NCBI RefSeq assembly: GCF_019599405.1
Contig: NZ_RKLQ01000001.1
Coordinates: 682,001 to 746,000 of the forward strand
Direction of reading: 5' to 3'
Length of the DNA: 64,000 nucleotides
Source: Haloarcula salinisoli
GTDB lineage: Archaea; Halobacteriota; Halobacteria; Halobacteriales; Haloarculaceae
In this document: positions 1 through 64,000 of the stretch, piece after piece
Layout: every line of letters begins with the position of its first letter
Position numbering within the stretch: position 1 is the first letter of the stretch
Translations under genes and position numbers: made by a program
Notes under the pieces: model-generated
Databases searched by the model: none
What the model was told of the DNA's origin: nothing
The model's input: the letters and a program-made list of their open reading frames with translations, nothing else

Positions 1-153
1 GCCGATGGCGCCGATGACGAACGCGGCGATACCGAACCCGATTCCCGCGAAGAACAGCGCGAACCCGAGATAGACGTCGACCTCGCGGTCCGGCTCGCCA
101 ATATACGTTCGATACCACTCGAAGAGTCGTCCGTCATCGGTGCCGTCTGTCAT
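1..153 (-). CDS. N-terminal part of an unrecognised membrane protein (cut by window edge)
   Basis: Read on the reverse strand from ATG at 153, the frame is open to the window edge (51 codons). The start is acidic and polar (MTDGTDDGRLFEWYRTYI), followed by a charged linker and then a hydrophobic glycine- and alanine-rich stretch typical of a first membrane segment. No family can be named from this fragment. It is divergent from the SBDS gene, and the 110 bases between them must hold both promoters. Confidence 0.6.
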   Translation of the reverse strand, partial: MTDGTDDGRLFEWYRTYIGEPDREVDVYLGFALFFAGIGFGIAAFVIGAIG

Positions 154-263
154 AGTAGTTCCTTATAGGGACCCCGTTGATAGAATCCTTTTCCGAACGC
201 TGTGTAATCAGTCTTTCCCGCGTCGCAGTAAGGACTTTACCTGCCCCACCGCTACGCGCTGGT

Positions 264-989
264 ATGATATCACTGGACGAGGCGGTTACGGCGCGCCTCG
301 AATCCCACGGACAGCGGTTCGAGGTACTGGTCGACCCCGACGCGGCACTGGCCATCAAACGCGAGGAGTTCGACGGCGACCTGGAGGACGTCATCGCCGC
401 CGAGGACGTCTTCGAGGACGCCGACCGCGGCGACCGCCCGCCGGAGAACATGCTCGAAGAGGTGTTCGAGACCACCGAGCCGATGGATATCATCCCCGAA
501 GTCATCAAGCGCGGCGAGATACAGATAACGGCCGACCAGCGCCGCGAGATGATGGAACAGAAGCACAAACAGCTCGTCCAGCGTATCACGCGCAACGCGG
601 TCAACCCCCAGATGGACGACGCGCCCCACCCGCCCGAGCGCATCGAGTCGGCCCTGGAGGAGACTGACTTCCGAATCGACCCGATGGAGCCCGTCGAGAC
701 GCAGGTCGACGACGCCCTGGACGCCTTGCGGCCCGTAATTCCGATTCGCTTCGACGAGATAACCGTCGCCGTGCAGGTGCCCGCCGACTACGCCGGCAGC
801 GCGCAGGCCAAAATTCGGACCTTCGGCGAACTGGAACGCGAGGAGTGGCAGGCCGACGGCTCCTGGGTCGGCGTGCTAACCTTCCCTGCGGGGATGCAAA
901 ACGACTTCTACGACGTGGTCAACGAGCACACGAGCGGCGAGGCCGAGACGCGAATCATCAAAGACGAAGACGAAATCGGAACGCGGTAA
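264..989 (+). CDS. sbds: Ribosome maturation protein SBDS (Sdo1 homologue)
   Basis: The 241-residue protein follows the three-domain SBDS plan. An N-terminal FYSH-like domain (about 1-90) includes the acidic ASP-GLU rich region and the DIIPEVIKRGEIQ segment, a central helical domain (about 90-165) contains RRITRNAVNP-like helices, and a ferredoxin-like C-terminal domain lies at about 165-241. In eukaryotes and archaea the family acts in late 60S/50S subunit maturation by helping to release the anti-association factor eIF6. The ATG at 264 is preferred over an upstream in-frame start at 177 because the extra residues do not resemble the family and an AT-rich promoter-like box (around 231-238) would lie inside them. 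Length is normal. Confidence 0.93.
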   Translation: MISLDEAVTARLESHGQRFEVLVDPDAALAIKREEFDGDLEDVIAAEDVFEDADRGDRPPENMLEEVFETTEPMDIIPEVIKRGEIQITADQRREMMEQKHKQLVQRITRNAVNPQMDDAPHPPERIESALEETDFRIDPMEPVETQVDDALDALRPVIPIRFDEITVAVQVPADYAGSAQAKIRTFGELEREEWQADGSWVGVLTFPAGMQNDFYDVVNEHTSGEAETRIIKDEDEIGTR

Positions 990-995
990 GTTCTG

Positions 996-1337
996 TTATC
1001 CTTGCTTGAAGCCGACGAGGAAGCCACCCGAGAAGCCGGCCGAGACGGGCAGGGCCGACAGCAGCGACGTAATCCAGCCCGGCGGTTGACTGGCGGCCGC
1101 GCCAGCACTGGAGGTCGTGTTCTTCGCGGCGCCGCCGATGGCCTGCCAGTTCACTTCGAGGATGCCACGAGTCTCCAGGAACTTGAACAGCGCCAGCTCG
1201 AGGCCGACGATGACCGCGATGAGCTTCGCGACCTTCTTTGCCGCGAAGCCGATGATACCACCGATGACGGCACCGGTACCCAGTTCCAGTCCGATTTGCT
1301 GGAGACTGAAATCCAGCTGTAACGCTAACCCTGCCAT
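996..1337 (-). CDS. FUN14 family membrane protein
   Basis: This is a 113-residue hydrophobic protein with the FUN14 pattern: glycine-rich helices (GAVIGGIIGFAAKKVAKL, then an AVIVGLELALFKFL segment) and a short C-terminal helix ending in GGFLVGFKQG. In eukaryotes FUNDC1 is a mitochondrial mitophagy receptor, but the role of the short archaeal members is not known. The gene runs convergently with SBDS, only 6 nt from its stop. Assignment rests on the glycine pattern and length, and function is not inferred. Confidence 0.8.
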   Translation of the reverse strand: MAGLALQLDFSLQQIGLELGTGAVIGGIIGFAAKKVAKLIAVIVGLELALFKFLETRGILEVNWQAIGGAAKNTTSSAGAAASQPPGWITSLLSALPVSAGFSGGFLVGFKQG

Positions 1338-1449
1338 AGTGGATACCTACCCGTCACGCTGTATAGCCTTTGTGGGACTTCGGCCGATGTCCGGTGGTTT
1401 TCGACCCGACCCCTGAGATTAAATAATCGGACGGCCTACGTTCGGGTGA

Positions 1450-2760
1450 GTGACGGCGACACACACCACAGACAGCGCAGTCGTGGCCAAACGCGTCGAC
1501 AGCGGCGAGGCCGACACGACGGAGATTCACGACCTCGCCCGAGCGGCTGGCTACGACGTGGTCGGGGAGATAACACAGACTCGCACCGAGGACCCGGCCT
1601 ACCACCTCGGGGAGGGGAAGGTGACGCGGCTGGCAAACACCGTCGCCCGCGAGGGGGCACGGACGGTCATCTTCGACAACCAGCTGGGCCCCTATCAGAC
1701 CTACAACATCGGGAACGAGCTCCCGACGGGCGTGACCGTGATGGACCGGTTCCGGCTCATCCTCGAGATATTCGGCCAGCGCGCCCAGACCCGGAAGGCA
1801 CAGCTTCAGGTCGAACTCGCCGAGCTGCGCTACGAGCTGCCACGCGCGGAAGCCAAGGCCAGCCTCGCGAAACGCGACGAGCGCCCCGGCTTCATGGGGC
1901 TGGGCGAGTACGACGAGTCCCGCGAGGAGGACATCAAAAAGCAGATAGCCAACATCCGGGACGAGCTCGAATCCATCGAGGAGACCGAGCGACACCGGCG
2001 CAAACAACGCCGGGAGTCGGGCTTCGACCTCGTGGCGCTTGCTGGCTACACCAACGCCGGGAAATCGACGCTGCTGCGACGCCTCGCCGAGGACCTGGAG
2101 GTCGACCAGAACGAGGACCTGCATCCGGACCTCGACACGACCGCCGAGAGCGAGGACCGCCTGTTCACGACGCTCGGAACCACCACTCGTCGTGCCGCGG
2201 TCGGCAAGCGGGACGTGCTCGTCACCGATACGGTGGGGTTCATCGGGGACCTCCCCCACTGGCTCGTCGAGTCGTTCAAGTCCACGCTCGACTCGGTGTA
2301 CCGGGCCGACCTCGTCTTGCTCGTCGTCGACATCTCCGAGTCCGTCCAGGAGATACGCGAGAAGCTGGTGACGAGTCACGATACCCTCTACGAGCGCAAC
2401 GAGGCCCCTATCGTGACGGTGCTGAACAAGACCGACACGGTCGACGACGAGGAAATCGAGCGGAAACGCGAGGCTCTCTCCGCACTGGCCCCGAACCCGG
2501 TCGCAGTCAGCGCCGCCGAGGGGCTGAACATCGAGGCGCTGGCCGAGCGAATCGACCTCGAGCTACCCGATTACGAACGCGAGCGGCTGGTGCTGCCGAT
2601 GACCGACGAGACGATGAGCGTCGTCTCCTGGATTCACGACCACGCCCACGTCGAGACCGTCGACTACGGCGACGAGGTGGTCATCGAGTTCGAGGCACGG
2701 CCCGCCATCGTCGAGCAGTCCCGGTCGAAGGCGGGCGACCTCGTCGGCGCGTCGGCCTGA
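1450..2760 (+). CDS. hflX: GTPase HflX
   Basis: The protein has 436 residues with an N-terminal HflX-specific nucleotide-binding-like domain, a coiled linker rich in Arg and Glu (about 115-185) and a GTPase domain. Visible motifs are G1 GYTNAGKST, G3 DTVGF and G4 NKTD, followed by an SAAEG G5-like segment. HflX binds ribosomes and, in bacteria, can split stalled 70S particles, and archaeal members bind the large subunit. Translation probably starts at GTG 1450, which opens with MTATHTTDS and matches family length. A C-terminal ferredoxin-like extension follows the GTPase domain. It stands alone, with convergent Nnr 14 nt downstream. Confidence 0.93.
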   Translation: MTATHTTDSAVVAKRVDSGEADTTEIHDLARAAGYDVVGEITQTRTEDPAYHLGEGKVTRLANTVAREGARTVIFDNQLGPYQTYNIGNELPTGVTVMDRFRLILEIFGQRAQTRKAQLQVELAELRYELPRAEAKASLAKRDERPGFMGLGEYDESREEDIKKQIANIRDELESIEETERHRRKQRRESGFDLVALAGYTNAGKSTLLRRLAEDLEVDQNEDLHPDLDTTAESEDRLFTTLGTTTRRAAVGKRDVLVTDTVGFIGDLPHWLVESFKSTLDSVYRADLVLLVVDISESVQEIREKLVTSHDTLYERNEAPIVTVLNKTDTVDDEEIERKREALSALAPNPVAVSAAEGLNIEALAERIDLELPDYERERLVLPMTDETMSVVSWIHDHAHVETVDYGDEVVIEFEARPAIVEQSRSKAGDLVGASA

Positions 2761-2773
2761 TTCCCGACCCGGC

Positions 2774-4201
2774 TCAGCCCCACAGCACACTCGGAATCGC
2801 TTCTGGCAGGTCCGTCGCGACCAGCCCCGAGCCGTACTCCTCGACGACTGTGTCCCCGGCGGCACCGTTGGCGTACGCCCCGACAGCCGCGGCGTGGTGC
2901 GGTTCGAGCACGCAGGAAAGCGCACCAGTCACCCCGGCCAGCACGTCGCCGGTCCCGCCGACGGTCATCCCCGCGTTGCCGGTGCGGCTGACCCGTGTCC
3001 GCTCGCCGTCGGAGACGATGTCGTAGGCGCCCTTCACGAGCAGCGTGTGGCCGACATCGGCGGCGAACGCTTCCACGAGGTCGGCCCGCTCGCGCCAGTC
3101 GTCACTGGTCTCCCCGCCCATCTTCACGAGTTCGCCCTGGTGGGGCGTACAGACCAGCTCGGCGTCGGTCTCGACCTCGGGAACGACCTGCAGGCCGTCG
3201 GCGTCGACGACGGCGGTACCGGCGAACCGCTCCAGGAGGGCGCCGACTGCGTCGACGGTGGTCTCGGCACCGCCCAGTCCCGGTCCGAGGACGAGCGTGT
3301 CGTGGTCGGCCGCGAGGTCGGCCAGCCAGTCGACGTGGGTCGGCGCGAGTCTGTCGCCGTCGTAGGCCCGGACGATGAGGTTCTCGCTGTACCCCTGTAT
3401 CTCGCGGGCGACGGCGTCGGGCGCGGCGACGCGGACCAGGTCCGCACCCGCCCGGAGCGCCGCCTGGCCAGCCAGTGCCGGTGCGCCGGTGTATGGACCG
3501 CCACCGACGACCAGCACCTCGCCGTTGTCGCCCTTGTGGCTCGCTGGGTCCCGCGAGAGCCGCTGGAGGTCGCCCCGTTCGACGAACCGCTGGGCGGCCT
3601 CTGGGATGCCGATGTCGGCGACGGTGACCGACGCCGCGAGCTCGTCCAGCCCCGGCTTCGTATCGTGGAACGTGACGACGTGGTCGGCTTCGACGGCGTT
3701 GTCGACGAGCGCGCCCGTCTCGCAGTTGAGACCGGAGGGGACGTCTACCGAGAGAACCGTGGCCTCGGCGTCGTTCATCGCCGCGGCGGCGGTGGCGGCC
3801 GGTTCGCGCAGCGCGCCGCTGATACCGGTCCCGAGCATCGCGTCGACAGCGAGGTCGGGGTCGCCGAGCTCGAAGCCGGCGCTGTCGCGGACCTGTTCGG
3901 TCGGGTAGTCGGCCGACTGGAGGGCGTCCCAGTTCGCCCGCGAGATGTCGGTAGTGATGGTCTCGGGTCGGCCCAGGAGACAGATTCTCAGGTCGTGGTC
4001 GTCCAGAAATCGCGCGGCCACGAGCGCGTCGCCGCCGTTGTTCCCGCGGCCGGCGACGACGGTGACCGAGCTGCCGGGGTCCGCGTGCGCTCGGACCGCC
4101 CGCGCGACGGCGTTCCCGGACGATTCCATCAACTGCCTGCGCGGGACGCCCAGGGCCGCGGCGTTTTCGTCGACGACGGCCATCTCGGAGCCAGTGAGCA
4201 T
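2774..4201 (-). CDS. nnr: Bifunctional NAD(P)H-hydrate epimerase / ADP-dependent dehydratase
   Basis: A fused 475-residue repair enzyme. The N-terminal YjeF_N epimerase domain (about 1-205) carries the GRGNNGGDALVAARFL motif. The C-terminal YjeF_C dehydratase, a ribokinase-fold domain (about 215-475), carries VGGTGDVLAGV, with the catalytic aspartate of the GTGD motif. Together they epimerise and dehydrate damaged NAD(P)HX back to NAD(P)H. The order and length match bacterial and archaeal bifunctional Nnr. It lies upstream of acylphosphatase in the opposite sense of reading, on the same strand with a short gap. No frameshift or missing motif is seen. Confidence 0.93.
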   Translation of the reverse strand: MLTGSEMAVVDENAAALGVPRRQLMESSGNAVARAVRAHADPGSSVTVVAGRGNNGGDALVAARFLDDHDLRICLLGRPETITTDISRANWDALQSADYPTEQVRDSAGFELGDPDLAVDAMLGTGISGALREPAATAAAAMNDAEATVLSVDVPSGLNCETGALVDNAVEADHVVTFHDTKPGLDELAASVTVADIGIPEAAQRFVERGDLQRLSRDPASHKGDNGEVLVVGGGPYTGAPALAGQAALRAGADLVRVAAPDAVAREIQGYSENLIVRAYDGDRLAPTHVDWLADLAADHDTLVLGPGLGGAETTVDAVGALLERFAGTAVVDADGLQVVPEVETDAELVCTPHQGELVKMGGETSDDWRERADLVEAFAADVGHTLLVKGAYDIVSDGERTRVSRTGNAGMTVGGTGDVLAGVTGALSCVLEPHHAAAVGAYANGAAGDTVVEEYGSGLVATDLPEAIPSVLWG

Positions 4202-4239
4202 ACCGGCGCTTGGCCCGCCACCGCCCTAACGATGGGGGC

Positions 4240-4515
4240 TCAGTACGCTATCTCGAACCCGTCTATCCCCTCGGGCTCCTCCTCCTCGACCTCGACTGTG
4301 CTGACGCTGGCCATGTCGCTGCCCTCGTAACAGAAGTCGACCATCGCGTCGACGGCCGCCGGGTCGCCCTCGAACACCGCTTCGACGCGCCCGTCGTCCA
4401 GATTCTTCACCCAGCCGTCGACGCCCTGCTCCTGTGCGTTGTCCCGCGTCGTCGCCCGGAAGAAGACGCCCTGGACTCGACCCGAGACGTACACGTGTGC
4501 TCGCTTGCGTGCCAT
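4240..4515 (-). CDS. acyP: Acylphosphatase
   Basis: This is a 91-residue protein with the two acylphosphatase signatures. The first is GRVQGVFFRATTRDNAQ, with the phosphate-binding loop and catalytic Arg. The second is GWVKNLDDGRVEAVFEG, with the catalytic Asn of the N-L-D-D-G-R-V segment. It hydrolyses acyl phosphates such as carbamoyl phosphate and 1,3-bisphosphoglycerate. The ATG at 4515 gives exactly the family length, and a longer in-frame extension upstream lacks family features. The C-terminus is Glu-rich, as expected for a halophile. Confidence 0.95.
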   Translation of the reverse strand: MARKRAHVYVSGRVQGVFFRATTRDNAQEQGVDGWVKNLDDGRVEAVFEGDPAAVDAMVDFCYEGSDMASVSTVEVEEEEPEGIDGFEIAY

Positions 4516-4618
4516 GGGTCGGGATTCTTGCGGGTGGCAGTTATGTTCGGTGGTCGAGACACTGTTTGTGGTGTTTCGCCGGTCCGTCGTCCAATCGGCG
4601 CGCAGCGCCGCAACGGCG

Positions 4619-5527
4619 CTACAGGTCCCGACCGCCGGAACGGAGATAGTGGAACAGATACGTCTGCGTGTAGCCGGCGTACTCGCCGCCCAGCGTCTCC
4701 CGAATCGCCCGTGAAGTGTCGGTGTAGTTACCACGGTCACACTCTGGGTAGAACTCGGCGATGGTCGTCTGAATCCACGTATCCAGCGGGACGGCTTCGA
4801 GGTAGCCCAGCGAGAACAGCAGGATGCAGTCGGCCACCTTGTCGCCGACGCCGACGAACTGCGTGAGGTGGTCGCGGGCGTCCTCGAAGGCCATGCCCCG
4901 CGCGTCCTCGGGGTCGGCCTCGCCGCTGGCGACCAGCTCCGCCGAGCGCTTGACGTAGGGAGCGCGGTAGCCCAGACTCAACTCCCGGAGGTCGGCCTCG
5001 CTGGCGTTCGCGAGGGCCTCGGGCGTGGGGAACGCACGATACGTCCCGCCGTCGAACGCGACCGGCTCCCCGAACTCCCGGCGCAGCGCCTGCTGCATCC
5101 CGTGGATGCGACCGACGCGCATCTGGGCCGAGCAGATAAACGAGATGAGCGTCGGGAAGGGCGGGTCGCGGACGATGCGCATCCCCCAGTAGGCGTCGAA
5201 GGCCTCCTCGACGACGGCGTCAGACGGGGCCGTCTCGCGAATCGCCGGCAGGTCGTCGTCGAGGCCGAGCAGCGTGTGGAGCGCGTCGGCGGCGTCGAAC
5301 GTCGCCGCCCACTCCAGGGCGCCGTCGGTCTGGCGCACCCGGACGACCTCGGGCTCGCCGTCGACCCGCAGCGTCGTCCAGTACCCGGCGTCGCCGCCGC
5401 TGGCGGCGGTCCGCTCGTACATCTGCCCGTCCTCGCGGTCCCAGAGATACGACTGGCCGCTCTCGACGGTCGCCTGCAGGTCGATACCGCCCGGCAGCGA
5501 CGCCACGTCGATGGCTCCCCGTTCCAT
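4619..5527 (-). CDS. ogg: 8-oxoguanine DNA glycosylase/AP lyase (Ogg1-type)
   Basis: The 302-residue protein resembles eukaryotic Ogg1 in layout. It has an N-terminal domain (about 1-110) with the GQSYLW motif, then a helical HhH-GPD domain. Key features are SFICSAQ at about 129-135, the hairpin VGVGDKVADCILL with presumed catalytic Lys230, and the VPLDTWIQ segment with conserved Asp249. It removes oxidised guanine opposite cytosine and may nick the abasic site. The same fold includes AlkA-type alkyladenine glycosylases, but the Lys-Asp pair and GQSYLW favour Ogg. Confidence 0.88.
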   Translation of the reverse strand: MERGAIDVASLPGGIDLQATVESGQSYLWDREDGQMYERTAASGGDAGYWTTLRVDGEPEVVRVRQTDGALEWAATFDAADALHTLLGLDDDLPAIRETAPSDAVVEEAFDAYWGMRIVRDPPFPTLISFICSAQMRVGRIHGMQQALRREFGEPVAFDGGTYRAFPTPEALANASEADLRELSLGYRAPYVKRSAELVASGEADPEDARGMAFEDARDHLTQFVGVGDKVADCILLFSLGYLEAVPLDTWIQTTIAEFYPECDRGNYTDTSRAIRETLGGEYAGYTQTYLFHYLRSGGRDL

Positions 5528-5592
5528 TGGCGGGTGGTTAGCGTGGAGACGCTTCGGGGTTTCTATCCGCTACCGCCGAGGGCGTCGCGGTG

Positions 5593-6993
5593 TCAGACCG
5601 CCGTGTCGACCCGGTGGCGCACGAGCGCGATGGCCACGACCACGCCGAGGGCCGCGATAGCGGCCGCCTGTGGTGCCGTCACCGGGACGCCGAGGACACC
5701 ACCGAGGCCGGAGACGAGCGTGAACGCGAGAAACAGCGGGAGGACGACGGCGACGGTGTAGTACCACGGTCGCCCCGTCATCCGTGCGACGGTGCCGGCA
5801 CCGGTCCGGTACTCGTCTATGGCCGCTGGACCGAGGACCCACCCCACGAACAGCAGGAACCCGAGCAACCCGGCGGTCAGCGCGAGGTTGGCGATGGTGT
5901 CAGCGAGCAGCGCGAACAGTCCCGGCGACAGCGCGGCGAGACTGCCCGTGAGGAGAAAGAGCCCCCCGACGCCGGCCGTCGCCCGAGCGCGCGTGATGTC
6001 GTGTTCGTCCACCAGATAGGCCACGAGCACTTCGAAGATGCTGATGGCCGAGGAGAGTGCCGCAAGCAGGACGACGCCGAAAAAGACCACGCCGACGACG
6101 CGACTGTACGGCAGGTCGGCGAACGCGCCGGCGAGACCGACAAACAGCGCGCCGGGGCCACCCTCGCCCGGCGAGACGCCCAGCGAGAACAGCAGGGGGA
6201 AGATGACCAGCCCGGCGAGGACGCCGATGCCCGTGTTCAACACGGCGATGATGGTTCCGTCGGCGGCCAGCGAGCGGTCCTCGTCGATGTAGGAGGCGTA
6301 GGTAAGCATCGCGCCGGCCCCGACCGAGAGGGTAAAGAGCGCCTGCCCGGCCGCGGCGACGAGCACGTCGAAGAAGTTCGCCCGGAGGTACGCCACGTCG
6401 AGCGAGAGGTAGAACTCGTAGCCGCCGGCGCTGCCGGGGAGGGTCCAGGCCCAGACGGCGAGGCCGCCAAACAGGACGACGATGCCCGGCACCATCACTG
6501 TCGTCGCCAGCTCGATACCTCGGTCGACGCCAGCGTAGACGACGGCCACCGTCGCGAGCAGGAACAGAGCGTGAAAGGCGGCGGCGCCGACACCGAAATC
6601 GATGGCGGCGAAGTACTGCTGGGGCGCTCCGAAGTACGCCCCGGTCGCGCTGGCGGCGGTGTAGCGGAGAATCCAGCCGCCGACTACCGAGTAAAACGAG
6701 AGGACGACCACGGACGCAAACAGCGCAACGCCGCCGAGGACGCGCCAGGGGCGGCCACCCAGCTCCCCGAAGGCACCGACCGGGTTACGGCGGCTTCGCC
6801 GGCCGATGACCATCTCGCCGAGCAGTCCCGGCACGCCGACCAGGACGATGACGAGGACGTACAGCAACAGGAACGCGGCGCCCCCGTTGGTCGCAGTCAG
6901 CCAGGGAAACCGCCATATATTGCCGAGACCGACGGCACTGCCGACGGCAGCGAGGACGAACCCGAGCCGGGTCCGCCACGTGGCTCGTGTCAT
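5593..6993 (-). CDS. SNF-family sodium-dependent transporter (copy 1)
   Basis: This 466-residue polytopic protein opens with the neurotransmitter:sodium symporter signature, GFVLAAVGSAVGLGNIWRFP, in the first broken helix. It continues as about 11-12 hydrophobic segments with a cytoplasmic GRRSRRNPVGAF loop. The fold is LeuT-like and should couple uptake of an amino acid or other small solute to Na+. The substrate cannot be read from the sequence. The ATG at 6993 places the signature at the usual distance, and an upstream in-frame start only adds charged residues. A paralogue lies immediately upstream on the same strand. Confidence 0.9.
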   Translation of the reverse strand: MTRATWRTRLGFVLAAVGSAVGLGNIWRFPWLTATNGGAAFLLLYVLVIVLVGVPGLLGEMVIGRRSRRNPVGAFGELGGRPWRVLGGVALFASVVVLSFYSVVGGWILRYTAASATGAYFGAPQQYFAAIDFGVGAAAFHALFLLATVAVVYAGVDRGIELATTVMVPGIVVLFGGLAVWAWTLPGSAGGYEFYLSLDVAYLRANFFDVLVAAAGQALFTLSVGAGAMLTYASYIDEDRSLAADGTIIAVLNTGIGVLAGLVIFPLLFSLGVSPGEGGPGALFVGLAGAFADLPYSRVVGVVFFGVVLLAALSSAISIFEVLVAYLVDEHDITRARATAGVGGLFLLTGSLAALSPGLFALLADTIANLALTAGLLGFLLFVGWVLGPAAIDEYRTGAGTVARMTGRPWYYTVAVVLPLFLAFTLVSGLGGVLGVPVTAPQAAAIAALGVVVAIALVRHRVDTAV

Positions 6994-7047
6994 CGTCTCG
7001 GGCTCCTCCCACTCACGCAAAAGCCTGTCGAGTGTGGCCGAAACACG

Positions 7048-8391
7048 TCAGAACGGCGCGAAGAAGGCGCCGTCCTCGACGAGGAACAGTTCGTTGATCC
7101 CGAGTGCCAGCGTGGCCAGCACAGCGACCACGACGACCACGCGGAGCGTCCAGAGCCACGCCGACCCGCCGGCGCCCAGCCCACCGGTCCCCTCGCGCAG
7201 CTCGGCGACGGCGTCGGCCCCGAGTACCCACCCGACGAAAATCGTCGTGGCGAGCACCGACAGCGGGAGAAAGAGCTGGTAGGCCACGCTGTCGAACCAG
7301 GTCAGCCATCCCGTATCCCACGCCGAGGGCAGCCCCAGCACGAAGAGCCCGACACCGATGACCGGCGCGAGCACCGTCCGGGGCACGTCGTAGTTGTCGT
7401 TGGCGTAGGCGACGGTCACCTCGAGCAGGCTGATGGCCGAGGACAGCGCCGCGATGAGGACGACGCCGAAGAAGACGACACCGAACAGCCGACCGAACGG
7501 AACAGAGCCAAAGCCCGCGGCGGTGGCGACGAACAGCGCGCCCGCGCCGCCGCTCTCGGTCGTGATCTCGGCACCGATGGTCAGCAGGATGGGGAAGACG
7601 ACGAGTCCGGCCAGCACGCCGACGAGCGTGTTCGTCACGACGATGGCCCCGCCGTCGACGACGAGGTTGTCGTCGCCACCGACGTATGAGGAGTACGTCA
7701 CCATGATGGCCATCCCCAGCGAGAGCGTGAAGAAGGCCTGCCCGACCGCGAAGGGGATGATGCTCCCGGCGTTTGCGACCATCTCACCCAGGTCCGGTGA
7801 GAGGAAGAAGTCGTAGCCCGCACCGGCGCCGGGCAGGGTCGTCACCCAGACGGCCAGGGCGACCATCAGGAGGAGGATGCTCGGTACCATCAGCTTCGTC
7901 GCGGTCTCGATGCCGTCCTCGACGCCGAGCGAGACGATGCCGACCACCAGTGCCAGGAAGAGCGCCTGGGCGAGCACCGCCTCCGGCCCCGCCGACACCG
8001 CGCCGAAGTAGCCCGCCGGGTCCCCGAAGTACGCGCCCCGGGCGCTCCCCAGAACGTAGCGCAGCACCCACCCGCCGACGACGTTGTAGTACGAGAGGAT
8101 CCAAAAGCCCGTGAGCACGGCCAGCGCGCCCACGGCCCGCCACTGCCGGTGGCCCAGCCGCTCGAAGGCGTCGACAGCGTTGACGTGGGTCCGTCGCCCC
8201 AGCACGAACTCCGCGAGCATCGCCGGGAAGCCGATGAGCGCGACGGCGAGGAGGTAGAAGACGACGAACGCCGCTCCGCCGTTGGTCGCGGTCTTGAACG
8301 GGAACTGCCAGAGGTTCCCGAGACCGACTGCGCTCCCGATGGCTGCCAGTACAAAGCCGGGACGGGTCGCCCACGTTTCACGGTCTGCCAT
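7048..8391 (-). CDS. SNF-family sodium-dependent transporter (copy 2)
   Basis: The 447-residue protein is a diverged tandem paralogue of the gene 54 nt downstream. It shares the N-terminal signature GFVLAAIGSAVGLGNLWQFP, the GRRTHVNAVDAF loop and the order of hydrophobic helices. Copies differ at many core positions, including the WQFPF versus WRFPW signature end. Paired SNF genes are frequent in haloarchaea, and it is unknown whether the two proteins form a mixed complex or differ in substrate. Both could be transcribed from the promoter region before 8391. Confidence 0.9.
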   Translation of the reverse strand: MADRETWATRPGFVLAAIGSAVGLGNLWQFPFKTATNGGAAFVVFYLLAVALIGFPAMLAEFVLGRRTHVNAVDAFERLGHRQWRAVGALAVLTGFWILSYYNVVGGWVLRYVLGSARGAYFGDPAGYFGAVSAGPEAVLAQALFLALVVGIVSLGVEDGIETATKLMVPSILLLMVALAVWVTTLPGAGAGYDFFLSPDLGEMVANAGSIIPFAVGQAFFTLSLGMAIMVTYSSYVGGDDNLVVDGGAIVVTNTLVGVLAGLVVFPILLTIGAEITTESGGAGALFVATAAGFGSVPFGRLFGVVFFGVVLIAALSSAISLLEVTVAYANDNYDVPRTVLAPVIGVGLFVLGLPSAWDTGWLTWFDSVAYQLFLPLSVLATTIFVGWVLGADAVAELREGTGGLGAGGSAWLWTLRVVVVVAVLATLALGINELFLVEDGAFFAPF

Positions 8392-8770
8392 TTTCCGTGC
8401 CGAGCTACTCCCGCGCTGCTGTTAACAACTGCGATTGTTTTATTTTTGGCTGACTGTAGTGCCACGGCGTCCAACAGATAGCGACTGCTCAGTCACCGAC
8501 CAGGCGGCGACCGGGACGCCGGGGCGCGTCGTGCGCTATTGCTGTCCGGCTCACTGCTCGCAGGTCGTTCCTCCCCGTCGTCGGGCGGCTATGCCGCCCG
8601 ACTGCCTGCGGGACCTTCGGTCCCGCTCCGCTCGCAATTCGAGGAAGCTCCTTGCGGTCGCTTCTTCGCCCCGTTAGCCGTTGTCGGGCGGCTTTGCCGC
8701 CCGACTGCTTGAGGGACCTCCGGTCCCTCTCCGGTTCGCTTCGAGGTGCTTCCCTGCGGTCAGCACCTCG
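8392..8770 (-). repeat. Hairpin cluster A: a roughly 90-bp three-hairpin unit in two diverged copies
   Basis: This 379-bp stretch has no gene. Copy 1 (8580-8669) and copy 2 (8683-8770) each contain, on the plus strand, a 10-bp perfect stem with a 3-nt loop (8580-8602; 8683-8705), an 8-bp stem with a 3-nt loop (8608-8626; 8711-8729) and a long-loop hairpin (8641-8667; 8742-8770). The first 47 bp match at 42 positions. Between copies the second stem changes C:G to A:T on both sides, which keeps pairing. Read on the minus strand, the last hairpin has loop GACCGCAGGGA and follows directly from the SDR stop codon TAG (8773-8771). I see nothing definite in 8392-8579 beyond upstream sequence of the transporter. 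Confidence 0.85.
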
Positions 8771-9481
8771 CTAGGCTTCACCGTAGACCGGCACGGCGGC
8801 GCCACTAGTTACCCCCGCCGCGTCGGAGCACAGAAACAGCATGACGGCGGCGATTTCCTCGGGGTCGACCCACGCGTCGAAGTCGGCGTCGGGCATCATG
8901 TCGCGGTTCATCGGCGTATCGATGACGCTCGGCATGACGCTGTTTGCTCGCACCGTGCCGAGGTTCTCCTCGGCGATGGTCTCGGTCAGGATGCGAACGC
9001 CGGCTTTGGTCGCCCGGTAGAGACCGTCTCCTTCGCCGCCCTCCAGCGAGGAGCGAGCGGAGACGGAGACGATGGCACCCCCGGTCTCTTGGACGTGCGG
9101 GAGCGCGTGTTTCGAAGCCAGGAACATCGTCTTGAGGTTGACGCCGAAGAGGAAATCGAAGGTGTCAGCGTCGGTCTCGTGGATGGGGTCGCCGCCGCGC
9201 CACGTCCCGGCGATGTTCAGGAGGTAGTCCAGCCGGCCGTGTTCCTCGACGATGGCCTCGATTGTGTCGGCGACCTCTCCCTCGTCGGTGAAGTCGCCCT
9301 GGTGGAAGTGGATGCGGCCGGGGTCGTCGAGCTGGAAGTCGTCGCTGTCGGGAGCGACGACGTCGGCGCCACAGACCGTGGCGCCCGCTTCCAGGAAGGC
9401 GTTGGCGACGGAACTGCCCAGCGCCCCGCCGACGCCGGTGACCAGTGCGACCTCACCGTCGAAGTTGAAGCTGACGGACAT
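8771..9481 (-). CDS. Short-chain dehydrogenase/reductase (SDR)
   Basis: A 236-residue classical SDR. It shows the nucleotide-binding TGVGGALGSSVA motif (about residues 14-25), an NIAGTW segment in place of NNAG, and the catalytic YRATK (Tyr-x-x-x-Lys) after a serine-rich strand. The C-terminal VTSGAAVPVYG matches the end of fabG-like enzymes. Cofactor and substrate are not identifiable, and the Asp after the second strand (ADVV) suggests NAD(H) preference. Start ATG 9481 is the family-like start. Its TAG stop is the first three bases of hairpin unit A1. Confidence 0.88.
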   Translation of the reverse strand: MSVSFNFDGEVALVTGVGGALGSSVANAFLEAGATVCGADVVAPDSDDFQLDDPGRIHFHQGDFTDEGEVADTIEAIVEEHGRLDYLLNIAGTWRGGDPIHETDADTFDFLFGVNLKTMFLASKHALPHVQETGGAIVSVSARSSLEGGEGDGLYRATKAGVRILTETIAEENLGTVRANSVMPSVIDTPMNRDMMPDADFDAWVDPEEIAAVMLFLCSDAAGVTSGAAVPVYGEA

Positions 9482-9626
9482 ATGTGGATTGACGGGTCGG
9501 GACCGCAAAAAATCGGGGGATGGGCTGCGTCCCGGTGTGACAATCGGCGTCTGTGCCGCTGTCTCGGGACGCCAGACCAGATTGAGAGCCTCTCCCAGAA
9601 CTCTCCGCGTGCTGCCGTAGGTTGGA

Positions 9627-9634
9627 TTTATGAT
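9627..9634 (+). promoter_or_regulatory. TATA-like box of the haem peroxidase gene
   Basis: TTTATGAT lies 22-29 nt before the ATG at 9656 in otherwise GC-rich DNA. The spacing implies a leaderless or nearly leaderless transcript, as is common in haloarchaea. Confidence 0.5.
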
Positions 9635-9655
9635 ATTTCGGTATCACATACTCGT

Positions 9656-11611
9656 ATGCACAGACAACACGGGCTGACGGAGAACAGAGGCATAAACGAG
9701 GCCGCGATGACGAACGCCGGCCCGGTCCGGAGCCACCGCTTCGGGAACCGTTTTGCCGAGCTCGACGTGTACGACCGGTCGCCGGCGTTTCTCCGTCGGC
9801 TGGGGAGTGCGGGCGGGCCGCTGTTTGGCGGCTCGGACCCCGACGACGACGCGGAGCTGCCCGCCGGTATCGCCTTCTTCGGGCAGTTCGTCGACCACGA
9901 CGTCACGTTCGACCCGACCTCCGCCATCGACCGGCGTAACGACCCGGCTGCGCTACGGAACTTCAGGACACCAGCGCTGGACCTGGACTCAGTCTACGGC
10001 ACTGGCCCGGAGGTCAGTCCAGAGCTGTACGACGGCCGAGACCCCGACGGGGCGAAGCTCCTTACCGGGACCGACGGCGACCCTGTGCCCGGCGACGAGG
10101 ACGCCCCGCGGGTCGCCCGCTACGGTGCGACTGACCTCCAGCGCAACGAGCAGGGCGTCGCGATACTCCCCGACCCGCGGAACGACGAGAACGTTGTCAT
10201 CTCGCAGTTACAGCTGGCGTTCGTCAAGTTCCACAACCGGGTTGTCGACTACGTCCGGTCCGGCCCCGGTCACGGGCTCGTCAGGGCTGGCGAGGACTAC
10301 TTCGATGCCGCGGAACGACTCACCCGCTGGCACTACCAGTGGCTCGTCACCGAACTGTTCCTTCCGGCGATCTGTGACGGCTCTGTACTGGACGACATCG
10401 AGGCAACCGGTCGGCAGTACTTCCTGCTGGGCGACCGAATCGCGATACCCGTGGAGTTTGCCGGCGCCGCCTACCGGTACGGCCACAGCCAGATTCGAGA
10501 CACGTACACCGTCAACAGCGAGACAACGGACGTGGAGTTCTTCCCCGGTCCCTCCGTCGAGACACTCGTTGACCTCTTTGCGGATGCCGACCCCGATAAT
10601 CCGCCGGACGTGTCGGCGATGGCTGACGCAGAGAGCGGGGCGGAGATGGGGGGGCAGAGCCTCGCTGGTGGGGGACCAGTCCCGAACGAGCTGCTCGTCG
10701 ACTGGGGCCATTTCTTCGACTGCGGGGACGGGACGACGCCACAGCCAGCACGCAAGATCGACCCGCAGCTCCCGCCGGCCCTGTTCCTCCTGCCGTTCGT
10801 TCCGGAGGGTGAGGAGCAGTCGCTGGCCGCCCGGAACCTGCTTCGAGGCGTCGCACTCGGCTTGCCGGGGGGGCAAGCCGTCGCCGAAGCGATGGATATC
10901 ACGCCGCTCTCGAACGCCGAACTCCCGCTGACCGACGACCGGAGCTTCCAGTCGTATCTCCGGAGCCAGTGTCGCGGTGCCGACGAGGACGCCCCGCTCT
11001 GGCTGTACGTCCTCGCCGAAGCCGAGGCCCAGCAGGACGGTCACAGTCTCGGGGCGGTCGGGAGCCGCATCGTCGCGGAGGTCCTCCTCGGGATGATCGA
11101 TGCCGACCCCGACGCCTATCGCAACGTCGACCCCGGATGGCGGCCCGCGCTCCCGCGACCAGTATCGAGTCCCGAACTGGACGACCCGCACACGTCGACC
11201 GCGCCATACGGGTTCGGTGACTTCCTGCAGTTCGCGACCGGTCCGGTCCCCGACGGGCTCGAAATCGCCGCTGTCGACGCCGACGGCTCCGGTGGGGCGC
11301 CGGCCCCCGACACTGTCGACGAGGCTACGGGCGGCGAGGCTGTCGTGCTGGAACATACGGGTGCCGGCCCGCTGTCGCTCGCCCACCACGCCATCGATTT
11401 CGAGGACGACCAGACGAACGAGTTCGGGGACATCACGCTGTCGCCGGGCGAGTCGCTCGTCGTCTACACCGGCAGCGACGACCTGGAGAGCGAGGACTAC
11501 CGTGTCCTCACGCTGGGCTACTCACAGCCGGTCATCGACAACACCGGCGAGAGTGTCACCGTCACGACGCCGACCAACGAGGTCAGCGCGTTCGCCCGCT
11601 TCGAACCCTAG
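9656..11611 (+). CDS. Animal-type haem peroxidase with C-terminal lamin-tail-like domain
   Basis: The 651-residue protein carries the peroxidase-cyclooxygenase fold. The distal haem segment is FFGQFVDHD with His81, the helix LQLAFVKFHNRVVD lies near 185-198, and the proximal segment is AYRYGHSQIRDTY with His277. The core runs to about 510. After a Pro- and Gly-rich linker, residues about 530-651 form a beta-rich domain (VVLEHTG, LSPGESLVVYTG, DNTGESVTV) resembling lamin-tail domains. Family members oxidise halides or organic substrates with peroxide. No Sec or Tat signal is visible at the start, so a cytoplasmic location is likely but unproven. The start ATG 9656 is supported by a TATA-like box, and upstream in-frame sequence overlaps the SDR gene. 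Confidence 0.85.
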   Translation: MHRQHGLTENRGINEAAMTNAGPVRSHRFGNRFAELDVYDRSPAFLRRLGSAGGPLFGGSDPDDDAELPAGIAFFGQFVDHDVTFDPTSAIDRRNDPAALRNFRTPALDLDSVYGTGPEVSPELYDGRDPDGAKLLTGTDGDPVPGDEDAPRVARYGATDLQRNEQGVAILPDPRNDENVVISQLQLAFVKFHNRVVDYVRSGPGHGLVRAGEDYFDAAERLTRWHYQWLVTELFLPAICDGSVLDDIEATGRQYFLLGDRIAIPVEFAGAAYRYGHSQIRDTYTVNSETTDVEFFPGPSVETLVDLFADADPDNPPDVSAMADAESGAEMGGQSLAGGGPVPNELLVDWGHFFDCGDGTTPQPARKIDPQLPPALFLLPFVPEGEEQSLAARNLLRGVALGLPGGQAVAEAMDITPLSNAELPLTDDRSFQSYLRSQCRGADEDAPLWLYVLAEAEAQQDGHSLGAVGSRIVAEVLLGMIDADPDAYRNVDPGWRPALPRPVSSPELDDPHTSTAPYGFGDFLQFATGPVPDGLEIAAVDADGSGGAPAPDTVDEATGGEAVVLEHTGAGPLSLAHHAIDFEDDQTNEFGDITLSPGESLVVYTGSDDLESEDYRVLTLGYSQPVIDNTGESVTVTTPTNEVSAFARFEP

Positions 11612-11612
11612 A

Positions 11613-12224
11613 CTACGCTCGCTGACAGTCACAGCCCCGCGCTTCGAGCAGCTCGGTGACGGAGTACTGGCTCCCGCAGTCCTGACAGAGCACCTGCGCT
11701 TCGAGCAACACGTCGAAGCTGTCGATGTCGAGCCGGCCCGTCGCTTGCAGGCTCTCGATGCGGTCCTCGGTGACCGACAGCGTCCGGGACAGGAGCCGCT
11801 GGATGCTCTCGATGTCCGACTGGACCTTCTCCGCGTCGGAGGGCCCCTCGTAGGTGGCGTCGCGATACTCGGTGAGGTAGCTCCGAATCGCCTGGTAGGT
11901 GACGAAATCCCGCTCCAGCGCGTCGACATCCACACCCTCGCGAGACAGCCGGGTCCGTGTCTCGGTCCTGACCCCGGCTGTCACGTCCTCGTCGGTCAAC
12001 TGCTCGTAGGTCCTCTCCACGTCGCGCCGGAGCGCGTTCGACCCGGCAGCGCGCAACGTTGCTTCCAGCAGCCGTCTGTTGAACAGCGCGGCACAGTCCC
12101 GGAGACTCAGCCGCTCCGGTCCGTCGGCGGTCCACCGTCGTTCGAGTTCGTCGCCGAGTCCGTCGAGCCCGTAGCGGTCGATGCAGTTGGCGACCTTGCT
12201 GTCCGGCCGGTCGGATGGGGCCAT
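11613..12224 (-). CDS. rdfA: Rod-determining factor RdfA
   Basis: The 203-residue protein matches the haloarchaeal RdfA family. It opens with SKVANCIDRYGLDGLGDELE, then the LSLRDCAALFNRRLLEA helix, the VRTETRTRLSREGVDVDALE segment, and ends in a Cys-rich zinc-type tail CQDCGSQY...GCDC. In Haloferax volcanii the founding member is needed for rod-shaped cells, and its molecular role is unresolved. The four C-terminal cysteines suggest a metal site. It is convergent with the peroxidase, one base apart, and upstream genes belong to a taxis module. Confidence 0.85.
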   Translation of the reverse strand: MAPSDRPDSKVANCIDRYGLDGLGDELERRWTADGPERLSLRDCAALFNRRLLEATLRAAGSNALRRDVERTYEQLTDEDVTAGVRTETRTRLSREGVDVDALERDFVTYQAIRSYLTEYRDATYEGPSDAEKVQSDIESIQRLLSRTLSVTEDRIESLQATGRLDIDSFDVLLEAQVLCQDCGSQYSVTELLEARGCDCQRA

Positions 12225-12278
12225 TGGTCGTGGCTGTGGCCCGGCGCCGTATAAACGGTGGCGGCGATTCGGGCCCGC

Positions 12279-13004
12279 TCAGAGGCTCGCCAGGTTCTGT
12301 CGGAGTTTGATAGTCGCCGTCATCAGGGTCGTCGCGGTCATGATGACGAAGACGACCTGGATATGCAGGACGACGATGCGGTCGAGGCCGACGAGGACGG
12401 CCAGGTCGAGCGCCGGCACCAGCGCCGCAAACAGCAACACGGGAAGCAGATGGCGCAACAGCGTATCGACGACGGTGCCCTGGACGCGGGCCTCCGCCGC
12501 CCCCCGCCGGCCGTAGAGCCCGCCCGCAAGCGCAAACCCGAGGGCACTCACGCCCATGACCGCGAGCAAGAGCGGGTGCCGACCGACCAGTGCCAACCCC
12601 GCGAAGACGACGCTGACACCGACGACGGCCGCCCGGGTCAATCCCCGCTCCGAGTCGGCCTCGCTCCCGGCCGTCGCCGGGACGACGCTGCGATACAGCA
12701 CCCGAAGCGCGACGGCGAGGACGAACACCGCCGCCAGGAGCAGCCCCATCTTGAACGGCAACACGTACACTGTCAGCAGTTCGACCAGCCCCAGCAGGGC
12801 AAAGCCGACCGAACACAGCCCGGCGAGGACGAGCGACTCCCAGAGCCCGTCGCCCGTTCCGACCTCGCTCGTCTGGCGGTTCCGGTAGGCGTAGTAACTG
12901 AACCGGACGCCCAGGACCGAAAGCAGCGTCAGCGCGATGAAGAAGATGAACGTCAGGTTGGGGTTGTTCGGCGCGTACGGCAGGCCGACGGCGATGCTAC
13001 GCAT
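12279..13004 (-). CDS. Polytopic membrane protein of unknown function, coupled to the degenerate kinase gene
   Basis: A protein of 241 residues with about seven hydrophobic segments separated by short Arg-rich loops (for example RFSYYAYRNRQ after the first helix). I do not recognise a family. The start ATG at 13004 lies inside the last codons of the kinase gene (overlap 12997-13004), so the two are probably translated together. The last helix is followed by LRQNLASL. The gene order kinase, membrane protein beside HtrII suggests a signalling or accessory role, which is inference only. Confidence 0.7.
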   Translation of the reverse strand: MRSIAVGLPYAPNNPNLTFIFFIALTLLSVLGVRFSYYAYRNRQTSEVGTGDGLWESLVLAGLCSVGFALLGLVELLTVYVLPFKMGLLLAAVFVLAVALRVLYRSVVPATAGSEADSERGLTRAAVVGVSVVFAGLALVGRHPLLLAVMGVSALGFALAGGLYGRRGAAEARVQGTVVDTLLRHLLPVLLFAALVPALDLAVLVGLDRIVVLHIQVVFVIMTATTLMTATIKLRQNLASL

Positions 13005-14346
13005 CGTCACCTCGCAGGCTCCGGAGCTCCTGCCGGAGGTGGGCAGCCGTCTCGTAGCGGGCGAGTTTCCGCCGGGCCATCGCCTTGCCGACGATATCGT
13101 CGACGGCGGGCGGGACGTCCGCGACGGCGGAGGGGTCCGGTGGGCCCGACGAGAGGACCTCGTCGCGGACCGCGTCGAACGCGCCGGTGTACGGGGCCTT
13201 CCCGGTGAACAGTCGGTAACACACCGCACCGAGCCCGTAGATGTCGGTGGCGTGGTCGATGCGACCGAAGCGCCGCTGGTAGTACTCCGGGGCGGCGTAC
13301 CGGGGGTCGAGAAACTGTGCCGGGTCGAACTGGTGGCGGTACACCGACAGTAGCCCGAGGTTGTCGAGCAGCGGCGGCTGCCTGTCGCCCTCCTCGATGA
13401 CGTTCCCGTAGTAGGCGACCGCGTCGGCGTCGATGCCGGCGTGGACAACCCCGCGCTCGTGGAGTGTCGAGACCGCCGCCGCGAGCCGCTCGGCGTGCCA
13501 GGCAGCCTCGGCCGGCGGGAACCGACCCTGGTCGGCCAGCGTCTCCGCCGTGTACTCGGTCGCCAGCCACAGCCGCGGGTCGGCTTTCCAGTCGTACAGC
13601 GTCACGACGTTGTCCACGTCGGCGACGGCCGCCCACTCTTCCAGCCGGGTCGCCAGCTGGGCGGCGAAGGCCCCGTCGCCCTCCGCCGGGCTGTCGAGTA
13701 GCCGCAGGCCGACGGCGTACTCGGTCTCGTCGACTACGCCCAGCGTCCGGTAGGTGTCGCCGTAGCGGCGGCGCTCGCGCGGGGCCAGTATCGAGAGGCG
13801 GTCGAACCGGCTCTCGTACTCCACGAGCGAGCGCCACTCGGCGTCGGCCGCCTGGGGCCGCTGCCCGATGGTGTTGCCGTCCTCGTCGTCCGCCTGGGGC
13901 TGCTTCTCGTCGTCCCCGTCGTCGGTGTACACCTGCCGGCCGTCGTCGTCGGCCCCTTCGCCGGCAATCCTGGTCCGCCCGACGTCCCGTCCGTCGGACC
14001 CGCCCCGGGTAGGCGTCGACCGGTCGACACGGTGGGTGGGTTCGACGGTCGACGCCCACTGGTCCAACCGGTCCTCGACGACCTGGGGATAGCGGTCGGC
14101 GACGTACTCGAGTGCGAGCGTGGCGGCCAGACTCTCGTCGGCGCGGGCCGCGAGTTGCCCGACCAGCGAGGCCACGTCACCGGGATGTTCGTCCGCGACG
14201 ACACACAGTGCCGTCGCCGCACCCAGGCGGACCTGTCGGTCACCGGCGTCGAGGAGGTCGAGCAGCCGCGGGACGTGGTCGCGGTCCACGTCGGTCGCGG
14301 TGAGGACCTCGGCGACGAGCGCACGGGGGTCTCTCTCCGAGGTCAT
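12997..14346 (-). CDS. Degenerate serine/threonine protein kinase with N-terminal HEAT-like region
   Basis: The 449-residue protein has an N-terminal helical region (about 1-95, with LLDLLDAGDRQVRLGAATAL) resembling HEAT repeats. A disordered acidic linker (about 100-165) leads to a kinase-fold domain (about 185-445). Landmarks of the fold remain: the catalytic-loop region reads ERGVVHAGIDADAV, the activation start LLDNLGLLS, and then APEYYQRRFGRIDHATDIYGLGAVCYRLFTG. The usual HRD is replaced by HAG and the DFG by DNLG, so catalytic Asp and Mg-binding Asp are not in canonical context. It may bind nucleotide or act as a scaffold. It is transcribed divergently from htrII over a shared 132-bp promoter region. 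Confidence 0.82.
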   Translation of the reverse strand: MTSERDPRALVAEVLTATDVDRDHVPRLLDLLDAGDRQVRLGAATALCVVADEHPGDVASLVGQLAARADESLAATLALEYVADRYPQVVEDRLDQWASTVEPTHRVDRSTPTRGGSDGRDVGRTRIAGEGADDDGRQVYTDDGDDEKQPQADDEDGNTIGQRPQAADAEWRSLVEYESRFDRLSILAPRERRRYGDTYRTLGVVDETEYAVGLRLLDSPAEGDGAFAAQLATRLEEWAAVADVDNVVTLYDWKADPRLWLATEYTAETLADQGRFPPAEAAWHAERLAAAVSTLHERGVVHAGIDADAVAYYGNVIEEGDRQPPLLDNLGLLSVYRHQFDPAQFLDPRYAAPEYYQRRFGRIDHATDIYGLGAVCYRLFTGKAPYTGAFDAVRDEVLSSGPPDPSAVADVPPAVDDIVGKAMARRKLARYETAAHLRQELRSLRGDDA

Positions 14347-14447
14347 CAGTAGATAATCCTACCATCTACCGTCCGAACTCATCACTGTTTTGGTGAGCTC
14401 CGTTCCGGCGGGCAGCAGTTTTCACGCCTGAGAATAGCGGAGGAACG

Positions 14448-14455
14448 CTTTACAC
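14448..14455 (+). promoter_or_regulatory. TATA-like box of the htrII-sopII operon
   Basis: CTTTACAC is centred 27 nt before the htrII ATG. The transcript would begin close to the start codon and continue into sopII, which has no room for its own promoter. Confidence 0.5.
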
Positions 14456-14478
14456 GGAAACTCCCCGATACTCACAGG

Positions 14479-16821
14479 ATGTCAAAAGACCGAGATTCGC
14501 CGCTGCCGAGCGTCGTCGGCGACAGTTACGCCGCACGGCTCGGCGTCGCCCTCGCGTTCGCCATCGTCGTCGTCGTCGCCTTCGGTGCCCTCATCAGTGC
14601 CCAGGCGTCCGCGACACTCGCGGAGGACGTCGAGCGCGACACGACGGCGCTCTCAGACACACAGGCGGCACAACTAGACGGATGGCTGACGACGGCCCGC
14701 CGGGACGTCCGAACGACCTCGCGTCTCCCCGTCTTCGCTGACGGCTCGCAGTCGGCCGTTCAGGACAGACTGACGGGCCTCGTGGCGAACGAGGAGGTGC
14801 CGCCGGACGTCGTGGCGGTCCACTACGTCAACACTTCGAGCGGAACCATCACTGCCAGCTCGAACGAGCAGTTCGTCGGCGTCAACGCCACGGAACAGGG
14901 CGCAGCCTTCGCGACTGACCCGCCCGAGTTCAGCGGGCCCGACGACACCCACGTCACCGACCCGTTCTCGGTGTCCGTCGTCGACCACCCGATAATCGCC
15001 GTCGTCTCGCCGGTGGCCGGGGCCGAGAACCGCGCCATCGTCTACATGACCGACCTCGAAGCGCGGGCCGAGTCGATATCTAACCAGCGCGAGGGGTCCT
15101 ACACGACAGTCGTCAACGGGGACGGCGAGTTCATCGCCCACCCGAACACCTCGCGTATCGGCTCTAGCGCACCGGTCGCGTCGGGCGCGGACGACCCGGT
15201 GAGCTCACTCGACAGCGGCCAGAGTACGTTCGTCGAGACCGACGAGACGCTGCTGGGAATCTCCCGGCTCGAGAGCCACGACTGGTCGGTGATGGTCCAC
15301 GCCGACCGGGCCCAGGCCTACGCCCTCTCGGACCAGATTAACTCCGACCTCGTGGGGCTCATCCTGCTTGCGGTCATCAACCTCGGGCTGGTCGGGGTGA
15401 CCATCGGCGGCAGCACAATCGCCTCGCTGCGCCGACTCTCCTCGAAGGCAGAGGCGATGGCCGGCGGTGACCTCGAGGTCGACCTCGAAACCGCTCGGTC
15501 GGACGAGTTCGGCACGCTGTACGGCGCCTTCGACAATATGCGGACGAACCTCCGGTCGAAGATATCCGACGCGGAAGCCGCCCGTGAGGAGGCGGAGTCG
15601 GCGAAACAATCGGCCGAAGCCGCCAGGGAGGAGGCCGAGCAGGCACGGACGGAGGTCGAGGCCGAGCGCAACGAGATGGAGGCCCTCTCGAGTCACCTCG
15701 AACTGAAAGCAGCGGAGTACTCCACCACGCTGGAATCGGCCGCTGACGGTGACCTCACCGCTCGCGTCGACACCGATAGCATGAGCGATGCGATGGCCGA
15801 CGTCGGCCGGGAGATCAACGCGACCCTCGACGCGCTCGCTGGCACTATCGCCGATATGCAGGACTTCGCCGACAACGTGATGGGGGCCAGCGACCGGGTC
15901 GAGACCAACGCCGAGCGCGTCGGAATGGCGAGCCAGCAGGTCTCACAGTCCATCGAGGAGATATTCGAGGGTGCGACCGAGCAGAGCGAGCGCCTCCAGG
16001 AGGGGTCGGCCGAGATGGACAACCTCTCGGCGACCGCCGAGGAGGTAGCTGCCTCGGCCCAGGAGGTCGCGAACACGTCCCAGTCGGCCGCCGAAGTCGG
16101 CGAGGACGGCCGCGAAGCCGCTCAGGACGCCATCAGTGAGATGAGCGCCATCGACGAGGAGACCGCCGAGACGGTGAGCGAAATCAACGCTCTGGAGGAC
16201 GACTTAGAGGAGATCGGTGACATCGTGAGCGTCATCACGAACATCGTCGAGCAGACGAACATGCTGGCGCTGAACGCCTCTATCGAGGCCGCACACGCCG
16301 ACAAGGACGGCGACGGGTTCGCGGTCGTCGCCGACGAGATAAAGGGACTCGCCGAGGAGACGAAAGCCGCCGCCGCGGACATCGAGGACCGCATCGAGCG
16401 CATCCAGTCCCAGGCCGGCGACACCGTCGACACCATCGAGTCGACGAGCGAACGCATCTCCGAGGGGGTCGAGACCGTCGAGGAGACCGTCGACGCCCTG
16501 GAGACCATCGTCGAGTACACCGAGGAGGTCGATACCGGCATTCAGGAGATAGACCGCGCAACTGAGGAACAGGCCCGAACCGCACAGGACGTGCAGGCGA
16601 CAATCGACGAGCTGAGCACCATCTCCCAGCAGACGGCGGCAGAGGCCGACACGGTCGCCGGCGCGGCCGACGACCAGGCGGCCTCCATCGAGACGGTGAC
16701 CGACTCGGCCCAGGACTTGCGCGCCCGCGCAGAGGACCTCGAATCCGTCCTCGAACAGTTCGAGGTCGACGAGGCCGGGCTGGACGACACGAGCGAGGCG
16801 GCCGCTGCGGGGGACGACTGA
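14479..16821 (+). CDS. htrII: Sensory rhodopsin II transducer HtrII with large extracellular domain
   Basis: This is a 780-residue methyl-accepting chemotaxis protein. A first membrane helix lies at about 19-41 and an extracellular cache-like domain at about 42-290. A second helix (about 291-312) is followed by HAMP domains and coiled coils (about 313-470). The cytoplasmic signalling hairpin centres on NMLALNASIEAAHADKDGDG. Its identity follows from the sensory rhodopsin gene 2 nt downstream. Transducers of this kind relay photon capture to CheA and the flagellar motor. The large outer domain recalls Halobacterium salinarum HtrII, which also senses serine, so a second, chemical input is likely. 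The ligand is not readable. Confidence 0.92.
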   Translation: MSKDRDSPLPSVVGDSYAARLGVALAFAIVVVVAFGALISAQASATLAEDVERDTTALSDTQAAQLDGWLTTARRDVRTTSRLPVFADGSQSAVQDRLTGLVANEEVPPDVVAVHYVNTSSGTITASSNEQFVGVNATEQGAAFATDPPEFSGPDDTHVTDPFSVSVVDHPIIAVVSPVAGAENRAIVYMTDLEARAESISNQREGSYTTVVNGDGEFIAHPNTSRIGSSAPVASGADDPVSSLDSGQSTFVETDETLLGISRLESHDWSVMVHADRAQAYALSDQINSDLVGLILLAVINLGLVGVTIGGSTIASLRRLSSKAEAMAGGDLEVDLETARSDEFGTLYGAFDNMRTNLRSKISDAEAAREEAESAKQSAEAAREEAEQARTEVEAERNEMEALSSHLELKAAEYSTTLESAADGDLTARVDTDSMSDAMADVGREINATLDALAGTIADMQDFADNVMGASDRVETNAERVGMASQQVSQSIEEIFEGATEQSERLQEGSAEMDNLSATAEEVAASAQEVANTSQSAAEVGEDGREAAQDAISEMSAIDEETAETVSEINALEDDLEEIGDIVSVITNIVEQTNMLALNASIEAAHADKDGDGFAVVADEIKGLAEETKAAAADIEDRIERIQSQAGDTVDTIESTSERISEGVETVEETVDALETIVEYTEEVDTGIQEIDRATEEQARTAQDVQATIDELSTISQQTAAEADTVAGAADDQAASIETVTDSAQDLRARAEDLESVLEQFEVDEAGLDDTSEAAAAGDD

Positions 16822-16823
16822 CA

Positions 16824-17528
16824 ATGGCTACGATAACGACCTGGTTCACGCTGGGACTGCTCGGTGAACTGCTCGGGACCGCGCTGCTGGCCTATGGGTA
16901 CCGGCTGGTCCCCGAAGCGACGCGGAAACGGTATCTCCTGCTGGTCGCGATTCCCGGCATCGCCATTTTCGCGTATCTCCTCTTGGTTCTCGGTATCGGC
17001 GCCATCGACGGCGGCGGCCACACTGTCTACGTGGTCCGGTACGTCGACTGGCTACTGACGACGCCGATAAACGTCCTCTATCTGGGGCTGCTCGCCAACG
17101 CGAACCGCGAGGCCATCGGCAAACTGGTCGGCCTCCAGGCGCTCACCATCGTCTTTGGCTTCGCCGGCGCGGTCGCCAGTGGGGCGCTCGCATACGCCCT
17201 GTTCGCGCTCGGGGCCGCGGCCTTCGCCGGTGTCGTCTACCTGCTGTACTACGATGTGGCCGATGCGGCCGTCGCCTCGCTCTCGGACGTGGAGGCCAGC
17301 CTCTACCGCACACTCAGGAACTTCGTCGTCGTCCTCTGGTCGGTCTACCCCGTCGTCTGGCTGCTCGGCGCCGCGGGTGTCGGCCTGATGGACGTCGAGA
17401 CGGCCTCGCTCGTCATCGTCTACCTGGACGTGGTGACGAAGGTCGGGTTCGGAATCATCGCACTCAACGCGTGGCTGACGATAGACAGCGTCACGACTGC
17501 CGACGGCAGTAGCGTCGCGGCAGACTGA
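16824..17528 (+). CDS. sopII: Sensory rhodopsin II (blue-light phototaxis receptor)
   Basis: The 234-residue protein has seven membrane helices. Arg72 and the Schiff-base counter-ion Asp75 lie in VRYVDWLLTTP at the same numbering as Natronomonas SRII. The retinal Lys206 sits in LDVVTKVGFG, and preceding Thr205 and Tyr175 (in SVYPVVW) match the SRII residues needed for signalling to the transducer. The proton-donor position of pumps, in the segment following helix C, is not acidic (NVLYLGLLANAN), which argues against bacteriorhodopsin. It binds HtrII in the membrane and drives repellent responses to blue-green light. It is cotranscribed with htrII. Confidence 0.93.
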   Translation: MATITTWFTLGLLGELLGTALLAYGYRLVPEATRKRYLLLVAIPGIAIFAYLLLVLGIGAIDGGGHTVYVVRYVDWLLTTPINVLYLGLLANANREAIGKLVGLQALTIVFGFAGAVASGALAYALFALGAAAFAGVVYLLYYDVADAAVASLSDVEASLYRTLRNFVVVLWSVYPVVWLLGAAGVGLMDVETASLVIVYLDVVTKVGFGIIALNAWLTIDSVTTADGSSVAAD

Positions 17529-17714
17529 GCGGTCTCGGGTGCGAACTCGCCCGCGTCCCGGTGTCGACTCCCTCACGATGGGGGGTGGTCGTTGCTGCCG
17601 TCGTCGCCTTCACTACCACCAGCGTCCTCCGTTCGATCGTCACCGGACCGGTCCATCACTCGCTATCGTCTGTGCTCCGAGCGACACTCCGGGGGTCAGT
17701 ACCCGGGGACCGGG

Positions 17715-19607
17715 TCACGTGCCACCGCCGTTTTGCCAGCGCTCGACCAGTTCGAGCAGCGTCTGGTCGTCGATTGTCCGGCCGTCGGTGCCGGGGACAG
17801 GCGCCTCGTCGTGCCAGTAGTCGACCGCGTCTAGAATCTCAGCGTCGTCTATCTCACCGTCGTCGTCTTCGTCGAGAGCTGTCGCCATCGACACCGCCTC
17901 ATCGTCGTCGCCAGGGGCCACGGTTACGGTCCCCTGCATCTCGCTTCGGTGGGGCCGACAGGAGTACTCGTATGTTCCCGCGACGTCGAACGTGTGCGTG
18001 TGGCTATGGCCGGCGCTCTGGGTGCCGTCGACGCCAGCCCACTCTGCGCCGTCGGGCTGTGCATCGACGGAAAGCGTGTGGCCGTCGGCGTCCCACTCGA
18101 AGGCGACCACGGTGCCAGGCTCGATTTGCAGGGTCGCCGGCGAGAACTCGCGGGCGCCGTCGGGTGCGACCGTCACCGTCTCGTCGGCGTCGGGATGTGG
18201 CTCCGCCTCTTCGAGTTCGAACCAGTTGAGATTCCAGTACGGTTCCTCTGCACGGATACGGAGGACGCACTCTCCGGCCCCGAGCTGGATTTCGCCGGCG
18301 GAGACGGTGGTGTAGCGCTGCCAGCCGCCGGTCCCGTCGAAGGAGGTCGACGCTACGCGGTCGCCGTCGACCGCTACCGAGAAGCCGACGACGTCGTACT
18401 CGTCTTCCGATGCCACACGCGCCCTGAGTTCGTACGCGCCCGTCTCGGCCACCTCCACCGTGTACTCCCACCACTCGCCGCTTTCGACGTCACAGATGTT
18501 GTAGCCGTTTTCGCTGGCCGCCTCGAGGTCGACGCTCTCTTCGGGCCGGTAGGGCTCGCCGGTGGTCCCCTCGGTGCCGTCGCTGTAGGCGACACCCGCG
18601 CCCCCGATGTCGAAGTCCTCGGCCGCGACGCGGCCGGGGACAGCGTGTGGCCCCTCGTAAGGCCGCTGTTCGGGGTCGCCCTGGCCGAGTTTGTCGTAGA
18701 CGACGTCGAAGTAGTCGGTCTTCTCGTAGCTCTCGCTCCCGCAGTCGTCCCCCCAGTACGGCGAGGTCATGTTCATATCCTCGCCATCGCCGTTCCACGC
18801 CCAGCCAAGTACCGGCCAGCCCAGCGACGCAGCTCGATCGACCAGCGCCGACCAGTCTGCCTCACCGTCCCGGCGGCTGCCGAACTCGCCGACGATACAG
18901 GGGTAGTCGCTGTTCTCGTCCATGTACTCGACGTCGCTCGTTTTCACCCAGCGTCCCTGGTCGTCGTTCCAGGCGCTGGGGTAGATGTGGGCCGAGAGGA
19001 TGAGGTTGTCGTCGTCGAGCGACGCGGACGCGTCCGCGCCGACCTGGTACGCCTGTCCCCAGCCGGGGATGTCGATCACGATTGGCCCGGTGTAGTCGGT
19101 GCCGGACCGGACCGTCGAGACGGCCTCGTTGTACGCCCCGGAAAACTCCTCGCGGGTCGTCTCGTGGTTGCCCCACTCGTTGTGGAGGTTGACGACGAAC
19201 GAGGAGTTCGCAGCGAGATAGTCGTAGTTGTCGACCCACCACTGGGCGGCGTCCAGCAGGTCCTCCTTGCTGTTGGACCCGTTGTTCGGGTAGTGGTGGC
19301 AGGTCGCGACGACCTGGAGCCCGTTGTCGGCGGCCTCGTCTAGCCACCGTCTGGCGTCGGCGAGGTCGGCCGACGTCTCCCCCCACGACGGCGGTTCTAT
19401 TTCTATCCGGACCGTCTCTATCTCGGGGTGGTCGGCCAACAGGCCCCAGCCGAGGTCCTGAGTCCCGTCACAGAAGTACGACGGCTGGAGGTTGACGCCG
19501 TCGCCGAACCCGACCGACGCGGTCGAGAGACCGGCACCGACGCCCAGCCCGGACCCGATAGCCACACCAGCGCCAGCCGCTCTGAGGAAGTCGCGTCGCG
19601 CGAACAT
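17715..19607 (-). CDS. Secreted GH5-type cellulase with CBM6-like, blue-copper and dockerin-like domains
   Basis: A 630-residue Tat substrate (RRDFLRAAGAG, signal about 1-31). Residues about 35-310 form a GH5-like barrel with proton donor Glu144 in LHNEWG and nucleophile Glu241 in IVGEFGSR. A CBM6-like beta domain follows (about 325-467; EDFDIGG, WWEYTVEVAETG). Residues about 475-565 form a cupredoxin with ligands His510 (DADGHTL), Cys550, His553 and Met557 (YSCRPHRSEM). The tail (about 576-625) has a Ca-loop-like DEDDDGEIDDAEI and a second helix pair, as in dockerin-like haloarchaeal ends. It probably hydrolyses a beta-glucan outside the cell. A copper centre in the same chain is unusual and its role is unknown. 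Confidence 0.85.
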   Translation of the reverse strand: MFARRDFLRAAGAGVAIGSGLGVGAGLSTASVGFGDGVNLQPSYFCDGTQDLGWGLLADHPEIETVRIEIEPPSWGETSADLADARRWLDEAADNGLQVVATCHHYPNNGSNSKEDLLDAAQWWVDNYDYLAANSSFVVNLHNEWGNHETTREEFSGAYNEAVSTVRSGTDYTGPIVIDIPGWGQAYQVGADASASLDDDNLILSAHIYPSAWNDDQGRWVKTSDVEYMDENSDYPCIVGEFGSRRDGEADWSALVDRAASLGWPVLGWAWNGDGEDMNMTSPYWGDDCGSESYEKTDYFDVVYDKLGQGDPEQRPYEGPHAVPGRVAAEDFDIGGAGVAYSDGTEGTTGEPYRPEESVDLEAASENGYNICDVESGEWWEYTVEVAETGAYELRARVASEDEYDVVGFSVAVDGDRVASTSFDGTGGWQRYTTVSAGEIQLGAGECVLRIRAEEPYWNLNWFELEEAEPHPDADETVTVAPDGAREFSPATLQIEPGTVVAFEWDADGHTLSVDAQPDGAEWAGVDGTQSAGHSHTHTFDVAGTYEYSCRPHRSEMQGTVTVAPGDDDEAVSMATALDEDDDGEIDDAEILDAVDYWHDEAPVPGTDGRTIDDQTLLELVERWQNGGGT

Positions 19608-19766
19608 GGTTTCAGGAGAAACAACGCGAAGAAAAATGTGCCGGTCCGGTTGTGGCTCCGCGGTCGGTGCGCGGGCGACGGTCGGGGGGCGCGGGAGCGA
19701 CGGACAACCGGACGGCTACCGGGAAGTGCGGAAGTACGGGGACGGACGATCGTCAGCGTGGGGGCG

Positions 19767-20726
19767 TCAGTGGATGCCCATCGCTTCGATCTGTTCCTGG
19801 TACCGGTTCCGGATGGTGACTTCCGTCACCTGGGCCACGTCGGCGACCTCGCGCTGGGTCTTTTTCTCGTTACACAACAGCGAGGCGGCGTAGATGGCGG
19901 CGGCGGCATAGCCAGTGGGGGACTTGCCCGAGAGCAGGCCCTGCTCGGCGGTGGTGTCGATTATCTCGTTGGCCTTCGACTGGACCTCCTCCGAGAGGTC
20001 CAGTTCCGAGGCGAAGCGCGGAACGTACTGCTTGGGGTCGACCGGCTCCATCTTCAGTTCTAGTTCCTGGGCGACGTAGCGGTAGGTGCGGCCGATCTCC
20101 TTCTGTTCGACGCGGGAGACGTCCGACACCTCCTCCAGGCTGCGGGGGATGCCTTCCTGCCGACAGGCGGCGTACAGGCAGGCGGTGGCGACACCCTCGA
20201 TGGAACGCCCGCGGATGAGGTCCTCGTTGAGGGCGCGCCGATAGATGACCGAGGCGACCTCCCGCACCGAGCGCGGGACACCCAGTGCGGAGGCCATGCG
20301 GTCGATCTCCGACAGCGCGAACTGCAGGTTGCGTTCGCCGGCGTCCTTCGTGCGAATGCGTTCCTGCCACTTGCGCAGTCGGTGCATCTGTGAGCGTTTC
20401 TCCGAGGAGAGTGAGCGGCCGTAGGCGTCCTTGTCCTTCCAGTCGATCTGTGTCGTCAGCCCCTTGTCGTGCATCGTCTGTGTCGTGGGGGCCCCGACAC
20501 GGGATTTCGACTGTCGTTCGGAGTGGTTGAACGCGCGCCACTCCGGCCCGCGGTCGATGTTCTCGTCTTCGATGACCAGTCCGCAGTCCTCACAGACGAG
20601 TTCGCCACCACCATCGCTGGTAATGGACTCCGACTCACACTCGGGGCAGGTCTGCTGGCCCGTGCTCTCGGACGACTGCTCAGCCTCCTCCTGTTCCGTG
20701 TCCCGCTGGCGCGTCGGCCGTTCCAT
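19767..20726 (-). CDS. tfb: Transcription initiation factor TFB
   Basis: The 319-residue protein has an N-terminal zinc ribbon (CPECES at about 27-32 and CEDCGL) and a B-finger/linker with the [16 protein letters not shown] segment. Two cyclin repeats follow (about 120-215 and 220-310), with the C-terminal helix-turn-helix ending [19 protein letters not shown]. It recruits RNA polymerase to TBP-bound TATA and BRE elements. Haloarchaea carry several TFB paralogues with different promoter sets, and which paralogue this is cannot be told from one window. Confidence 0.96.
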
Positions 20727-20754
20727 GTGTTCTTTTACGGAGAACAGCTAATTA

Positions 20755-20762
20755 CGTATAAA
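20755..20762 (-). promoter_or_regulatory. TATA-like box of tfb
   Basis: The reverse strand reads TTTATACG about 30 nt upstream of the tfb ATG (20726) within a locally AT-rich stretch. Confidence 0.5.
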
Positions 20763-20868
20763 TGTTTGGGAGAAATGGGTGGGTACCGAGCGTACGTCCC
20801 GCCTACATCGCGGTCACAGGGGGGCGAACAAAGCCTTAACCCCCGGGCGTGTGCAGTTATCTGAATAC

Positions 20869-21021
20869 ATGAGGTCGCTCAGGTGGCCAACTGACGCTGT
20901 CGACCGACCACGTGACAGCGCGCGCGACACTATCTCGAACCACGACTGGGGTCCCTTCGGGGAGTCGAAGGCGATGGCTACTCCCGTGAAACCGGCACAG
21001 TACGGGTCGGGCGACCGATGA
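20869..21021 (+). CDS. Possible 50-residue small protein coupled to the DUF2391 gene
   Basis: The ATG at 20869 opens a 50-codon frame whose TGA overlaps the ATG of the next gene as ATGA (21018-21021), an arrangement typical of coupled translation. A CCTTAA box about 30 nt upstream could serve as promoter. The peptide starts MRSLRWPTDAVDRPRD, is charged and has no membrane segment or cysteine. I do not recognise it. The coupling is the main support, and it could be a chance frame in a leader. Confidence 0.35.
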   Translation: MRSLRWPTDAVDRPRDSARDTISNHDWGPFGESKAMATPVKPAQYGSGDR

Positions 21022-21596
21022 GCGAGCGGTCACCCGAGAAGGAGGGTATCGGCGAGCTGTTCGACGAACTGGAGGAACTGGAGGACATCGTCGACAGCGA
21101 GGCCGAACGCAAACAGGTTCGCGAGGCGATGCGGGCCGCCGCCGACGCACAGGACGACGACCCGGCCGTGTTCGGCCGCGTCATCTGGGGGTTCGACCGC
21201 GAGGACTTCGCCGAGGCGGTGCTCGGGTCGCTGCTCTTTGGCATTCCGATGGCCGTCGAGGGCGGGACCGTCGACGCCGGACTCCACATCGCACGGCATC
21301 CGCTCTACTTCCTCGGGACCGTCGTGACGGCGGTCGCGATGGTCGTCGGCATCCTCTACGTCGCCGACTTTCAGGACGTGCGCGTCGCCCATCGCATCTT
21401 CGGTGTCGTCCCCCGGCGGCTGGCGGGTGTGACCCTGACGGCCCTTGGCACCTCGGTCGCCCTGCTGACCGGCTGGGGGTTGGTGGACTGGTCCAGCGAC
21501 CCGGTGCTCGTCTGGGAATCGCTGTGTATCTGTGCCGTCGCCTTTGTCCCGATGGCCATCGGTGCGGCGCTGGGCGATATCCTGCCTGGGAGCTAG
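21018..21596 (+). CDS. DUF2391 family membrane protein
   Basis: The 192-residue protein has a hydrophilic N-terminus with a short coiled segment (FDELEELEDIVDSEAE), then about four membrane helices from residue 65 to the end. It fits the DUF2391 family, an integral membrane family of unknown function seen in haloarchaea and some bacteria. Its ATG overlaps the stop of the small upstream frame. The stop codon TAG (21594-21596) is also the start of hairpin unit B1. Confidence 0.75.
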   Translation: MSERSPEKEGIGELFDELEELEDIVDSEAERKQVREAMRAAADAQDDDPAVFGRVIWGFDREDFAEAVLGSLLFGIPMAVEGGTVDAGLHIARHPLYFLGTVVTAVAMVVGILYVADFQDVRVAHRIFGVVPRRLAGVTLTALGTSVALLTGWGLVDWSSDPVLVWESLCICAVAFVPMAIGAALGDILPGS

Positions 21597-21812
21597 CGAG
21601 ACATCGACTGCAAGGAGATGTCTCGGACCAGGCGAGCTGGGAACGGAGTGACCCGCGAGCAGTAGCGAGGTCGGAGCGAAGCGACGACCTCGGAACGGAA
21701 CGGGGAGCGATAGCGAGGCGCGAGCTGGGCGAGCGCCTCGGCAGCAAACGGTGGGACCGTGAGCGTAGTGACCTGTGGAGTAGCGAGGAAGCGATTACCG
21801 GGAGCTTCCTCG
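21594..21812 (+). repeat. Hairpin array B after the DUF2391 gene
   Basis: Four good hairpins share an 11-nt loop starting GA and ending GA. B1 has stem CGAGACATC/GATGTCTCG (21597-21625) and loop GACTGCAAGGA, and its prefix TAG is the upstream stop codon. The stem CGAGGTCG/CGACCTCG (21666-21692) has loop GAGCGAAGCGA. The stem CGAGGCGC/GCGCCTCG (21714-21740) has loop GAGCTGGGCGA. The stem CGAGGAAGC/GCTTCCTCG (21784-21812) has loop GATTACCGGGA. Each is preceded by TAG. A fifth with a weak stem has loop GAACGGAGTGA at 21641-21651. No gene is visible here. Confidence 0.85.
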
Positions 21813-21870
21813 AGCCGCGGTAGTGCGTCGTGCCACCGTGTGTCGTGGCGCTCACGGCGTTTGACAACCG

Positions 21871-21877
21871 TTAAAAG
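21871..21877 (+). promoter_or_regulatory. TATA-like box before the zinc-finger microprotein operon
   Basis: TTAAAAG lies 23-29 nt before the ATG at 21900 and probably drives both the zinc-finger gene and aEF-1 beta. Confidence 0.45.
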
Positions 21878-21899
21878 CGGCGGTCGGGTACGGGGTGGT

Positions 21900-22079
21900 A
21901 TGAGCGAGAGCCAGCAGAAGCGAGCGCAGAAATGCGTCTCGTGTGGCATCAACATCGCCACGACGAACGCGGCCGCGTTCAAGTGCCCGGACTGCGGACA
22001 GCAGATTTACCGCTGTTCGAAGTGCCGCAAGCAGAGCAACCTCTACAAGTGCCCCGACTGCGGATTCACGGGACCATAA
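21900..22079 (+). CDS. Two-zinc-finger microprotein (HVO_2753 family)
   Basis: A 59-residue protein with four CxxC knuckles: CVSC, CPDC, CSKC and CPDC, giving two four-cysteine zinc sites. The sequence pattern matches HVO_2753 of Haloferax volcanii, a small protein whose structure showed two zinc fingers and whose loss affects biofilm and swarming. The gene is 2 nt upstream of the aEF-1 beta gene, so it is cotranscribed with a translation factor. The fourth knuckle ends in CGFTGP at the C-terminus. Confidence 0.92.
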
Positions 22080-22081
22080 CA

Positions 22082-22348
22082 ATGGGAAAAGTAGCAGCCA
22101 AGATCAAGATCATGCCGCAGAGCCCGGAAGTCGACCTCGACGCGCTCCAGGAGCGTCTCGAAGGTGCACTTCCCGAAGGAGCGAAGATCAAGGGATTCGA
22201 GCGTGACGACGTGGCCTTCGGTCTGGTCGCGCTGTTCCCGACGGTCATCATCCCCGACGAAGCCGGCGGCACGGACGCCGTCGAGGACGCCTTCGCCGAC
22301 GTGGACGGCGTCGAATCGGTCGACGTCGACACCGTCGGTCGTCTGTAA
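22082..22348 (+). CDS. ef1b: Translation elongation factor aEF-1 beta
   Basis: The 88-residue protein, compact like other archaeal members, matches the C-terminal exchange domain of eukaryotic eEF1B alpha. Landmarks are [18 protein letters not shown], the [15 protein letters not shown] strand and a terminal DVDTVGRL. It catalyses GDP/GTP exchange on aEF-1 alpha. Its ATG follows the zinc-finger stop by 2 nt. A 117-nt gap holding the L21e promoter follows. Confidence 0.95.
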
Positions 22349-22430
22349 CGCGGCTCGCGTTTTCCGTCTCGCCACCCGATAAGCGATAGCGCCGGTGGTT
22401 ACCCCCCAGTCGCCGACCGCGGAACGCACG

Positions 22431-22439
22431 TTTTATATG
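22431..22439 (+). promoter_or_regulatory. TATA-like box of the rpl21e-rpoF operon
   Basis: TTTTATATG lies 27-35 nt before the rpl21e ATG at 22466. It is the clearest promoter box in this cluster. Confidence 0.6.
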
Positions 22440-22465
22440 GGCGAGTAGACAACCGATGACCAAGA

Positions 22466-22759
22466 ATGCCTAGTTCAAACGGCCCCCTCGAAGGAACACG
22501 AAACAAACTGAAGAACAAGCCCCGCGACCGCGGTACCTCGCCGCCCCAGCGCGCCGTCGAGCAGTACGAGGCCGACGAGAAGGTCCACCTGAAGATCGAC
22601 CCCTCGGTGCCCGAAGGCCGATTCCACCCGCGCTTCGACGGCCAGACCGGCACCGTCATCGGCGAGCAGGGGACGGCCTACAAAGTCGAGATCGTCGACG
22701 GCGGCAAGACCAAGACGGTCATCGTGAAGCCGGCTCACATGCGCCGCCAAGAGAACTGA
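22466..22759 (+). CDS. rpl21e: Ribosomal protein L21e
   Basis: The 97-residue protein is a full-length archaeal L21e. It has the basic N-terminus [14 protein letters not shown], an SH3-like core with [18 protein letters not shown] and the TGTVIGEQG turn, and ends [10 protein letters not shown]. It binds 23S rRNA near the peptidyl-transferase region. The next gene, rpoF, begins 4 nt after its stop, the usual archaeal order. Confidence 0.97.
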
Positions 22760-22762
22760 GCG

Positions 22763-23119
22763 ATGACGATATTCAAGGAGAAAGTCTCCGAGGAGTATCT
22801 CACGACCGCCGAGACCAAGGAGATACTGGCTGACCTGGAGATGGAGCGAGCGGCCGACGAGGACCGCGAGATGCGCTACGAGCTCAAACGTTCCATCGAA
22901 CACGTCAACCACTTCGCGATGCTGGACGTCGAGGAGTCTCTGGAGTTCGTCGACCAGCTTCAGGAACTGGAGAAGGTCGACGAGGCGACCGCCTACAAGA
23001 TCGCGAACCTGCGCCCGCTAGACCGCGACGAGCTGCGCGCCATCTACGCTCAGGAGCGGTACTCGCTGTCTGGCGAGGAACTCGACGATATCCTCGCCAT
23101 CGTCAAGCAGTACGCCTGA
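22763..23119 (+). CDS. rpoF: RNA polymerase subunit RpoF (Rpb4 homologue)
   Basis: A helical 118-residue protein of the Rpb4/RpoF family. It opens with the TIFKEKVSEEYLTTAETKEIL segment, split here into its halves TIFKEKVSEE and YLTTAETKEIL, and has the C-terminal HRDC-like bundle LSGEELDDILAIVKQY. RpoF pairs with RpoE to form the polymerase stalk that aids open-complex formation and binds emerging RNA. Translation follows L21e closely. Confidence 0.94.
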   Translation: MTIFKEKVSEEYLTTAETKEILADLEMERAADEDREMRYELKRSIEHVNHFAMLDVEESLEFVDQLQELEKVDEATAYKIANLRPLDRDELRAIYAQERYSLSGEELDDILAIVKQYA

Positions 23120-23131
23120 GCCGGACGCCGC

Positions 23132-23764
23132 TCAGACCGTCTTTCTCCGAACTCGTCTGTATCCCCAGTAGACCGCCGGCACGCCCAGCGGAAGCGACAG
23201 CACGCCAAACAGCACGGCGAGCCAGCCCTGTCGGGCCCAGTCGCGCTCCGCGCTGACCCAGGCGAGTGCGCCCAGGCCAGCGACGGCAGCGGTGACCGTC
23301 CCCCAGATCGGGGCGCCGGTGGCACAGAACGCGTAGCAGACTGCCGTCGCGGCCGGTCCGAGCGGCGCTGGCGAGACGAGAGGGACGTACACCAGCGAGC
23401 AGTACGCCAGCAACGTGGTCATGTACGCCACGGGGAGACCGACCAGCAGGCGTCGCTGCCACGGTTCGGCGAGTTCGAAACGGTCGTACGCCGCGAGTAG
23501 CAACAGGGGGAAGGTGAACTCGAACAGCCACATACCGACGAAGTAACTCGCGACGGAGTGGCCAAGGTCGGGCTGGGAGACGGGCAGTGTCACCGGGAGT
23601 CCGACGCCCGGCAGGTCTTTGGTCGGGGTCGGGTCGGTCAGGAAGGCGATGACAATCAGGGCGACGGCGACGCCGGAGAGCCGGGCCCCAACCGACGCAA
23701 CATTCGACAGGCGGTTCGAGAGACCGATGCTGGTACGGTGGCCGGGTGAGTCGGTCACGCTCAT
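23132..23764 (-). CDS. Unrecognised polytopic membrane protein inside the rpoF-DUF655 cluster
   Basis: A 210-residue protein with about five hydrophobic helices: GVAVALIVIAFL, FVGMWLFEFTFPLLLLAA, an AYMTTLLAYC segment, AVAGLGALAWV and LFGVLSLPLGVPAVYWG. It ends in a basic RRVRRKTV tail. No family is recognised. The ATG at 23764 is preferred over TTG or GTG starts 33-48 nt further upstream. It lies on the opposite strand within an otherwise collinear information-processing cluster, which suggests later insertion. Base composition does not differ obviously. Confidence 0.65.
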   Translation of the reverse strand: MSVTDSPGHRTSIGLSNRLSNVASVGARLSGVAVALIVIAFLTDPTPTKDLPGVGLPVTLPVSQPDLGHSVASYFVGMWLFEFTFPLLLLAAYDRFELAEPWQRRLLVGLPVAYMTTLLAYCSLVYVPLVSPAPLGPAATAVCYAFCATGAPIWGTVTAAVAGLGALAWVSAERDWARQGWLAVLFGVLSLPLGVPAVYWGYRRVRRKTV

Positions 23765-24066
23765 CGCAATCGTAGTGACGGGTGCATTCTTTTCCACGTT
23801 TTCTCCTGTCAACGGAAACCCGATATAGCCGGCTTCTGGGTTCTCAATGGCTCGTTTCGCGATACTGTGGCCACGCGGTGTGGCTCACAGTTTCCGTCGC
23901 AAAGACGCGACCAGTCTGGCGGACGGAATCGAAAGCGCTCGATACATAAATGCCGCTGACGGTGAGACGGCCCGGTGGCGCTGGCTACGTGGCGGGAACG
24001 CCGGGACGGTTCTGTCTTCCTGCCATCATCCAATGCATTAAGTGTACTCTCGTCATACAGTTCCGC
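23765..24066. other. Intergenic region between divergent membrane-protein and DUF655 genes
   Basis: About 300 bp without a supported gene. A CATTAAGTG box near 24035-24043 is well placed for the DUF655 ATG at 24067. A second AT-rich box (ATACATAAAT near 23942-23951) has no matching start. A 64-codon plus-strand frame at 23847-24041 was considered and not accepted. Confidence 0.5.
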
Positions 24067-24642
24067 ATGAGCAGCACCGAGAGCGGTGGTGAGGATCTGG
24101 TGGCGGCAGTGCTCGACGTGCTCCCGCACGGCCGGAGCGACGACGACCGCCCCCAGCACCAGAAAGAGCCGCTCGCGTACGCCCTCGGGATCGACGAGTT
24201 CCACATCTACGAGCTCTCGCTCGACGAGGACGACGATATCGCCTTCGGCGACCGTATCGATCTGACAGCGTTCGGTCGGTTGACCGAAGTCGACTTCGAG
24301 GACCTGCCCAGCGGTGCCCGGCAGGAACTGGAATACGCCGTCGAGGAGATCGTCGACGCCGACGAACAGCGGTTCGTCGACTTCTACAACGACGCCCAGC
24401 CAATCACGCTGCGACTCCACCAGCTGAACCTGCTGCCGGGTATCGGGAAGAAACTCCGCAACACTATCCTCGACGAGCGCAAGCGCAAGCCCTTCGAGAG
24501 CTTCGAAGACCTCGAAGAGCGCGTCAGCGGTCTCCACAACCCACGGGAGGTCCTCGTCGACCGGATTCAGGAGGAACTGCGCGACGACGACCTGAAGTAT
24601 CGGATTTTCGTGCGGCGCAGCGAACAAGGCGAGGGTGAGTGA
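24067..24642 (+). CDS. DUF655 (helix-hairpin-helix) protein
   Basis: The 191-residue protein has an N-terminal OB-like half, with LDVLPHGRSDDDRP and an acidic strand pair, and a C-terminal helix-hairpin-helix region, LNLLPGIGKKLRNTILDERK. DUF655 is an archaeal family found next to L21e, RpoF and KsgA, suggesting a role in RNA or ribosome metabolism, but no biochemical function is settled. The ATG at 24067 lies about 30 nt from a TATA-like box, and longer frames upstream add unrelated residues. Its TGA stop falls within hairpin cluster C. Confidence 0.87.
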   Translation: MSSTESGGEDLVAAVLDVLPHGRSDDDRPQHQKEPLAYALGIDEFHIYELSLDEDDDIAFGDRIDLTAFGRLTEVDFEDLPSGARQELEYAVEEIVDADEQRFVDFYNDAQPITLRLHQLNLLPGIGKKLRNTILDERKRKPFESFEDLEERVSGLHNPREVLVDRIQEELRDDDLKYRIFVRRSEQGEGE

Positions 24643-24690
24643 GCGGAGCGAACGAACTCTCGAAGTGAAGCGGTGAGCGGAGCGAACCGC
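24637..24690 (+). repeat. Hairpin cluster C at the 3' end of the DUF655 gene
   Basis: A clear hairpin has stem GCGGT/ACCGC with the 11-nt loop GAGCGGAGCGA (24670-24690). Just upstream the same loop sequence GAGCGGAGCGA (24641-24651) begins within the DUF655 stop codon TGA and is flanked by a weaker GAGT/ACTC pairing (24637-24659). Confidence 0.75.
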
Positions 24691-24760
24691 AGAACAGAGC
24701 GAGTAATCGCCCCGCCGCGAGTAGCGGCCTTTTTCACTCGCCGACCGTCTACGGAGGGTA

Positions 24761-25612
24761 ATGACCGAGTACGGAAGCCGCGACCCAGACGCGCTGGTCC
24801 GGCGGGCGGGCAAGCGGGCCGACACGCGACAGGACCAGCACTTCCTGGTCGACGACCGCGTGCTGGACCGGATTCCGACCTACGCCGAGGAGATGGACCT
24901 ATCGCACGTCCTCGAAATCGGCGGCGGGCCGGGGGCACTGACGGACCGACTGCTCGCGGTGGCCGACCGGGTGACCGTCGTCGAGCGGGACCCCGACTTC
25001 GCGGCGCACTTGCGCCAGGAGTTCGCCGACGCCATCGCGACGGACCGGCTGACTGTCGTCGAAGGCGACGCGCTGGACGTCGAACTCCCCGAATTCACCG
25101 CGAGCATTTCGAACCTGCCCTACGGTGCGTCCTCCGAAATCGCGTTCCGCCTGCTGCCCGAGGGGAAGCCTTTGGTCTTGATGTTCCAGCAGGAGTTCGC
25201 CGAGCGGATGGTCGCCGAGCCTGCGACTGACGACTACGGTCGGCTGTCGGTGACGGCGGGACACTACGCCGAGGCCGAAATCGTCGAGACAGTCCCGAAG
25301 CAAGCGTTCGACCCACAGCCCCGCGTCACGAGTGCGCTCGTTCGGACGACGCCACGCGAGCCGGACTACTCCGTTCCGAGCGACGAGTTCTTCCTGACGT
25401 TCCTGAAGGCGGTGTTCACCCAGCGCCGGAAGACGATGCGCAACGCGGTCCGGAACACGGCACACATCTCCGGACTCTCCGACCCCGACGCCGTCGTGGA
25501 CGCCGCCGAAGAGGGGCTCATGAGCGCCCGCGCCGGCAAACTCACACCGGCCGACTTCGCTGGCCTGGCGACGCTGGCCTACGAGGTCGGCGAGCCCGAC
25601 GACGATGACTGA
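24761..25612 (+). CDS. rsmA: 16S rRNA dimethyladenosine transferase KsgA/RsmA
   Basis: The 283-residue protein shows the KsgA order. RQDQHFLVDDRVLD at the N-terminus precedes SAM motif LEIGGGPGALTDRLL, the acidic VVERDPDF strand and catalytic motif NLPYGASSEIA. A C-terminal helical region includes the TQRRKTMRNAV segment. It methylates the two adjacent adenosines in the 3' helix of 16S rRNA and acts as a checkpoint in small-subunit assembly. It overlaps the next gene by 8 nt. Confidence 0.96.
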   Translation: MTEYGSRDPDALVRRAGKRADTRQDQHFLVDDRVLDRIPTYAEEMDLSHVLEIGGGPGALTDRLLAVADRVTVVERDPDFAAHLRQEFADAIATDRLTVVEGDALDVELPEFTASISNLPYGASSEIAFRLLPEGKPLVLMFQQEFAERMVAEPATDDYGRLSVTAGHYAEAEIVETVPKQAFDPQPRVTSALVRTTPREPDYSVPSDEFFLTFLKAVFTQRRKTMRNAVRNTAHISGLSDPDAVVDAAEEGLMSARAGKLTPADFAGLATLAYEVGEPDDDD

Positions 25613-26216
25613 GGAGGGAGCCGACGAGGGCACTGACAGCGGTCGCCCCGCCCTGGCCGACCAGCGCGGCGTCGAGACGGTGTACCAGCCCGCCGAGGAC
25701 TCGGACCTGCTCGCCCGGACGGCCGCCGAGCGGGTAACGTCGGGCGACCGGGTGCTAGACGTGGGAACCGGGTCGGGCTACGTCGCCGCGACGCTGGCCG
25801 AGGCAGGTGCCGAGGCAGTCGGCGTCGACCTCAGTCCCCTGGCCTGCCGCGAGGCGGCCGAGAACGGACTCCCCGTCGTCCGTGGCGACCTCGTCTCGCC
25901 GTTTCACGAGAACAGCTTCGACCTCGTCGCGTTCAACCCGCCCTACCTCCCGACGCCCGCCGAGGCCGAGTGGGACGACTGGATGGAACACGCGCTGTCG
26001 GGCGGCGAGGACGGCCGCCGGCTCGTCGACCCGTTTCTGGCAGCTGTGAGTCGGGTGCTCGCACCCGGCGGCGAGGCCCTGCTGCTCGTCAGTAGTCTCA
26101 CCGACCCCGACGCTGTCCGGGCATACGCTCGCGAGAACGGGCTCGGAAGCGAGGTGCTTGCTACCGAGAAACACCCCTACGAGGAGCTCGTCGTCCTGCG
26201 TTTCTCCGAAATATAA
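25605..26216 (+). CDS. HemK2/MTQ2-type class I methyltransferase
   Basis: A protein of 203 residues starting 8 nt inside the KsgA gene. It has a short N-terminal segment YQPAEDSDLLARTA, SAM motif DVGTGSGYVAATLAE, and the NPPY tetrapeptide (FNPPYLPTP) typical of glutamine or asparagine N-methylases. Eukaryotic Mtq2 with Trm112 methylates the GGQ glutamine of the release factor eRF1. The archaeal homologue probably acts on aRF1, by analogy. Length fits HemK2 rather than PrmC, which has an extra N-terminal domain. Confidence 0.88.
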   Translation: MTEEGADEGTDSGRPALADQRGVETVYQPAEDSDLLARTAAERVTSGDRVLDVGTGSGYVAATLAEAGAEAVGVDLSPLACREAAENGLPVVRGDLVSPFHENSFDLVAFNPPYLPTPAEAEWDDWMEHALSGGEDGRRLVDPFLAAVSRVLAPGGEALLLVSSLTDPDAVRAYARENGLGSEVLATEKHPYEELVVLRFSEI

Positions 26217-26244
26217 TTACCAGAGGACATTTTCTTGAATAGGA

Positions 26245-26253
26245 AATATTAAA
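26245..26253 (+). promoter_or_regulatory. TATA-like box of the methionine synthase pair
   Basis: AATATTAAA lies 26-34 nt before the ATG at 26279 in a short AT-rich gap after the methylase gene. Confidence 0.5.
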
Positions 26254-26278
26254 GCTCGTCATTTCATAGCTTCGTCTA

Positions 26279-27280
26279 ATGCCAGAGATTGTTGCGACGA
26301 CACCGGGCCTGTTTCCGTTACCGGACTGGGCCAAGGACGAGCTGTCCGACCTGAAAGGACACCAGAAGACAGACCTCATCAGCGGTGACGAGGGCGAGGC
26401 CATCACGGACGCCTACGAGCGCGCCCGCGAAGAGGTCGTCTCCCTCCAGACCGATGCCGGCCTCGACCGCATCAGCGAGGGCCAGCTGCGCTGGGACGAC
26501 ATGCTCGCGCACCCGCTGGCGGTCCACGACAGCGTCGAGACCCGCGGCATCGTCCGCTACTACGACAACAACAACTTCTACCGAGAGCCCGTGGTCACGG
26601 ACGACCTGACCGCCGACGGCGACGTCGCCACAGAGCTCGACGCCGCTGCCGAGCTGGTCGATTCGGGGCTGCAAGCGGTCCTGCCCGGTCCGTACTCGCT
26701 CGCGGACCTTGCGACCGACGAACACTACGGGGACGAGGCCGCGTTCCTCGACGCCGTCGCCGACTTCCTCGTCGGCGAGGTCGAGCAGTTCCCCGACGTC
26801 GAGACGCTGTTCCTGCTGGAGCCATCGCTCGTCGAGAGCCCGCCCGAGGACGGCACAGACGAGCGCGCCAGCGAGGCCATCGACGCCGTCGCGAACGCCG
26901 TCGACGCCGAGGTCGTCACCCACACCTACTGGGGCCCAATCGAGGAGAAGACCTACGCGCATCTGATGGACGCCGACGTCGACGCCATCGGCTTCGACCT
27001 CGTCGCCGACCACGACAAGAACGTCTACAACGTCCAGGAGTACGGCACCAAGGACGCCGTCGCGCTGGGCGTCGTCGACGGGCAGAACACCCGCGTCGAG
27101 TCGCCCGAGACGATTCGGGACCGCGTCGACTGGTTCGAGGCCCAGACCAACACCGCCTACGACACCGTCTACGCGACCACGAACACCGAGACCTTCTACC
27201 TGCCCGTCAACAAGTTCGAGGACAAGATCCGGTCGCTGGCCAACGCCGCGACCCTGGAAGCCCCGGAGGCAGACCAATGA
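26279..27280 (+). CDS. MetE-like barrel protein without visible zinc ligands (partner of the next gene)
   Basis: The 333-residue protein resembles the MetE/UROD barrel. It has TTPGLFPLPDW at the start, a VLPGPYSLADLA strand equivalent to GPxT motifs, and FYLPVNKFEDKIR near the end. The positions that hold the zinc His-x-Cys and distal Cys in methionine synthase read HTYWGP and VVDGQN here, so no Cys ligand is seen. It may be the N-terminal half or regulatory partner of a split enzyme. It overlaps the next gene by ATGA (27277-27280). In haloarchaea the two genes are regularly adjacent. Confidence 0.8.
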   Translation: MPEIVATTPGLFPLPDWAKDELSDLKGHQKTDLISGDEGEAITDAYERAREEVVSLQTDAGLDRISEGQLRWDDMLAHPLAVHDSVETRGIVRYYDNNNFYREPVVTDDLTADGDVATELDAAAELVDSGLQAVLPGPYSLADLATDEHYGDEAAFLDAVADFLVGEVEQFPDVETLFLLEPSLVESPPEDGTDERASEAIDAVANAVDAEVVTHTYWGPIEEKTYAHLMDADVDAIGFDLVADHDKNVYNVQEYGTKDAVALGVVDGQNTRVESPETIRDRVDWFEAQTNTAYDTVYATTNTETFYLPVNKFEDKIRSLANAATLEAPEADQ

Positions 27281-28353
27281 CAGGACCACGAGAGCAGTTC
27301 CGACCGGAGGACCACGAGAACGAGCACTTCCTGCTGACGACCGTCGTCGGCTCCTACCCCAAGCCAAAGTGGCACGACCGCGCCCGCGAGCTGTTCGAGG
27401 ACGAGGACGCAGACTTCGGCGAGGAGGAGTGGGAAGAATCGAAAGACGACGCCTCGCGGCTCATCACCCACGAGCACGAACGCTGTGGCATCGACGTCGT
27501 CTGTGACGGCGAGATGCGCCGCAACGAGATGGTCGAGTACTTCGCCCACCGCATCGACGGCTACGAGTTCAACGGCCGCGTGAAGGTGTGGGGTCACAAC
27601 TACTTCGACAAGCCCTCCGTCGCCGACGAGGTCGAGTACGGCGAGCAGTGGCTCGTCGAGGAGTTCGAGTTCACCGACGAGGTCGCCGAACGACCCGTCA
27701 AGGTCCCCATCACGGGCCCGTACACGCTGGCGAACTGGTCGTTCAACGAGGTCTACGACAGCGAGGAGCAGCTGGCCTACGAACTGGCCGACCTCGTCAA
27801 CGAGGAGATAGAGGCACTGGTCGAGGCCGGCGCGCGCTACATCCAGATAGACGAGCCCGCCCTCGCGACGACGCCGGACGACCACGCCATCGTGGGCGAG
27901 TGTCTCGAACGCATCGTCGACGAGATTCCCGACGACGTGCGCCTGGGTCTGCACGTCTGCTACGGCGACTACTCCCGCATCTACCCCGAGATTCTGGACT
28001 ACCCGGTCCACGAGTACGACCTGGAGCTCGCCAACGGCAACTACGAACAGCTCGACGTTTTCAAGGAGCACGAGTTCACCAAGGACTTCGCTATGGGCGT
28101 ACTGGACGCCCACACCGCCGAAGTCGAGTCCGTCGAGGAGATCAAGGAGAACATCAAGAAGGGTCTGGAGGTCGTGCCCCCGGAGCGCCTGACTGTCTCG
28201 CCCGACTGCGGCGTGAAGCTCCTGCCCCGCGAGATCGCTCGCGGCAAGATGGAGAACATGGTCACGGCCGCCCGCGAGGTCGAACAGGAGCTCGACACCG
28301 GGGAAATCGAGGTCCTCGCCGGCAGTGGTGCGGAAGCGAGTGCAGACGACTAG
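27277..28353 (+). CDS. metE: Core methionine synthase (cobalamin-independent MetE family, catalytic protein)
   Basis: The 358-residue protein corresponds to the catalytic C-terminal barrel of MetE. Motifs are TTVVGSYPKP at the start, PVKVPITGPYTLANW, the IQIDEPAL segment, zinc ligands His and Cys in GLHVCYGDYS, and the last Cys in SPDCGVKLLPRE. Zinc activates homocysteine thiol for methyl transfer. The long N-terminal barrel of bacterial MetE is absent, as in archaeal core-MetE proteins, whose methyl donor may be a corrinoid or a folate. It is coupled to the upstream barrel protein. Its stop TAG is the prefix of hairpin D1. Confidence 0.9.
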   Translation: MTGPREQFRPEDHENEHFLLTTVVGSYPKPKWHDRARELFEDEDADFGEEEWEESKDDASRLITHEHERCGIDVVCDGEMRRNEMVEYFAHRIDGYEFNGRVKVWGHNYFDKPSVADEVEYGEQWLVEEFEFTDEVAERPVKVPITGPYTLANWSFNEVYDSEEQLAYELADLVNEEIEALVEAGARYIQIDEPALATTPDDHAIVGECLERIVDEIPDDVRLGLHVCYGDYSRIYPEILDYPVHEYDLELANGNYEQLDVFKEHEFTKDFAMGVLDAHTAEVESVEEIKENIKKGLEVVPPERLTVSPDCGVKLLPREIARGKMENMVTAAREVEQELDTGEIEVLAGSGAEASADD

Positions 28354-28597
28354 CGTGGTTCGAACGGAGTGAGAACCACGTTATAGCGAACGGGGAGCGA
28401 AGCGACCCGTGAGCAGCGAGATTTGAGCGAAGCGAAAATCTCGAAAATGTCGAGCGGGGAACGAACTGACCCGCGAGACGATTGAACCGGTGAGCGGGTT
28501 CAGACGCGAACAGTCAGTAGTCTGTACAGCGGACGACTAGCGAGACGCGACCGCAGGGAGCGTCTCCTTATAGCGAACGGCGAACGTAGCGAGCCGT
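28351..28597 (+). repeat. Hairpin array D after the metE gene
   Basis: Seven hairpins are seen. D1 is CGTGGTTC/GAACCACG (28354-28380) with loop GAACGGAGTGA, and its TAG prefix is the metE stop. D2 is ACGGG/CCCGT (28390-28410), loop GAGCGAAGCGA. D3 is CGAGATTT/AAATCTCG (28417-28443), same loop. D4 is GCGGG/CCCGC (28454-28474), loop GAACGAACTGA. D5 is TGAACC/GGTTCA (28483-28502) with an 8-nt loop. D6 is GAGACGC/GCGTCTC (28542-28566), loop GACCGCAGGGA. D7 is ACGGC/GCCGT (28577-28597), loop GAACGTAGCGA. TAGCG precedes D1, D2, D6 and D7. Confidence 0.88.
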
Positions 28598-29035
28598 GAG
28601 CAACGCAGTCACGCAGCGCCCGTATCTTTCGAACGGGAGCGAGGGGCCCAGTCAGCCACGAGACTTCCACAGTCGAGCCTCGAAACGGTGGTTGTGGATT
28701 GCTGTGAGCGATTGTTTCTGTGGGATGACTGGCTGTCCTCAGCATAGTGTCTATTTCCTACGTGTGAGGTATAATTTCGCAAACGCGATGAATATTTGGT
28801 TGACATATGTGTCGGGAAAGTTCGACGATAGACGAATATTGAATCGACCAGCGCAAAAATTAAACTATCACTTAGAAATCAAATTGTGGCAATAGTTCTT
28901 AGGACAGAATTAATTTAGAGGATCTAAAGCGCCATCTGAGTCGAATTACCTTTGTGAGCAAATATACGTATGCTAACTACTGTCGCTGGGAAAGAGTTTA
29001 GTTATACTCGACAGATATCCCAGACGAGATAACCG
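28598..29035. other. AT-rich intergenic region without a supported gene
   Basis: GC content falls sharply from about 28700 to 29030, unlike the rest of the window. A 99-codon plus-strand frame (28596-28895) contains RASKRWLWIAVSDCF, faintly like haloarchaeal transposases, but it lacks catalytic residues and any terminal repeats. A TTTAGTTATAC box near 28997-29007 suits the ATG at 29036. I see nothing else that can be named. Confidence 0.5.
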
Positions 29036-29548
29036 ATGACCGACGAAACACACCTCCGAGCGGAACTGTATCTTCGCGGTGACACCTATGGGACATTCGA
29101 CGCCCAGCAGCAGGTGTTGAACCGGGTCAACCGACTGGAGGCCAACGGCGTCTTCACCGAGTCGATGGTGGCGGGCGAGTGGCAGCGCATCCGGACGATG
29201 GCCGAGGACACCCGTTCGGGGGCGCTGGCGACCTACGAGGAGTTCGCCGACTGGGCTGACCGCAACGGGTCGTCCCTGGAGCCGGCCTTCGAGCAGCGCA
29301 CGCGCACCTACGTGGGCATGGACCGCGTCGACGAGGTCGTCGTCTTCCCCGTGGTCTCGCTGGCTATCTACGACGAGAAGCGCCTGCAGTCCGTCTTCCC
29401 CTGTGCGGACGGCGAACACGTCTACACGGTCGGTGACGCGCTGGAGGCCTTCGAGCGCGGCGACGAGGGGTGGCTCGCCCAGTTCGACACCGTCACCGTC
29501 GACCGCACCGAGCCGTGGCTCGAGGCGGGCGTCGAAGCGCTGCCCTAG
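29036..29548 (+). CDS. Uncharacterised haloarchaeal protein, possible winged-helix type
   Basis: A soluble 170-residue protein with no membrane segment or cysteine pair (one Cys). The first 60 residues (TYGTFDAQQQVLNRVNRLEA then GEWQRI) are helical with a turn that could be a helix-turn-helix, and the middle is a beta region VDEVVVFPVVSLAIYDEK. I recognise the general pattern from haloarchaeal genomes but no experimental function. It shares a CTAG for its stop with the convergent ABC permease. Confidence 0.65.
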   Translation: MTDETHLRAELYLRGDTYGTFDAQQQVLNRVNRLEANGVFTESMVAGEWQRIRTMAEDTRSGALATYEEFADWADRNGSSLEPAFEQRTRTYVGMDRVDEVVVFPVVSLAIYDEKRLQSVFPCADGEHVYTVGDALEAFERGDEGWLAQFDTVTVDRTEPWLEAGVEALP

Positions 29549-30690
29549 CCTCTGAGCGCCTCTACCGGTTCTTCGCTCGCCGCTTTCCACGCCGGATAGA
29601 GGCCGCTGAGTACGCTGACCACGACGGCAAAGGCGAAGGCGGACAGGAGATACCAGAGATTCGCCAGCCGGAACAGCGCCGTCGCGTCGTCGAGCGTATA
29701 GTGGTTGATAGCGAGACCGACGAGGGTGCTGACGCTGACGCCGACGAGGCCGCCGAAGACGCCGAGCAGCGTCGCTTCCATGAGCATCACCTTCATCACG
29801 TCCCGTTTCTGGTAGCCAACGGCCCTGAGAACGCCGATCTCCTCGCGGCGTTCGACGGTCGACATCAGCATGACGTTGAGGATGGAGATGCCGGCCACGA
29901 ACAGGGAGATGGCGGCGATACCGACGAGCACGGTGTTGATGACCTGGAATTGTTCGTTGATCTGGTCCACGATCGAGCCCAGTTCCTGGACGTTGACCCG
30001 CTGTTCACGGTCGTTGAGCGCGTCCCGAATCGCCACCGCCGACTCGTTGGCGTCCGTCCCGGACTCGGCGGTGACGTACACCTGCTGATAGCCGCGCTCT
30101 TCGAACGAGGTAACCGGGAGGTAGATGCGGTTCTCAGGGTTCAGCTGTGAGAACGACCCCGTCGATTCCAGCACCGCGCGCACACGCATAGACGAGCCGT
30201 TGACGGTGATCGTGTTGCCCGGCTGCAGCCCCTCGTTCTCGGCGACGGTTTCGCCGACCAGGACCCCGCTCTGGAACGGGTCGGGAATCCGACCCTCGGA
30301 GGCGTTGTACACCGACGCCGGGTCTTCGATACCGTAGACGACTTCCGTCTGATTGGGGCCGCGGTCGTAGGAGACGGGCTCGGACGTCCGTTTCTCCGAC
30401 GAGACCGAGACGTCCGGACCGACGACCCGTCGGATCTCCCGAACGTCCCGTTCGGTGAGGTTCTGCACACCGGCCTCGGAGTTTGGCGAGACCGTCACCT
30501 GGTTGCCCAGACCGCCCAGGTTCTCGGAGAAGGAGTACTGCAGGGCGACACCGAACATCCCGAGCGAGGCGATGGCGATGACGCCGATGACGATACCGAG
30601 CGACGCCAGCGCCGAGCGTACTTTCGTCCGCGTCAGGTTCCGGCGGGCCATCAGAGCCGCCGGGAACCGGCGATAGAGCGGGTCAAGCAT
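29545..30690 (-). CDS. ABC transporter permease, MacB/FtsX type
   Basis: The 381-residue protein has one N-terminal membrane helix (about 23-47), a large extracellular MacB-PCD-like domain (about 50-255) and three C-terminal helices in an FtsX fold. These include NVLVGIAA-like and VLMEATLLG-like segments and the cytoplasmic coupling loop [14 protein letters not shown]. Such permeases drive mechanical export or remodelling of lipoproteins, peptides or toxins. They do not themselves form a classical channel. It overlaps the ATPase gene by 8 nt. Confidence 0.9.
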
Positions 30691-31363
30691 CGACTTGCTC
30701 CCGTCCGAGTGACCCGTCGACCAGGTGGACCGTCCGGTCGACGTACTCGTTGACCAGTTCGTCGTGGGTGACGGCGACGATACCGACGTCCTGCTCGTCG
30801 GCGATGCGCCGGAACTCGTCGAGGATCTGGCGGCCCGTCTCCCGGTCGAGGCTCCCCGTCGGCTCGTCGGCGAGGACGATCATAGGGTCGTTGATGAGCG
30901 ACCGGGCGATGGCGACGCGCTGTTTCTGCCCGCCCGAGAGCTGGTCGGGGCGGTGGTCGAGCCGGTCGCCGAGCCCGACCCTGGTCAGCAGGTCACGGGC
31001 CCGGGCCCGGCGATTACGGTCGCGGTCGAACAGCCGCGGGACTTCGACGTTCTCGACGGCCGACAGCGTCGGTAACAGGTAGAAATGCTGGAAGACGAAC
31101 CCGATGCTACGCTTCCGTAGCAGTGTCCGTTTCCGGTCCCCCAGGTCGGTTACGTCACGGTCTTCGAGCACGAGTCGTCCCTCGGTGGGCGTCGAGAGCA
31201 GACCGAGGATGTTCAGCAGTGTCGTCTTTCCACTCCCGCTCGGGCCCATGATGGAGACGAACTCGCCGGGCTCCAGCGCGAAGTCGATGCCCTTCAGCGC
31301 TTCGAGGGTCTGTCCGCCGGTCCGGTAGCGTTTGACCAGCTGCTGGGCGTCGATGACGGTCAT
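30683..31363 (-). CDS. ABC transporter ATP-binding protein, LolD/MacB type
   Basis: A complete 226-residue ATPase with Walker A GPSGSGKT at 40-47, Q-loop [10 protein letters not shown], signature [15 protein letters not shown], Walker [13 protein letters not shown] and switch His in VAVTHD. The IGFVFQ and ADEPTGSLD sequences place it in the LolD/MacB subfamily, consistent with the FtsX-type permease it overlaps. The upstream gene overlaps it by the ATGA at 31360-31363. Confidence 0.95.
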
Positions 31364-32835
31364 AGGTCCACGTCGTCGTCACCCCGCCGGTAGCGACGGA
31401 CGAGGAATCCGGCCACCACCAGCACTGTGACGGCACCGAGTCCGAGAACCGCTAGCAGGACGGCACCCGGACCGCCGCTTGCCTGTCGCTCCGGTTCCCC
31501 CGATAGCCCCGAATCGACGGGTACTGAGAAGGTCTCTTTCGTCCGCTCGCCCTCGACGAGGTAGCTCACCTCCAGCGGTATCTCGGAGACGTTCCCGGTG
31601 GTCCTGGCAGTCAGGTCGAACGAGCTGAAGTCGCTACCCGGCACTTCGCCGACGAAGAAGTCCCTGTTCGGGGCCGCGGGCTCGACGTTCTCGCCCGGGA
31701 GGACTCGGACTGTAACGCTCCGTGCCATCGTCGTCCCGACGTTGCTCGTGCTACCGGTTATCTGTAACACGCCGTCTTCCCGCGAGATATCGAGCCCGGT
31801 CAGTTCGATGGCGGCGGGCGTCGCGCGGAGGGTCCTGGTCGTTTCGACCGAGCGCTGGACCGACGCGCTCTCGTAGTCCGCCGTGACGACCACGTCCGCA
31901 CTCGCGGCCAACAGCGACGCGTTCAGCCGGACCTGCTCCGTCGAACTCGGAGGGACAGCGTCGACGATTGTCCTGCTGACAGTCGCGTTCTCGGAGCGAC
32001 CGGTGACGACGATGTCCTCCGCTCGCGTGTTCCCCTGATTGATGATATCGACGGCGAGGGTCTGGTCGCTGCCGCTGCCGGACTGTGACGTTTCGAGGAC
32101 GACGCTACTGCGAGCGGCCTCGGTCTCGATGGTCCGGGTCTGGGTCACCGTCCGCTCGGTGCCACTCGGGAGCGTGTAGTTGATGGTCGCTCGGAGCTCG
32201 TCGGTCCCGGCTCGCTGGGGCCGGAACCGGAACTCGGCGGTCTCGGTCGCCCCCTGGGGCACCGACGCGAACACCGACCGGTCTTCGAGCACCGTGACGC
32301 CGTCGCCCGAGACGGTGACCTCGACGTTCGAGATGCTCGTATCGAGCCCGTTCGCTATCTCGACTGACCCGTTCGACGCCACGCCGGCAACCGAGTCGTC
32401 TGTCTGGATGTCTAGCTGTGGCTGTCGCTCCCTGACCGAGAGCGAGACCGGATACCGGAGCTCGACTGGCTCGCTGGTGTTGGCGTTCCGGGCGTCGACG
32501 TAAACACGAAGGTCGCGTGTGCCCGGCTCTTCGAACGTGTACGTCAGCGGGACAGTCACTTCGGCACCGGGCGAGAGCGTCCCCACGTTCCGGACGCGGG
32601 TGTACACCGGCAATCCGCTCGAACTGCCGGGGCGGAGCTCGACGCTGTCGATTATCAGGGCGTCGCCGCTGCCCTGGAGGTTCCGAATCGTCGGCGTGAA
32701 CGTGACCGTCTCGTTGGGGGCCGGGCTCTGTGGCGAGACCGTGACGCCGGTAATCGAACCGTTGGCCTGTGTGCCGGCGACGACCGGCGGGACGGCTGCC
32801 AGTACGACCAGCGCAGCGACGATCAGTCGTCGCAT
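31360..32835 (-). CDS. Surface-anchored CARDB-repeat protein linked to the ABC exporter
   Basis: The 491-residue protein has an N-terminal signal peptide (RRLIVAALVVLAAVPPVVAG, cleavage about 21), several beta-sandwich CARDB-like repeats of about 110 residues and a C-terminal helix (GAVLLAVLGLGAVTVLVVAGFL) followed by [12 protein letters not shown]. Threonine- and serine-rich strands suggest N- or O-glycosylation. Its position as first gene of an overlapping three-gene operon with MacB-like components suggests it serves as an outer adaptor or substrate receptor, by inference from similar archaeal clusters. Confidence 0.85.
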   Translation of the reverse strand: MRRLIVAALVVLAAVPPVVAGTQANGSITGVTVSPQSPAPNETVTFTPTIRNLQGSGDALIIDSVELRPGSSSGLPVYTRVRNVGTLSPGAEVTVPLTYTFEEPGTRDLRVYVDARNANTSEPVELRYPVSLSVRERQPQLDIQTDDSVAGVASNGSVEIANGLDTSISNVEVTVSGDGVTVLEDRSVFASVPQGATETAEFRFRPQRAGTDELRATINYTLPSGTERTVTQTRTIETEAARSSVVLETSQSGSGSDQTLAVDIINQGNTRAEDIVVTGRSENATVSRTIVDAVPPSSTEQVRLNASLLAASADVVVTADYESASVQRSVETTRTLRATPAAIELTGLDISREDGVLQITGSTSNVGTTMARSVTVRVLPGENVEPAAPNRDFFVGEVPGSDFSSFDLTARTTGNVSEIPLEVSYLVEGERTKETFSVPVDSGLSGEPERQASGGPGAVLLAVLGLGAVTVLVVAGFLVRRYRRGDDDVDL

Positions 32836-32972
32836 TGTCTTTCACCATCGGTTCGACTCGTTCGATTTCGGACGAGACGACTGGAGGGCGTCTCTACGGG
32901 GGACTCTCCCATATTATCCCTCGGAGAGGTGATGTAATAAACCCGACGAATTATTAGATGGGTCGGCCGCGG

Positions 32973-32980
32973 TATTTTAG
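32973..32980 (+). promoter_or_regulatory. TATA-like box of the ribose-1,5-bisphosphate isomerase operon
   Basis: TATTTTAG lies 25-32 nt before the ATG at 33005, consistent with a leaderless transcript. Confidence 0.5.
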
Positions 32981-33004
32981 TCGCGTGGCAAGGTACCTAT
33001 CACC

Positions 33005-33961
33005 ATGGACCGGGGAGCGCTCCAGCCGCGTGTGCACGACGTGGCCGGGGCCATCGAGACGATGGAGACGCGAGGGGCGGCGAACATCGCCACTGCGACC
33101 GCCGATGCGCTCGAGACGCAGGCTGTCGAGAGCGACGCGGAGACGGCCCCGGAACTGCTGGCGGAGCTTCGGACTGCCGCTCGCTTCCTGCTTTCGACCC
33201 GCCCGACAGCGGTCAGCCTCCCAAACGCCTGCCGATACGTCCTGCGCCGAGCGACGGGTGACACCGTCGAGGCGGTTCGCACGAACGCCGTCGAGAGCGC
33301 CGCGGAGTTCCGGGCCAGGCTGGAGACCGCACAGGACGACCTCGGACGGGTCGGCGCCAACCGACTGCGCGACGGCGACACTATCATGACTCATTGTCAC
33401 TCGACCGACGTGCTGGCCTGCGTCGAGGCGGCCGTCGAGGATGGCAAGCAGCTCTCGGCCATCGTCAAGGAGACCCGTCCGCGCCAGCAGGGCCACATCA
33501 CCGCCCGCGAACTGCGCGAGCTCGGCGTCGACGTGACCCTGGTGGTCGACAGCGCCGCGCGACGGTATCTGGACGACGTGGACCACGTCCTCGTCGGGGC
33601 GGACGCTATCGCCGCCGACGGGAGCGTGGTGAACAAGGTCGGCACCTCGGGGTTGGCGGTCGTCGCCCGGGAACGCGGGACGCCAATCGTCGTCGCCGCC
33701 GGGACGCTGAAGCTCGACCCCGCGACGATGACTGGCAACGCCGTCGAGATAGAGATGCGTGAGGAGTCGGAAGTCCTCGAGGAGACCGACCGGGAGACCA
33801 TCGGTGACGTCACCGTCGAGAACCCGGCCTTCGACGTGACACCGCCCCGGTACATCGACGCTATCGTCACCGAACGCGGCCAGTTCCCGCCCGAGAGCGT
33901 CGTCACGCTGATGCGCGAGCTCTTCGGCGAGGGCCCGACTGAACCGTGGCAAGAGCCATGA
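33005..33961 (+). CDS. Ribose-1,5-bisphosphate isomerase
   Basis: The 318-residue protein belongs to the eIF2B-related isomerase family. Residues presumed catalytic are Cys131 in MTHCHSTDVL and Asp200 in VLVGADAIAADG, which line up with Cys133 and Asp202 of the Thermococcus enzyme. Other landmarks are ETRPRQQGHITARELRE and NKVGTSGLAVVA. It converts ribose-1,5-bisphosphate to ribulose-1,5-bisphosphate, the substrate of RuBisCO, in archaeal nucleotide degradation. A RuBisCO gene lies 2.9 kb away, and the next gene encodes a PfkB kinase overlapping by ATGA. Confidence 0.9.
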   Translation: MDRGALQPRVHDVAGAIETMETRGAANIATATADALETQAVESDAETAPELLAELRTAARFLLSTRPTAVSLPNACRYVLRRATGDTVEAVRTNAVESAAEFRARLETAQDDLGRVGANRLRDGDTIMTHCHSTDVLACVEAAVEDGKQLSAIVKETRPRQQGHITARELRELGVDVTLVVDSAARRYLDDVDHVLVGADAIAADGSVVNKVGTSGLAVVARERGTPIVVAAGTLKLDPATMTGNAVEIEMREESEVLEETDRETIGDVTVENPAFDVTPPRYIDAIVTERGQFPPESVVTLMRELFGEGPTEPWQEP

Positions 33962-34839
33962 GCGCCGAGTCCCTGCGGGTCGTCTGTGCCGGCCACGTCA
34001 ACTGGGACGTGACGCTGCGGGTCGACCGGCTCCCCGACCCCGACGGCGAGGCCTGCATCGCCGACCAGTACCAGTCCGGCGGCGGCAGCGCCTCGAACGT
34101 GGCCGTCGCGCTGGCGGGACTCGACGCCAGCCCGCTGTTGCTTGGCAGTGTCGGTCGGGACGAGAACGGCTGGCTGGTCCGCCGCGAACTCGAGGATGTC
34201 GGCGTCGAGACGAAGCTCGTCGAGACCGACGGCGAGACGGCCGTGAAGTATCTCGTGGTCGACGACACTGGCGAACTGCTGATGTTTGGCAACGACGGGG
34301 CCAACGAAGCCTACGCCGCCGACGACCTCTCGGAGCGCCAGCTCACCACTGCCGACCATCTTCATCTGACCAGCCAGCGGCCCGAGACGGCCGCCGAACT
34401 GGCGCGGGCGGCGACACGCGAGGGTCTCTCTGTGAGCTTCGACCCCGGCCGGCGGCTGGCCGACCGGGACTACACCGAGACGCTCCGCCGGACCGACCTG
34501 CTGTTCTGTAACGAGCGCGAAGCGACCGTCCTCCGCGAGGAGGGACTCGCCGACGCGGTTTCGACACTGGTCATAAAGCAGGGGTCGGGCGGTGCGACGG
34601 TTTTCGACGGTAGTCGGGAGGTGTACCATCCTGGGTTCGCCGTCGACCCGGTCGACACGACGGGCGCGGGCGACGCCTTCGCCGCGGGCTTTCTCGTGGC
34701 CCGAGACGAGGGACTGGAGCGCGCGCTCGCGGTCGGCAACGCGTGCGGGGCGCTGGCCGCCCGGACACCCGGCGCCAGGGTGCAGGTGGGCTGGCGCGAC
34801 GTCGATGCGCTGCTGGATATCGGGCCGAGTGGTGGGTGA
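33958..34839 (+). CDS. PfkB-family sugar kinase, probable ribose-1-phosphate kinase
   Basis: This 293-residue ribokinase-fold protein has the first PfkB signature region GGGSASNVAVALAGL near residue 41 and the second, DTTGAGDAFAAGF (233-245), with catalytic Asp239. PfkB kinases phosphorylate many substrates, and sequence alone does not tell which. Overlap by ATGA with ribose-1,5-bisphosphate isomerase strongly suggests ribose-1-phosphate as substrate, as in the archaeal pentose-bisphosphate pathway. The start at 33958 is preferred over one 12 nt earlier because it gives the overlap. Confidence 0.82.
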   Translation: MSAESLRVVCAGHVNWDVTLRVDRLPDPDGEACIADQYQSGGGSASNVAVALAGLDASPLLLGSVGRDENGWLVRRELEDVGVETKLVETDGETAVKYLVVDDTGELLMFGNDGANEAYAADDLSERQLTTADHLHLTSQRPETAAELARAATREGLSVSFDPGRRLADRDYTETLRRTDLLFCNEREATVLREEGLADAVSTLVIKQGSGGATVFDGSREVYHPGFAVDPVDTTGAGDAFAAGFLVARDEGLERALAVGNACGALAARTPGARVQVGWRDVDALLDIGPSGG

Positions 34840-34846
34840 GACGGCG

Positions 34847-35860
34847 CTACTCCGGAACCGCGTCCACTAGCCGCTCGAACTGCTGGCGGTACTGGGCCTC
34901 GGCGCGGGCCCGGACGAGCCCGGAGTCGTCGTCGAAGACGGCGTCGAAGCCGGCCATCCGCCACAGCAGCGTCGAGAGCTGGTAGAGCGGCCGGCGGTCG
35001 GCGTAGCCGTCCTCGAAGTCCATCGGCCGGTGTTCGGTGTACCCCTCGTGGAACTCCGTACGCAGACCTTCACGTACGTCGGGGTCGGTAAAGGACGAAT
35101 CGATAAAGAGGAACTCGGTCTGTGCGAGGTTGTACTCGGGCAGGGCCGCGAGCACGTCCTGCCAGTCGAGCACGGCCGTAATCGGTCGCTCGGTGCCGGC
35201 CTCGAAGAGGAGGTTCGCCGGCCGGAAGTCGTCGTGGACTAGCCTGGGGACGCCGTCCTCGGGGACGAATTCGAGGGCCGGCTCTATCGTCTCCAGCGCG
35301 CGGCCTTTCACGTCCGCGAACGGCGTATCGTCGAGTCGGGAGAGGTGCGCCCGCGTGAGTTGCTCGAAGTACTCCCGCCAGCTTCCCATCCAGTCCCGGA
35401 CGATGAGCCGGCCGTTGTGGAGGTCCAGCCGGCCGAAAGCCTCGAAGCCGATCTCGGAGTGGAGGTCGCCGAGGATGTGGCCGGCCTGTTGCATAACGCG
35501 GCGCCGGTCCTCGGCTGAGAGCGTCGCGAACTCCTGTGAGAGGTTCTCCCCGTGGACCCGCTCGGTGACGAAGTACGGTCGCACGTCGACTGCCGGCTGC
35601 TGTTTGAACACCAGAATGCGCGGGACGGGCACGTCGGTCCGGTTGGCGACGTACTCGTGGAGTTTCGGCTCGATGTCGAACGGGATGTCACCGTCCGGCT
35701 TGAACTTCACCACGACCTCGTACTCCTCGCCGCCGTGGTCCAGCGTCACCATATAGACGTCACTCTGGTGACCGCCGCCCGGGGTCTCGAACGTGAATCC
35801 GTTGTAGTCCGGTCCCGACTCGTCGAGGACAGCACGGATATCGTCTTCCGGCGTCGACAC
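34847..35860 (-). CDS. Aminoglycoside-phosphotransferase-like (APH) family kinase
   Basis: The 337-residue APH/choline-kinase fold protein has an N-lobe with VVVKFKPDG Lys, catalytic loop LVHDDFRPANLLF with Asp, and the metal site VLDWQD. Members phosphorylate small molecules such as sugars, choline or antibiotics. No substrate can be assigned here, and resistance is not implied. It is convergent with the PfkB kinase, 7 nt apart, and stands between it and RuBisCO. Confidence 0.86.
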   Translation of the reverse strand: MSTPEDDIRAVLDESGPDYNGFTFETPGGGHQSDVYMVTLDHGGEEYEVVVKFKPDGDIPFDIEPKLHEYVANRTDVPVPRILVFKQQPAVDVRPYFVTERVHGENLSQEFATLSAEDRRRVMQQAGHILGDLHSEIGFEAFGRLDLHNGRLIVRDWMGSWREYFEQLTRAHLSRLDDTPFADVKGRALETIEPALEFVPEDGVPRLVHDDFRPANLLFEAGTERPITAVLDWQDVLAALPEYNLAQTEFLFIDSSFTDPDVREGLRTEFHEGYTEHRPMDFEDGYADRRPLYQLSTLLWRMAGFDAVFDDDSGLVRARAEAQYRQQFERLVDAVPE

Positions 35861-36035
35861 TGCGACCGGCTAAGAGGGTTGGCTAAATAAAACTGTCAGT
35901 GTCAGCCCGCCGTGGGGGACCGATACGAGCGCGTCGGGCAACGGCACCGCTGTCCCAACACGCCCGGAGTTGCCGCGTTTTCTCGACTGAAACGAGAGGA
36001 ACATTTATCAGCCGTGTAACCTTTCACTCGAGTGA

Positions 36036-36830
36036 ATGGGGAACGAGGGTGGGCCAGGTCCCGTGGGAGGGACCGGCAACGGTAGCGGTGAGGAAATAGC
36101 GGACACAGAGCAATCAGCAGCGCCGGCGGACGTGCCGACAGCGGCCGACCAGTCAAAGACCAGCACCTGTGCGACCTGCTGGCAGGAGATTCCGCCGGAC
36201 AGTGTCCGGTGCCCACACTGTGTCACGCCGGACGGGGACTGCCGGGACGACGCGGCACAGTGGTCGTACGACCGCGTCGTACTCGCGGTCGTCCCCGCCG
36301 ACGGGGCCCGTTCGGCCAGGGCATCGGCTGTCACCGCCTTCAGCCGAGCCCGGACACTCGTGAGCGGGCCGGAGTTCTCCCACGGCGAGGTGACCCTGTG
36401 GGGCGAGTTCGAGACGTCGCCGCCGACTACGCTCACCGAGGGATGGCCGACGCTTCCCGGTGCAGTCCCACTGGCGTCTACAGCTGGGCGCTCGCTCTTC
36501 GAGACGGCAGCGACTCGGTGCGAGGCGACCGAGCCGACGGACCCGACGATTTACTGTGAGGACGGCACGGCCGTGGCCGACGGCGACGATGTAGCGACGC
36601 TTTCGGCGGTCATCGAGGATGCGGAGGTCTCGTACTGGGTGGTCCCCGGAGTCGTCAAGCGATACGCGATGCCCGAGGAACCCGACGCGTTCGGCGACCC
36701 GCTGTACTGTGCCCGCTGTGACGCCGTGACCGAACACGATGTGTCGGACCAGCGGGCGGACGCGCCCGACCAGCCAGGACGACTCTGGGCCTGTCGCGTC
36801 TGTGGTACAGAGCGATACGGCCCGGAGTGA
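36036..36830 (+). CDS. Zinc-ribbon protein of unknown function
   Basis: A 264-residue protein. A disordered Gly/Glu-rich N-terminus (about 1-40) precedes a zinc knuckle pair (CATC and CPHC, about 44-63), a large middle domain without clear motif, and a second CARC and CRVCG pair near the C-terminus (about 228-259). A TATA-like ACATTTATC box lies about 33 nt upstream. I do not recognise a family. Presumed metal sites at both ends suggest a structural or nucleic-acid role, not known. Confidence 0.65.
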   Translation: MGNEGGPGPVGGTGNGSGEEIADTEQSAAPADVPTAADQSKTSTCATCWQEIPPDSVRCPHCVTPDGDCRDDAAQWSYDRVVLAVVPADGARSARASAVTAFSRARTLVSGPEFSHGEVTLWGEFETSPPTTLTEGWPTLPGAVPLASTAGRSLFETAATRCEATEPTDPTIYCEDGTAVADGDDVATLSAVIEDAEVSYWVVPGVVKRYAMPEEPDAFGDPLYCARCDAVTEHDVSDQRADAPDQPGRLWACRVCGTERYGPE

Positions 36831-36869
36831 CCGTCGAGCGTCGAATCCGGTGCGGTGCTGTCACCGGAG

Positions 36870-38150
36870 CTACCGTGGCGTCTCTGTCCCCCACGTCTCC
36901 AGGGCCGTCGCCAGTTCGGGCGTCTCCTCGGCGGCCGTCTCGATGTCGCGACCGGCGGCCACGGCGTCGACGGCCGCACGCAGTGCTTTCGCGCCGGCGT
37001 GGGTGCCGTCCGGGTGGCCGTGGACGCCGCCGCCGGCCTGGACGCCAATCGTCGTCCCGCAGCGGTCGACCAGCTCCGGGACCAGCCCCGGATGCAGACC
37101 GCCCGACGCCATCGGCAACACGTCAGCGAGTCCGTGCAGGTCCGCGTAGAGCCACTCGTTGATGCCCACCGTGTCCTCGTTGGCCAGCTTCCCGAGGTCG
37201 GCGGTCCCGGTGTGAATCTGGTCGACGCCACAGAGCCGGGCTATCTGGGCGACGACCCGCATCGAGACGCCGTGGTCCGGCAGGCGGTCGAAGGCGGCGT
37301 GCATCGCGCGGTGGGCGTGGATGGCCAGTCCGTGGTGCTCGCAACGCTCCCGGACCTGCTGGACGGCGGCCCACCCACAGGTCACGACGTCGACCATGAC
37401 GTACTCACAGCCGTGCTCGGCGGCCATGTCCACTCGTTCCAGCATATCCGACCCGGTTCCGGTGACGTTCAGCAGGTAGGACTTTTTCTCGCCGGTCTCG
37501 TCTTCGGCCCTGTCGCGCATCGCCAGCGACTCGGTCAGGCGGTCCTCGAAGGGGTTGAAATCCTGGTCGGTGAGGTTCTCGTCGTCCTTGAGCAGGTCGA
37601 GCCCACCGGTCCAGGCCTCGTAGCCGATCTGGGCGTGTTGGGCCGTCGAGAGACCGACCTTCGGTTTGGGGACCGTCGCCGTGATGGGCCGGTCCCCGGC
37701 GTCGAAGATTTCCGTTCTGACGCCGGTGCCAAACTGTGGCCCCGGGAAGGACGTGGCCAGCGGCTCGGGCCACTCGCAGTCCTGCAGCCGGATGCGGTCG
37801 ACGGCTTTCATCCCGAGGATGTTGCCCGCGATGCAGGAGAGCACCTGGGGCATATTGCCCGGCTCGAAGAGCGCGTCGGGGTACGCGACGGTGACGCGGT
37901 AGCCGTCGCGGTCCGCCCGCCCGGCCACCGTCGCCTCCTCGATACCGCAGGCCGTCGCCGAGAGGTCAGTCACCGACCCCTCGACCTGCAGCTCGGCCCA
38001 GGTGCCGTTCGAGGACTCACTCGCGACGCGGCTGGCCGCCGACTCCGGGCTCTGGTCGGCGGCCGGTTCGACGTAGAACGCACAGACGAGTTCGGTGTCG
38101 TCGGGGTCGTGGTCCAGGTCGAGGAAGTCCTCGTAGGTGATACCTACCAT
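36870..38150 (-). CDS. rbcL: Type III ribulose-1,5-bisphosphate carboxylase large subunit
   Basis: The 426-residue protein keeps RuBisCO catalytic features. VPKPKVGLS holds the loop lysines (Lys162, Lys164), GGLDLLKDDEN the carbamylated Lys188, AHRAMHAAF the His segment, and TGTADLGKLANED the loop-6 Lys321. The phosphate site ASGGLHPG follows. Archaeal form III enzymes convert ribulose-1,5-bisphosphate made from nucleotides and CO2 into two 3-phosphoglycerates. The ATG at 38150 is preferred over an in-frame start 15 nt upstream. An ATTTATG box lies about 27 nt upstream. No small-subunit or phosphoribulokinase gene is near. Confidence 0.93.
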   Translation of the reverse strand: MVGITYEDFLDLDHDPDDTELVCAFYVEPAADQSPESAASRVASESSNGTWAELQVEGSVTDLSATACGIEEATVAGRADRDGYRVTVAYPDALFEPGNMPQVLSCIAGNILGMKAVDRIRLQDCEWPEPLATSFPGPQFGTGVRTEIFDAGDRPITATVPKPKVGLSTAQHAQIGYEAWTGGLDLLKDDENLTDQDFNPFEDRLTESLAMRDRAEDETGEKKSYLLNVTGTGSDMLERVDMAAEHGCEYVMVDVVTCGWAAVQQVRERCEHHGLAIHAHRAMHAAFDRLPDHGVSMRVVAQIARLCGVDQIHTGTADLGKLANEDTVGINEWLYADLHGLADVLPMASGGLHPGLVPELVDRCGTTIGVQAGGGVHGHPDGTHAGAKALRAAVDAVAAGRDIETAAEETPELATALETWGTETPR

Positions 38151-38173
38151 GGTAACAATACGCACGCCTGCGC

Positions 38174-38180
38174 CATAAAT
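38174..38180 (-). promoter_or_regulatory. TATA-like box of rbcL
   Basis: The reverse strand reads ATTTATG about 27 nt from the rbcL ATG (38150), the usual haloarchaeal spacing for a leaderless transcript. Confidence 0.5.
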
Positions 38181-38329
38181 GTAGGTCGACCCGGGGAACG
38201 TCTCTCGTTGGCCCCGTCGAACAGCAAATTCAGGTGTGCGTTCCGGAAACCACGCTGGAGAGAGAGCCCACTGTCAGCGTTGCACTGGAGACGGACCAAC
38301 AGTATCGCGTCGCCGAACGCACGGGCGAC

Positions 38330-40636
38330 TCACCCAGTCTGTTCGCTGTCTGTGTAGTCGGTGCTCTCCCTGGCGACGGCCATCACGCCGGTGACTGTTC
38401 CGGATTCGCCACGGAGCGGTGCCGTGTACAGACGCAACTGGATGGGGTCTCCGTCGCTCTTCCGGCGCTGTATCTCGTAGCCACTGATTTTCTCGCCGGC
38501 GAGTGCACGCGCTACCTGTGCTTCGAACGCTGACTGCTGGCCGTCCCTGTGGATACCGACGGACTGAATCTCCTCACCGAGCACCGCCTCCGCAGCGTAT
38601 CCGAAGACCTCCTCGGCTGCCTCGTTCCACAGCTCGATGCGCCCGTCCGCATCGACTGCCACGATAGGGTCCGGAGAGACTTCGATGATAGCCTCGAGTC
38701 GGTCGGTCGCGTCGCTGAGTTCCGCCTCACGCTCGATTCGCTCGGTGACGTCCTCCTGGAATCCGACCCAGTTCGTGACTTGGCCGTCGCTGTCCTCGAC
38801 GGGAGCGATGGTCAATCGGTTCCAGAACTGCGTTCCGTCTTTCCGGTAGTTCCGAAGCGTCTCCGTCACCGGCTCCGCTGCATCAATCGCCGCCCGTATC
38901 TTCGCGACACTCGCAGCATCCGTCTCCGGACCCTGCATGAACCGACAGTTTCGACCGAGTATCTCCGCTTCGTCGTACCCGCTCAGTTCGCAGAACTTCT
39001 GGTTCGTGTACACCATCGGATTGTCCTCCTGGTTCGGGTCGGCGAGCGTTATTCCGACAGGTGCCTGCTCCATCGCCTCGGTCTTCACGCTGAGTTCCGC
39101 TTCACGCTCGATGCGCTCGGTCACGTCCCGGCAGATGACGAGATGTTGGCCGGGGACGATATCGGCCTTCGCGGAGTACTCGATAGTGTGTTCCGCACCG
39201 GTCGCGTCGGTCACGGTGACGGTGCCACGTTCGGTCCCAGTGTCCCTGAACTGCGTCCACGTGGCTTCGAAATCGAACTCCTCCGGGAGAAAGTCCCTGA
39301 TTGGCTGCCCGAGCAATCGCTCTCGACACAGGCCGGACATCCTGGCCGCTTCCGGATTCCCGTCCACTATCCGTGCGTCGTCGTTGAGCATGACGATGGC
39401 ATCGTTGGCGTCCTCGAAGGCCGCCTTGTACTGGTCGCGTGCCTGGGTGAGCTTCGACAGCCGCTGCTCGAGATTTCCGGTCGATTTTCGTGGAATGGAG
39501 ACGGTCATCGTCGTTCCGTCTTCCGACACCGTTGCCTCGATGGAGCCGTCGTGGCTCGACACTATCCAGTGGGCCAACCACAGTCCCAGTCCGGTCCCGT
39601 GAGCCAGCGGCGTCTCGGCGCCCGATTCGAGCACCTTGGCCTCTGTGTTGGATAGACCGGGCCCATCATCCGCGATCTGGAGCGTGAACGCGTTCGGCAC
39701 GATATCCACCGAGACGACGACCGTCGGGTCCGAACCGCTGTGTTTGAGCGCGTTGTCGATCAGCTCTTCGACGGCCCGTTCGAAGCTCGGGAAAACGGAT
39801 GCAGTTATCTCTTTGTCGGATTCGACCGAGACCGTCCCGTTACGGTACCGGCCACTGACCCGCTCGGCCACCTCCGTGACGACCGCAACGACGTCCGCCG
39901 GCTCTCGTTCGAACGGCGTCGCAACAATCCTGTCTAGCGTTCGTGCCTTCTCGCTCAACTCGATGAGACCGTCGATGTTGTCGAGCGCTATCTCGGCGTA
40001 TCTATCGTTGTCCAGCTGGTCCGCCATGTGCTGGGTGAGGCCGCGGATGACGGACATGTCGTTCCGGAGGTTGTGGCGAAGGACGCGGCTGAGGACAGTC
40101 GAGAGGTTCGCTTGCCTCGTGAGCGCGGCTTCGGTCCGGTCGTGTTCTATCTCCCGTTCGAGGAGCCGGGCGATGAGTTCGGCGAACATCTTCTCGCTGT
40201 CGCTGAAGGGTTCCTCTCGTGGATCTTCGGCGACAAAACAGATGGTCCCAAAGGATTCCCCTTCGACGACCAGGGTCGTTCCGAGATAACAGTTGAACCC
40301 GTGTGTCGTGTACGCCGGGTCCGCTTCCCACCCCTGGTCCGGGGCATCGTAGACCGCAATCTGGGAGTCCGATTCGAGTGTTCGACGGCAGTACGTCGTC
40401 GCGGTGTCGAGTTCCAGCCCGGGGGGAATCAGGTCCTTCCCCGACTCGGTACTGACAAGCGCCTCCCAGTGACCTGTTTCAGTATCTATCCGTGCGAGAT
40501 GCCCGTTGTCGGCTTCGAGGTACGCGACGCCGAGTTCGAGCGCGGCACGTGCTTTCTCTTCGAACGGGATGTCCCTCCGAATGGCCTCGTAGAGCTTCTT
40601 CCGTGCCTCCTGGGACGTTACCGGAGCGTCAGTCAC
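38330..40636 (-). CDS. Sensor histidine kinase: GAF, kinase core, PAS, LOV, PAS
   Basis: From the GTG at 40636 the protein has 768 residues. A GAF domain (about 30-162) leads to a dimerisation helix with RHNLRND (His188) and an HATPase with N-box Asn295 and GTGLGLWL. Three PAS-type domains follow (about 400-510, 520-634, 645-757). The second has the LOV signature GRNCRFMQ (561-568) with adduct-forming Cys564 and flavin-contacting Asn596, Asn606 and Gln627, so it should bind FMN and sense blue light. The kinase core lies before the PAS modules, the reverse of usual. An in-frame TTG at 40732 adds 32 Arg/Cys-rich residues and is not favoured. Confidence 0.85.
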   Translation of the reverse strand: MTDAPVTSQEARKKLYEAIRRDIPFEEKARAALELGVAYLEADNGHLARIDTETGHWEALVSTESGKDLIPPGLELDTATTYCRRTLESDSQIAVYDAPDQGWEADPAYTTHGFNCYLGTTLVVEGESFGTICFVAEDPREEPFSDSEKMFAELIARLLEREIEHDRTEAALTRQANLSTVLSRVLRHNLRNDMSVIRGLTQHMADQLDNDRYAEIALDNIDGLIELSEKARTLDRIVATPFEREPADVVAVVTEVAERVSGRYRNGTVSVESDKEITASVFPSFERAVEELIDNALKHSGSDPTVVVSVDIVPNAFTLQIADDGPGLSNTEAKVLESGAETPLAHGTGLGLWLAHWIVSSHDGSIEATVSEDGTTMTVSIPRKSTGNLEQRLSKLTQARDQYKAAFEDANDAIVMLNDDARIVDGNPEAARMSGLCRERLLGQPIRDFLPEEFDFEATWTQFRDTGTERGTVTVTDATGAEHTIEYSAKADIVPGQHLVICRDVTERIEREAELSVKTEAMEQAPVGITLADPNQEDNPMVYTNQKFCELSGYDEAEILGRNCRFMQGPETDAASVAKIRAAIDAAEPVTETLRNYRKDGTQFWNRLTIAPVEDSDGQVTNWVGFQEDVTERIEREAELSDATDRLEAIIEVSPDPIVAVDADGRIELWNEAAEEVFGYAAEAVLGEEIQSVGIHRDGQQSAFEAQVARALAGEKISGYEIQRRKSDGDPIQLRLYTAPLRGESGTVTGVMAVARESTDYTDSEQTG

Positions 40637-40857
40637 AGGGAACCCACCTCGGACGGGCCCTGCCCTGCAGTGGACAGACCGCTCCACGCCGGGTAGCCAA
40701 CGACGGCGTGACGTCTGAACACATGATTTCAAAGATTACCACGGGTTTGGTACACATAACAGTACGGTAAAAGGAATATAACGAGTAGCGAGCCATACCG
40801 AGAGTGGCCGCTAGAGGCGTATCTCTCTCCACCTACCGTCGGAATACTTCACCCACG

Positions 40858-42549
40858 TCACTCCTCGAAACTGATGCCGATAATCTCGAAGCGTGCCCCG
40901 CCCTCGTCGCTACCTGTCACGCGTATCTCCCAGCCGTGGGCCGAGACAATCTCGGTCACGATCGCCAGTCCCAGGCCCGTTCCGTCGCTCGACGTCGAGA
41001 AGCCAGATTCCAGGACCGATTCGCGGTCTTCGACAGGGATACCGGTCCCATCGTCGGCGACGAAGAACCCGTCGTCGAGGACACCGAGAGTGATCTCTAT
41101 ATGGTCCCCGCCGTGTTCTACAGAGTTCCGGAAGAGGTTCTCCAGTAGCTGTTGGAGTCGCGTGGCATCAGCCATGAACCGACCGTCGCTCTCGACGGTG
41201 AGCGTCGCCGCGTCCGACTCGATGACCTCCCAGGCGTCCCGCGCTACGGCCGAGAGCGTGACCCGCTCGCGCTCGGCTATCGGTTGCCCTTGCCGGGCGA
41301 GCGCGAGCACGTCACCGATGAGCACTTCCATCCGGTCGAGGGCGCGGGCCGTCGCTTCGAGGTGTTCGTTGTCGCCCTCCTCCTCGCGGAGGAACGCCAC
41401 CCGCCCCTGTGCGACCGTCAACGGGTTTCGGAGGTCGTGTGAAACCATGCTCGCGAACTGCTCCAGCCTGTCGTTCTGTTGCTCTAGCTCCTGCCGGTAC
41501 TCCTCGCGCTCGGTCACGTCGGTGAGCGTCACCGACCGCCCGAGGCGGCTCCTGTCGGTCGTGAACGGTCTGATACCGAGGTGATAGTAGCGGAACCCGC
41601 CGGTGGCCTCGTGTTCGAAGATGATGTCCTCCTCGGTCTCCTCGAGGGACTTACCGAGTCTGGGGTCGACCGATTCGATGGGTTCGCCCACCTCGAGGGC
41701 CGGAAACAGCTCTCTGGCCTGTAAATTGAAATCGCGAACCAGTCCGTCGTCGTCCAGCACGATGACCGGGTCGTCCTGCTCGCCGGTCAGCTGGACGGTC
41801 TGGAAATCGTCGACGAAGACGAAGAGGACGCCGACGGCGAAGGCGGCCACGCCCAGCGGCGTGTAGGTGATGTTGAGTATCGTCGGACTCACGGTCGCGA
41901 GCGCGTCGAGGACGATAGGGAGCCCGGTGAGCCCGACCAGTCCCAGCAGCGGCGTGGTGTCGTGACCCACCTGCCGGAACAGCTCGTAGAGCATGAAATA
42001 GCCGACGATAGAGAGCGCGTACGCAAAGCCCATGGCGAGCCAGTGCAGCTCCTGAGAGACGATTGAGATGTGGGGGAACGGGGTGAGCAAGACCTCCGAC
42101 TGGAAGTATCGGTGGTGGAGCGGATTCGTGACCTTGACGAGCGAGACGAGGACGAACACACCGATGGCCGCCCGCCGTATCGGGACGGATTTATGCAGGT
42201 TCCGGCCCGTGTAGGCCGAACAGAAGTACAGCCACGGGCCGACGGTACTGAGCCCGACAAAGAGCCCGACGTGATAGAAGACCAGTTTGAGCTCTACCGT
42301 CGGTGCGAGGAGGAATCCGAGGTGAGCGACCGACCAGAACCCGCTCGTCAGCAGGAGGCCGACGAGTCCCTGTCGGGTGCCCTCGTGGTCGATAGCACGA
42401 GCCCGGGGGATACTCACGAAACAGGCGGCCGCTGCGGCGGCAAAGAGGAGAACGTAACCCAGGAAATACGGGTTGGTAGCAGGTAGGGAGTCGGATAGTA
42501 AAATGATGAACGGGAATAGGCTCTGGGAACGTAAAATCGTTGTCGACAC
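40858..42549 (-). CDS. Sensor histidine kinase with seven-helix membrane domain and PAS
   Basis: The 563-residue protein has about seven membrane helices in the first 240 residues. This is the HisKA_7TM type, with NPYFLGYVLLFAAAAAACF and LHWLAMGFAYALSIVGYFML among them. A PAS domain (about 250-345), phosphoacceptor region FASMVSHDLRNPL and HATPase with DDGTGIP and GTGLGLAIV follow. It senses an unknown ligand, membrane or cell-state signal and passes phosphate to a response regulator not present in the window. The GTG at 42549 is the start. It ends 222 nt upstream of the LOV kinase start on the same strand. Confidence 0.86.
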   Translation of the reverse strand: MSTTILRSQSLFPFIILLSDSLPATNPYFLGYVLLFAAAAAACFVSIPRARAIDHEGTRQGLVGLLLTSGFWSVAHLGFLLAPTVELKLVFYHVGLFVGLSTVGPWLYFCSAYTGRNLHKSVPIRRAAIGVFVLVSLVKVTNPLHHRYFQSEVLLTPFPHISIVSQELHWLAMGFAYALSIVGYFMLYELFRQVGHDTTPLLGLVGLTGLPIVLDALATVSPTILNITYTPLGVAAFAVGVLFVFVDDFQTVQLTGEQDDPVIVLDDDGLVRDFNLQARELFPALEVGEPIESVDPRLGKSLEETEEDIIFEHEATGGFRYYHLGIRPFTTDRSRLGRSVTLTDVTEREEYRQELEQQNDRLEQFASMVSHDLRNPLTVAQGRVAFLREEEGDNEHLEATARALDRMEVLIGDVLALARQGQPIAERERVTLSAVARDAWEVIESDAATLTVESDGRFMADATRLQQLLENLFRNSVEHGGDHIEITLGVLDDGFFVADDGTGIPVEDRESVLESGFSTSSDGTGLGLAIVTEIVSAHGWEIRVTGSDEGGARFEIIGISFEE

Positions 42550-42702
42550 ATGTCAGAATGATGGATTTTCTGATTGACTGTGCGATACTGCTCGAAACGT
42601 GATACACGCCCGACCGTAGGCAGTGGTCCCATCGGGTGTGTTGCTGCGCAACGGCTCCTGCAGCAGCGACACTCGCTTAGGAGGCCCACCCCAACACTGC
42701 CC

Positions 42703-43200
42703 ATGGTCGAACTCAGACTTATCGCCGGCGTGGCCCGTACTGGAGCAATCGGCGACGGCGAGACGATTCCCTGGCACTACGACGAGGACGAACAGCAGTA
42801 CAAGAACCGCGTCGCCGACCACCCCGTAATCGTCGGTCGCAAGACCCACATGGGGATGACGCGGGTCCGTGGGACCCACCCGGTCGTCGTCACCGGGAGT
42901 CCCGACGAGTACGAGGAAGACGACGCCACTTTCGTCTCGACCGTCCCTGGGGCCGTCGAGGCCGTCGCCGCCGAGGGCGACGTCGGCTACGTCATCGGCG
43001 GCCAGTCCATCTACGCGATGTTTCTCCCGTATGCCGACCGGGCCTTCGTCTCGGAACTGCCCGAGCGCAAGGTCCCGAGTCGGGTGTTCCCCTATCTGGG
43101 GACGAACTGGGCGGTGACCGAGCGCCACGAGTACGACGAGTTCGACGTCGTCGAGTACGTCAACGAGGAGCCGCTGGACCCGGCGGAAGCGCCTGTCTGA
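42703..43200 (+). CDS. folA: Dihydrofolate reductase
   Basis: The 165-residue protein carries DHFR motifs: LIAGVARTGAIGDGETIPWH with the Trp-His substrate loop, GRKTHMGM for the cofactor, VIGGQSIYAMF with the GGxxIY turn, and a C-terminal beta hairpin. It reduces dihydrofolate to tetrahydrofolate with NADPH. The ATG at 42703 gives family length, and the frame upstream adds unrelated sequence. DHPS follows 95 nt downstream on the same strand and is part of the same pathway. Confidence 0.94.
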   Translation: MVELRLIAGVARTGAIGDGETIPWHYDEDEQQYKNRVADHPVIVGRKTHMGMTRVRGTHPVVVTGSPDEYEEDDATFVSTVPGAVEAVAAEGDVGYVIGGQSIYAMFLPYADRAFVSELPERKVPSRVFPYLGTNWAVTERHEYDEFDVVEYVNEEPLDPAEAPV

Positions 43201-43294
43201 GGGGACGAGACGGACCGCTTCGACCCGCCCTGTCCACCCCGACGGCAGTGCCGGAAACACCAACGCTTACCGTCCCCAGTCCCTGGTGACGGCT

Positions 43295-44476
43295 ATGCAA
43301 ACGGTCGACGCAGCAGGGCTGCAGATCGGTGACGACCACCCCCCACGCATCATGGGCGTGCTGAACGTCAGCAAGGAGTCGCCGTACTCGCCCTCGGTGT
43401 ACGACGACCCGGCCGAGGCCGCCCAGTACGTCGACGAGGAGCTCATCGGCGAGGGCGCCGACATCGTCGACGTGGGCCTGGAGTCGGCCAACAAGCGCCT
43501 CGATGTCCTGTCGGCCGAGGACGAACTCGACCGGCTCGACACCGCTATCGAGACCATCGAGTCGGTCAGCGACGACGCTATCTTCTCCATCGAGACCCGT
43601 TACGCCGAGGTCGCCGAGGCCGCCATCGAGGGCGGCTTCGACATGGTCAACGACATCTGTGGCTTCGCGGACCCGGAGATGCCCGAAATCTGCCGGGAGT
43701 ACGACGTGGCCGTCGCGAAGATGGCGAGCCCGCCGGACCTCGAACGGCCCGGGGCCGTCGAGGAGACCGACTGGGCCGCCCGCAAGTCACCCGACTGGGC
43801 CAACTCGGCCGATTACGTCGACCAGGTCTACGAGGCGCTCAAACAGAACGGCCTCACCGAGAAGACCATCGTCGACCCGGCCTTTGGCGGCTGGAGCGAG
43901 GCAAAGACCATCGCCGAGGACCACGCGACCTTCGAGCGCCTGCGTGAGTTCCGCGGCTTCGGCCGTCCAATCCTCGTCTCCATTAACCGGAAGAACTTCC
44001 TGCGAACTATCGCCGACCGCTCGACCGAAGAAGCCCTGCCCGTCAGCCTCGCCGCGACTGCGCTGGCCGTCGAGCGCGGTGCACACATCGTCCGCACCCA
44101 CGACGTCGAAGAGACCGTCGACGCCGCGAAAATCGGCTCGGCCTTTACCGAGCGGGCCGCCGTCGTCGGCGACGGGGCCACGGTGACCGAACTGGACGCC
44201 CGCCGTGGGACCGAGGTCGCGCGCCACCTCGAGACCATCGGTGCGTCGACCGACGACAGCGAGGCCTACGTCAGCCGCGTCTTCGAGGTGTCCGGGCTCG
44301 ACCCGGACGCCGCCGCGGAACTGGCCGACGTCGCCGAGTCGGCAGGCCTCGTCGCTACCACCGGCGACGGTGGGGTCCTGCTGGGCGGCCGACCCGACGC
44401 GCTCCGAGCGGCGGCCAGCGAACTCGCCAGCAAGCCCGCATTCGCACCGGTCGTCGAGGCTATCCGCACCGACTGA
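43295..44476 (+). CDS. folP: Dihydropteroate synthase (stand-alone, with C-terminal extension)
   Basis: The 393-residue protein begins with the pterin-site motif MGVLNVSKESPYSPS, then DMVNDICGF, the KMASPPD segment and VSINRKNFL, as in haloarchaeal DHPS. It condenses 6-hydroxymethyl-dihydropterin diphosphate with p-aminobenzoate. The barrel ends near residue 280, and the remaining about 110 residues form an extra domain not seen in bacterial FolP. In several haloarchaea FolC and FolP are fused, while here they are not. The ATG at 43295 is preferred over a GTG 9 nt earlier. Confidence 0.88.
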   Translation: MQTVDAAGLQIGDDHPPRIMGVLNVSKESPYSPSVYDDPAEAAQYVDEELIGEGADIVDVGLESANKRLDVLSAEDELDRLDTAIETIESVSDDAIFSIETRYAEVAEAAIEGGFDMVNDICGFADPEMPEICREYDVAVAKMASPPDLERPGAVEETDWAARKSPDWANSADYVDQVYEALKQNGLTEKTIVDPAFGGWSEAKTIAEDHATFERLREFRGFGRPILVSINRKNFLRTIADRSTEEALPVSLAATALAVERGAHIVRTHDVEETVDAAKIGSAFTERAAVVGDGATVTELDARRGTEVARHLETIGASTDDSEAYVSRVFEVSGLDPDAAAELADVAESAGLVATTGDGGVLLGGRPDALRAAASELASKPAFAPVVEAIRTD

Positions 44477-44477
44477 T

Positions 44478-45587
44478 ATGGACTACCTACAGGAACGCAT
44501 CACGACGCTGCACGACCTGACCGACGCGGTGCCGGCGATGCCCGAGGGCGAGAGTTCGGTCGTCGTTCCCATCGCCGGGGAGAGTGAGGCGGCCGTCACG
44601 CCCACGCACGTCTTCGAGGCGCTCGAAACCGTCGGCCCCGACGCAGTCGTGGTCCCACTGCGGAGCGACGCCGAGACAGCCGCCGCCTTCGACCACTGGG
44701 CCGCCGAGTTCGACCTCGACGTGACGACGCTGTGGTGTAACGCCCCCACTCTCCCGACGCTGCTCGAGGACCACGGGCTCGACGGCGCGATGGGGAAGGG
44801 TAGGGACGTCTGGCTCGGACTCGGGCTGGCCGCGAGTCGGGCCGACTACGTGGCCGTCCACGACGCCGACGCCTCGACGTACTCCCCGAAACACGTGCCG
44901 CGCTTGCTCGCCGGGCTGGAGATGGGCTACGAGTTCGTGAAGGGGTACTACGCCCGCGTCGAGGACGGCCAGCTCTACGGCCGACTCGCGCGGCTGTTCG
45001 TCGCGCCGCTACTGGGTGCGCTGTCGAGTGCCCACGACGACCCGCTACTCGACTATCTCTCGGCGTTTCGCTATCCGCTGGCCGGTGAGTTCGCCGTTAC
45101 CGCCGACGCGGCCCGCTCGATTCGGGCCCAGCGGGCCTGGGGGCTGGAGATAGGGATGCTCGGCGAGGCCTACGACGTGGTCGGCGAGACCGCCACCGCA
45201 CAGGTCGACCTCGGGATGCACCGCCACGACCACCGACCCGTCGGCGGCCGCGGCGGGCTCTCGACGATGGCCGCGGAGGTCGGCGAGGCGCTCTTTCGCG
45301 TCCTCCAGGACCACGGCCTGCAGCCGGACTACGAGCGCCTGCCCGACGCCTACCGGGACGCGGCCGATACGCTCATCCGGCAGTATGGCGCCGATGCCGC
45401 GGTCAACGGGCTCACCTACGACCACGATGCAGAGCGCTCACAGGTACAGTCCTACGCGGAGAGCATCCGGGCCCCGGGGCCGGACGACAGACTCCCCGCG
45501 TGGACGGAGACGACGCTGTCGCCGTCGAGCGTGCTGGCGGCCTCGCGGGAGGCACTCGGGCGCCCAAGCAGCTCTCGGGTGGATTGA
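44478..45587 (+). CDS. GT81-like glycosyltransferase (glucosyl-/mannosyl-3-phosphoglycerate synthase type)
   Basis: The 369-residue GT-A protein starts 1 nt after the DHPS stop. HDADASTYSPKHVPRLL carries the DxD metal motif. EFVKGYYAR and FRYPLAGEFAVT match the GpgS acceptor and nucleotide region, followed by AQVDLGMHRHDHRP, which contains the conserved His pair of GT81. Members make glucosyl- or mannosyl-3-phosphoglycerate, precursors of charged compatible solutes. The precise donor and acceptor cannot be read. Coupling to a folate gene may be only operon convenience. Confidence 0.8.
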   Translation: MDYLQERITTLHDLTDAVPAMPEGESSVVVPIAGESEAAVTPTHVFEALETVGPDAVVVPLRSDAETAAAFDHWAAEFDLDVTTLWCNAPTLPTLLEDHGLDGAMGKGRDVWLGLGLAASRADYVAVHDADASTYSPKHVPRLLAGLEMGYEFVKGYYARVEDGQLYGRLARLFVAPLLGALSSAHDDPLLDYLSAFRYPLAGEFAVTADAARSIRAQRAWGLEIGMLGEAYDVVGETATAQVDLGMHRHDHRPVGGRGGLSTMAAEVGEALFRVLQDHGLQPDYERLPDAYRDAADTLIRQYGADAAVNGLTYDHDAERSQVQSYAESIRAPGPDDRLPAWTETTLSPSSVLAASREALGRPSSSRVD

Positions 45588-45782
45588 AACGGGCGACCGG
45601 CACCCGAGTTGGGTAGCGCCGTCAACGGGGCGCCGGTTGGAACCTGTTTCAACGGCGCTGGGTTGGTGTGCCTGTCATTTTATACCATGCCGGTCCGGAG
45701 ATACGGGTATGTCGGCGAAACGTCTCACAGCACCGTCACGAGCCGCGCCTACCGTTCGACCACCACGACGGCGGCCACACCG

Positions 45783-46781
45783 ATGACGGCCAGAGATATC
45801 TATCTCCCCGTCGCCGCCCAGCCGTCGGTGTCGACGCTGGTCGGGTTGAGCCAGCTCGCCGACGTCGAAGGGTACGAACGGGTCTGGCTGCCCGAGACCT
45901 GGGGCCGGGACGCCGTGACCACACTGACAAGCATCGCGCACGGAACCGACGATGTCGGTATCGGCACTTCGCTGTTGAACGTCTACTCGCGTTCGCCGGC
46001 GCTCATCGGCCAGACCGCCGCCACGCTCCAGGAGGCCTCGGACGGGCGCCTGCGCGTCGGGCTCGGGCCGTCGGGGCCGCGCGTCATCGAGGGGTGGCAC
46101 GGGGAGTCGTTCGAGCGACCGCTGCGCCGGACCCGGGAGACTATCGACATCGTCAAGCAGGTGCTGTCGGGCGAAGCCGTCGAGTACGACGGCGACATCT
46201 TCGAGCTCTCGGGGTTGCGGCTGCGCTCGGACCCGCCCGACCCAGTTCCGCCGATAGACGCCGGTGGGCTGGGGCCAAAGGCCGTCGAACTCGCAGGGCG
46301 CTTTGCCGACGGCTGGCACGCCCTGCTGTTGACCGTCGAGGGCATGGCCGACCGCCTCGACGACTTCGACCGCGGGGCCGAACTCGGCGACCGCGACCGG
46401 GCGAGCCAGCGGGTCACCTTCTCGGTGCCCTGCTGTGCCCTGGCGGACCGCGAGCGGGCCCGTGCCATGACTCGCCAGCACGTCGCCTTCTACGTGGGCG
46501 GCATGGGCACCTACTACCGCGATGCGCTCGCACGGCAGGGGTACGAGGACACCGCGACGACGGTCTTCGAGCAGTGGAACGACGGCGACCGCGAGGCAGC
46601 GAAAGCCGCTATCGACGACGAGTTGCTCGACGCCCTCGCCGTGGCCGGGACCCCCGAGGAGTGTCGGGACCACATCGAGCGCTTCGAGCGTATCGACGGC
46701 GTCGACGCTATCAACGTCTCGTTCCCCAGAGCGGCCGAGCGGGCCGATATCGAGGCGACGATGGCCGCGCTGGCGCCCTAG
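45783..46781 (+). CDS. F420-dependent LLM-class oxidoreductase (TIGR04024 type)
   Basis: The 332-residue TIM-barrel protein resembles luciferase-like F420 enzymes. It opens MTARDIYLPVAAQPSVSTL, then VWLPETWGRDAVTTL, the IGTSLLNVYSRSPALIGQ segment and RLRVGLGPSGPRVIEGWHG. It matches the haloarchaeal TIGR04024 group. These enzymes transfer hydride to or from coenzyme F420, but the substrate is unknown. The ATG at 45783 gives family length, and the upstream in-frame residues (from 45609) are Thr/Ser-rich and not family-like. Confidence 0.87.
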   Translation: MTARDIYLPVAAQPSVSTLVGLSQLADVEGYERVWLPETWGRDAVTTLTSIAHGTDDVGIGTSLLNVYSRSPALIGQTAATLQEASDGRLRVGLGPSGPRVIEGWHGESFERPLRRTRETIDIVKQVLSGEAVEYDGDIFELSGLRLRSDPPDPVPPIDAGGLGPKAVELAGRFADGWHALLLTVEGMADRLDDFDRGAELGDRDRASQRVTFSVPCCALADRERARAMTRQHVAFYVGGMGTYYRDALARQGYEDTATTVFEQWNDGDREAAKAAIDDELLDALAVAGTPEECRDHIERFERIDGVDAINVSFPRAAERADIEATMAALAP

Positions 46782-46797
46782 ATGTGGGTGCCGGGCG

Positions 46798-47493
46798 CTA
46801 CCCCGTCTCGGCTACCGGGATGATGTCGTCCCGACGGCCGTCCAGGACGGCAAAGCGGTCGTCGCGGCGCCGTTCCAGCCAGTACAGCAGCCGTTCGGCC
46901 CACCGGAGTTTCTCGCGTTTCTCGGCAGTCACGTCCGGGTCGTCGAAGTCCCAGCCGACGAACCGGATTTCGGCGGCGCCGAAGTGGTCGGCGGTGAAGG
47001 CCGCCCGGTCGCCGTCGGTGAAGCCGCCGAAGTTGTGGACTCGCTCGGTCGGGCCGGCCTGTGTGGTCGGCACGACGAAGGCGGGGTCGTAGGTCGGGAC
47101 GTGTTCCTCGACGGCGGGGACGTTGTCGCCGTGGGCGTGGGCGAACACCGGCGTCCCCGATTCCGTGAGTTCCCGGCCTGTCTCGGGGTTCTTGTCGAGG
47201 TCGGTGACCATCGCGTCGACGACGACACCCAGTTCGTGCAGGCGGTCGACGGCCGTCGAGGCGGCCAGCACCGCGTCCGCCCCGGCCGCCCTGTCGGCCT
47301 CGCGCTCCAGGGACGGGCCGGCGCCGGCGATAGCGACCGTCTTCCCGCGGAGATTCAGCGTCGCCGGGTCGTAGGTCTCCGTGTCGCCAAGCAGCTCACC
47401 GAGTCGGTCTCGGGCCCGTTCGTCTCCGTCGCGGGGGTAGCCAAACGCCGCGAGCAGCCCCTCGTACACCGGTTCCCAGGTCTGAAAGTCCAT
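46798..47493 (-). CDS. mptE: 6-hydroxymethyl-7,8-dihydropterin pyrophosphokinase MptE
   Basis: The 231-residue DUF115-family protein has the motifs AGAGPSLE, TDLDKNP and HAHGDN that line the nucleotide site. In methanogens MptE makes the pterin diphosphate used for methanopterin, and haloarchaeal homologues feed the folate pathway, where DHPS (3 kb upstream) takes the product. The ATG at 47493 is preferred. Upstream in-frame residues to 47724 are unlike the family. Confidence 0.9.
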   Translation of the reverse strand: MDFQTWEPVYEGLLAAFGYPRDGDERARDRLGELLGDTETYDPATLNLRGKTVAIAGAGPSLEREADRAAGADAVLAASTAVDRLHELGVVVDAMVTDLDKNPETGRELTESGTPVFAHAHGDNVPAVEEHVPTYDPAFVVPTTQAGPTERVHNFGGFTDGDRAAFTADHFGAAEIRFVGWDFDDPDVTAEKREKLRWAERLLYWLERRRDDRFAVLDGRRDDIIPVAETG

Positions 47494-47732
47494 AGCTGTC
47501 GCTGAAGTGCTGGTACCAGATAAAGCGGATTGAGCCGAAATGGCACGTCCGTGTACCCCTACCCGGGTGCCCTTTCGGCTTTCACGCCAGACTACTGACG
47601 CCTCCGGTATAAGCTTTCTCTTACTCACACCTGCGGTCCACATGGTCCACAACTCGATATCACCACCTGCGACGTGCCCACCCAGACCCGAACATCGGGC
47701 CATTTTAATCTCGCAACCGCCCACCTTTGGCT

Positions 47733-48257
47733 ATGGGCAAGGTCAACATCGGGTTGCGCGGCTGGCGGTTCGACGAGGACGTGCTGGGCGAGGACGGCCG
47801 GGTGCGCCCGCTGGCGACGATGGAACCGGAGGACCGCCAGCGCATCCTCGTGCTCGCCGACCGCGTCGTCGACCCCTGTGACGCCTGCTGGCTGGAGTAC
47901 GGCGAGGACCAAATCGAGGAGTGCAACGTCGCCGAGGTCATCTACGGCGAACCCCGCGGCGAGGTAGTGCTGTGTTCGGCCCACGAGCCGGACTTTCTCT
48001 ACTGGTTCCGCGAGGCAGGTGGCAAAGAGTTCGCCGGTGAACTCGAACTCCGTGACGCCTTCCACCAGTGGATTCTCGACGGGCATCGTGCCCCCGAAGA
48101 GTACGAGGGGCTCGAACACGTCGACGAGGACCCGACATCGCTGCCGGAGGCCCCGGGGCGAAACGAGGCCATCCCCGGCTTCGAGGAGGAGATAGCGGGG
48201 CTCGACGAGGAGGACCTCGACGCGATGGACATCGACCTCGACGACCTGGACGTATGA
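47733..48257 (+). CDS. Uncharacterised conserved protein, coupled to TrmJ
   Basis: A 174-residue protein beginning [18 protein letters not shown], with CDAC and two further Cys (EECN, VLCSAH) that could bind a metal, and a long acidic C-terminal tail ([20 protein letters not shown]). I do not recognise a named family. It overlaps TrmJ by ATGA (48254-48257), so a link to tRNA or translation is plausible. An ATTTTAATCT box about 30 nt upstream of the ATG supports the start. Confidence 0.72.
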
Positions 48258-48982
48258 TATCGGTCGCCGTCGTCGACGCCGAGACGCCGGGCAACGTCGG
48301 GACCATCGCCCGGTCGATGAAGAACTTCGGCCTCTCGGAACTGCTGCTCGTGGACCCGCCGGAACTCGACCCCGACGGCGAGGCCTACGGCTTCGCCGGG
48401 CAGGCTCGCGAGGACATCCTCCCGAACGCTCGCGAGGTAAGCTTCGACTATCTCGTCGAGAACTACCACACCGTCGCCTGCACCGCGACGACGAACGAGG
48501 ACGACTCAAGTCACGTCCGCTACCCCGCGAAGACGCCCCGAGAACTGGCCGACTCGCTGGCCGACGTCGAGGCCGACACTGCCATCGTCTTCGGCCGCGA
48601 GCGGGTCGGCCTGACCAACGACGAACTCGAACGACTGGACGAGATCTGCTCGATTCCGGCCAGTGCCGACTACCCCGTGTTGAACCTCGGCCAGGCCGCG
48701 ACCATCGTCCTCTACGAACTGCGCGAACTGACCGTCGAGCGCGACCAGCATCCCGAGGACATCCACGTCAGAGCCGACGAAGCCGCCGTCGAGGGGCTCC
48801 ACGAGGAGTTCGCGACGTTCCTGGACAGCATCGACCACCCCGAGGAGAAACGCCACCGCGTCCGGCGGCTCTTCCGCCGGCTCGTGGGCCGTGCCCATCC
48901 GACCGGCCGCGAGGCGAAGACGCTCAGAGGTGTGTTCCGTCGGGCCAGCGGGCGAGTCCAGCGGGCTGAAAACGACGACTGA
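48254..48982 (+). CDS. trmJ: tRNA (cytidine/uridine-2'-O-)-methyltransferase TrmJ
   Basis: The 242-residue SPOUT methylase opens with [20 protein letters not shown], followed by [10 protein letters not shown] and the knot segment [14 protein letters not shown] and [15 protein letters not shown]. It methylates the ribose at position 32 of tRNA. The C-terminal about 75 residues are helical and basic ([21 protein letters not shown]), as in archaeal TrmJ. It is translated from an ATGA overlap with the upstream gene. Confidence 0.92.
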
Positions 48983-48994
48983 CGGTATAACCGC

Positions 48995-50518
48995 TCAGTC
49001 GGAGCGCCCGCCAACGGTGGCGCCGTCGAGATACGTCGCGGTCAGGTAGTCGTCGATTCTGGTGACGATGTCGCTCTTGTACGTCCAGAACCCGTCGTAG
49101 ACGTTGTCGGTATCGAGTTCGTGGGCCAGCAGCGCCGACTGTCGCTCCGGGTCGCCGTCGCCGTCGTAGACGACGAACCACGACTCGGCCATCTCTTCGG
49201 TGTCTTCCTCGTGGACGGTCACGCCCGGCACTGTCGCCTCCGTGTCCGGCGTGCCGTAGACGTGGACCTCGACACCGCTGCTGGCGAGTCGCTCGTAGAT
49301 GCGAGCGGCCTGGGCGTCGTCGACGAGGTTCGACAGCCGCTGGAAGCCGGCGTGGAGCCGTCCCGAGCCAGTCCGGTTCGCCAGCAACTCGACGTTGTGG
49401 CTCACGTCGATGAGGAGCCCCTTGTCGGCCGCGGAGGCACCGTACACCGACCGCTCCAGGTTCGTCAGGAGGTCGCTCGTGTGGCGCTTTTCGAAGGTGT
49501 CCGTGGTCCCCGCATCGATGTCGATGGCTCCCCGGAGCGCGGGCACGGACTCGCTTGCCAGCAGGTCGTCACCGCGGTGTAACAGCGCCACGGATTTCGG
49601 TTCTGCGACGTCCATCGAGGCCTCCCTGACCTCGACGCCGTGGCGGTCGAAGTACCGTTCGACGACCGCGAGCTCTTCGGGCGGGCCACTGTAGTTGGTC
49701 ACGGTCAGCGTCGGCGCGTCGGCCCGTACCGCGTCGAATATCTCGCGGAGCGAGCCGTCGACGGGCGTCGCCGTGGTCGTCGAACCGCCCGCGTCCGCCG
49801 CCGCTGGCTCGCTGTCGGTCGTGGCCTCCCTGCCGACGGCCGCCGAAGGCGGTTCGGCCCTCGACCGCTGGTCCGTCTTGCGACTCGTCCACTCGGTGTT
49901 GCCCTCGGGCAGGCCCAGCACCCGGAGTTGCATCTCGTCGTCGTGTTCGCGGACTTCGACGACGCCGTCGACGAACGAGCGCAGGCGCTGGAGGTGCGCT
50001 TCCTCCATCGTGTCGGCGTGGGCGACGACGAACCCGATGCCGTCGGCCTCCCTGATACGGTTGGTGACGACGTGGAGAAAGCGGACGACCTGTTCGGGCG
50101 CGGCGTACATCGACATCGTCGTCAGCGAGAGCAGCCCGACGCGGAGGCGCGAGGAGTACTCGCCGTAGAGCCGTTCCATCAGCGTCGTCAGCTCCATGCC
50201 GATACCGGTGAGGTCGGCCGGCGAGCTGACGCGGCTGTCGAGAGGACCCAGCGACTCCGAGCCGTGGGAATCACCCACGCAGTCGACGACACCCAGCGGC
50301 AGCTGGTCGGCCGGGATATCGGTGTACTGGGTCACGGCCTCGCGCACGTCCGCGGCGCTGCTGTCCGTCGAGACGACGGCGGCCGCTTCGTCGTCGAACC
50401 CCGCGGCCAGCAGCTCCATCGCGAGTGTCCGCTTGCCGGTCATCGGGGGGCCGACAATGAGTAATGTCGACCCGGGGGGAACCCCCTCGACCGGTAGCAG
50501 CGACCCAACTCTAAACAT
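48995..50518 (-). CDS. RAD55-like ATPase with C-terminal DICT-like sensory domain
   Basis: The 507-residue protein has an N-terminal RecA/KaiC-like domain (about 1-215) with Walker A GPPMTGKRT (23-31). A Ser/Thr/Pro-rich linker (about 215-255) leads to a domain of about 240 residues (TVTNYSGPPEEL, SVYGASAADKGLLIDVSHN, FVVYDGDGD, YDGFWTYKSDIVTRIDDYL) that resembles DICT sensor domains of two-component systems. Walker B residues are not obvious (GLLSLTTMS). It is probably a regulatory ATPase. No output partner is adjacent. Confidence 0.7.
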   Translation of the reverse strand: MFRVGSLLPVEGVPPGSTLLIVGPPMTGKRTLAMELLAAGFDDEAAAVVSTDSSAADVREAVTQYTDIPADQLPLGVVDCVGDSHGSESLGPLDSRVSSPADLTGIGMELTTLMERLYGEYSSRLRVGLLSLTTMSMYAAPEQVVRFLHVVTNRIREADGIGFVVAHADTMEEAHLQRLRSFVDGVVEVREHDDEMQLRVLGLPEGNTEWTSRKTDQRSRAEPPSAAVGREATTDSEPAAADAGGSTTTATPVDGSLREIFDAVRADAPTLTVTNYSGPPEELAVVERYFDRHGVEVREASMDVAEPKSVALLHRGDDLLASESVPALRGAIDIDAGTTDTFEKRHTSDLLTNLERSVYGASAADKGLLIDVSHNVELLANRTGSGRLHAGFQRLSNLVDDAQAARIYERLASSGVEVHVYGTPDTEATVPGVTVHEEDTEEMAESWFVVYDGDGDPERQSALLAHELDTDNVYDGFWTYKSDIVTRIDDYLTATYLDGATVGGRSD

Positions 50519-50580
50519 ATCGGGGCTACGCCCGGGTGGATTAGAAGTCTATCGCTCGAAATTGTTGACGAACGAACTAC

Positions 50581-52455
50581 TCACGCCCGTTTCTGTATCT
50601 CTTCTCGCAGCACGGAACTGACGGTATCGCCGTCGGCCTTCCCGCGCAGTGCGCCCATACACTCGCCCATCAGCCCGGAGAACGCACCCATCCCTTGCTG
50701 GGCCACCTGGTCGGCGTTGCGCTCGACGACCTCCGTGACTGCCTCGCGCACCTCGTCGTCGCTGACGCCGCCCAGCCCCTCGCGGTCGACGGCTTCCTCG
50801 GCGGTGAGGTCGGGCTCTTCGGCCAGGGCCGTGAGCAGGTCCTCGACCCCCTCGCGGGGCACGTCGCCGCCGTCGACGAGTGCGAGCGTCTCCCGGAGGT
50901 GCGTGTCGGACAGCTGCTCGACCGGCACGTCGTCCCGCCGGAGTTCGGTCAGCGTCGATTCGAGGACCCCCGCCGCGAGCGTCGCGTCGACGCCCTCGGC
51001 GACGACTGACTCGAACAGCGGCCACCGCTGGCCGTAGGCCACCTGCTCGGCCAGCCCCGAGTCGAGACCGTGGTCGGCCTCGTAGCGAGCGACCTTCTCA
51101 GTCAGCAGTTCCGGGGTCTCGACCTCGCTCGGGTCGGGTTCGACGGGCGGGACGTCCGTCTCGGGGTACATCCGCGCCGCGCCGGGCAGCGGGCGGAGAT
51201 ACCGGGAGGTCCCGTCCTGCAGGGCGTCGCGGGTCTCCTCGGGCACGCCCTCGAGGGCGGTCTCGGCCCGCTCGACGACCGCCTCGATAGCCTGCTCGGC
51301 CGTCTGTGGGTCGTCGGCCACGAGCGCGACGGCGTCTTCGGGCCCGGCGTCGACTGCCGCCCGGAGGTCCGTGACCTCGCTCTCGGTGACGCCGTAGGCC
51401 GGCAGCTCGTCCGTATGGAAGATACCGCCGGCGCCGTGACGCTTGGCGTGGTCGGAGAACTCGGTCCCCAGGCGACGGTCGGGCTGTATCTCCCGGCCGA
51501 CGAGGCCGTCGAATCCCGCCAGGCGAACCGCCTGGACCGCACCGCCACTGTCGAGTGCGCCGCCGATGACGCCCGAGTCAGTTCCCTCGAAGACACCCGT
51601 CACGTCCTGTGGTTCGGCGACTGCGGCGTCGCGCTCGCCCAGTTCGTCGGCGATGTCGACGAGTTCGACCTGCCGGCGGACTTCGTTCCGAACGAGGTCG
51701 TCGATGTCGTCGAGGCTCTGGACGCCCTTCAGTTCGATGCGGGCGCCCTCGGCGATGGAGACGTTGACGTCCTGGCGGATGGTGCCAAGGCCGCGTTTGA
51801 CCTTCCCGGTCGAACGCAGGAGCATGCCGATACGCTGGGCGGCCTCACGGGCCTGTTCGGGGCTGCTGATGTCGGGTTTGGTCCCGATTTCGACCAGCGG
51901 GATACCCAGCCGGTCCAGGGAGAACCGCACCCCGTCGTCGGTCTCCGCGACGCGCTGGCAGGACTCCTCCTCCAGCAGCATGTCCTCGATACCGACCGGC
52001 CCGCCACTGGTCTCTATCTCGCCGTCGTTGGCGACGAGCATCGAGCGCTGGAACCCGGTCGTGTTCGAGCCGTCGACGACGATTTTGCGCATCACGTTCA
52101 CCTGGTCGACGACGTTCATCTCCATCAGCTGGCCGATCTCCATGGCCGTCTCCATGGCTTCCCGGTCGACCCGGTGGGGTGGCTCGTCGTCCTCCTCGAC
52201 GAGACAGGTGGTGTCGTAGGCGAGATACTCGAACTCGCGGTCGACCATACTCTCCTCCAGGGCGGCGTCGTCTATCTCACCGAGCTCGCTCTTGGTCGGG
52301 TGGAGGTACCTGGTGAAGGTGTGGTCGGCGGCCTCGGGCTCGCGCAGCTCGGTCGGACAGGCACAGAACAGCTTCGTGGCCGTGTCGAGCTGCTGGTGGA
52401 TCTCCAGGCCGGCTACGAGTCCGAGGTCCTCGTAGTCGAAATCGGCGTCAGTCAT
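50581..52455 (-). CDS. gatE: Glutamyl-tRNA(Gln) amidotransferase subunit GatE
   Basis: The 624-residue protein has the archaeal GatE plan. A GatB-like amidotransferase cradle with DLGLVAGLEIHQQLDTATKLFC and the catalytic segment LGTIRQDVNVSI is followed by an inserted GAD domain (about 280-400) and a C-terminal YqeY-like tail ending GMGAFSGLMGECMGALRGKAD. With GatD it converts Glu-tRNA(Gln) to Gln-tRNA(Gln). GatD is not in the window. The start ATG at 52455 is preferred over a longer in-frame start at 52506. Confidence 0.94.
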   Translation of the reverse strand: MTDADFDYEDLGLVAGLEIHQQLDTATKLFCACPTELREPEAADHTFTRYLHPTKSELGEIDDAALEESMVDREFEYLAYDTTCLVEEDDEPPHRVDREAMETAMEIGQLMEMNVVDQVNVMRKIVVDGSNTTGFQRSMLVANDGEIETSGGPVGIEDMLLEEESCQRVAETDDGVRFSLDRLGIPLVEIGTKPDISSPEQAREAAQRIGMLLRSTGKVKRGLGTIRQDVNVSIAEGARIELKGVQSLDDIDDLVRNEVRRQVELVDIADELGERDAAVAEPQDVTGVFEGTDSGVIGGALDSGGAVQAVRLAGFDGLVGREIQPDRRLGTEFSDHAKRHGAGGIFHTDELPAYGVTESEVTDLRAAVDAGPEDAVALVADDPQTAEQAIEAVVERAETALEGVPEETRDALQDGTSRYLRPLPGAARMYPETDVPPVEPDPSEVETPELLTEKVARYEADHGLDSGLAEQVAYGQRWPLFESVVAEGVDATLAAGVLESTLTELRRDDVPVEQLSDTHLRETLALVDGGDVPREGVEDLLTALAEEPDLTAEEAVDREGLGGVSDDEVREAVTEVVERNADQVAQQGMGAFSGLMGECMGALRGKADGDTVSSVLREEIQKRA

Positions 52456-52556
52456 TATCGTCGTCTGCGGGACCGGGGGCCAAAAAACGCTCCCTTCGGC
52501 TTCCACTCCGGGGACACCGAAGGCTCATGCGGCGGCGAAAACTGTAAATCGGCGCT

Positions 52557-52574
52557 CGTATAATCAGTTATACG
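52557..52574. promoter_or_regulatory. Palindromic operator touching the vapB start codon
   Basis: The perfect inverted repeat CGTATAA-TCAG-TTATACG ends one base before the vapB ATG (52575). A TGTAAAT box about 28 nt upstream would place the transcript start within the palindrome, so a bound VapB or VapBC complex would block initiation. Confidence 0.72.
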
Positions 52575-52814
52575 ATGAGTAAAACGATTCGTGTCTCCGA
52601 GGAGTTTCACGAACTCGTCCGGGCGCACAACCAGGAGGGCGAGACGATGGAGGAGACGCTCCGGCGGCTCACGCGCGGGCCGGACCCCGATGTGCTGGCC
52701 GAGGTCATCAGCGGCGGTGACGAACGGGAGGCAGCCACACTGCGGGACGCTATCGAACGGAGACGCGATCGCGGCCGGGAGCGACGTGACGGGATTCGCG
52801 AGCGGTTCGAATGA
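52575..52814 (+). CDS. vapB: VapB-type antitoxin
   Basis: A 79-residue protein with the ribbon-helix-helix-like start SKTIRVSEEFHELVRAHN, a glutamate-rich helix EGETMEETLRRLTRG, and a charged Arg/Glu-rich C-terminal helix that should wrap the toxin. It resembles haloarchaeal antitoxins paired with PIN toxins. It overlaps vapC by ATGA (52811-52814). The start is adjacent to the operator palindrome. Confidence 0.83.
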   Translation: MSKTIRVSEEFHELVRAHNQEGETMEETLRRLTRGPDPDVLAEVISGGDEREAATLRDAIERRRDRGRERRDGIRERFE

Positions 52815-53206
52815 TACTGGACACCTCGTTCTTGCTCGACCTCAAGGATGGCGACGACGCCGCGTTCGAGCGAGCGACCGCTCTGTACGACAAGGGTATC
52901 GTCCAGCGGGTCGCGATGCCATCGGTGTGGGAACTCCACTACGGTGCGGCGTACATCGATTCGGCCGACGAACGTCGTCGTATACGGAATCTCCTGTTGA
53001 TGTATCCCCAGGCCGATATCGACCAGGAGATGGCACGCAGTGGGGCCGAACTGCTGGCGAAAGCGGACCGTGAAGCTGATGGCGCGAGCGCGGTCGATAC
53101 TGAGGACGGATTGATAGGGGCCGTCGCGGAGCGATACGACGAGCCGGTTCTGACCGACAACGTAGACGACTTTGACCGGCTGGGCGTCGAGTACGAGACG
53201 TACTAG
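52811..53206 (+). CDS. vapC: VapC-type PIN-domain ribonuclease toxin
   Basis: The 131-residue PIN protein has acidic residues Asp4 (ILDTSFLLDL), Glu41 (SVWELHYG), Asp99 (TEDGLIG) and Asp116/Asp119 (LTDNVDDF), the usual Mg-binding set. VapC proteins cleave RNA, often tRNA or rRNA, when VapB is lost. Its stop TAG leads CGGGGCT/AGTCTCG (53207-53226), a wobble-containing stem that resembles the hairpin elements elsewhere. Confidence 0.88.
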   Translation: MILDTSFLLDLKDGDDAAFERATALYDKGIVQRVAMPSVWELHYGAAYIDSADERRRIRNLLLMYPQADIDQEMARSGAELLAKADREADGASAVDTEDGLIGAVAERYDEPVLTDNVDDFDRLGVEYETY

Positions 53207-53281
53207 CGGGGCTGAACGCAGTCTCGCTACTCGTCTCCTGCTGGACGATGACTGCGGGTCGGCGACGAGACGCCTCCCCGG

Positions 53282-54688
53282 TTACTCATCGCCCAGAATC
53301 CCCCGATGGGTCATCTTCTCCGGGTCCAGCACCTCGTCGACCTCGTCCTCGTCGAGGTACCCCTCGTCGAGCACGACCTCCCGAATCGTCTTGCCCTCGG
53401 CGAGGGCCTTTTTCGCGACCTTGCTGGCCTTGTCGTAGCCGATGGCGGGATTGAGCGCGGTCGCCAGCGCCATCGACTGCTCGACGCGCTCGGCGCAGTG
53501 GTCGGCGTCGGCTTCCAGCTTGGCGACGAACTTCTCTGCGAACACCTCGCTGCCGTTCGCGATGAGCCGCGCGGACTGGAGGAAGTTCGAGGCCAGCACG
53601 GGTTTGTAGAGGTTGAGGTCTATCTGGCCCTCGCTCGCCCCGGCCGCGACGGCGGCGTCGTTGCCGACGACCTGCTTGTGGAGTTGGTTCACCGACTCGG
53701 CGACGACGGGGTTTATCTTCCCGGGCATGATGGAGGAGCCGGGCTGGTTCTCGGGCTGGTCTACCTCGCCCAGTCCGTTGCGCGGGCCGGAGGCCAGCAG
53801 GCGCAGGTCGTTGGCGATCTTGTTCAGCGAGCCCGCCACGGTGCGGAGCGCCCCGTGGGCCTCGCTCATCGCGTCGTGAGCCGCCTGGGCCTCGAAGTGG
53901 TTGTCGGCCTCGCGGAAGTTGAGGTCGGTCTCTTCGCTGATGTACTCGGCCGCTTTCGCGGGGAAGTCGGGGTGGGTGTTCAGCCCCGTCCCGACGGCGG
54001 TCCCACCGAGTGCGAGCTCCGCGAGCCGGCTGTGGGTGTCCTCGACGCGAGAGATGCCCTTCTCGACCTGCGTGCGGTAGCCCGAGAACTCCTGGCCGAG
54101 CGTGATGGGCGTCGCGTCCTGGAGGTGGGTCCGGCCGGTCTTGACGACGGTGTCGAACTCGTCTTCTTTCTCCGCGAGCGCGTCACGCAGCGTCTTCAGC
54201 GCCGGAACCACGTCCTTCTCGACGGCCTCCAGGCTGGCGACGTGCATCGCGGTCGGAATGACGTCGTTGCTGGACTGCCCGAAGTTGACGTGGTCGTTGG
54301 GGTGAATCTCGCGGGTGCCGACCTCGCCGCCGTAGATTTCGGTCGCACGATTCGAGATGACCTCGTTGGCGTTCATGTTCGAGGACGTGCCCGACCCGGT
54401 CTGGAACACGTCGACCGGGAACTGGTCGTCGTGGTCGCCCGCGATGACCTCGTCTGCGGCCGCGACGATACAGTCGGCCTTCTCTTCGTCGACGAGCCCG
54501 AGGTCCCGGTTGGCCTGGGCGGCGGCCTTCTTGACGATACCGAGCGCGCGGACGAACCGCCGCCCGAAGGTCACGTCGCTGATAGGAAAGTTCTCGATGG
54601 CCCGCTGTGTCTGGGCCCCCCAGTAGGCGTCGGCCGGTACCTGCATCTCCCCGAGGCTATCCCGTTCGGTTCTGAACTCGTCGCTCAT
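53282..54688 (-). CDS. fumC: Fumarate hydratase class II
   Basis: A full-length 468-residue fumarase. The signature GSSIMPGKINPV contains the mobile loop serine and lysine, and GSGTSSNMNANEV, HPNDHVNFGQSSND and TGRTHLQDATPI are the other active-site regions. It hydrates fumarate to malate in the TCA cycle. Aspartate ammonia-lyase shares the fold but differs in these loops. The ATG at 54688 gives family length. A longer frame upstream is unsupported. Confidence 0.94.
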   Translation of the reverse strand: MSDEFRTERDSLGEMQVPADAYWGAQTQRAIENFPISDVTFGRRFVRALGIVKKAAAQANRDLGLVDEEKADCIVAAADEVIAGDHDDQFPVDVFQTGSGTSSNMNANEVISNRATEIYGGEVGTREIHPNDHVNFGQSSNDVIPTAMHVASLEAVEKDVVPALKTLRDALAEKEDEFDTVVKTGRTHLQDATPITLGQEFSGYRTQVEKGISRVEDTHSRLAELALGGTAVGTGLNTHPDFPAKAAEYISEETDLNFREADNHFEAQAAHDAMSEAHGALRTVAGSLNKIANDLRLLASGPRNGLGEVDQPENQPGSSIMPGKINPVVAESVNQLHKQVVGNDAAVAAGASEGQIDLNLYKPVLASNFLQSARLIANGSEVFAEKFVAKLEADADHCAERVEQSMALATALNPAIGYDKASKVAKKALAEGKTIREVVLDEGYLDEDEVDEVLDPEKMTHRGILGDE

Positions 54689-54882
54689 GTCTCGGGGGTC
54701 GGTCGCACAGTCGTAAAAGCCACCGGTCCGCGCCGCCGTCGCCAATTTTGCCGGCCACCGGGCGACCCGCTACGTCCAGCGGCCCAGCCAGGTCTGGACG
54801 ACCGACCGGACGACAACTGCGGCCGGCCGCACTGTCGTCTGTTCCGTCGGTTTTATTGAAATATAGGCTGAATTTACCCATA

Positions 54883-55842
54883 ATGGGTCGGGATTTTTCA
54901 CGACGGAACGTGTTGCGTGCCGGGAGCACCGCTGTGGGAACCGCTGTTCTGGGGAGCTTTGCCGGCTGTGCACAGTTCGACCAGTCCGCGAGCGGCGGGG
55001 ACGGCTCGAACGGCGAAGCGACCGAAACGGAAGCGGAAGCCGACGAGCCCACCGGGCCGTATCGGGCGTGGCTCCCGGAACCGGACGCCTTCGGCGAGGA
55101 CCACTACTATTTCTGGTATATCGATTACGCTCAGCTCCGGGCGAACGAGTCCCACTTCGACCCGGAGGTGTACGACGTGTACACGGAAGACGAAGCGCTG
55201 TTTGCGAGGTCCGACTTCTCTGCAGCGGACGTCGACGGGGCTGTCTCGCTCACCCCGGTCAACGACGGTAACACGTATGCCGTCGTCACCGGGAGTTTCT
55301 CGGCGACCGCTGTCGCGGATTCGCTCACCGAGAGGGAGTTCGAGGAAGACCGCGATATCGACGAGTACACAGTCTATCGGAACCCCGGTCGGGGCGAATT
55401 CGGCGTCAAGGACGGGACGATAGTCCTCACGGGTAACCCCGATTCGGACCACGTCCGAACACTCATCGAGACGAAAAACGGCGAGGTGTCACGCTACACC
55501 GAGGCGAGCGAGGCCATGGCGACGCTGTTGCAGCCCGTCGGTCCCGAGACGTTCGTCGGTGGGGACACGAGCGACCCATACACTGATGAGCAAGCGGAGC
55601 CGGAGAGTTTCCAGTTCGCCGGTCAGGTCGGGTACTCGTTCGGGGAGACAGTAGACGGTGACAGGACGACCAGGGAGATCGTCGTGCTGTTCGAGACGGC
55701 CGACGACGTCGACATGGACGCAATCGCCCAGTTCACCGGGAGCGACTGGTTCGCTACGTCCACCGACGTTTCCTCGAAGCAGGAGGGACGACTGGTTACC
55801 ATCACCGCCGAACTACCGACCGACGAGTTCTACGCCAACTAG
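54883..55842 (+). CDS. Tat-exported lipoprotein of unknown function
   Basis: A 319-residue protein. SRRNVLRAG is a Tat motif, and the signal ends in a lipobox FAGC with Cys29. A Glu/Thr-rich spacer leads to a globular domain of about 260 residues with repeated [16 protein letters not shown] and [14 protein letters not shown] strands. No enzyme motif is recognised. A TTTTATTGAAATATA stretch ends about 20 nt before the ATG. The stop shares CTAG with convergent FEN1. Confidence 0.8.
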
Positions 55843-56819
55843 GTCCAGCGGTCCAGCCCGGTCTGGACGACCGACTCGTCGATTCGCTCGAACCCGCGGC
55901 GGACTTCCTCGGCGTCGACCTCCCACTCCTCCGTGACGAACGCGCGGGCGGCCTCCAGGTCCGGGTCCAGCTCCGTCGGAATCTCGTAGTCGTCGCTCAC
56001 GGTGGGGTCGAGAAACAGCGACCGGATGCGGTCGGCGTGGTCGATATGGTCGCCGCGTGCCTCCAGCACGGCGAAGAGGTCGCCGTGCTCGTCGAGCAGC
56101 TTGACGGCGGTCTTCGGGCCGATGCCAGAGATACCCTCGTTGAAGTCCGTCCCCATCAGGATGGCCGCGTCGACCAGCTGCTCCCAGGTCAGTCCCGTCG
56201 ATTCCAGGGTCGCCTCGAAGTCCATCAGCTCCGGGTCGCCACTGGAGGTGAGCTGTCGCAGGGTGTATGGCGCGCCAAAGAGCAGGGCGTCGTAGTCCTC
56301 GGTGCCGACGTAGTCCACGTCGCCCTGCCGGGCCATGTAGGCGGCCTGCCCCTCGCCCTCGGCGGGGGCGTCCACCACTGGGACGTCGAGCAGTTCGAGC
56401 AGGTCCCTGGTCGTCTGGACGATGGTGTCGGTGAGTCGCTGCGTGCGCGAGTCGAGCTTGGCCACCCGGACCGAGTCACCGGCCTCCCGTGCGTCTTCCA
56501 GCTCCTCCTCGTACTTCTCGCGCTGTTCGCGACGTTTCTCGACCTCGTCGTCCTTGAGTTCGGTCACGGCACCGTCGAAGACGAAGACGGGAGTGAGGTC
56601 GTGCTCGAAGAACTTCGGGAGCCCCTGGACGACGCCGATGAGGTTCGCCACCTCTTCGCCGTCGTCGGTGGTGTACTTGTGGTCACTCGTGAACTTGACC
56701 GTCGTCGTGAGATACCGGTAGAGCCAGTTGTGCGCGTCGACGGCGACGACGTTGCCGTCTAAGTCCTCGAAGGCCACGTCCTCGATGGCCGCAAGCGAAC
56801 GGAGGTCAGCGTTTCCCAT
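55839..56819 (-). CDS. fen: Flap endonuclease 1 (FEN1/XPG family)
   Basis: The 326-residue protein has the N-region [13 protein letters not shown], the [13 protein letters not shown] metal site, the internal region [13 protein letters not shown] and [10 protein letters not shown], the H2TH motif [16 protein letters not shown] and a C-terminal QTGLDRW that fits a PCNA-interacting peptide. It cuts 5' flaps during Okazaki-fragment and base-excision repair. The final residue is Thr rather than the usual aromatic of the PIP motif. Confidence 0.95.
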
Positions 56820-56965
56820 TGCCAGTCGTTGTGTGGACAGGCGCTTGAATCTCCCGGGAGCGTCCGGCCGGCAGGCCGACTGGACTCGGGCACCGAGTCG
56901 TTACGGCTGGCCGACATCAAAAGACATTTGCTGTCACACTGTGGCACATCTCTGACAGTCGTACG

Positions 56966-58483
56966 ATGAGCAACGGTCCCCAGCGGTCTTCCAGCCGTTC
57001 CACTCGCCGGGCCCTCCTCCAGGCCGTCGCGGGCAGTGGGCTGCTCGCGACCGGCGTCGCCGAGTACAGCGGGAGTCGCGGCTGTAGACCGGCCGACCAC
57101 GACCTCTCGGAGCAGACCGGCTCTGACCCCGTGGAACGCTGGCGGTTCGAGCGAGCAGACGAGCAGTTCAGCGCGCCGACCGTCGTCGACGGCACCGCCT
57201 ACGTCGGCGGCGAGTCGGCGATATACGCTATCGATACGAGCGACGGGAGCCAGCGGTGGCGCTTCGAGACCGACTCCAGCCCCGTTTCTGCGCCGACGGT
57301 CGCCGACGGCACCGTCTTCGCGGCAGACCGGCTCCTCTACGCGCTGGATGCCGAGGACGGCAGCGTGCAGTGGCGGTACGAACCCATCGGTCTGTAGTGG
57401 GAAGCCCCGACGGTGGCGACACGCGGCGGGACGGACACGCTCGTTCTGGGCGCCGAAGGCGATACCCTGTACGCGCTGGACGCCGAGACCGGCGATGTTG
57501 CATGGCGAAAGTGGGCAGACGGTCGTATCTCGGCTGCCCCGACAGTGGTGAACGACGCTGTCTATTTCCCCGGAGACGAGCAGCAGCTCTACGCGGTCTC
57601 TGTCCAGGACGGCCAGGGACTGTGGCGTCACGACCTCGATGCAACTGTGGCGGCGTCCCCGACTGTGGCGTACGGCACCGTGTTCGTGGCCGGCGGTCCC
57701 ACGTTAGAGGCAGTCGACACGAGTGATGGGAGTCGACGGTGGAAGACCGACGTCGAGTACGAGTTCGAAACGGCACCGACTGTGCGAGACGGGACGGTCT
57801 ATGTCACCGGTTCGGAGTACCGCTGTGGTCCATACCCGTTCGTGTACGCGATAGACGCCACTGACGGCACCGAACGGTGGTCGGTCGGGGCAGAGGACCA
57901 TCCCGGGACAGTGCCGACAGTCGCGGGCAGTCGACTGTTCCTCGCAGACGACGGGTATCTGTTCGCGATAGATGCGGTCGACGGCACCCTCGTCTGGAAG
58001 CGACAGTTCGACGACATCGGAACGTCGCCGACAGTGGTCGACGGTGACATCTACGTCTGTGGCGACGGGCACCTGTACGCTCTGGATGGCCACATCCAGC
58101 GGTCGGCCGACGCCTCGCGGGCGATACTGGGTGGGGTCGGCCATCACGACGAGTGGCGCTACACCGGCGACACGCTCGCCGAGGCCGGGATGGACGCGAG
58201 TGCGTGGCCGCCCGAGGACGCCTGGCCGCCGACGGTCGAGATGCAGACGGAACCGCCGGAGCCGACGCCCAGACCCACGCCGACGCAAACCCGGACGGCA
58301 GAGGCTGGCCAGTCCTCGCCCACGTCGACCGACCCGGCGACACCCGAAAATGCCTCGTCGACGCCGACCGGCACAGCCCAGTCGACGACCGGCGGCGACG
58401 GGCCGGGGTTCGGTATCGTAGGCGCGCTCGCGGGGCTCGGTGGCGCCGGCTACCTCCTCCGGCAACGCACCGACGAGGAGTAA
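56966..58483 (+). pseudogene. PQQ-repeat surface protein interrupted by an in-frame amber codon
   Basis: The frame is open over 505 codons except for TAG at 57395-57397, between WRYEPIGL and WEAPTVA. The product would have a Tat-like start (TRRALLQAVAGSGLLA), seven or so PQQ-like beta-propeller repeats (APTVxDGTxY, LYALDAEDG), a Thr/Pro-rich stalk (about 425-480) and a PGF-type C-terminus (GPGFGIVGALAGLGGAGYLLR) of the archaeosortase class. A single base change (TGG or CAG to TAG) would explain the break. Residual coding bias after the stop is normal, so the event looks recent or it is a sequencing error. Confidence 0.75.
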
Positions 58484-58491
58484 CCGACCGC

Positions 58492-59040
58492 TCAGCCCGG
58501 CGGGTCGACCACAGCCGGCGGCTCGCTGTCCAGTTTGGCCGCCAGAAACGCCCCCTCGTCCGCTGAGAGGTCTCGTTCGCTGAACACCGAAAGCCCCGAC
58601 TGATACCGCTCGGTGCTCCGGTCGCCGGGCCATTCGAGGGTGAGCTCCGCGATACCGGCTTCCTCACCGGTGAAACAGAACCCCGCACGATAGGAAGCTT
58701 CGTAGGAGTAGGGATTGTTCGCCGCGATGGTGACCCGCTCGTAGCCCCGTTCCCTCGCCCGTTCGCGCACAAACCGTAACAGCCGCGGTCCGAGCCCCTC
58801 GCCCTGGCGGTCGCGCCGGACGGTGATGTAGCGGATACAGAGGGTATCGGAGTCAGTCCGGTCGTCGTCGAACGCCGCGGCGGCCACGACACCGTCGTCG
58901 CCCACGACGGCCTTCCCAGTCGAGGTCATGACGAACTTGCCGGCGTAGGCGAACTCCCGGTAGTCCAGGCGGAGGGGGTGCTCGTCGTCGGGCCAGCCCA
59001 GCAGCGCGAACTCCATACCCATCGTAGCGGCGCCCGTCAT
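58492..59040 (-). CDS. GNAT family N-acetyltransferase
   Basis: A protein of about 182 residues with GNAT motif A, RDRQGEGLGPRLLRFVRERARERG, of which the acetyl-CoA P-loop is QGEGLG, and motif B around YSYEASYRAGF. The C-terminal AELTLEWPGD region ends the fold. The substrate is unknown. Three close in-frame ATG codons (59040, 59022, 59016) make the precise start uncertain. Confidence 0.8.
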   Translation of the reverse strand: MTGAATMGMEFALLGWPDDEHPLRLDYREFAYAGKFVMTSTGKAVVGDDGVVAAAAFDDDRTDSDTLCIRYITVRRDRQGEGLGPRLLRFVRERARERGYERVTIAANNPYSYEASYRAGFCFTGEEAGIAELTLEWPGDRSTERYQSGLSVFSERDLSADEGAFLAAKLDSEPPAVVDPPG

Positions 59041-59137
59041 GTAGTTCCCACCCCAACGTTGCGCTTCGCTGCGGGCGAGGGCCCGCGAGCACGGCGGAAA
59101 ACGGGAAACCGAAGTACGAGGAGTTCCAACCCCGGAT

Positions 59138-59554
59138 ATGAGCGTAGCGACGGCCGACCGGAGCCGTATCGACCTCTCCCAGAAGACGGCCCTGCTGGCG
59201 GCCGGTGACCTCGCCGCGATACTGGCGTTCATCGTCCTCGGTAGCTCCTCGCACTCGTACGGACCGTTCGATGTCGTCCACATCGCCGGGGCGTTTGCCC
59301 CCTTCCTCGTCGGCTGGCTCCTGGTGGCCGGCCCCGCCGGCCTCTACGCCAGCGACGCTCCGGGGACGCTCGCGAACTCGACGCTCGTGACCCTGCTCGT
59401 CTGGATCGTCGCCGTCGCCATCGCCCAGGCGCTCCGGGCCACGGGCCTCTTTCCCGGGGGCGCCGCGCTCACCTTCGCCGTTGTCTCGGTGCTCGTTGGC
59501 GGGCTGTTGCTCACGCTGTGGCGCATCGTTGCGACGGTGACACTCGCGAGATAA
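59138..59554 (+). CDS. DUF3054 family membrane protein
   Basis: The 138-residue protein has four membrane helices (AGDLAAILAFIVLG, GAFAPFLVGWLLVAGPAGL, LVTLLVWIVAVAIAQAL, AVVSVLVGGLLLTLW) with a conserved acidic residue in the first. DUF3054 occurs in actinobacteria and haloarchaea and has no known function. It is divergent from the GNAT gene. Confidence 0.82.
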   Translation: MSVATADRSRIDLSQKTALLAAGDLAAILAFIVLGSSSHSYGPFDVVHIAGAFAPFLVGWLLVAGPAGLYASDAPGTLANSTLVTLLVWIVAVAIAQALRATGLFPGGAALTFAVVSVLVGGLLLTLWRIVATVTLAR

Positions 59555-59607
59555 TCGACCGTAGAACTGTTCGGTTCGTCAGCGGCGGTCCGCCCGTGTG
59601 GCGACAG

Positions 59608-59775
59608 TTACCGGAGGTCGGCTACGTCGAGGGACGTCGACGACTGGATCCACGCCTGATGGTTCTCCCGGTCGTAGATGACGAACTCCTCGTCACCGAT
59701 GTTCAACTCGGCGTATCGCCGTGCCGGTTCCTCGCTTCGGGCGTCGTTCGTATCGTCCGTGGCGTTCGTACTCAT
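59608..59775 (-). CDS. DUF7331-type small protein
   Basis: A 55-residue protein from ATG 59775. It has a disordered acidic N-terminus (STNATDDTNDARSEEPARR), then YAELNIGDEEFVIYDREN and ends SSTSLDVADLR. Small haloarchaeal proteins with the pattern RYAELxIGDEEFVIYDRENHxAWIQS form family DUF7331. No function is known. The frame ends in TAA. Confidence 0.72.
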   Translation of the reverse strand: MSTNATDDTNDARSEEPARRYAELNIGDEEFVIYDRENHQAWIQSSTSLDVADLR

Positions 59776-60219
59776 TGGTTTCGCCGGGGCAGACCCCGGG
59801 AACTCCCTCCAGTGCTTGCTATCTCGTTACCGACTATAAGCACTCGGACCCAGTTATCATTCGATAAAATAACGTCCGCACCCGAATCAAAAGGGTGGAT
59901 GACCGATTTCACATTCTGAAAACGGCGTATACGCCGGACGCTGACAGGTGCGTTTCCGACCGGACGATGCGGTCATCTGTGGGTGTGGGTTATACCCACA
60001 ATAGGTATCAGAACGAAATGCGGTCACGAGCGCTTCTACGTCAGTATATCGACAATCTCGTCGTCTGGGTTTTGGCGTCGACCACTCGCCCATATCTTCA
60101 TAACTTATGAAAATAGCACCAATATTAATCGGAAGAAGTATCTGGTGCCTACAAAAAATCCTATGCAAGATTTACGCGAAACTCTTATGTACCCCTCTCC
60201 CATAGTATAATTTACAATC
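59776..60219. other. AT-rich intergenic region with a short palindrome
   Basis: About 440 bp of lower GC than the neighbours. A perfect inverted repeat GTGGGT-TAT-ACCCAC is at 59985-59999. Long frames here have no recognisable product. TATA-like segments near 60182-60190 (CTTATGT) suit the small membrane protein at 60220. No gene is supported. Confidence 0.5.
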
Positions 60220-60438
60220 ATGACGGGTTATTACGACATTGTTCTCGGGCTTATCCCACTTGCTATGGCCGGTATCACTGGCGTCCTCGTCCTGGCCGGC
60301 TTCGCGCTGACGACGGCGATTCCGCTGGCGTCGGTCGTCGCCGTCGGCCTCATCGGCCACGCCATGTTCGTGAACGCACCGGTCGACCCCGTCCCGACCG
60401 AGACCGTTCAATCCGACCCGGTCCAGACCGCAGACTGA
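60220..60438 (+). CDS. Small haloarchaeal membrane protein
   Basis: A 72-residue protein with two membrane helices (VLGLIPLAMAGITGVLVLAG and LTTAIPLASVVAVGLIGHAM) and an acidic Thr/Pro-rich tail. The start MTGYYDIVLGLIPLA and the GLIGHAMFVNAPVD segment are common in haloarchaeal genomes, but I know no function. Confidence 0.78.
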   Translation: MTGYYDIVLGLIPLAMAGITGVLVLAGFALTTAIPLASVVAVGLIGHAMFVNAPVDPVPTETVQSDPVQTAD

Positions 60439-60509
60439 CCCCGACCCTCTCGCCTCTCGTTTTTCTCTCGCCCATCGCCGTTAAGTCGCCGACGGACCTA
60501 CTGTCTGCT

Positions 60510-61505
60510 ATGTCGACCGCCCTCTTTCTGTCGAGTGCCGAAATCGCCGAGCTGGCTCGTCCCGAGGAGTACGTCGACCCGGTCCGTGCGGGCTACCGAG
60601 AACGCGGCCACGGCGCCCCGGCGGAGCCCCGGACGACGCTGTTTTCCGACGCCCCGGCTGGGATGCTGACTGGCTATCTGGCCATCCTCCCGGAGACGGG
60701 CGCGATGGGCGGATACACGTACGCCGCCGGCTTCGAGGACCGGGACGCCCACTTTGCCCTGCCTCTCTTCGACGCCGACTCCGGCGCACCGCTGGCCCTG
60801 CTGGACGGCGCGAGCATGAACCCCCACAAGACGGGTGCAGCCGGTGCCGTCGGCGTCGACGCCCTGGCCCCGGTCGACGCCTCGGACCTGGCAGTCATCG
60901 GGAGTGGCACCCAGGCCCGCGGCCAGCTCCGGGCGACCGCGACGGTGCGGGAGTTCGACCGCGTCGAGGTGTACTCGCCCACGCAGTCACACCGCCAGGC
61001 CTTCGCTGCCGAGATGAACGAGGAGTTAGACGCCACCGTGGCCGCGGTCGCCTCCTCGGCTGCCGCCGTCGAGGGCGCTGACGTCGTCATCACCGCGACC
61101 AACGCCGACGAGCCCGTCTTCGATGGTGAGATGCTGGACCCAGGGACCCACGTCACGGCGATGGGACAGTACCACCCGGGCAAACGCGAACTCGATACGA
61201 CGACCATCGAGCGGGCGACCTACGTCCCCGACCTCCGCGCCCGTGTCACACAGGACGCCGGGTCGTTCATCCACGCCGTAGAGGAGGGGGTCGTCGACGA
61301 GGACCACGTCCACGCCGAACTCGGCGAGGTGCTCGTCGGCGATGCACCCGGACGGGAGTCGCCCGACGATATCACCGTCTTTGACTCCGGCGGGACGGCT
61401 ATCGAGACCGTGGCCGCGGGCAAGATGCTGTACGACCGCGCCGTCGAGGCGGGCGTCGGCGAGGAGATCGACTTCGCGCCCGCGAGCGAGGCGATGGACC
61501 GCTAG
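60510..61505 (+). CDS. Ornithine cyclodeaminase / mu-crystallin family protein
   Basis: The 331-residue protein has the family Rossmann motif VIGSGTQARGQL and the preceding GASMNPHKTGAAGAVG, which contains the catalytic Lys/Thr region. Another landmark is GSFIHAVEEGVV. Members include ornithine cyclodeaminase, alanine dehydrogenase (in Archaeoglobus) and ketimine reductases. The substrate is not predictable. It shares a CTAG with the convergent presenilin-type protease. Confidence 0.83.
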   Translation: MSTALFLSSAEIAELARPEEYVDPVRAGYRERGHGAPAEPRTTLFSDAPAGMLTGYLAILPETGAMGGYTYAAGFEDRDAHFALPLFDADSGAPLALLDGASMNPHKTGAAGAVGVDALAPVDASDLAVIGSGTQARGQLRATATVREFDRVEVYSPTQSHRQAFAAEMNEELDATVAAVASSAAAVEGADVVITATNADEPVFDGEMLDPGTHVTAMGQYHPGKRELDTTTIERATYVPDLRARVTQDAGSFIHAVEEGVVDEDHVHAELGEVLVGDAPGRESPDDITVFDSGGTAIETVAAGKMLYDRAVEAGVGEEIDFAPASEAMDR

Positions 61506-62566
61506 ACGTACGGTGTCAGTCCGAGCGCTTCCACGAGGCCGATGCCGGCCACCACCGCTCCCAGCAGGTAGCCCGCGATAGTGCCGCCGTTCAGAAGTGG
61601 GAGTCCCGCGTGCGCACGACCTTTGAGTACCAGCCACAGCAACACCGCGAGGCCGAGGAAGGTTCCGACCATGGCCGTGACCGCCGGGAGTGGCACGCCC
61701 AAGACTGTTCGCACGCCCGCGGGCGCGAAGAAGGCGGCACTGGCGACGAGGATAGCCGGGATGATGGCGTCGCCGAGGCCGATAAAGAGTGCGTCCCGCT
61801 CTAGGGGTCCCTGGTGCATCTCGTCGTCGGCCGGTTCCGCGTCCGTCGCCGGCGCCGCGTCGTCGGCTCCCGTCTCGTCCGCTTCGTCGTCCCCAGTCTC
61901 GGACGCTCCACCGTCGTCCGTTTCAGCCGTCTCCCCGTCTTCGCCCGCCGGGTCCGGTGTCGTCGCGTCGAGGAAGGAGTACGACAGCGACAGGGGAATC
62001 ACGAGCACAACGGGGACTCTGAGGTCCATCACTCCCGAGGCGAGTGTCAACATATGTTCGGTACCGTACACGCTGATAGCGTCGTACACCGCGAGTACCG
62101 ACAGCAACAGCAGGGCGGGGAGGATACCGAAGCTGATGCCAAAGAGGCCGGCCGCGGCCGCGCCCATCACCGCGCCGGCGGTATCGATGACGTACCACTC
62201 CGGGTACACGAGCAGTGCGACGCCCAGCAGCGTCGCCAGGGCGAGGGCGACGACGTTGAAGCCACCGACGTACACCGGCGGCGCGACCAGGCGGAAGATG
62301 TACAGCGAGAGCCACGCGCTGGAGAAGACGATGAGTCCGCGGATGAGCTGGTCGGCGTCGTATTTGAACGCGAGCAACATCCCGCCCGTTGCCAGGAGGA
62401 TGGCACCGACGTAGACGATGCTGTTGGTCGGGTCCGACGGGTCCTCGACGGCCTGGTAGCCGGCCGTCTTGAACGGCTCGACCAAGGCGAGTGCGCCCAC
62501 CTGGACGAACAGGAATATAAATCCGATGAGCGTACACCCGGCGACGGCACGCCAGCGTCTGTCCAT
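61502..62566 (-). CDS. Presenilin-type (A22) intramembrane protease
   Basis: A 354-residue polytopic protein with the YD motif (AVYDAISVYG), the GLGD motif (IGLGDAIIP) and the PAL-like C-terminal motif (AGLPLLNGG) of presenilin homologues. A long acidic insertion (about 50 residues, from DPAGEDGET to PADDEMHQG) lies between the YD helix and the GLGD helix, the region that in presenilin carries the autocatalytic loop. Gar1 and SRP19 genes lie upstream on the same strand. The start ATG is 62566. Confidence 0.88.
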   Translation of the reverse strand: MDRRWRAVAGCTLIGFIFLFVQVGALALVEPFKTAGYQAVEDPSDPTNSIVYVGAILLATGGMLLAFKYDADQLIRGLIVFSSAWLSLYIFRLVAPPVYVGGFNVVALALATLLGVALLVYPEWYVIDTAGAVMGAAAAGLFGISFGILPALLLLSVLAVYDAISVYGTEHMLTLASGVMDLRVPVVLVIPLSLSYSFLDATTPDPAGEDGETAETDDGGASETGDDEADETGADDAAPATDAEPADDEMHQGPLERDALFIGLGDAIIPAILVASAAFFAPAGVRTVLGVPLPAVTAMVGTFLGLAVLLWLVLKGRAHAGLPLLNGGTIAGYLLGAVVAGIGLVEALGLTPYV

Positions 62567-62638
62567 GCCATCCGTCGCACAGGGCCGGATTTCAGCGTTA
62601 CGGACTGCTCTGATGGGACCCAGCCACACGGCTGTCCG

Positions 62639-62866
62639 TCATCGCGCGTACAGCGGCGACCCCAGCAGCGCCGGGAGGTGGACCCCACTGCTCGGCGAAA
62701 CAGCCATGTAGGGTTGCTCGACCGGCCCGAACACGTCGACGACCTCGCCGACCGACGTGAGCTCGTCGTCGACGACTCGCGTGCCGATGTCGGCGTAGCT
62801 CTCGTCGGTGGCCCGGACCACGGCCAGCCCCTGTGCCAGCCGCTCGACCGAGCCCACGCGCCTCAT
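62639..62866 (-). CDS. gar1: H/ACA RNA-protein subunit Gar1
   Basis: A 75-residue protein with the Gar1 core: [16 protein letters not shown], then the [24 protein letters not shown] beta-barrel region read in pieces. It stabilises box H/ACA pseudouridine-guide complexes. Its start overlaps the SRP19 stop by four bases (62863-62866), so the two are cotranslated. Confidence 0.9.
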
Positions 62867-63141
62867 TCGCGCAGCACCTGGACGTAGGCGGCGACGGCGC
62901 CCAGCAAGTCGGTCTTCGTGGCGTCGTCGGCGTCCTTGACGACCACGCGGCCGCGCTGTTCGCGTTCGCGGGGGTACGTCTTGTCCCGTTCGATGACGGC
63001 GTCGTAGCCCACCTGCTGGACTGCCTTCGCTATCTCGTCGACCGTCGGCTCTGTCACCGCCAGGTCGCTGGGGACGCGACGTCCCTCGCTGCGCGAGCGC
63101 TCCGCGTCGAACGCGACCGGCCAGATGACGTTCTCGACCAT
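62863..63141 (-). CDS. srp19: Signal recognition particle subunit SRP19
   Basis: The 92-residue protein shows SRP19 features: [40 protein letters not shown] and [13 protein letters not shown]. It binds 7S RNA helices 6 and 8 and prepares the site for SRP54. The ATG at 63141 matches the family, and a longer frame upstream is not supported. Confidence 0.93.
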
Positions 63142-63233
63142 GTCGGACAGTCGCCACCCCTGAGTTAAGTGCTTTTCCGACGGTCCCGGGGAAGGTATAC
63201 ACTTACATGATTGTGCATACAAGTCGGGGCCAG

Positions 63234-63989
63234 ATGGTCAACAAAGCCTTCCTCAGTCTAGCCGCAGTCGTGCTGTTTGCCGTGTTCGGAACAGGGGTCT
63301 TCGTCGGGATGCAGGTCGGCGGGCTATCCGAGGAGGGGCCCGACGGCCCAGAAGCCTCGGAGACGAGCCCAGAGACAACCGACACACAGGTCACTTCGAC
63401 GCCCTCCGGGTCCGACTCGACGACCGAACCGTCGGACGACAGTGACGTCGACGACGAAGATATCGTCGAGCGCGAAACGATTCCACCGCGTGAGTTCAAC
63501 GAACGCAACATCAGTGCCAGTGTCGTCGAGAGCATCAACGACGCCCGCGAGGCAGAAGGGTTAGAGCGGCTCTCGACCACCGGCAGCACGGCCGAGGACC
63601 TGCGCCTTATGGCAGGTAGTCACAGCGACGCCATGGCGGACGCCGGCCTCGTCAGACACACGATAGACGGCCTCACCAGCACCGAACGATACGAGCAATA
63701 CGGCCTCTATGACACCTGTCAGTTCCAGGTCGAGAGCTACATCGAGAACGCCGATAACAACGATCTGGAGGTCATCGGGCGGACCTACGCCGGGCAGAAC
63801 TACCCCGACAACGGGACTCAGCGGTTCAACGAGAACGACACCGAGGTCGGTAACGCGCTGACCGAAGACTGGCTGTCGACCCCGGTTTTCGAGGACCGGC
63901 TACTCCTCCCTAACGCCGGCCGTATCGGCGTCGGCGTCACCGTCACGAACACCGGCTCTGTCTACGCGACGGTCAACATCTGTAGCTAA
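63234..63989 (+). CDS. CAP-superfamily (SCP/PR1) domain protein, membrane-anchored
   Basis: The 251-residue protein has an uncleaved hydrophobic anchor ([21 protein letters not shown], shown only in part), a Glu/Ser/Thr-rich stalk (about 30-85) and a C-terminal CAP-like domain with [34 protein letters not shown] and the end [21 protein letters not shown]. The His of SHSDAM and LVRHT are CAP landmarks. A GTATACAC box near 63196 lies about 37 nt upstream of this ATG, so a start at 63207 is too close to it. No role is known for archaeal CAP proteins. Confidence 0.8.
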
Positions 63990-64000
63990 CGTCGTTCCCA

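Follow-up and report, generated by a model that had tools for sequence, protein, structure and literature searches.

The gene examined here lies at positions 17715-19607 on the minus strand of a 64,000-nucleotide stretch of the Haloarcula salinisoli genome (the window, meaning the whole stretch of DNA that was analysed). It is an intact open reading frame for 630 aa, with an ATG start and a stop codon at 17715-17717, and all features of the protein described below are located on the same minus strand. The encoded protein consists of a Tat-type signal (residues 1-31, MFARRDFLRAAG...; 19515-19607), a catalytic barrel (residues 32-310), a CBM6 domain (326-468), a cupredoxin (475-566) and a dockerin-like tail (570-630). 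The RRxFL motif of the signal was recognized by eye, and the Pfam TAT_signal family gave only an E value of 1.6; the region contains RRDFLR and an uncharged hydrophobic stretch, after which the acidic mature chain begins. The four modules and their key residues had been named from the letters of the DNA (the sequence-only reading), and their residue numbers proved to be exact (N143-E144-W145, E241-F-G, H510, C550, H553 and M557). The modules after the signal have pI values of 4.1-4.3 (4.7 for a 15-residue linker), and the share of D+E across the modules is 16-31%, with a pI of about 4. This acidity and the high GC3 are as expected for a haloarchaeal secreted gene.

The CBM6 domain (18204-18632) was assigned with Pfam CBM_6, which scores 61.9 bits over residues 351-466 (cut-off 28.9), and with the CBM6 structures 2y8k/5la2 in the PDB (E 2.9e-22). 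It is 57% identical to a CBM6 domain on another protein of the same genome. Elsewhere in the window, a transducer-like protein (14479-16821) is directly followed by a seven-helix rhodopsin-like gene (16824-17528), which is convergent with the enzyme gene; the two are probably a sensory rhodopsin pair. No relatives were found in viral contigs scanned with alignments of the cupredoxin, the barrel and the tail.

The copper domain and its shared module

The cupredoxin (17910-18185) is halocyanin/plastocyanin-like. Pfam Copper-bind (PF00127) scores 43.9 bits over residues 480-563 (cut-off 21.2), and the halocyanin profile TIGR03102 gives 55.5 bits, which is below its threshold of 93.8. The predicted copper ligands occur in the order of a type 1 site: His510 (18078-18080), Cys550 (17958-17960), His553 (17949-17951) and the axial Met557 (17937-17939). 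The ligand positions of pseudoazurin and plastocyanin, both matched in the PDB, fall on these same four residues. The blue-copper ligand set that had been read from the sequence is complete and is invariant across 13 aligned halocyanin-type domains. Single-sequence structure models were poor (pLDDT 47-52). The ligand loop is C-x2-H-x3-M in the window cupredoxin and its two siblings, whereas the last spacing was x4 in all 19 of the other halocyanin-type domains examined. A spacing of x3 together with C-x2-H is probably uncommon among the cupredoxins described so far. Tuning of the copper site by loop length has been described (PMC4059628 and references therein).

The cupredoxin and the tail form a mobile unit, of which a survey of 392 Halobacteriales genomes found no more than three occurrences. 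One of the other two copies forms the end of a G8/CEMIP-PKD protein that the same genome encodes on its contig C2 (G000:C2:689267, 67% identical), the other is located at G081:C135, and the two are 66-67% identical to the window module. The best explanation is that the module entered the enzyme as one unit, either from a G8/CEMIP-type surface protein or from a common source. Between the copies, dN is about 0.2 and dS about 0.7-0.8, and the resulting dN/dS of roughly 0.3 indicates purifying selection on the module. The recurrence of the cupredoxin-tail pair in two other proteins, the acidic composition and this ratio all argue that the architecture did not arise by chance. Since both the cupredoxin-tail unit and the CBM6 domain are shared with other proteins, the gene can be regarded as a mosaic of modules already in use on haloarchaeal surface proteins.

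Whether the copper domain of this protein accepts electrons, acts as a sensor or simply binds copper is less certain. The sequence-only reading had linked it to oxidative polysaccharide enzymes, a link that finds no support for LPMO-type enzymes: the genome has no LPMO_10 match, and the idea of an LPMO partner was therefore rejected. No paper on a hydrolase-cupredoxin fusion was found in the literature searched. About 15 kb from a receptor locus (receptors are described below), the genome encodes a lipoprotein with a Tat signal that belongs to the GSDH/PQQ sugar dehydrogenase family (L234 1486-2661; G000:C2:673081), which could be a surface electron donor. It is quite possible that the copper domain is a passenger, having arrived with the tail and doing no more than binding copper or spacing the modules. 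The two modules do travel together in the otherwise unrelated G8/PKD protein and in G081, other GH5_8 relatives of the enzyme have no cupredoxin, and the missing LPMO fits as well. Against this stand the retention of all four ligands in three of three copies, the dN/dS of roughly 0.3 and the PQQ sugar dehydrogenase family lipoprotein as a possible electron source. We regard the passenger role as nearly as likely as a redox role of the copper domain.

The tail and its candidate receptor

The C-terminal tail (17718-17900) was delimited with a tail family profile and belongs to a family that is paired with receptor genes. It contains one canonical EF-hand-type calcium loop in its first half (residues 579-590, from D579 to E590, DEDDDGEIDDAE; 17838-17873), and its second half is degenerate, so that the two loops of a type I dockerin are not both present. 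Neither the full-length protein nor the tail alone matched Dockerin_1 (PF00404) with an E value of 10 or less; the best match was a weak one to EF-hand. The tail that was earlier called dockerin-like has a canonical calcium loop and belongs to a family paired with receptor genes; it is not a Pfam dockerin.

The genome itself holds five copies of the tail, one in the window gene and four on contig C2; of the C2 tail genes, one survives only as a decayed remnant. Each of the four C2 tail genes is immediately followed by a receptor gene, in three cases with an overlapping stop and start (4-bp overlaps). Their products have a signal peptide and an Ig-like domain that Pfam assigns to DUF11/NPCBM_assoc, and after a linker comes a hydrophobic segment in the C-terminal part; one such receptor domain is encoded at G000:C2:688848-689192. 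Decayed tail genes still stand upstream of intact receptor genes at L048 (about 7887-8084) and at L125, and one of them looks as if a Tat signal had been joined to the remains of a tail. Two of the receptor proteins of this genome (L047 7811-9262 and L048 8998-10587) continue for about 130 residues past the transmembrane segment; these residues are conserved between the copies, are perhaps cytoplasmic and might signal docking.

The pairing was examined at two phylogenetic ranges. Within the family of the host (146 genomes, seven of which supplied the receptor seed sequences), tails were found in 20 and receptors in 26 genomes, and both in 16 where 3.6 were expected; when the seven seed genomes were left out, both occurred together in 9 genomes against 1.8 expected (P about 1e-6). 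A test free of seed genomes was made outside the family with tails at E<=1e-9. There, all 21 genomes with a tail also had a receptor, against 3.2 expected from the presence of receptors in 43 of about 282 sampled genomes; the P value of this co-occurrence is only indicative, since 282 is an estimate and genomes of relatives do not count as independent samples. Proximity weighs more: outside the family, a receptor gene lies within 5 kb of 26 of 31 tails. A search of haloarchaea for the same tail or a matching receptor had been proposed earlier, and it yielded both a tail family and a receptor, the latter beside four of the five tails of the genome itself in addition to the 26 of 31 elsewhere. 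Likewise, for the suggested attachment of the enzyme to a surface partner through its tail there is now a candidate receptor domain in the same genome. The tail family therefore has the genomic partnership of a dockerin-like domain. The window gene itself has no receptor gene beside it, its downstream neighbour being the convergent rhodopsin-like gene; its pairing with the C2 receptors is thus one that we infer from the similarity of its tail to the C2 tails (60-65%).

The receptor proteins have no match to Pfam Cohesin (PF00963), their hits being DUF11 and NPCBM_assoc. When the receptor profile was compared with the PDB, the only full-length match was a scaffoldin cohesin (5n5p, which we take to be from Ruminococcus flavefaciens), with E 1.3e-4 over positions 12-113 of 115. 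This match should be read with care, since a local galectin match of 39 positions, probably spurious, scores better and a direct profile comparison (hhalign) of the receptor with the genome's own cohesin found nothing. A search of the genome for classical cohesins gave one plausible pair, together with a weak partial match at a receptor. In this pair (L059, region G000:C1:824144-824464), a metallophosphatase with a dockerin-like end is followed by an overlapping cohesin-like gene with a C-terminal transmembrane segment; both partners are below the Pfam cut-offs, and the gene layout is the same as in the tail/receptor pairs. At L134, L137 and L141, weaker receptor-like domains are preceded by more classical dockerin-like ends, which suggests that the pairing may extend beyond the tail family of the window.

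Scaffoldin-like arrangements were found at four loci (L235, G418:C2:30000-48500; L236, G008:C23:50500-64500; L237; L238). At each of them, one to four receptor (DUF11/NEW3-like) domains stand between a signal peptide and a C-terminal tail in one protein. The gene that comes next, overlapping or adjacent, encodes one or two receptor domains and a dockerin-like end of another kind, and large tail-bearing proteins precede the scaffoldin-like gene. In addition, a receptor domain and a tail are joined within one small secreted protein at L067 (979-1668) and at L129.

In the literature searched, the few papers that deal with dockerin-like domains in haloarchaea take such tails for probable substrate-binding domains (PMC10963439, PMC13260240), and the Pfam matches of the receptor are to generic Ig-like families. 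Both points would suit a tail that binds calcium or substrate, or forms a stalk, docks to nothing and accompanies the receptors merely through shared surface-protein operons. This is unlikely, because the tail is coupled, across many families, to a single particular subfamily of Ig domains, three to four receptor domains are combined with a tail in scaffoldin-like proteins, and the 4-bp gene overlaps come with the same layout as the dockerin/cohesin-like pair of the genome itself. The best reading of the receptor is a so far unrecognised analogue of cohesin, which would act as the socket for a dockerin-like plug.

The catalytic barrel and its probable substrate

The barrel (18678-19514) is GH5-type. 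The predicted acid/base Glu144 (N-E-W; 19176-19178) and the predicted nucleophile Glu241 (G-E-F-G; 18885-18887) are invariant in an alignment of 24 sequences, in which the relatives are 54-71% identical, and they lie in the conserved NE and GEFG motifs, which GH5 enzymes have where strands 4 and 7 end. The barrel by itself does not match Pfam Cellulase (PF00150), which is matched by 12 of the 24 aligned sequences (best 1.1e-19). When a profile built from this alignment was run against the PDB, the top matches were 1bqc (6.6e-19), 4fk9 (2.9e-18) and 1wky (2.6e-17), followed by 3jug, 2whj, 2whl and 3wsu, all seven of which we take by established classification to be GH5_8 mannanases. A further strong match, 4y7e (1.8e-13), aligns over the same range as 3wsu, although its PDB entry calls it an endoglucanase. 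The eight best structures, this one included, are mannanase-type. Haloarchaeal GH5_8 mannanases are known from genomes, where they group with characterised mannanases (PMC10963439). Based on this grouping and on the ranking of the PDB profile search, the barrel is named mannanase-like, and the enzyme is probably a mannan cutter; the term cellulase, used in the sequence-only reading, is replaced. A cellulase or beta-glucanase with the remaining modules unchanged is improbable: GH5 is polyspecific, CBM6 goes with many haloarchaeal GH5 endoglucanases (PMC10963439) and endoglucanases also occur in the PDB search, but the first clear one (6kdd, 1.3e-7) is about ten orders of magnitude weaker than the mannanase-type structures at the top, and a fold search with a weak barrel model likewise gave the mannanase 4fk9 as its best glycanase match.

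The GH5_8-like clade of the barrel is present in 26 of the 392 sampled Halobacteriales genomes. Its other members end in PKD, FN3 or CBM-like domains, and neither a cupredoxin nor this tail was found among at least 25 haloarchaeal relatives examined.

Proposed working of the protein and comparison with known systems

Taken together, a fairly probable reading is that of a GH5_8-type mannanase with a CBM6, a copper domain and a tail docked on a surface receptor. The folded enzyme would leave the cell by the Tat pathway, the CBM6 would hold the polysaccharide and the barrel would cut it close to the cell. The tail would plug into the membrane-anchored Ig-like DUF11/NEW3 receptors encoded on C2, so that products of other genes in this genome would hold the enzyme at the cell surface. 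The cupredoxin is predicted to bind one copper in a type 1 site. It would most likely exchange electrons at the cell surface in the way free halocyanins do, with electrons that the PQQ sugar dehydrogenase family lipoprotein could supply; the domain would probably be redox active and dispensable for hydrolysis. In a wider and more tentative picture, to which we give slightly less than an even chance, haloarchaea have a plug-and-socket system made of a one-loop tail and a DUF11/NEW3-like socket and built into enzymes, scaffoldins and anchors, in which this mannanase is one of the enzymes and its cupredoxin links hydrolysis to electron transfer.

Dockerin-like tails of haloarchaea were noted earlier without a partner, and the genomes now indicate a specific partner domain and scaffoldin-like proteins. 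If the docking is true, this would be a salt-tolerant cellulosome-like system that can be tested directly with two small domains. Natural fusions of a hydrolase to a cupredoxin whose copper loop is shortened are rare, and this one bears on whether copper sites play any part in polysaccharide breakdown beyond LPMOs.

Several known systems can be compared with this protein. GH5_8 endo-beta-1,4-mannanases (1bqc, 4fk9 and 1wky; Natronoglomus GH5_8, PMC10963439) resemble it in the barrel, the catalytic glutamates, the export signal and often an added CBM, whereas the haloarchaeal ones examined have neither the cupredoxin nor the dockerin-like tail. Halocyanins (TIGR03102) and plastocyanin/pseudoazurin share the His-Cys-His-Met set and Pfam Copper-bind with its copper domain; unlike halocyanins, this domain is part of an enzyme, has a ligand loop one residue shorter and scores under the TIGR03102 cut-off. 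The G8/CEMIP-PKD surface protein carries the same cupredoxin-tail module, but it has other N-terminal domains and its own receptor gene downstream. Archaeal cohesin/dockerin systems have been described for ANME archaea (PMC9012536). Type I dockerin/cohesin pairs, including these, also have a short calcium-loop tail at the C-terminus of secreted proteins of various kinds, a partner Ig-like domain with an anchor in the next gene and scaffoldin-like repeats. The haloarchaeal pair differs from them in its single canonical calcium loop without a PF00404 match and in a DUF11/NEW3-like partner without a PF00963 match. Finally, the layout of enzyme, scaffoldin and anchor in cellulosomes is matched by the gene layout of the four scaffoldin-like loci.
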